Below, piece by piece: positions 1-5,244 of a DNA stretch of 5,244 nt (the stretch's first letter is position 1; every line of letters begins with the position of its first letter). The stretch is from Myxococcota bacterium. GTDB lineage: Bacteria > Myxococcota > Polyangia > GCA-2747355 > JAKLHH01. The stretch lies in the NCBI GenBank assembly GCA_022710245.1, contig JAKLHH010000644.1, positions 1 through 5,244 of the forward strand, read 5' to 3'. Under the pieces are notes generated by a model, which was not told where the DNA came from, searched no databases, and saw only the letters and a list, made by a program, of their open reading frames with translations. The position numbers and the translations under genes were made by a program.

Positions 1-240
1 CTCGGTCGAGGAGAGGATCGCCGCGTCAGCGTCGACCGGCGCGCTGAAGCTGGCGACGCCGCCGCCGGGGATGGTGATGCTCCCGGCGCCTCCCAGGTTG
101 GCGGTGAGCTGCTTGCAGCTGCCGAGGGTGGTGCCGTCCGTCACCGCCGCCGCCGCCGCGAAGGTCTCGGTGAGGTCCGCGGCCAGCGCGGCGCCGGGCA
201 CGAGCAGCGCCAGAACGGTCAGGACCGGGGTACAGCGCAT
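1..240 (-). CDS. Exported protein of unknown function, N-terminal part (runs off the left edge)
   Basis: The reading frame starts with ATG at 240-238 and stays open for 80 codons to the window edge, so the C-terminus is missing. An AAGGAG Shine-Dalgarno (251-246) sits 5 nt before the ATG, which fixes the start. Residues 1-20 form a classic Sec signal peptide: a short basic start (MRC), a hydrophobic core (VLTVLALLVPG) and an A-x-A end (ALA near 18-20), with cleavage likely at 20/21. The mature part starts with a helix-like stretch with a five-alanine run (28-32, encoded by a GCG repeat) and then becomes rich in Gly, Ser, Thr and Ala with beta-like segments (around SITIPGGG, 54-61). It has one cysteine (C42). 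I recognise no family. Codons are strongly G/C-ended, as expected of a real gene here. It is transcribed away from the ACT gene, and the intergenic region holds a possible sigma-54 promoter. A secreted or periplasmic location is likely; function is unknown. Confidence 0.75.
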   Translation of the reverse strand, partial: MRCTPVLTVLALLVPGAALAADLTETFAAAAAVTDGTTLGSCKQLTANLGGAGSITIPGGGVASFSAPVDADAAILSSTE

Positions 241-275
241 CGGGTCTCCTTCTGCGGGCAGTCGACCATTGGGGG

Positions 276-293
276 TAGCAAGACACACGCCAG
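276..293 (-). promoter_or_regulatory. Sigma-54-like (-24/-12) promoter candidate for the left-edge exported protein
   Basis: Read on the - strand this is CTGGC-N7-TTGCTA. The invariant GG (291-290) and GC (279-278) are separated by exactly 10 nt, as in the sigma-54 consensus YTGGCACGrNNNTTGCW. The CTGGC and TTGCT blocks match fully; the middle positions (GTGT instead of ACGr) match poorly. With C278 as -12, transcription would start near 266. That gives a leader of about 26 nt which still contains the AAGGAG site. An inverted repeat at 301-322 lies just upstream. Short sigma-54 matches do arise by chance, and no activator gene is visible in the window, so this remains a candidate. Confidence 0.35.
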
Positions 294-300
294 AAGCCGA

Positions 301-322
301 CAGAATCTCCCATGTGATTCTG
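301..322. promoter_or_regulatory. Perfect 7-bp inverted repeat, possible operator or hairpin
   Basis: CAGAATC (301-307) and GATTCTG (316-322) are exact reverse complements separated by 8 nt. The arms are AT-richer than the surroundings, which makes the symmetry stand out in a GC-rich genome. The repeat lies in the divergent intergenic region about 8 bp upstream of the -24 element of the promoter candidate for the left gene. It could be a dimeric regulator site, or a transcribed hairpin if the transcript extends this far. There is no T-run on either side, so it is a poor terminator. Confidence 0.45.
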
Positions 323-368
323 AGCCGTTCACCGGCCTCGCCTGGGGCTGGGTGGCCGGCTGGCCTGC

Positions 369-386
369 CAGTGCTGAGGTGCACTG
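369..386. other. Small perfect hairpin in the divergent intergenic region
   Basis: CAGTGC (369-374) pairs perfectly with GCACTG (381-386) across a 6-nt loop. A second, overlapping inverted repeat, CTGGC-CT-GCCAG (360-371), shares bases with it, so the two pairings are mutually exclusive. No T-run follows. The role is unknown and chance symmetry is possible. The rest of 241-512 contains no credible small gene on either strand. Confidence 0.25.
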
Positions 387-430
387 TCCCCGCCTGCACA
401 CAGCCGTGGGCAGGGGCGCGGCGGCCGGCC

Positions 431-497
431 GAGATGGGCTACCCTGGCTCGTACCCGGTGGAGTTCATGCCTCCTGGCGCGAGATGCGCTACTCTGG
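431..497. repeat. Imperfect 17-bp direct repeat at exactly 50-bp spacing upstream of the ACT gene
   Basis: The copies are 431-447 (GAGATGGGCTACCCTGG) and 481-497 (GAGATGCGCTACTCTGG). They match at 15 of 17 positions and start exactly 50 bp apart. The second copy ends inside the Shine-Dalgarno region of the ACT-domain gene. Each contains a TAC(C/T)CT hexamer weakly like a -10 box, but neither has a convincing -35. Regulator-binding sites or a local duplication are both possible. The second copy also overlaps a weak sigma-54-like match at 474-490 (CTGGCGCGA then GCT, GG-N10-GC spacing). That match would start transcription near 501, leaving a leader of only about 12 nt. Confidence 0.45.
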
Positions 498-507
498 AGG
501 CAAGGAG
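496..507 (+). promoter_or_regulatory. Shine-Dalgarno region that decides the ACT gene start
   Basis: Two purine-rich blocks lie here: GGAGG (496-500) and AAGGAG (502-507). AAGGAG is 5 nt from the ATG at 513. GGAGG is 6 nt from an in-frame GTG at 507, which would add only two residues. The ATG is preferred because the GTG overlaps the better Shine-Dalgarno block and ATG is the stronger initiator. Confidence 0.6.
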
Positions 508-512
508 TGCTC

Positions 513-932
513 ATGCAGAAGGTGACAAGAAGTCGCGAGCTCTCGATCAAGCTCGGCAACGCGGTTGGCACCGGGGCAGCGCTCTTCGGCAAGCTCAAGG
601 GGGCCAAGGTCAACGTGGTCGCGAGCTGCGCCTACCAGATCGGCGGCGAGGCCTACTTCAGCATCGTCCCCGACGACAGCGCCCGCGCCGAGGAGATCCT
701 CAAGGACGGTGGCTACACGCCCGCCGCGACGGACGTGCTCCTCGTGGAGATGGAGAACCAGCCCGGCGCGCTCGCCGATCTGCTGCGACGCCTCGCCGAG
801 CTCGGCGTCAGCGTGACCTCCGCCTACGTCACCACCACCGGCAAGCGCACCGCCCTCGCCGTGGTCAAGACGGACGACGACGCCAAGGTCCTCGCCTCCC
901 TCGACCCGCCGGCGCAGCCCCCCCAGCCCTGA
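513..932 (+). CDS. Tandem ACT-domain protein, probable amino-acid-sensing regulator
   Basis: A 139-residue soluble protein with no signal peptide or membrane helix. It appears to be two ACT domains and little else. The second is clear: residues 74-130 begin with a strand (DVLLVEM), then N-x-PGALADLLRRLAELGV (82-99), the N/D-x-PG-x-L signature at the strand-helix turn where ACT dimers bind amino acids, then strands SVTSAYVTT and TALAVVKTDD and a final helix. Residues 8-68 read as a more divergent first ACT domain (ELSIKL, a helix over 19-30, KVNVVAS, EAYFSIVPDD, then a helix ending GGYT). A short Pro/Gln-rich tail follows. Small tandem-ACT proteins are known near phenylacetate-CoA ligase and indolepyruvate/2-oxoacid:ferredoxin oxidoreductase genes, where they are thought to sense amino acids. 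Here subunits of such an oxidoreductase lie about 3.5 kb downstream, which is suggestive but not operonic. The ligand cannot be told from sequence. Confidence 0.88.
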   Translation: MQKVTRSRELSIKLGNAVGTGAALFGKLKGAKVNVVASCAYQIGGEAYFSIVPDDSARAEEILKDGGYTPAATDVLLVEMENQPGALADLLRRLAELGVSVTSAYVTTTGKRTALAVVKTDDDAKVLASLDPPAQPPQP

Positions 933-957
933 CTCACTTCACGCAGGTGGCCGCCAC

Positions 958-981
958 GGGGGCGGAGCGGTTGTTGCCCCC
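958..981. terminator. GC-rich hairpin after the ACT gene, weak terminator candidate
   Basis: GGGGGC (958-963) pairs perfectly with GCCCCC (976-981) across a 12-nt loop, 25 nt after the ACT stop codon. No U-run follows, so it would be an atypical intrinsic terminator at best. Confidence 0.25.
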
Positions 982-1007
982 CTCGCACTCGGCGACCGCG
1001 GCGGGGC

Positions 1008-1026
1008 GCGCGGTGTGAGCCCGCGC
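1008..1026. terminator. Second GC-rich hairpin in the ACT/Cys-rich peptide gap
   Basis: GCGCGG (1008-1013) pairs perfectly with CCGCGC (1021-1026) across a 7-nt loop. It lies 14 nt upstream of the -35-like box of the next gene. It may help separate the two transcription units, but there is no T-run, and hairpins of this kind are common by chance at this base composition. Confidence 0.25.
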
Positions 1027-1039
1027 ACGCTCTGGGAGA

Positions 1040-1069
1040 TTGCCTCGAGGACGCGGCTGCGACTACCAT
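1040..1069 (+). promoter_or_regulatory. Sigma-70-like promoter candidate for the Cys-rich peptide operon
   Basis: TTGCCT (1040-1045; 4 of 6 to TTGACA) and TACCAT (1064-1069; 4 of 6 to TATAAT, with the key A and final T) are separated by 18 bp. The predicted start near 1076 gives a leader of about 21 nt that includes AGGAG at 1080-1084. The position fits well, but the boxes are only moderately conserved. Confidence 0.35.
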
Positions 1070-1096
1070 GACGATCTCGAGGAGAAGAGAAGCACG

Positions 1097-1306
1097 ATGC
1101 GCCCCTGGTTGCTCGCCGCTGCCGCCGCGCTGGCGCTGCTGCTCCCGCTGAGCGCGTCCGCGCGCCCCTGTGTGCACCGCTGCAAGGATCAGCGACAGCT
1201 CTGCAAGGCGCGCTGCAAGGCCGGCGCGGTGGGTTTCCGCGAGCGGCGCGAGTGCATCAAGGCCTGCAACATGCGGCACCTCGAGTGCCGCGCGCGCTGT
1301 CGCTAG
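1097..1306 (+). CDS. Exported basic Cys-rich peptide with four symmetric CX3C motifs
   Basis: A 69-residue precursor. Residues 1-22 are a strong Sec signal peptide (MRPWLL, Ala/Leu core, S-A-S-A end), so the mature peptide is about 47 residues. It has eight cysteines (25, 29, 36, 40, 53, 57, 64, 68) arranged as C-X3-C-X6-C-X3-C twice with 12 residues between. Positions pair symmetrically (25+68, 29+64, 36+57, 40+53 all sum to 93), as expected of an antiparallel helical hairpin closed by four disulfides. About 15 Lys/Arg against 4 Asp/Glu make it very basic. The ATG at 1097 is chosen because it begins the signal peptide; a TTG at 1040 in frame would put 19 charged residues in front. AGGAG (1080-1084) is 12 nt away, a long spacing. 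The twin-CX3C layout recalls plant alpha-hairpinin antimicrobial peptides and mitochondrial small Tim proteins, but I do not claim homology. It is probably co-transcribed with the PPPGY protein 31 nt downstream. Antimicrobial, metal-binding or envelope roles are all possible. Confidence 0.75.
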   Translation: MRPWLLAAAAALALLLPLSASARPCVHRCKDQRQLCKARCKAGAVGFRERRECIKACNMRHLECRARCR

Positions 1307-1325
1307 CACAGTCAGCCCGGAAAAG

Positions 1326-1332
1326 AAGGAGG
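1326..1332 (+). promoter_or_regulatory. Strong Shine-Dalgarno that selects the second of two adjacent ATGs
   Basis: AAGGAGG (1326-1332) is followed by ATGATG at 1335-1340, both in frame. It lies 2 nt from the first ATG and 5 nt from the second. The 5-nt spacing favours initiation at 1338; the alternative adds one Met. Confidence 0.65.
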
Positions 1333-1337
1333 AGATG

Positions 1338-1898
1338 ATGCGCCTGCTGCTCCCGTTCGTCCTCGCGATCGCCGTGGTGAACGTGGCGATCCCCGCTGCC
1401 CACGCCGACCACCTGCTGCAGATGCGCGTCGCGCAGGCGCCTCCGCCGGACTACCAGCCCGCGCCCGCCCCGCCGCCGGGCGGCTACGCGCCGCCTCCTC
1501 CGGGGTACCAGGCCGCGCCGCCTCCTCCGGGCTATGGCTACCCGCCTCCTGGCTACGGCTACGCTCGCCCGCCCAGCAAGGGCACGGGGCTGATCATCGG
1601 CGGCTCGATCATGGTGGGGCTCGGCGCGGTCTGGTTCCTCACCGCCGCGGCCTGGCGTGCCGTGGAGACGACGTACTGGTGGGACAATGGCCTCGGGCGC
1701 ACCTACTTCTATACCTTCATCGTCCTCGGGGCGCTCTCGGAGCTGATCGGCGTGCCGCTGCTCATCGCCGGCATCGTCAAGCGCAGCCAGTACAACCAGT
1801 GGGCGTACCAGCACCCGGTCGCCGACGCCGTGCTGAAGGGGATCCACGTCGCGGCCCAGCCGGGCGGCGGCGGCGTCGGCTGGGGCTACGCGTTCTGA
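1338..1898 (+). CDS. Exported proline-rich (PPPGY-repeat) protein with two membrane helices
   Basis: A 186-residue protein. Residues 1-23 are a signal peptide ending A-A-H-A. Residues 34-79 are a low-complexity Pro/Gly/Tyr/Ala region with repeated PPP(P)GY units. Two hydrophobic segments follow: one Gly-rich (about 84-106) and one at about 123-147, joined by an aromatic linker (TTYWWDNG) and followed by a basic KRSQYNQW stretch. The C-terminus is Gly-rich and ends in an aromatic (GGGGVGWGYAF). Proteins with this plan (signal peptide, Pro-rich repeats, short two-helix module, Gly-rich end) are common and mostly uncharacterised in Myxococcota-like genomes; that comparison is from memory of the architecture, not a search. 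The likely location is the cell envelope, with the Pro-rich arm on the periplasmic side. It lies 31 nt after the Cys-rich peptide with its own strong Shine-Dalgarno, so an operon is likely. Function is unknown. Confidence 0.85.
   Translation: MRLLLPFVLAIAVVNVAIPAAHADHLLQMRVAQAPPPDYQPAPAPPPGGYAPPPPGYQAAPPPPGYGYPPPGYGYARPPSKGTGLIIGGSIMVGLGAVWFLTAAAWRAVETTYWWDNGLGRTYFYTFIVLGALSELIGVPLLIAGIVKRSQYNQWAYQHPVADAVLKGIHVAAQPGGGGVGWGYAF
1440..1574 (+). repeat. Low-complexity repeat coding for the Pro/Gly/Tyr region
   Basis: This in-gene stretch encodes residues 35-79. A 17-nt block, GCGCCGCCTCCTCCGGG, occurs exactly at 1488-1504 and 1515-1531, a 27-nt (9-residue) period giving APPPPGY-type units. Degenerate PPPGYGY units follow at 1541-1563. 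Such repeats change copy number by slippage, so length may vary between strains. Confidence 0.8.
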
Positions 1899-1917
1899 CG
1901 CTGACCGGCCAAGGCGT

Positions 1918-1946
1918 TTGACCGCCCTCTCCGCCCGCGGCATGCT
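1918..1946 (+). promoter_or_regulatory. Promoter candidate that would make the metallopeptidase mRNA leaderless
   Basis: TTGACC (1918-1923; 5 of 6 to TTGACA) is followed after 17 bp by CATGCT (1941-1946), which keeps the -11 A and -7 T of a -10 box but matches TATAAT only 3 of 6. Counting 1946 as -7 puts +1 exactly at 1953, the first base of the GTG start codon. No Shine-Dalgarno precedes that codon, which agrees with leaderless translation. The weak -10 box is the main caveat. Confidence 0.35.
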
Positions 1947-1952
1947 CACGCG

Positions 1953-4358
1953 GTGCGCCTCGTCCTCTCCGCCCTCCGGCTCCGTCGCGTCCAGGTCTGG
2001 CTGATCCTCCTCGCCGCCCTGGCCAGCCTGCTCGCCTTCGTCCCGCTCTTCAACCTGCTCGGCTACGAGTTCAGCCTCGCGCTGGCGCTCGCGGGCAGCC
2101 TGGCGGGCGCGCACCTCGGCTCGGTGCTGATCGGCTGGCTGCGCGGGCGGCGCGACGCGCTCTCCCTCGGCGTGGAGACGCCCGGGGTCGCGCTGGCCGC
2201 GCTGCTCGGCCGCAGCGTGGGGCTCGCGCTGCTGCTCCTCGCGCCGCCGCTCGCGCTGATCAGCGCGAACGCGCTCCGGGTGAAGAACTGCGACTACCTC
2301 GAGGGGCTCGCCTTCTTCGCCATGATGCCCGTCCTCTCCACGGGGATCGCCGCCTGCGCGGGCAGCCTCTGGGCGCTCGCGGTGCCGCGCCGCGCGCTGG
2401 CGAGCGCGCTCGCCGTGCTCACCGTCCTCGGGTCGCTCGCCTGGGGGGTCTACCGCTTCTACGCGGCGCCGCCGATCTTCGGCTACGACGCCTTCGCTGG
2501 CTACTTCCCGGGCACACTCTACGATGAGGAGATCTCTCTGCACGCGCCGTTCTTCGTCTACCGCGCGCAGAACCTCCTCTGGCTCGCCGGCGCCTCGCTC
2601 CTCGCCGCGCGGCTCCTCGACCCGGCCTCGCTCCGCCTGCGCCTGCGCGCGCTTGGCCGCCCGGCGCACCGCGCGCTGCTGCCGGTCGCCGGCCTCTGCC
2701 TCGCGGCAGGCCTCGCGCTGTTTCTCCTCGGGGGCAAGCTCGGCTACGCGCCCGACGCGCGCTCGATCCAGGGCGCGCTCGGCGGGGTGCGGCGCACGGC
2801 CCACTTCGATCTCTACTACCCGTCCGAGCTCGAGCCGCGGGCGGTGGACCTCCTCGCCGACGACCACGAGTTCCGCTACGCGCAGCTCGCCGCCCTCCTC
2901 GGCGCCGCGCCGACGCGCATCAGCAGCTACGTCTTCCGCTCGCCCGAGGAGAAGCGCGCGCTGATGGGCGCCGCGCAGGTCTTCATCGCCAAGCCGTGGC
3001 GCCGCGAGGTCTACCTGCAGCAGGCGCGCTTCCCGCACCCGGTGCTCAAGCACGAGCTCGCGCACATCTTCGCCGGCGAGTTCGGGGACCCGCTGCTGCA
3101 CATCAGCCTGCGCTGGCGCTGGACGCCGCTGCCGCACCCGATCTTCAACGTGGGGCTGATCGAGGGGCTGGCGGTCGCCGCGGACTGGCGCCCGTCGGGG
3201 GAGGTCGACGGGCACCAGCAGGCGGCGATCCTGCGCCGGATCGGCCTCGCCCCACCCATCGCCTCGCTCTTCGGCGCGGGCTTCCTCGCGCAGCCCGCCG
3301 GCCAGGCCTACACGCTCGCGGGGTCGTTCTGTCGCTTCCTCCTCGAGCGCCACGGCGCCGCGCCGCTGCGCGAGGCCTACCGCTCCGCCGGCGACTTCGG
3401 GCGCGCCTATGGCCGTCCGCTCCCCGCCCTGCTCACCGAGTGGACCACCTTCCTCGACGGGCTCACGCTGCCCGAGGCGCAGCTGCAGCTCGCGCGCGAG
3501 CACTTCCGCACCCCGAGCATCCTGCGCCGCGTCTGCGGCCACGAGGTCGCCAGCCTGCTCGCCGAGGTGGGCGAGCTCGCCGCGCGCGGCCGCCACGAGG
3601 AGGCCGCGCGGGTCCTCGAGCGCATCATCGTCTATGACCCCTCCGAGCCGCGCCGCCTCCTCGAGCTGATGGGCGCGCTCGCCGCCGCGCGCGGGCCCGC
3701 CGCCGCGCTCGCCGTGGTGCCGCGGGCGCTCGCTCACCCGGCGCTGAGCAAGCCGCTCCAGCGCCGCGTCCTCGAGCAGGCCGGCGACCTCCGCTGGCTG
3801 AGCGGCGACGAGGACGGAGCGCGCCGCGACTACGCCGCCGCCGCCGAGCTCGCCGCCGGCCCCTCCGAGCGGCGGCTGCTGGCGCTCAAGCGCTGGGCCC
3901 TCGGGCCGGCGCAGCCCGCGGCGGTGCGCCAGGTCGTGCGCGACTACACGGTGGCGCCGCCCGGCCGCAAGCGCGACAGCGGGCTGGAGATCCACCTCGC
4001 CCACCGGCTCGCGGCGCTGCTGCCCGACTCGGGGCTCGGCTCCTACCTGGTCGGCAAGCAGCTCGCCGGCCGCGAGGAGCGCGCCGAGGCGATCCAGCCG
4101 CTCGAGCAGGCTCTCGAGGGGGAGCTGCCGGGTCCGGACTTCGAGATCGAGGCTCGCCTCGTTCTGGGTGAGTGCCTCTACGTGACCGGTGCGCTCGACC
4201 GCGCCGTAGCGGAATTCGCTAAGCTGTCGACATCAAAGAACCTGAGCCATGCCGTCCGGCTAGACCTGACAGGGTGGTTTGAACGAATCCACTGGCGGCG
4301 AGCTGGCTCGGTGCCGCTACCCGACCCGAAGAGGACGAGAACAAAGGGGATTCACTAA
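1953..4358 (+). CDS. Multi-pass membrane zinc metallopeptidase (gluzincin, peptidase-MA-like) with C-terminal TPR-like region
   Basis: An 801-residue protein. The first 262 residues hold about seven hydrophobic helices (near 13-33, 40-61, 79-105, 119-143, 148-169, 206-221, 240-261). Residues about 280-500 resemble the peptidase MA group of gluzincins: a leading HFDLYYP strand, the zinc-binding HELAH motif (H367, E368, H371), a later GLIEGLAVA with E404 as the likely third ligand, and a conserved-looking YTLAGSFCRFLLERHG segment (453-468). All catalytic and metal residues needed by an HEXXH...E enzyme are present. Residues about 540-790 are Ala/Leu-rich helices with a TPR-like pattern (for example EEAARVLERIIVYDPSEP). 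The catalytic and TPR parts follow the last helix and are probably periplasmic. Substrate is unknown. The start is GTG at 1953, chosen because it begins the first helix and stops (1896, 1902) lie close upstream; no Shine-Dalgarno is visible. The last 50 codons are clearly less G/C-biased than the rest. Possible roles are envelope protein processing or quality control. Confidence 0.9.
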   Translation: MRLVLSALRLRRVQVWLILLAALASLLAFVPLFNLLGYEFSLALALAGSLAGAHLGSVLIGWLRGRRDALSLGVETPGVALAALLGRSVGLALLLLAPPLALISANALRVKNCDYLEGLAFFAMMPVLSTGIAACAGSLWALAVPRRALASALAVLTVLGSLAWGVYRFYAAPPIFGYDAFAGYFPGTLYDEEISLHAPFFVYRAQNLLWLAGASLLAARLLDPASLRLRLRALGRPAHRALLPVAGLCLAAGLALFLLGGKLGYAPDARSIQGALGGVRRTAHFDLYYPSELEPRAVDLLADDHEFRYAQLAALLGAAPTRISSYVFRSPEEKRALMGAAQVFIAKPWRREVYLQQARFPHPVLKHELAHIFAGEFGDPLLHISLRWRWTPLPHPIFNVGLIEGLAVAADWRPSGEVDGHQQAAILRRIGLAPPIASLFGAGFLAQPAGQAYTLAGSFCRFLLERHGAAPLREAYRSAGDFGRAYGRPLPALLTEWTTFLDGLTLPEAQLQLAREHFRTPSILRRVCGHEVASLLAEVGELAARGRHEEAARVLERIIVYDPSEPRRLLELMGALAAARGPAAALAVVPRALAHPALSKPLQRRVLEQAGDLRWLSGDEDGARRDYAAAAELAAGPSERRLLALKRWALGPAQPAAVRQVVRDYTVAPPGRKRDSGLEIHLAHRLAALLPDSGLGSYLVGKQLAGREERAEAIQPLEQALEGELPGPDFEIEARLVLGECLYVTGALDRAVAEFAKLSTSKNLSHAVRLDLTGWFERIHWRRAGSVPLPDPKRTRTKGIH

Positions 4359-4410
4359 CTTTGGGGCTGGCGGAAAGCGCTCGCTGGTGCTAGGTACCGT
4401 GAGGTTGTAA
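4206..4410. other. Tract of lower GC and changed codon use at the 3' end of the metallopeptidase gene
   Basis: Of the last 50 sense codons of the metallopeptidase (4206-4355), 17 end in A or T, against 6 of the preceding 50 and almost none in the gene body. Codons rare here, such as AGA, CTA and ACA, appear. The lower GC continues past the stop to about 4410. The encoded helices still look natural, so the frame is probably right. The tract may hold promoter or regulatory DNA for the kor genes, though I found no convincing -35/-10 or -24/-12 pair in 4359-4493. It may instead be a recombination or assembly junction. Confidence 0.55.
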
Positions 4411-4450
4411 GCTGCGATGCCGCTCGACCGCGCCGGCTCCCCAGTTGAGC

Positions 4451-4464
4451 CCTGCTCCGGCAGG
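4451..4464 (+). promoter_or_regulatory. Small hairpin with a UNCG-type tetraloop in the kor leader
   Basis: CCTGC (4451-4455) pairs with GCAGG (4460-4464) around TCCG, giving a C(UCCG)G tetraloop, an unusually stable class in RNA. It lies 19 nt before the GGAGG Shine-Dalgarno of the ferredoxin subunit gene. It could protect the 5' end of the mRNA or be chance. No U-run follows, so it is not a terminator. Confidence 0.35.
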
Positions 4465-4493
4465 AGGTGCGTCGAGCCCGTCGGGAGGATCCC

Positions 4494-4772
4494 ATGAGCG
4501 AGCTCGCCAAGAAGAGAAAGATCCAGAAGTACCTCGGCCAGGTCGAGGTCGAGATCGAGCGCTGTAAGGGGTGCGGCTTCTGCGTCGAGTTCTGTCCCTC
4601 CGGCGCCCTCGAGCTCGGCGGCAAGTTCAACAAGAAGGGCTATCATCCGCCGCACCTCGTCGATCAGAACTACTGCAGCGGCTGCGATCTCTGCGGCCTC
4701 TACTGCCCCGACTTCGCCATCTTCGGCTACCGCGTCGGCCTGAACCCGAACTTCAAGAAGGAAGAGAAGTAG
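4494..4772 (+). CDS. korD: 2-oxoacid:ferredoxin oxidoreductase delta subunit (2x[4Fe-4S] ferredoxin)
   Basis: A 92-residue protein with two bacterial-type [4Fe-4S] motifs: C24-x2-C27-x2-C30-x3-C34-P and C61-x2-C64-x2-C67-x3-C71-P. All eight ligands are present. The N-terminus is short and basic (KKRKIQKYLG), and a conserved-type insert (FNKKGYHPPHLVD, 45-57) lies between the clusters, as in delta subunits of 2-oxoglutarate-type oxidoreductases. The subunit carries electrons from the thiamine-diphosphate catalytic core to external ferredoxin in the cytoplasm. The start is ATG 4494, 5 nt after GGAGG (4484-4488); an in-frame GTG at 4467 would add nine residues of arginine-rich leader and is less likely. 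The alpha subunit gene follows 108 nt later, matching the known korDABC order. The specific 2-oxoacid (2-oxoglutarate, branched-chain or other) cannot be settled from this subunit, so the symbol is by family and order. Confidence 0.93.
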   Translation: MSELAKKRKIQKYLGQVEVEIERCKGCGFCVEFCPSGALELGGKFNKKGYHPPHLVDQNYCSGCDLCGLYCPDFAIFGYRVGLNPNFKKEEK

Positions 4773-4797
4773 CGCTGGAGCGGCGCCGCCCAGGCCG

Positions 4798-4821
4798 CGT
4801 GGTGGTTCGCCGACCACCGCG
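4798..4821 (+). other. Nine-bp hairpin in the spacer between the delta and alpha genes
   Basis: GGTGGT (4801-4806) pairs perfectly with ACCACC (4813-4818) across a 6-nt loop. The stem extends by a T-G wobble and two G-C pairs to nine pairs (4798-4821). A 10-bp palindrome, GCGGCGCCGC (4780-4789), lies just before it. With no U-run, RNA processing or stabilisation is more likely than termination, since the genes should be co-transcribed. Confidence 0.4.
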
Positions 4822-4844
4822 GCGACTGGAGCGCTCGCAGGGGC

Positions 4845-4858
4845 CCCGCTCGCGCGGG
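4845..4858 (+). other. Short hairpin just upstream of the alpha subunit Shine-Dalgarno
   Basis: CCCGC (4845-4849) pairs with GCGGG (4854-4858) around a 4-nt loop, 8 nt before GGAGG (4867-4871). It could modulate access to the ribosome-binding site. With GC-only arms of five pairs, chance cannot be excluded. Confidence 0.3.
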
Positions 4859-4880
4859 CTCACCTCGGAGGACTGAAGCC

Positions 4881-5244
4881 ATGAAGGCAGATCCCGTGGG
4901 CGTCCTGACCGGACGCCACTACCTCGACGGCAACCACGCCTGCTGCGAGGGCGCGCTCGCGGCCGGCTGCCGCTTCGCGGCCGGCTACCCGATCACACCC
5001 TCGACGGAGATCGTCGAGCGCATCGCCAAGCGCTTCCCCCACGTGGGCGGCCTGTTCATCCAGATGGAGGACGAGATCGCGTCCTCGATCTGCCTGCAGG
5101 GCGGCGTCTGGGCGGGCAAGAAGTCGATGACGGTGACCTCGGGTCCGGGGCTCTCGCTGATGATGGAGCACATCGGGCTGGCGGCGATCACCGAGACGCC
5201 CTGCGTCTTCGTCGACGTGCAGCGCGGAGGGCCCTCGACGGGCC
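4881..5244 (+). CDS. korA: 2-oxoacid:ferredoxin oxidoreductase alpha subunit, N-terminal part (runs off the right edge)
   Basis: An open frame from ATG 4881 gives 121 residues and continues past the window. GGAGG (4867-4871) lies 9 nt upstream. The N-terminal pyruvate:ferredoxin oxidoreductase domain is clear from its signatures: LDGNHACCEGALAAG (15-29), where most relatives begin GN-A-x-x-x-GA, then AGYPITPSTEI (34-44), QMEDEIAS (61-68), the TSGPGLSLMMEHIG segment (86-99), TETP (104-107) and VDVQRGGPSTG (111-121). This domain shapes the 2-oxoacid site. With the beta subunit, which binds thiamine diphosphate, it catalyses 2-oxoacid + CoA + oxidised ferredoxin to acyl-CoA + CO2 + reduced ferredoxin, reversibly. 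This subunit begins directly with the POR_N domain, as in KorA/VorB-type alpha subunits without a fused gamma domain at the front. Whether gamma is fused or separate is outside the window. Substrate is likely 2-oxoglutarate or a branched-chain 2-oxoacid; the delta-alpha order fits korDABC. Confidence 0.94.
   Translation, partial: MKADPVGVLTGRHYLDGNHACCEGALAAGCRFAAGYPITPSTEIVERIAKRFPHVGGLFIQMEDEIASSICLQGGVWAGKKSMTVTSGPGLSLMMEHIGLAAITETPCVFVDVQRGGPSTG

What the first reader, a model, noticed from the sequence alone, without database searches (positions are those of the whole stretch)
1097..1306. Exported peptide with four CX3C motifs in perfect two-fold symmetry: a predicted four-rung disulfide helical hairpin
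The eight cysteines of the mature peptide (25, 29, 36, 40 / 53, 57, 64, 68) pair so that each pair sums to 93. In an antiparallel helical hairpin with its turn at about 46-47 they would form a ladder of four disulfides. Within each arm the i, i+4, i+11, i+15 spacing puts all four cysteines within about 60 degrees on one helix face. Known twin-CX3C folds (plant alpha-hairpinins, small Tim proteins) have two rungs; this has four. The peptide is strongly basic (about +11) and carries a signal peptide, so it could be a secreted antimicrobial or an envelope-binding peptide. The symmetry is read directly; fold and function are inference.
Basis: partly seen in the sequence, partly recalled or inferred. 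Interest (0 to 1): 0.75.

Follow-up and report, generated by a model that had tools for sequence, protein, structure and literature searches.

The report
Bacterial four-disulfide helical hairpin peptide family
A small exported bacterial peptide belongs to a family, not recognised by the family libraries searched and probably myxobacterial, in which two helices appear to be clamped together by a ladder of four disulfide bonds, a design known from some animal toxins and, with fewer rungs, from plant defence peptides.

Summary
Window 1097-1306 encodes a 69-aa peptide: signal peptide, then eight Cys spaced 3-6-3-12-3-6-3. It belongs to an unannotated domain family found here by profile search: matches in 61 of 105 genomes of one order (12 of the 61 supplied model sequences; one match is spurious). 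Members are free secreted peptides or, more often, C-terminal ends of lipoprotein-like proteins. Of 65 places examined, 46 keep both arms at 3-6-3 while the loop varies from 4 to 15. Relatives that lose Cys mostly lose them in pairs: C3+C6 (4 places), C4+C5 (2), C1+C8 (another subfamily): three of the four predicted rungs. One lost C3 alone. AlphaFold2 gives a helical hairpin (pLDDT 94.4). The four-rung ladder is thus well supported, though not proven chemically. It has a precedent: nemertean neurotoxin B-IV is a helical hairpin with four disulfides and its eight Cys align with ours (3-6-2-10-3-6-3; E 0.09, kinship open). An antimicrobial role is not supported as the family function: net charge runs from -7 to +12 and many members are tethered. 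Best reading: a rigid exported binding or spacer module. New variant of a known kind; interest 0.62.

The parts
1081..1084 (+). GGAG, possible ribosome-binding site, 12 nt before the ATG
   Evidence: read from the sequence; inference
1097..1306 (+). whole gene of the 69-aa peptide, TAG stop 1304-1306
   Evidence: codon-position GC as in neighbouring genes
1097..1162 (+). signal peptide (residues 1-22), cleavage probably after ASA
   Evidence: read from the sequence; hydrophobic N-termini also in relatives P0002, P0003, P0004, L207, L223, L230; no signal-peptide predictor was run
1163..1303 (+). mature 47-residue eight-Cys domain
   Evidence: aligned with 23 relatives as A5
1169..1216 (+). arm 1, C25-x3-C29-x6-C36-x3-C40
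1166..1225 (+). helix 1 (mature residues 2-21)
   Evidence: AlphaFold2 model, pLDDT 94.4
1226..1234 (+). turn (mature residues 22-24), inside the 12-residue loop C40-C53
   Evidence: AlphaFold2 model; the loop is the variable part of the family
1235..1300 (+). helix 2 (mature residues 25-46)
   Evidence: AlphaFold2 model
1253..1300 (+). arm 2, C53-x3-C57-x6-C64-x3-C68

Best explanation
The gene encodes a secreted, free-standing member of a bacterial eight-cysteine helical-hairpin family. Steps: (1) export by its signal peptide (read from the sequence, inferred); (2) oxidation outside the cytoplasm to C25-C68, C29-C64, C36-C57 and C40-C53 (three rungs supported by paired loss of the equivalent Cys in relatives, the fourth by elimination); (3) a rigid antiparallel two-helix rod with a variable turn (modelled at high confidence); (4) use as a compact, stable binding or spacer module. 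Many relatives carry the same module as the extreme C-terminus of lipoprotein-like proteins; this one is a soluble, strongly basic form and most likely binds an anionic envelope or extracellular polymer. Step 4 is inference. My confidence is about 0.85 for steps 1-3 and about 0.35 for the binding role; the figure given is for the whole statement.
For: Homologs: P0002 (G420) and P0003 (G431) found by single-sequence search of 289 genomes at E 1.7e-7 and 2.1e-5, both with a hydrophobic N-terminus and 8 Cys; P0004 by profile. Profile walking gave many more. In one search, 61 of 105 genomes matched at E<=0.02; 12 of the 61 had sequences in the model. Of the 65 distinct places behind its 67 rows (12 of them model sequences): 46 arms 3-6-3/3-6-3 (10 of them model sequences), 6 arms 3-6-3/2-6-3, 3 arms 4-6-3/3-6-3, 4 lost C3+C6, 2 lost C4+C5, 1 lost C3 only, 3 not assignable. 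Four proteins, L201 (the same protein as P0005) and P0006-P0008, lack C1+C8. L311 has one extra Cys outside each end at equal distance. AlphaFold2: helices 2-21 and 25-46, pLDDT 94.4; a loop-6 relative, L224, is a hairpin too, pLDDT 91.2. Gly+Pro: 45 of 757 arm residues against 44 of 236 loop residues in 24 domains. Selection: pN 0.16, pS 0.67 in the domain over 66 pairs of 12 orthologs.
Against: No coordinates could be measured, so Cys-Cys distances in the model are unknown. Both AlphaFold2 alignments are shallow (24 and 23 rows) and I assembled them. L309 lost C3 alone, leaving an odd Cys; L070 has the last Cys shifted by two; L230 has a 3-3-3 first arm. L328 has an in-frame stop. C29-C64 has no co-loss support. 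The profile itself favours the arm spacing. No shared neighbour was seen between the loci compared, so nothing points to a partner. The window genome is not held.
Confidence: 0.45

Rival explanations
1. Same fold, but the free cationic peptide is an antimicrobial or predation toxin that attacks other cells, like alpha-hairpinins or B-type nemertean toxins.
For: Free, exported, net +11; the solved structures nearest by profile and fold include alpha-hairpinins and neurotoxin B-IV; the host is probably a myxobacterium, a group known for predation (recalled).
Against: Charge runs from -7 (L223, also a free peptide) to +12 among 24 members; many members are lipoprotein-like C-termini; no recognisable immunity, export or maturation gene among the five neighbours scanned with Pfam.
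Confidence: 0.2
2. Same fold used purely as a stabilising cap or spacer that resists proteases, without a binding partner.
For: Weak conservation (mean column identity 31%, Cys included); the match ends at most 4 residues before the stop in 32 of 38 places.
Against: Does not explain free peptides; within a subfamily other positions are conserved, e.g. a nearly invariant Trp in arm 1.
Confidence: 0.2
3. The Cys are kept reduced and bind metal, as in copper-storage proteins with CXXXC helices, or the basic helices bind metal as in vanabin.
Against: No copper-storage family matched in Pfam or NCBIfam; His not conserved in the alignment; Cys lost in cross-helix pairs, as disulfides predict, although a metal site could also lose pairs.
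Confidence: 0.1
4. Not a hairpin: one long helix with a Cys stripe of 11-residue period, paired between molecules.
For: Loop-6 members are in perfect 3-6-3-6-3-6-3 register; L303 (G196) is a long run of such repeats and L234 (G213) holds the spacing inside a longer Cys array.
Against: Loops of 4, 5, 7, 8, 10, 11, 12, 13 and 15 break the register; Gly and Pro gather in the loop; AlphaFold2 gives a hairpin for loop 12 and for loop 6.
Confidence: 0.04

Closest known systems
Neurotoxin B-IV (PDB 1VIB) and B-type toxins of nemertean worms
   Same: Two helices cross-linked by four disulfides (PMC11722136 passages); eight Cys in B-II to B-IV, six in B-I (PMC6410017 passages). All eight Cys of 1VIB align; gaps 3-6-2-10-3-6-3 against 3-6-3-12-3-6-3 here.
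Plant alpha-hairpinins, vicilin-buried peptides, luffin P1
   Different: Four Cys and two disulfides, or CX3CX3C six-Cys forms; plant; best sequence E 0.014.
Small Tim and other twin-CX3C mitochondrial proteins
   Same: CX3C pairs on an antiparallel hairpin (recalled).
   Different: Two rungs (recalled); E 0.91.
Vanabin2
   Different: rmsd 4.2; different Cys framework (recalled).
Copper-storage proteins (Csp)
   Same: Helical, Cys-rich, Csp1 type exported (PMC7558416 passages); CXXXC motifs in Csp are recalled.
   Different: Four-helix bundle, tetrameric; no family match here.

Membership tests
Nemertean B-toxin (neurotoxin B-IV) family | eight Cys with gaps 3-6-2-10-3-6-3 | tested here: inconclusive
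   all eight Cys align, one arm gap and the loop differ; L274, L276, L296, L304 and L306 show 3-6-3-10-2-6-3
Nemertean B-toxin (neurotoxin B-IV) family | helical hairpin | tested here: met
Nemertean B-toxin (neurotoxin B-IV) family | significant sequence homology | tested here: inconclusive
   E 0.091 and 0.34
Nemertean B-toxin (neurotoxin B-IV) family | toxicity to crustaceans by acting on nerve ion channels | not testable with these tools
   needs an assay
Plant alpha-hairpinins | CX3C-X4-20-CX3C core | tested here: met
   C36, C40, C53, C57 with X12; motif from PMC11591084
Plant alpha-hairpinins | four (or CX3CX3C six) Cys | tested here: not met
   eight Cys, 3-6-3 arms
Plant alpha-hairpinins | sequence homology | tested here: inconclusive
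   best E 0.014
Copper-storage protein (Csp) | matches a curated copper-storage family model | tested here: not met
   no such Pfam or NCBIfam family for the nine members scanned: P0001, P0002, P0003, P0005, L191, L192, L215, L217, L070
Vanabin | vanabin fold | tested here: inconclusive
Small Tim / twin CX3C | sequence homology | tested here: inconclusive
   E 0.91
The eight-Cys hairpin family described here | two 3-6-3 arms around a variable loop, exported | tested here: met
   export read from the sequence
The eight-Cys hairpin family described here | disulfides C1-C8, C2-C7, C3-C6, C4-C5 | tested here: inconclusive
   co-loss supports three of the four pairs; no chemistry

The most novel reading that the evidence does not exclude
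The family is the bacterial counterpart of the animal four-disulfide helical-hairpin toxins: free members such as this one are released as effectors or toxins, while lipoprotein-tethered members present the same scaffold at the cell surface, and the near-identical Cys framework with neurotoxin B-IV reflects shared ancestry rather than convergence.
Probability: 0.08. Interest if true: 0.88.

Novelty: new variant of a known kind. Interest (0 to 1): 0.62.

Why it matters
It adds a domain that is frequent in one bacterial order, and matched by none of the Pfam or NCBIfam models scanned here, to what are probably myxobacterial secretomes. It gives a case in which disulfide pairing can be read from paired losses of Cys across species, and it shows a scaffold known from animal toxins and plant defence peptides as an ordinary bacterial surface or secreted module. 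If the fold is confirmed, it offers a small, rigid, exportable hairpin with a freely variable turn, and it raises a testable question of convergence versus common origin.

Full report
1. The observation. The ORF at 1097-1306 encodes 69 residues. The Cys positions, their mirror sums of 93 and the mature net charge of +11 are as stated. Each arm puts its four Cys within +/-30 degrees of one helix face. Of a million random placements of eight Cys in 47 residues, 518 are mirror-symmetric and 60 are both mirror-symmetric and tandem. Symmetry alone therefore does not prove a hairpin; relatives were needed.

2. Setting. Upstream lies an ACT-domain protein (507-932, PF19571). Downstream, with an ATG taken at 1335, 28 bases after the stop, comes a proline-rich membrane-like protein (to 1898), then an 801-aa protein with weak TPR matches, a dicluster ferredoxin and a 2-oxoacid:acceptor oxidoreductase subunit cut by the window end. 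No genome is held for the window. Its 801-aa protein has relatives of 37-44% identity in 10 of 14 genomes of the order of G420 and of 31% in a record titled Deltaproteobacteria bacterium. The NCBIfam model Myxo_Cys_RPT is over its cut-off in 7 of the 10 genomes that I chose and in 0 of 14 controls.

3. Relatives. The peptide alone finds only itself in the protein collection. In 289 genomes of one class it finds two true relatives: L036/P0002 (66 aa, same spacing) and L037/P0003 (65 aa, loop 13). Profiles built step by step found P0004; a lipoprotein C-terminus, L070; L191, L192, L200, L201 and L207 in 317 genomes; and 17 domain-bearing loci among 30 fetched in 329 genomes. Finally, 61 of 105 genomes of one order matched at E<=0.02; 12 of these 61 had contributed sequences to the model, and one (G166) matches only spuriously. 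None of the nine members scanned matches a Pfam or NCBIfam family over its cut-off.

4. The Cys code. I examined all 67 rows, which are 65 places, 12 of them model sequences. Arms 3-6-3/3-6-3: 46 of 65 (36 outside the model). Arms 3-6-3/2-6-3: 6. Arms 4-6-3/3-6-3: 3. Loss of C3 and C6 together: 4 (L313, L314, L315, L317). Loss of C4 and C5 together: 2 (L312, L322). Loss of C3 alone: 1 (L309, 29-33 of 44 identical to the C3+C6 group). Not assignable: 3 (L299, a cut copy; L324 and L329, judged spurious). Among the 46, L328 has an in-frame stop, L303 is part of a longer array and L311 has one extra Cys three positions outside each end, as if a fifth rung had been added. Four proteins, L201 (= P0005) and P0006-P0008, lack C1 and C8. 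Taking each subfamily as one event, three of three double losses fall on predicted rungs; with 4 of 28 possible pairs predicted, chance gives (4/28)^3, about 0.003 (my arithmetic; it leaves out the single loss in L309). Pairing within an arm (C1-C2, C3-C4) would predict other losses. The profile favours the arm spacing, so the constancy of the arms is partly selected for; the co-losses are not.

6. Known relatives of the design. A profile of five members aligns all eight Cys of neurotoxin B-IV; its gaps, read from the printed alignment, are 3-6-2-10-3-6-3, close to those of five members with 3-6-3-10-2-6-3. E is 0.091, so homology is not shown. [quoted passage not shown] PMC6410017 (passages) gives six or eight Cys for the B toxins. 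The four-rung ladder therefore has an animal precedent. What is new, as far as the searches here go, is a bacterial family of it, often tethered.

7. Function. Net charge runs from -7 to +12 in 24 domains. Of the 24 loci, 23 show a lipobox-like motif before the domain (12 flagged there, 11 more visible); the 38 places were not checked for it. The match ends at most 4 residues before the stop in 32 of those 38. Twelve orthologous lipoproteins show pN 0.16 against pS 0.67 in the domain and 0.21 against 0.55 in the rest. Neighbourhoods differ: G431 has YfiO, a TPR protein, the peptide and a RidA-like gene in a row; G506 has an exported glutaredoxin-like ORF beside the peptide. I commit to a rigid exported binding or spacer module; the basic free form in the window probably binds an anionic surface. 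The antimicrobial and metal-binding readings remain possible and are ranked lower.

8. Verdict. Observation confirmed; four-rung hairpin well supported by comparative evidence; claim of being without precedent not upheld; function open.

Noticed in passing
L259, L261, L262, L263, L266-L269, L271-L273, L275: These lipoprotein-like members share an N-terminal domain (ACG.SL..A......Y..C...D......R..CW..WL.......R...A) followed by a proline-rich linker and the C-terminal hairpin; not identified.
   Followed up: partly
L303 (G196:C207) and L234 (G213): Long frames with runs of CX3CX6 repeats, i.e. the arm pattern extended in an 11-residue period; in L303 with glycine-rich linkers.
   Followed up: no
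L311 (G513): Hairpin with one extra Cys outside each end (ten Cys), as if a fifth rung were added.
   Followed up: no
L243:6821-7168: Exported glutaredoxin-like ORF (PF00462, E 7.9e-11) with CGPC, divergent from the free peptide of G506.
   Followed up: partly
L068:647-2774: In G431 the peptide overlaps the stop of a TPR protein behind a YfiO (BamD-like) lipoprotein and is followed by a RidA-like gene.
   Followed up: partly
L070:6514-7134: Lipoprotein with a below-cut-off Myxo_Cys_RPT stretch and a below-cut-off InlB-like repeat before its C-terminal hairpin.
   Followed up: no
L216 and L240: Exported proteins with other CX3C arrangements; L240 has a single CX3C-X12-CX3C, the alpha-hairpinin motif.
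   Followed up: no
window 1335-1898: Proline-rich (PPPGY-type) N-terminus followed by hydrophobic stretches; an ATG lies 28 bases after the peptide stop, so the two may be co-transcribed.
   Followed up: no
window 1-240, minus strand: Start of an exported-looking protein (signal-peptide-like N-terminus) that runs off the window start.
   Followed up: no
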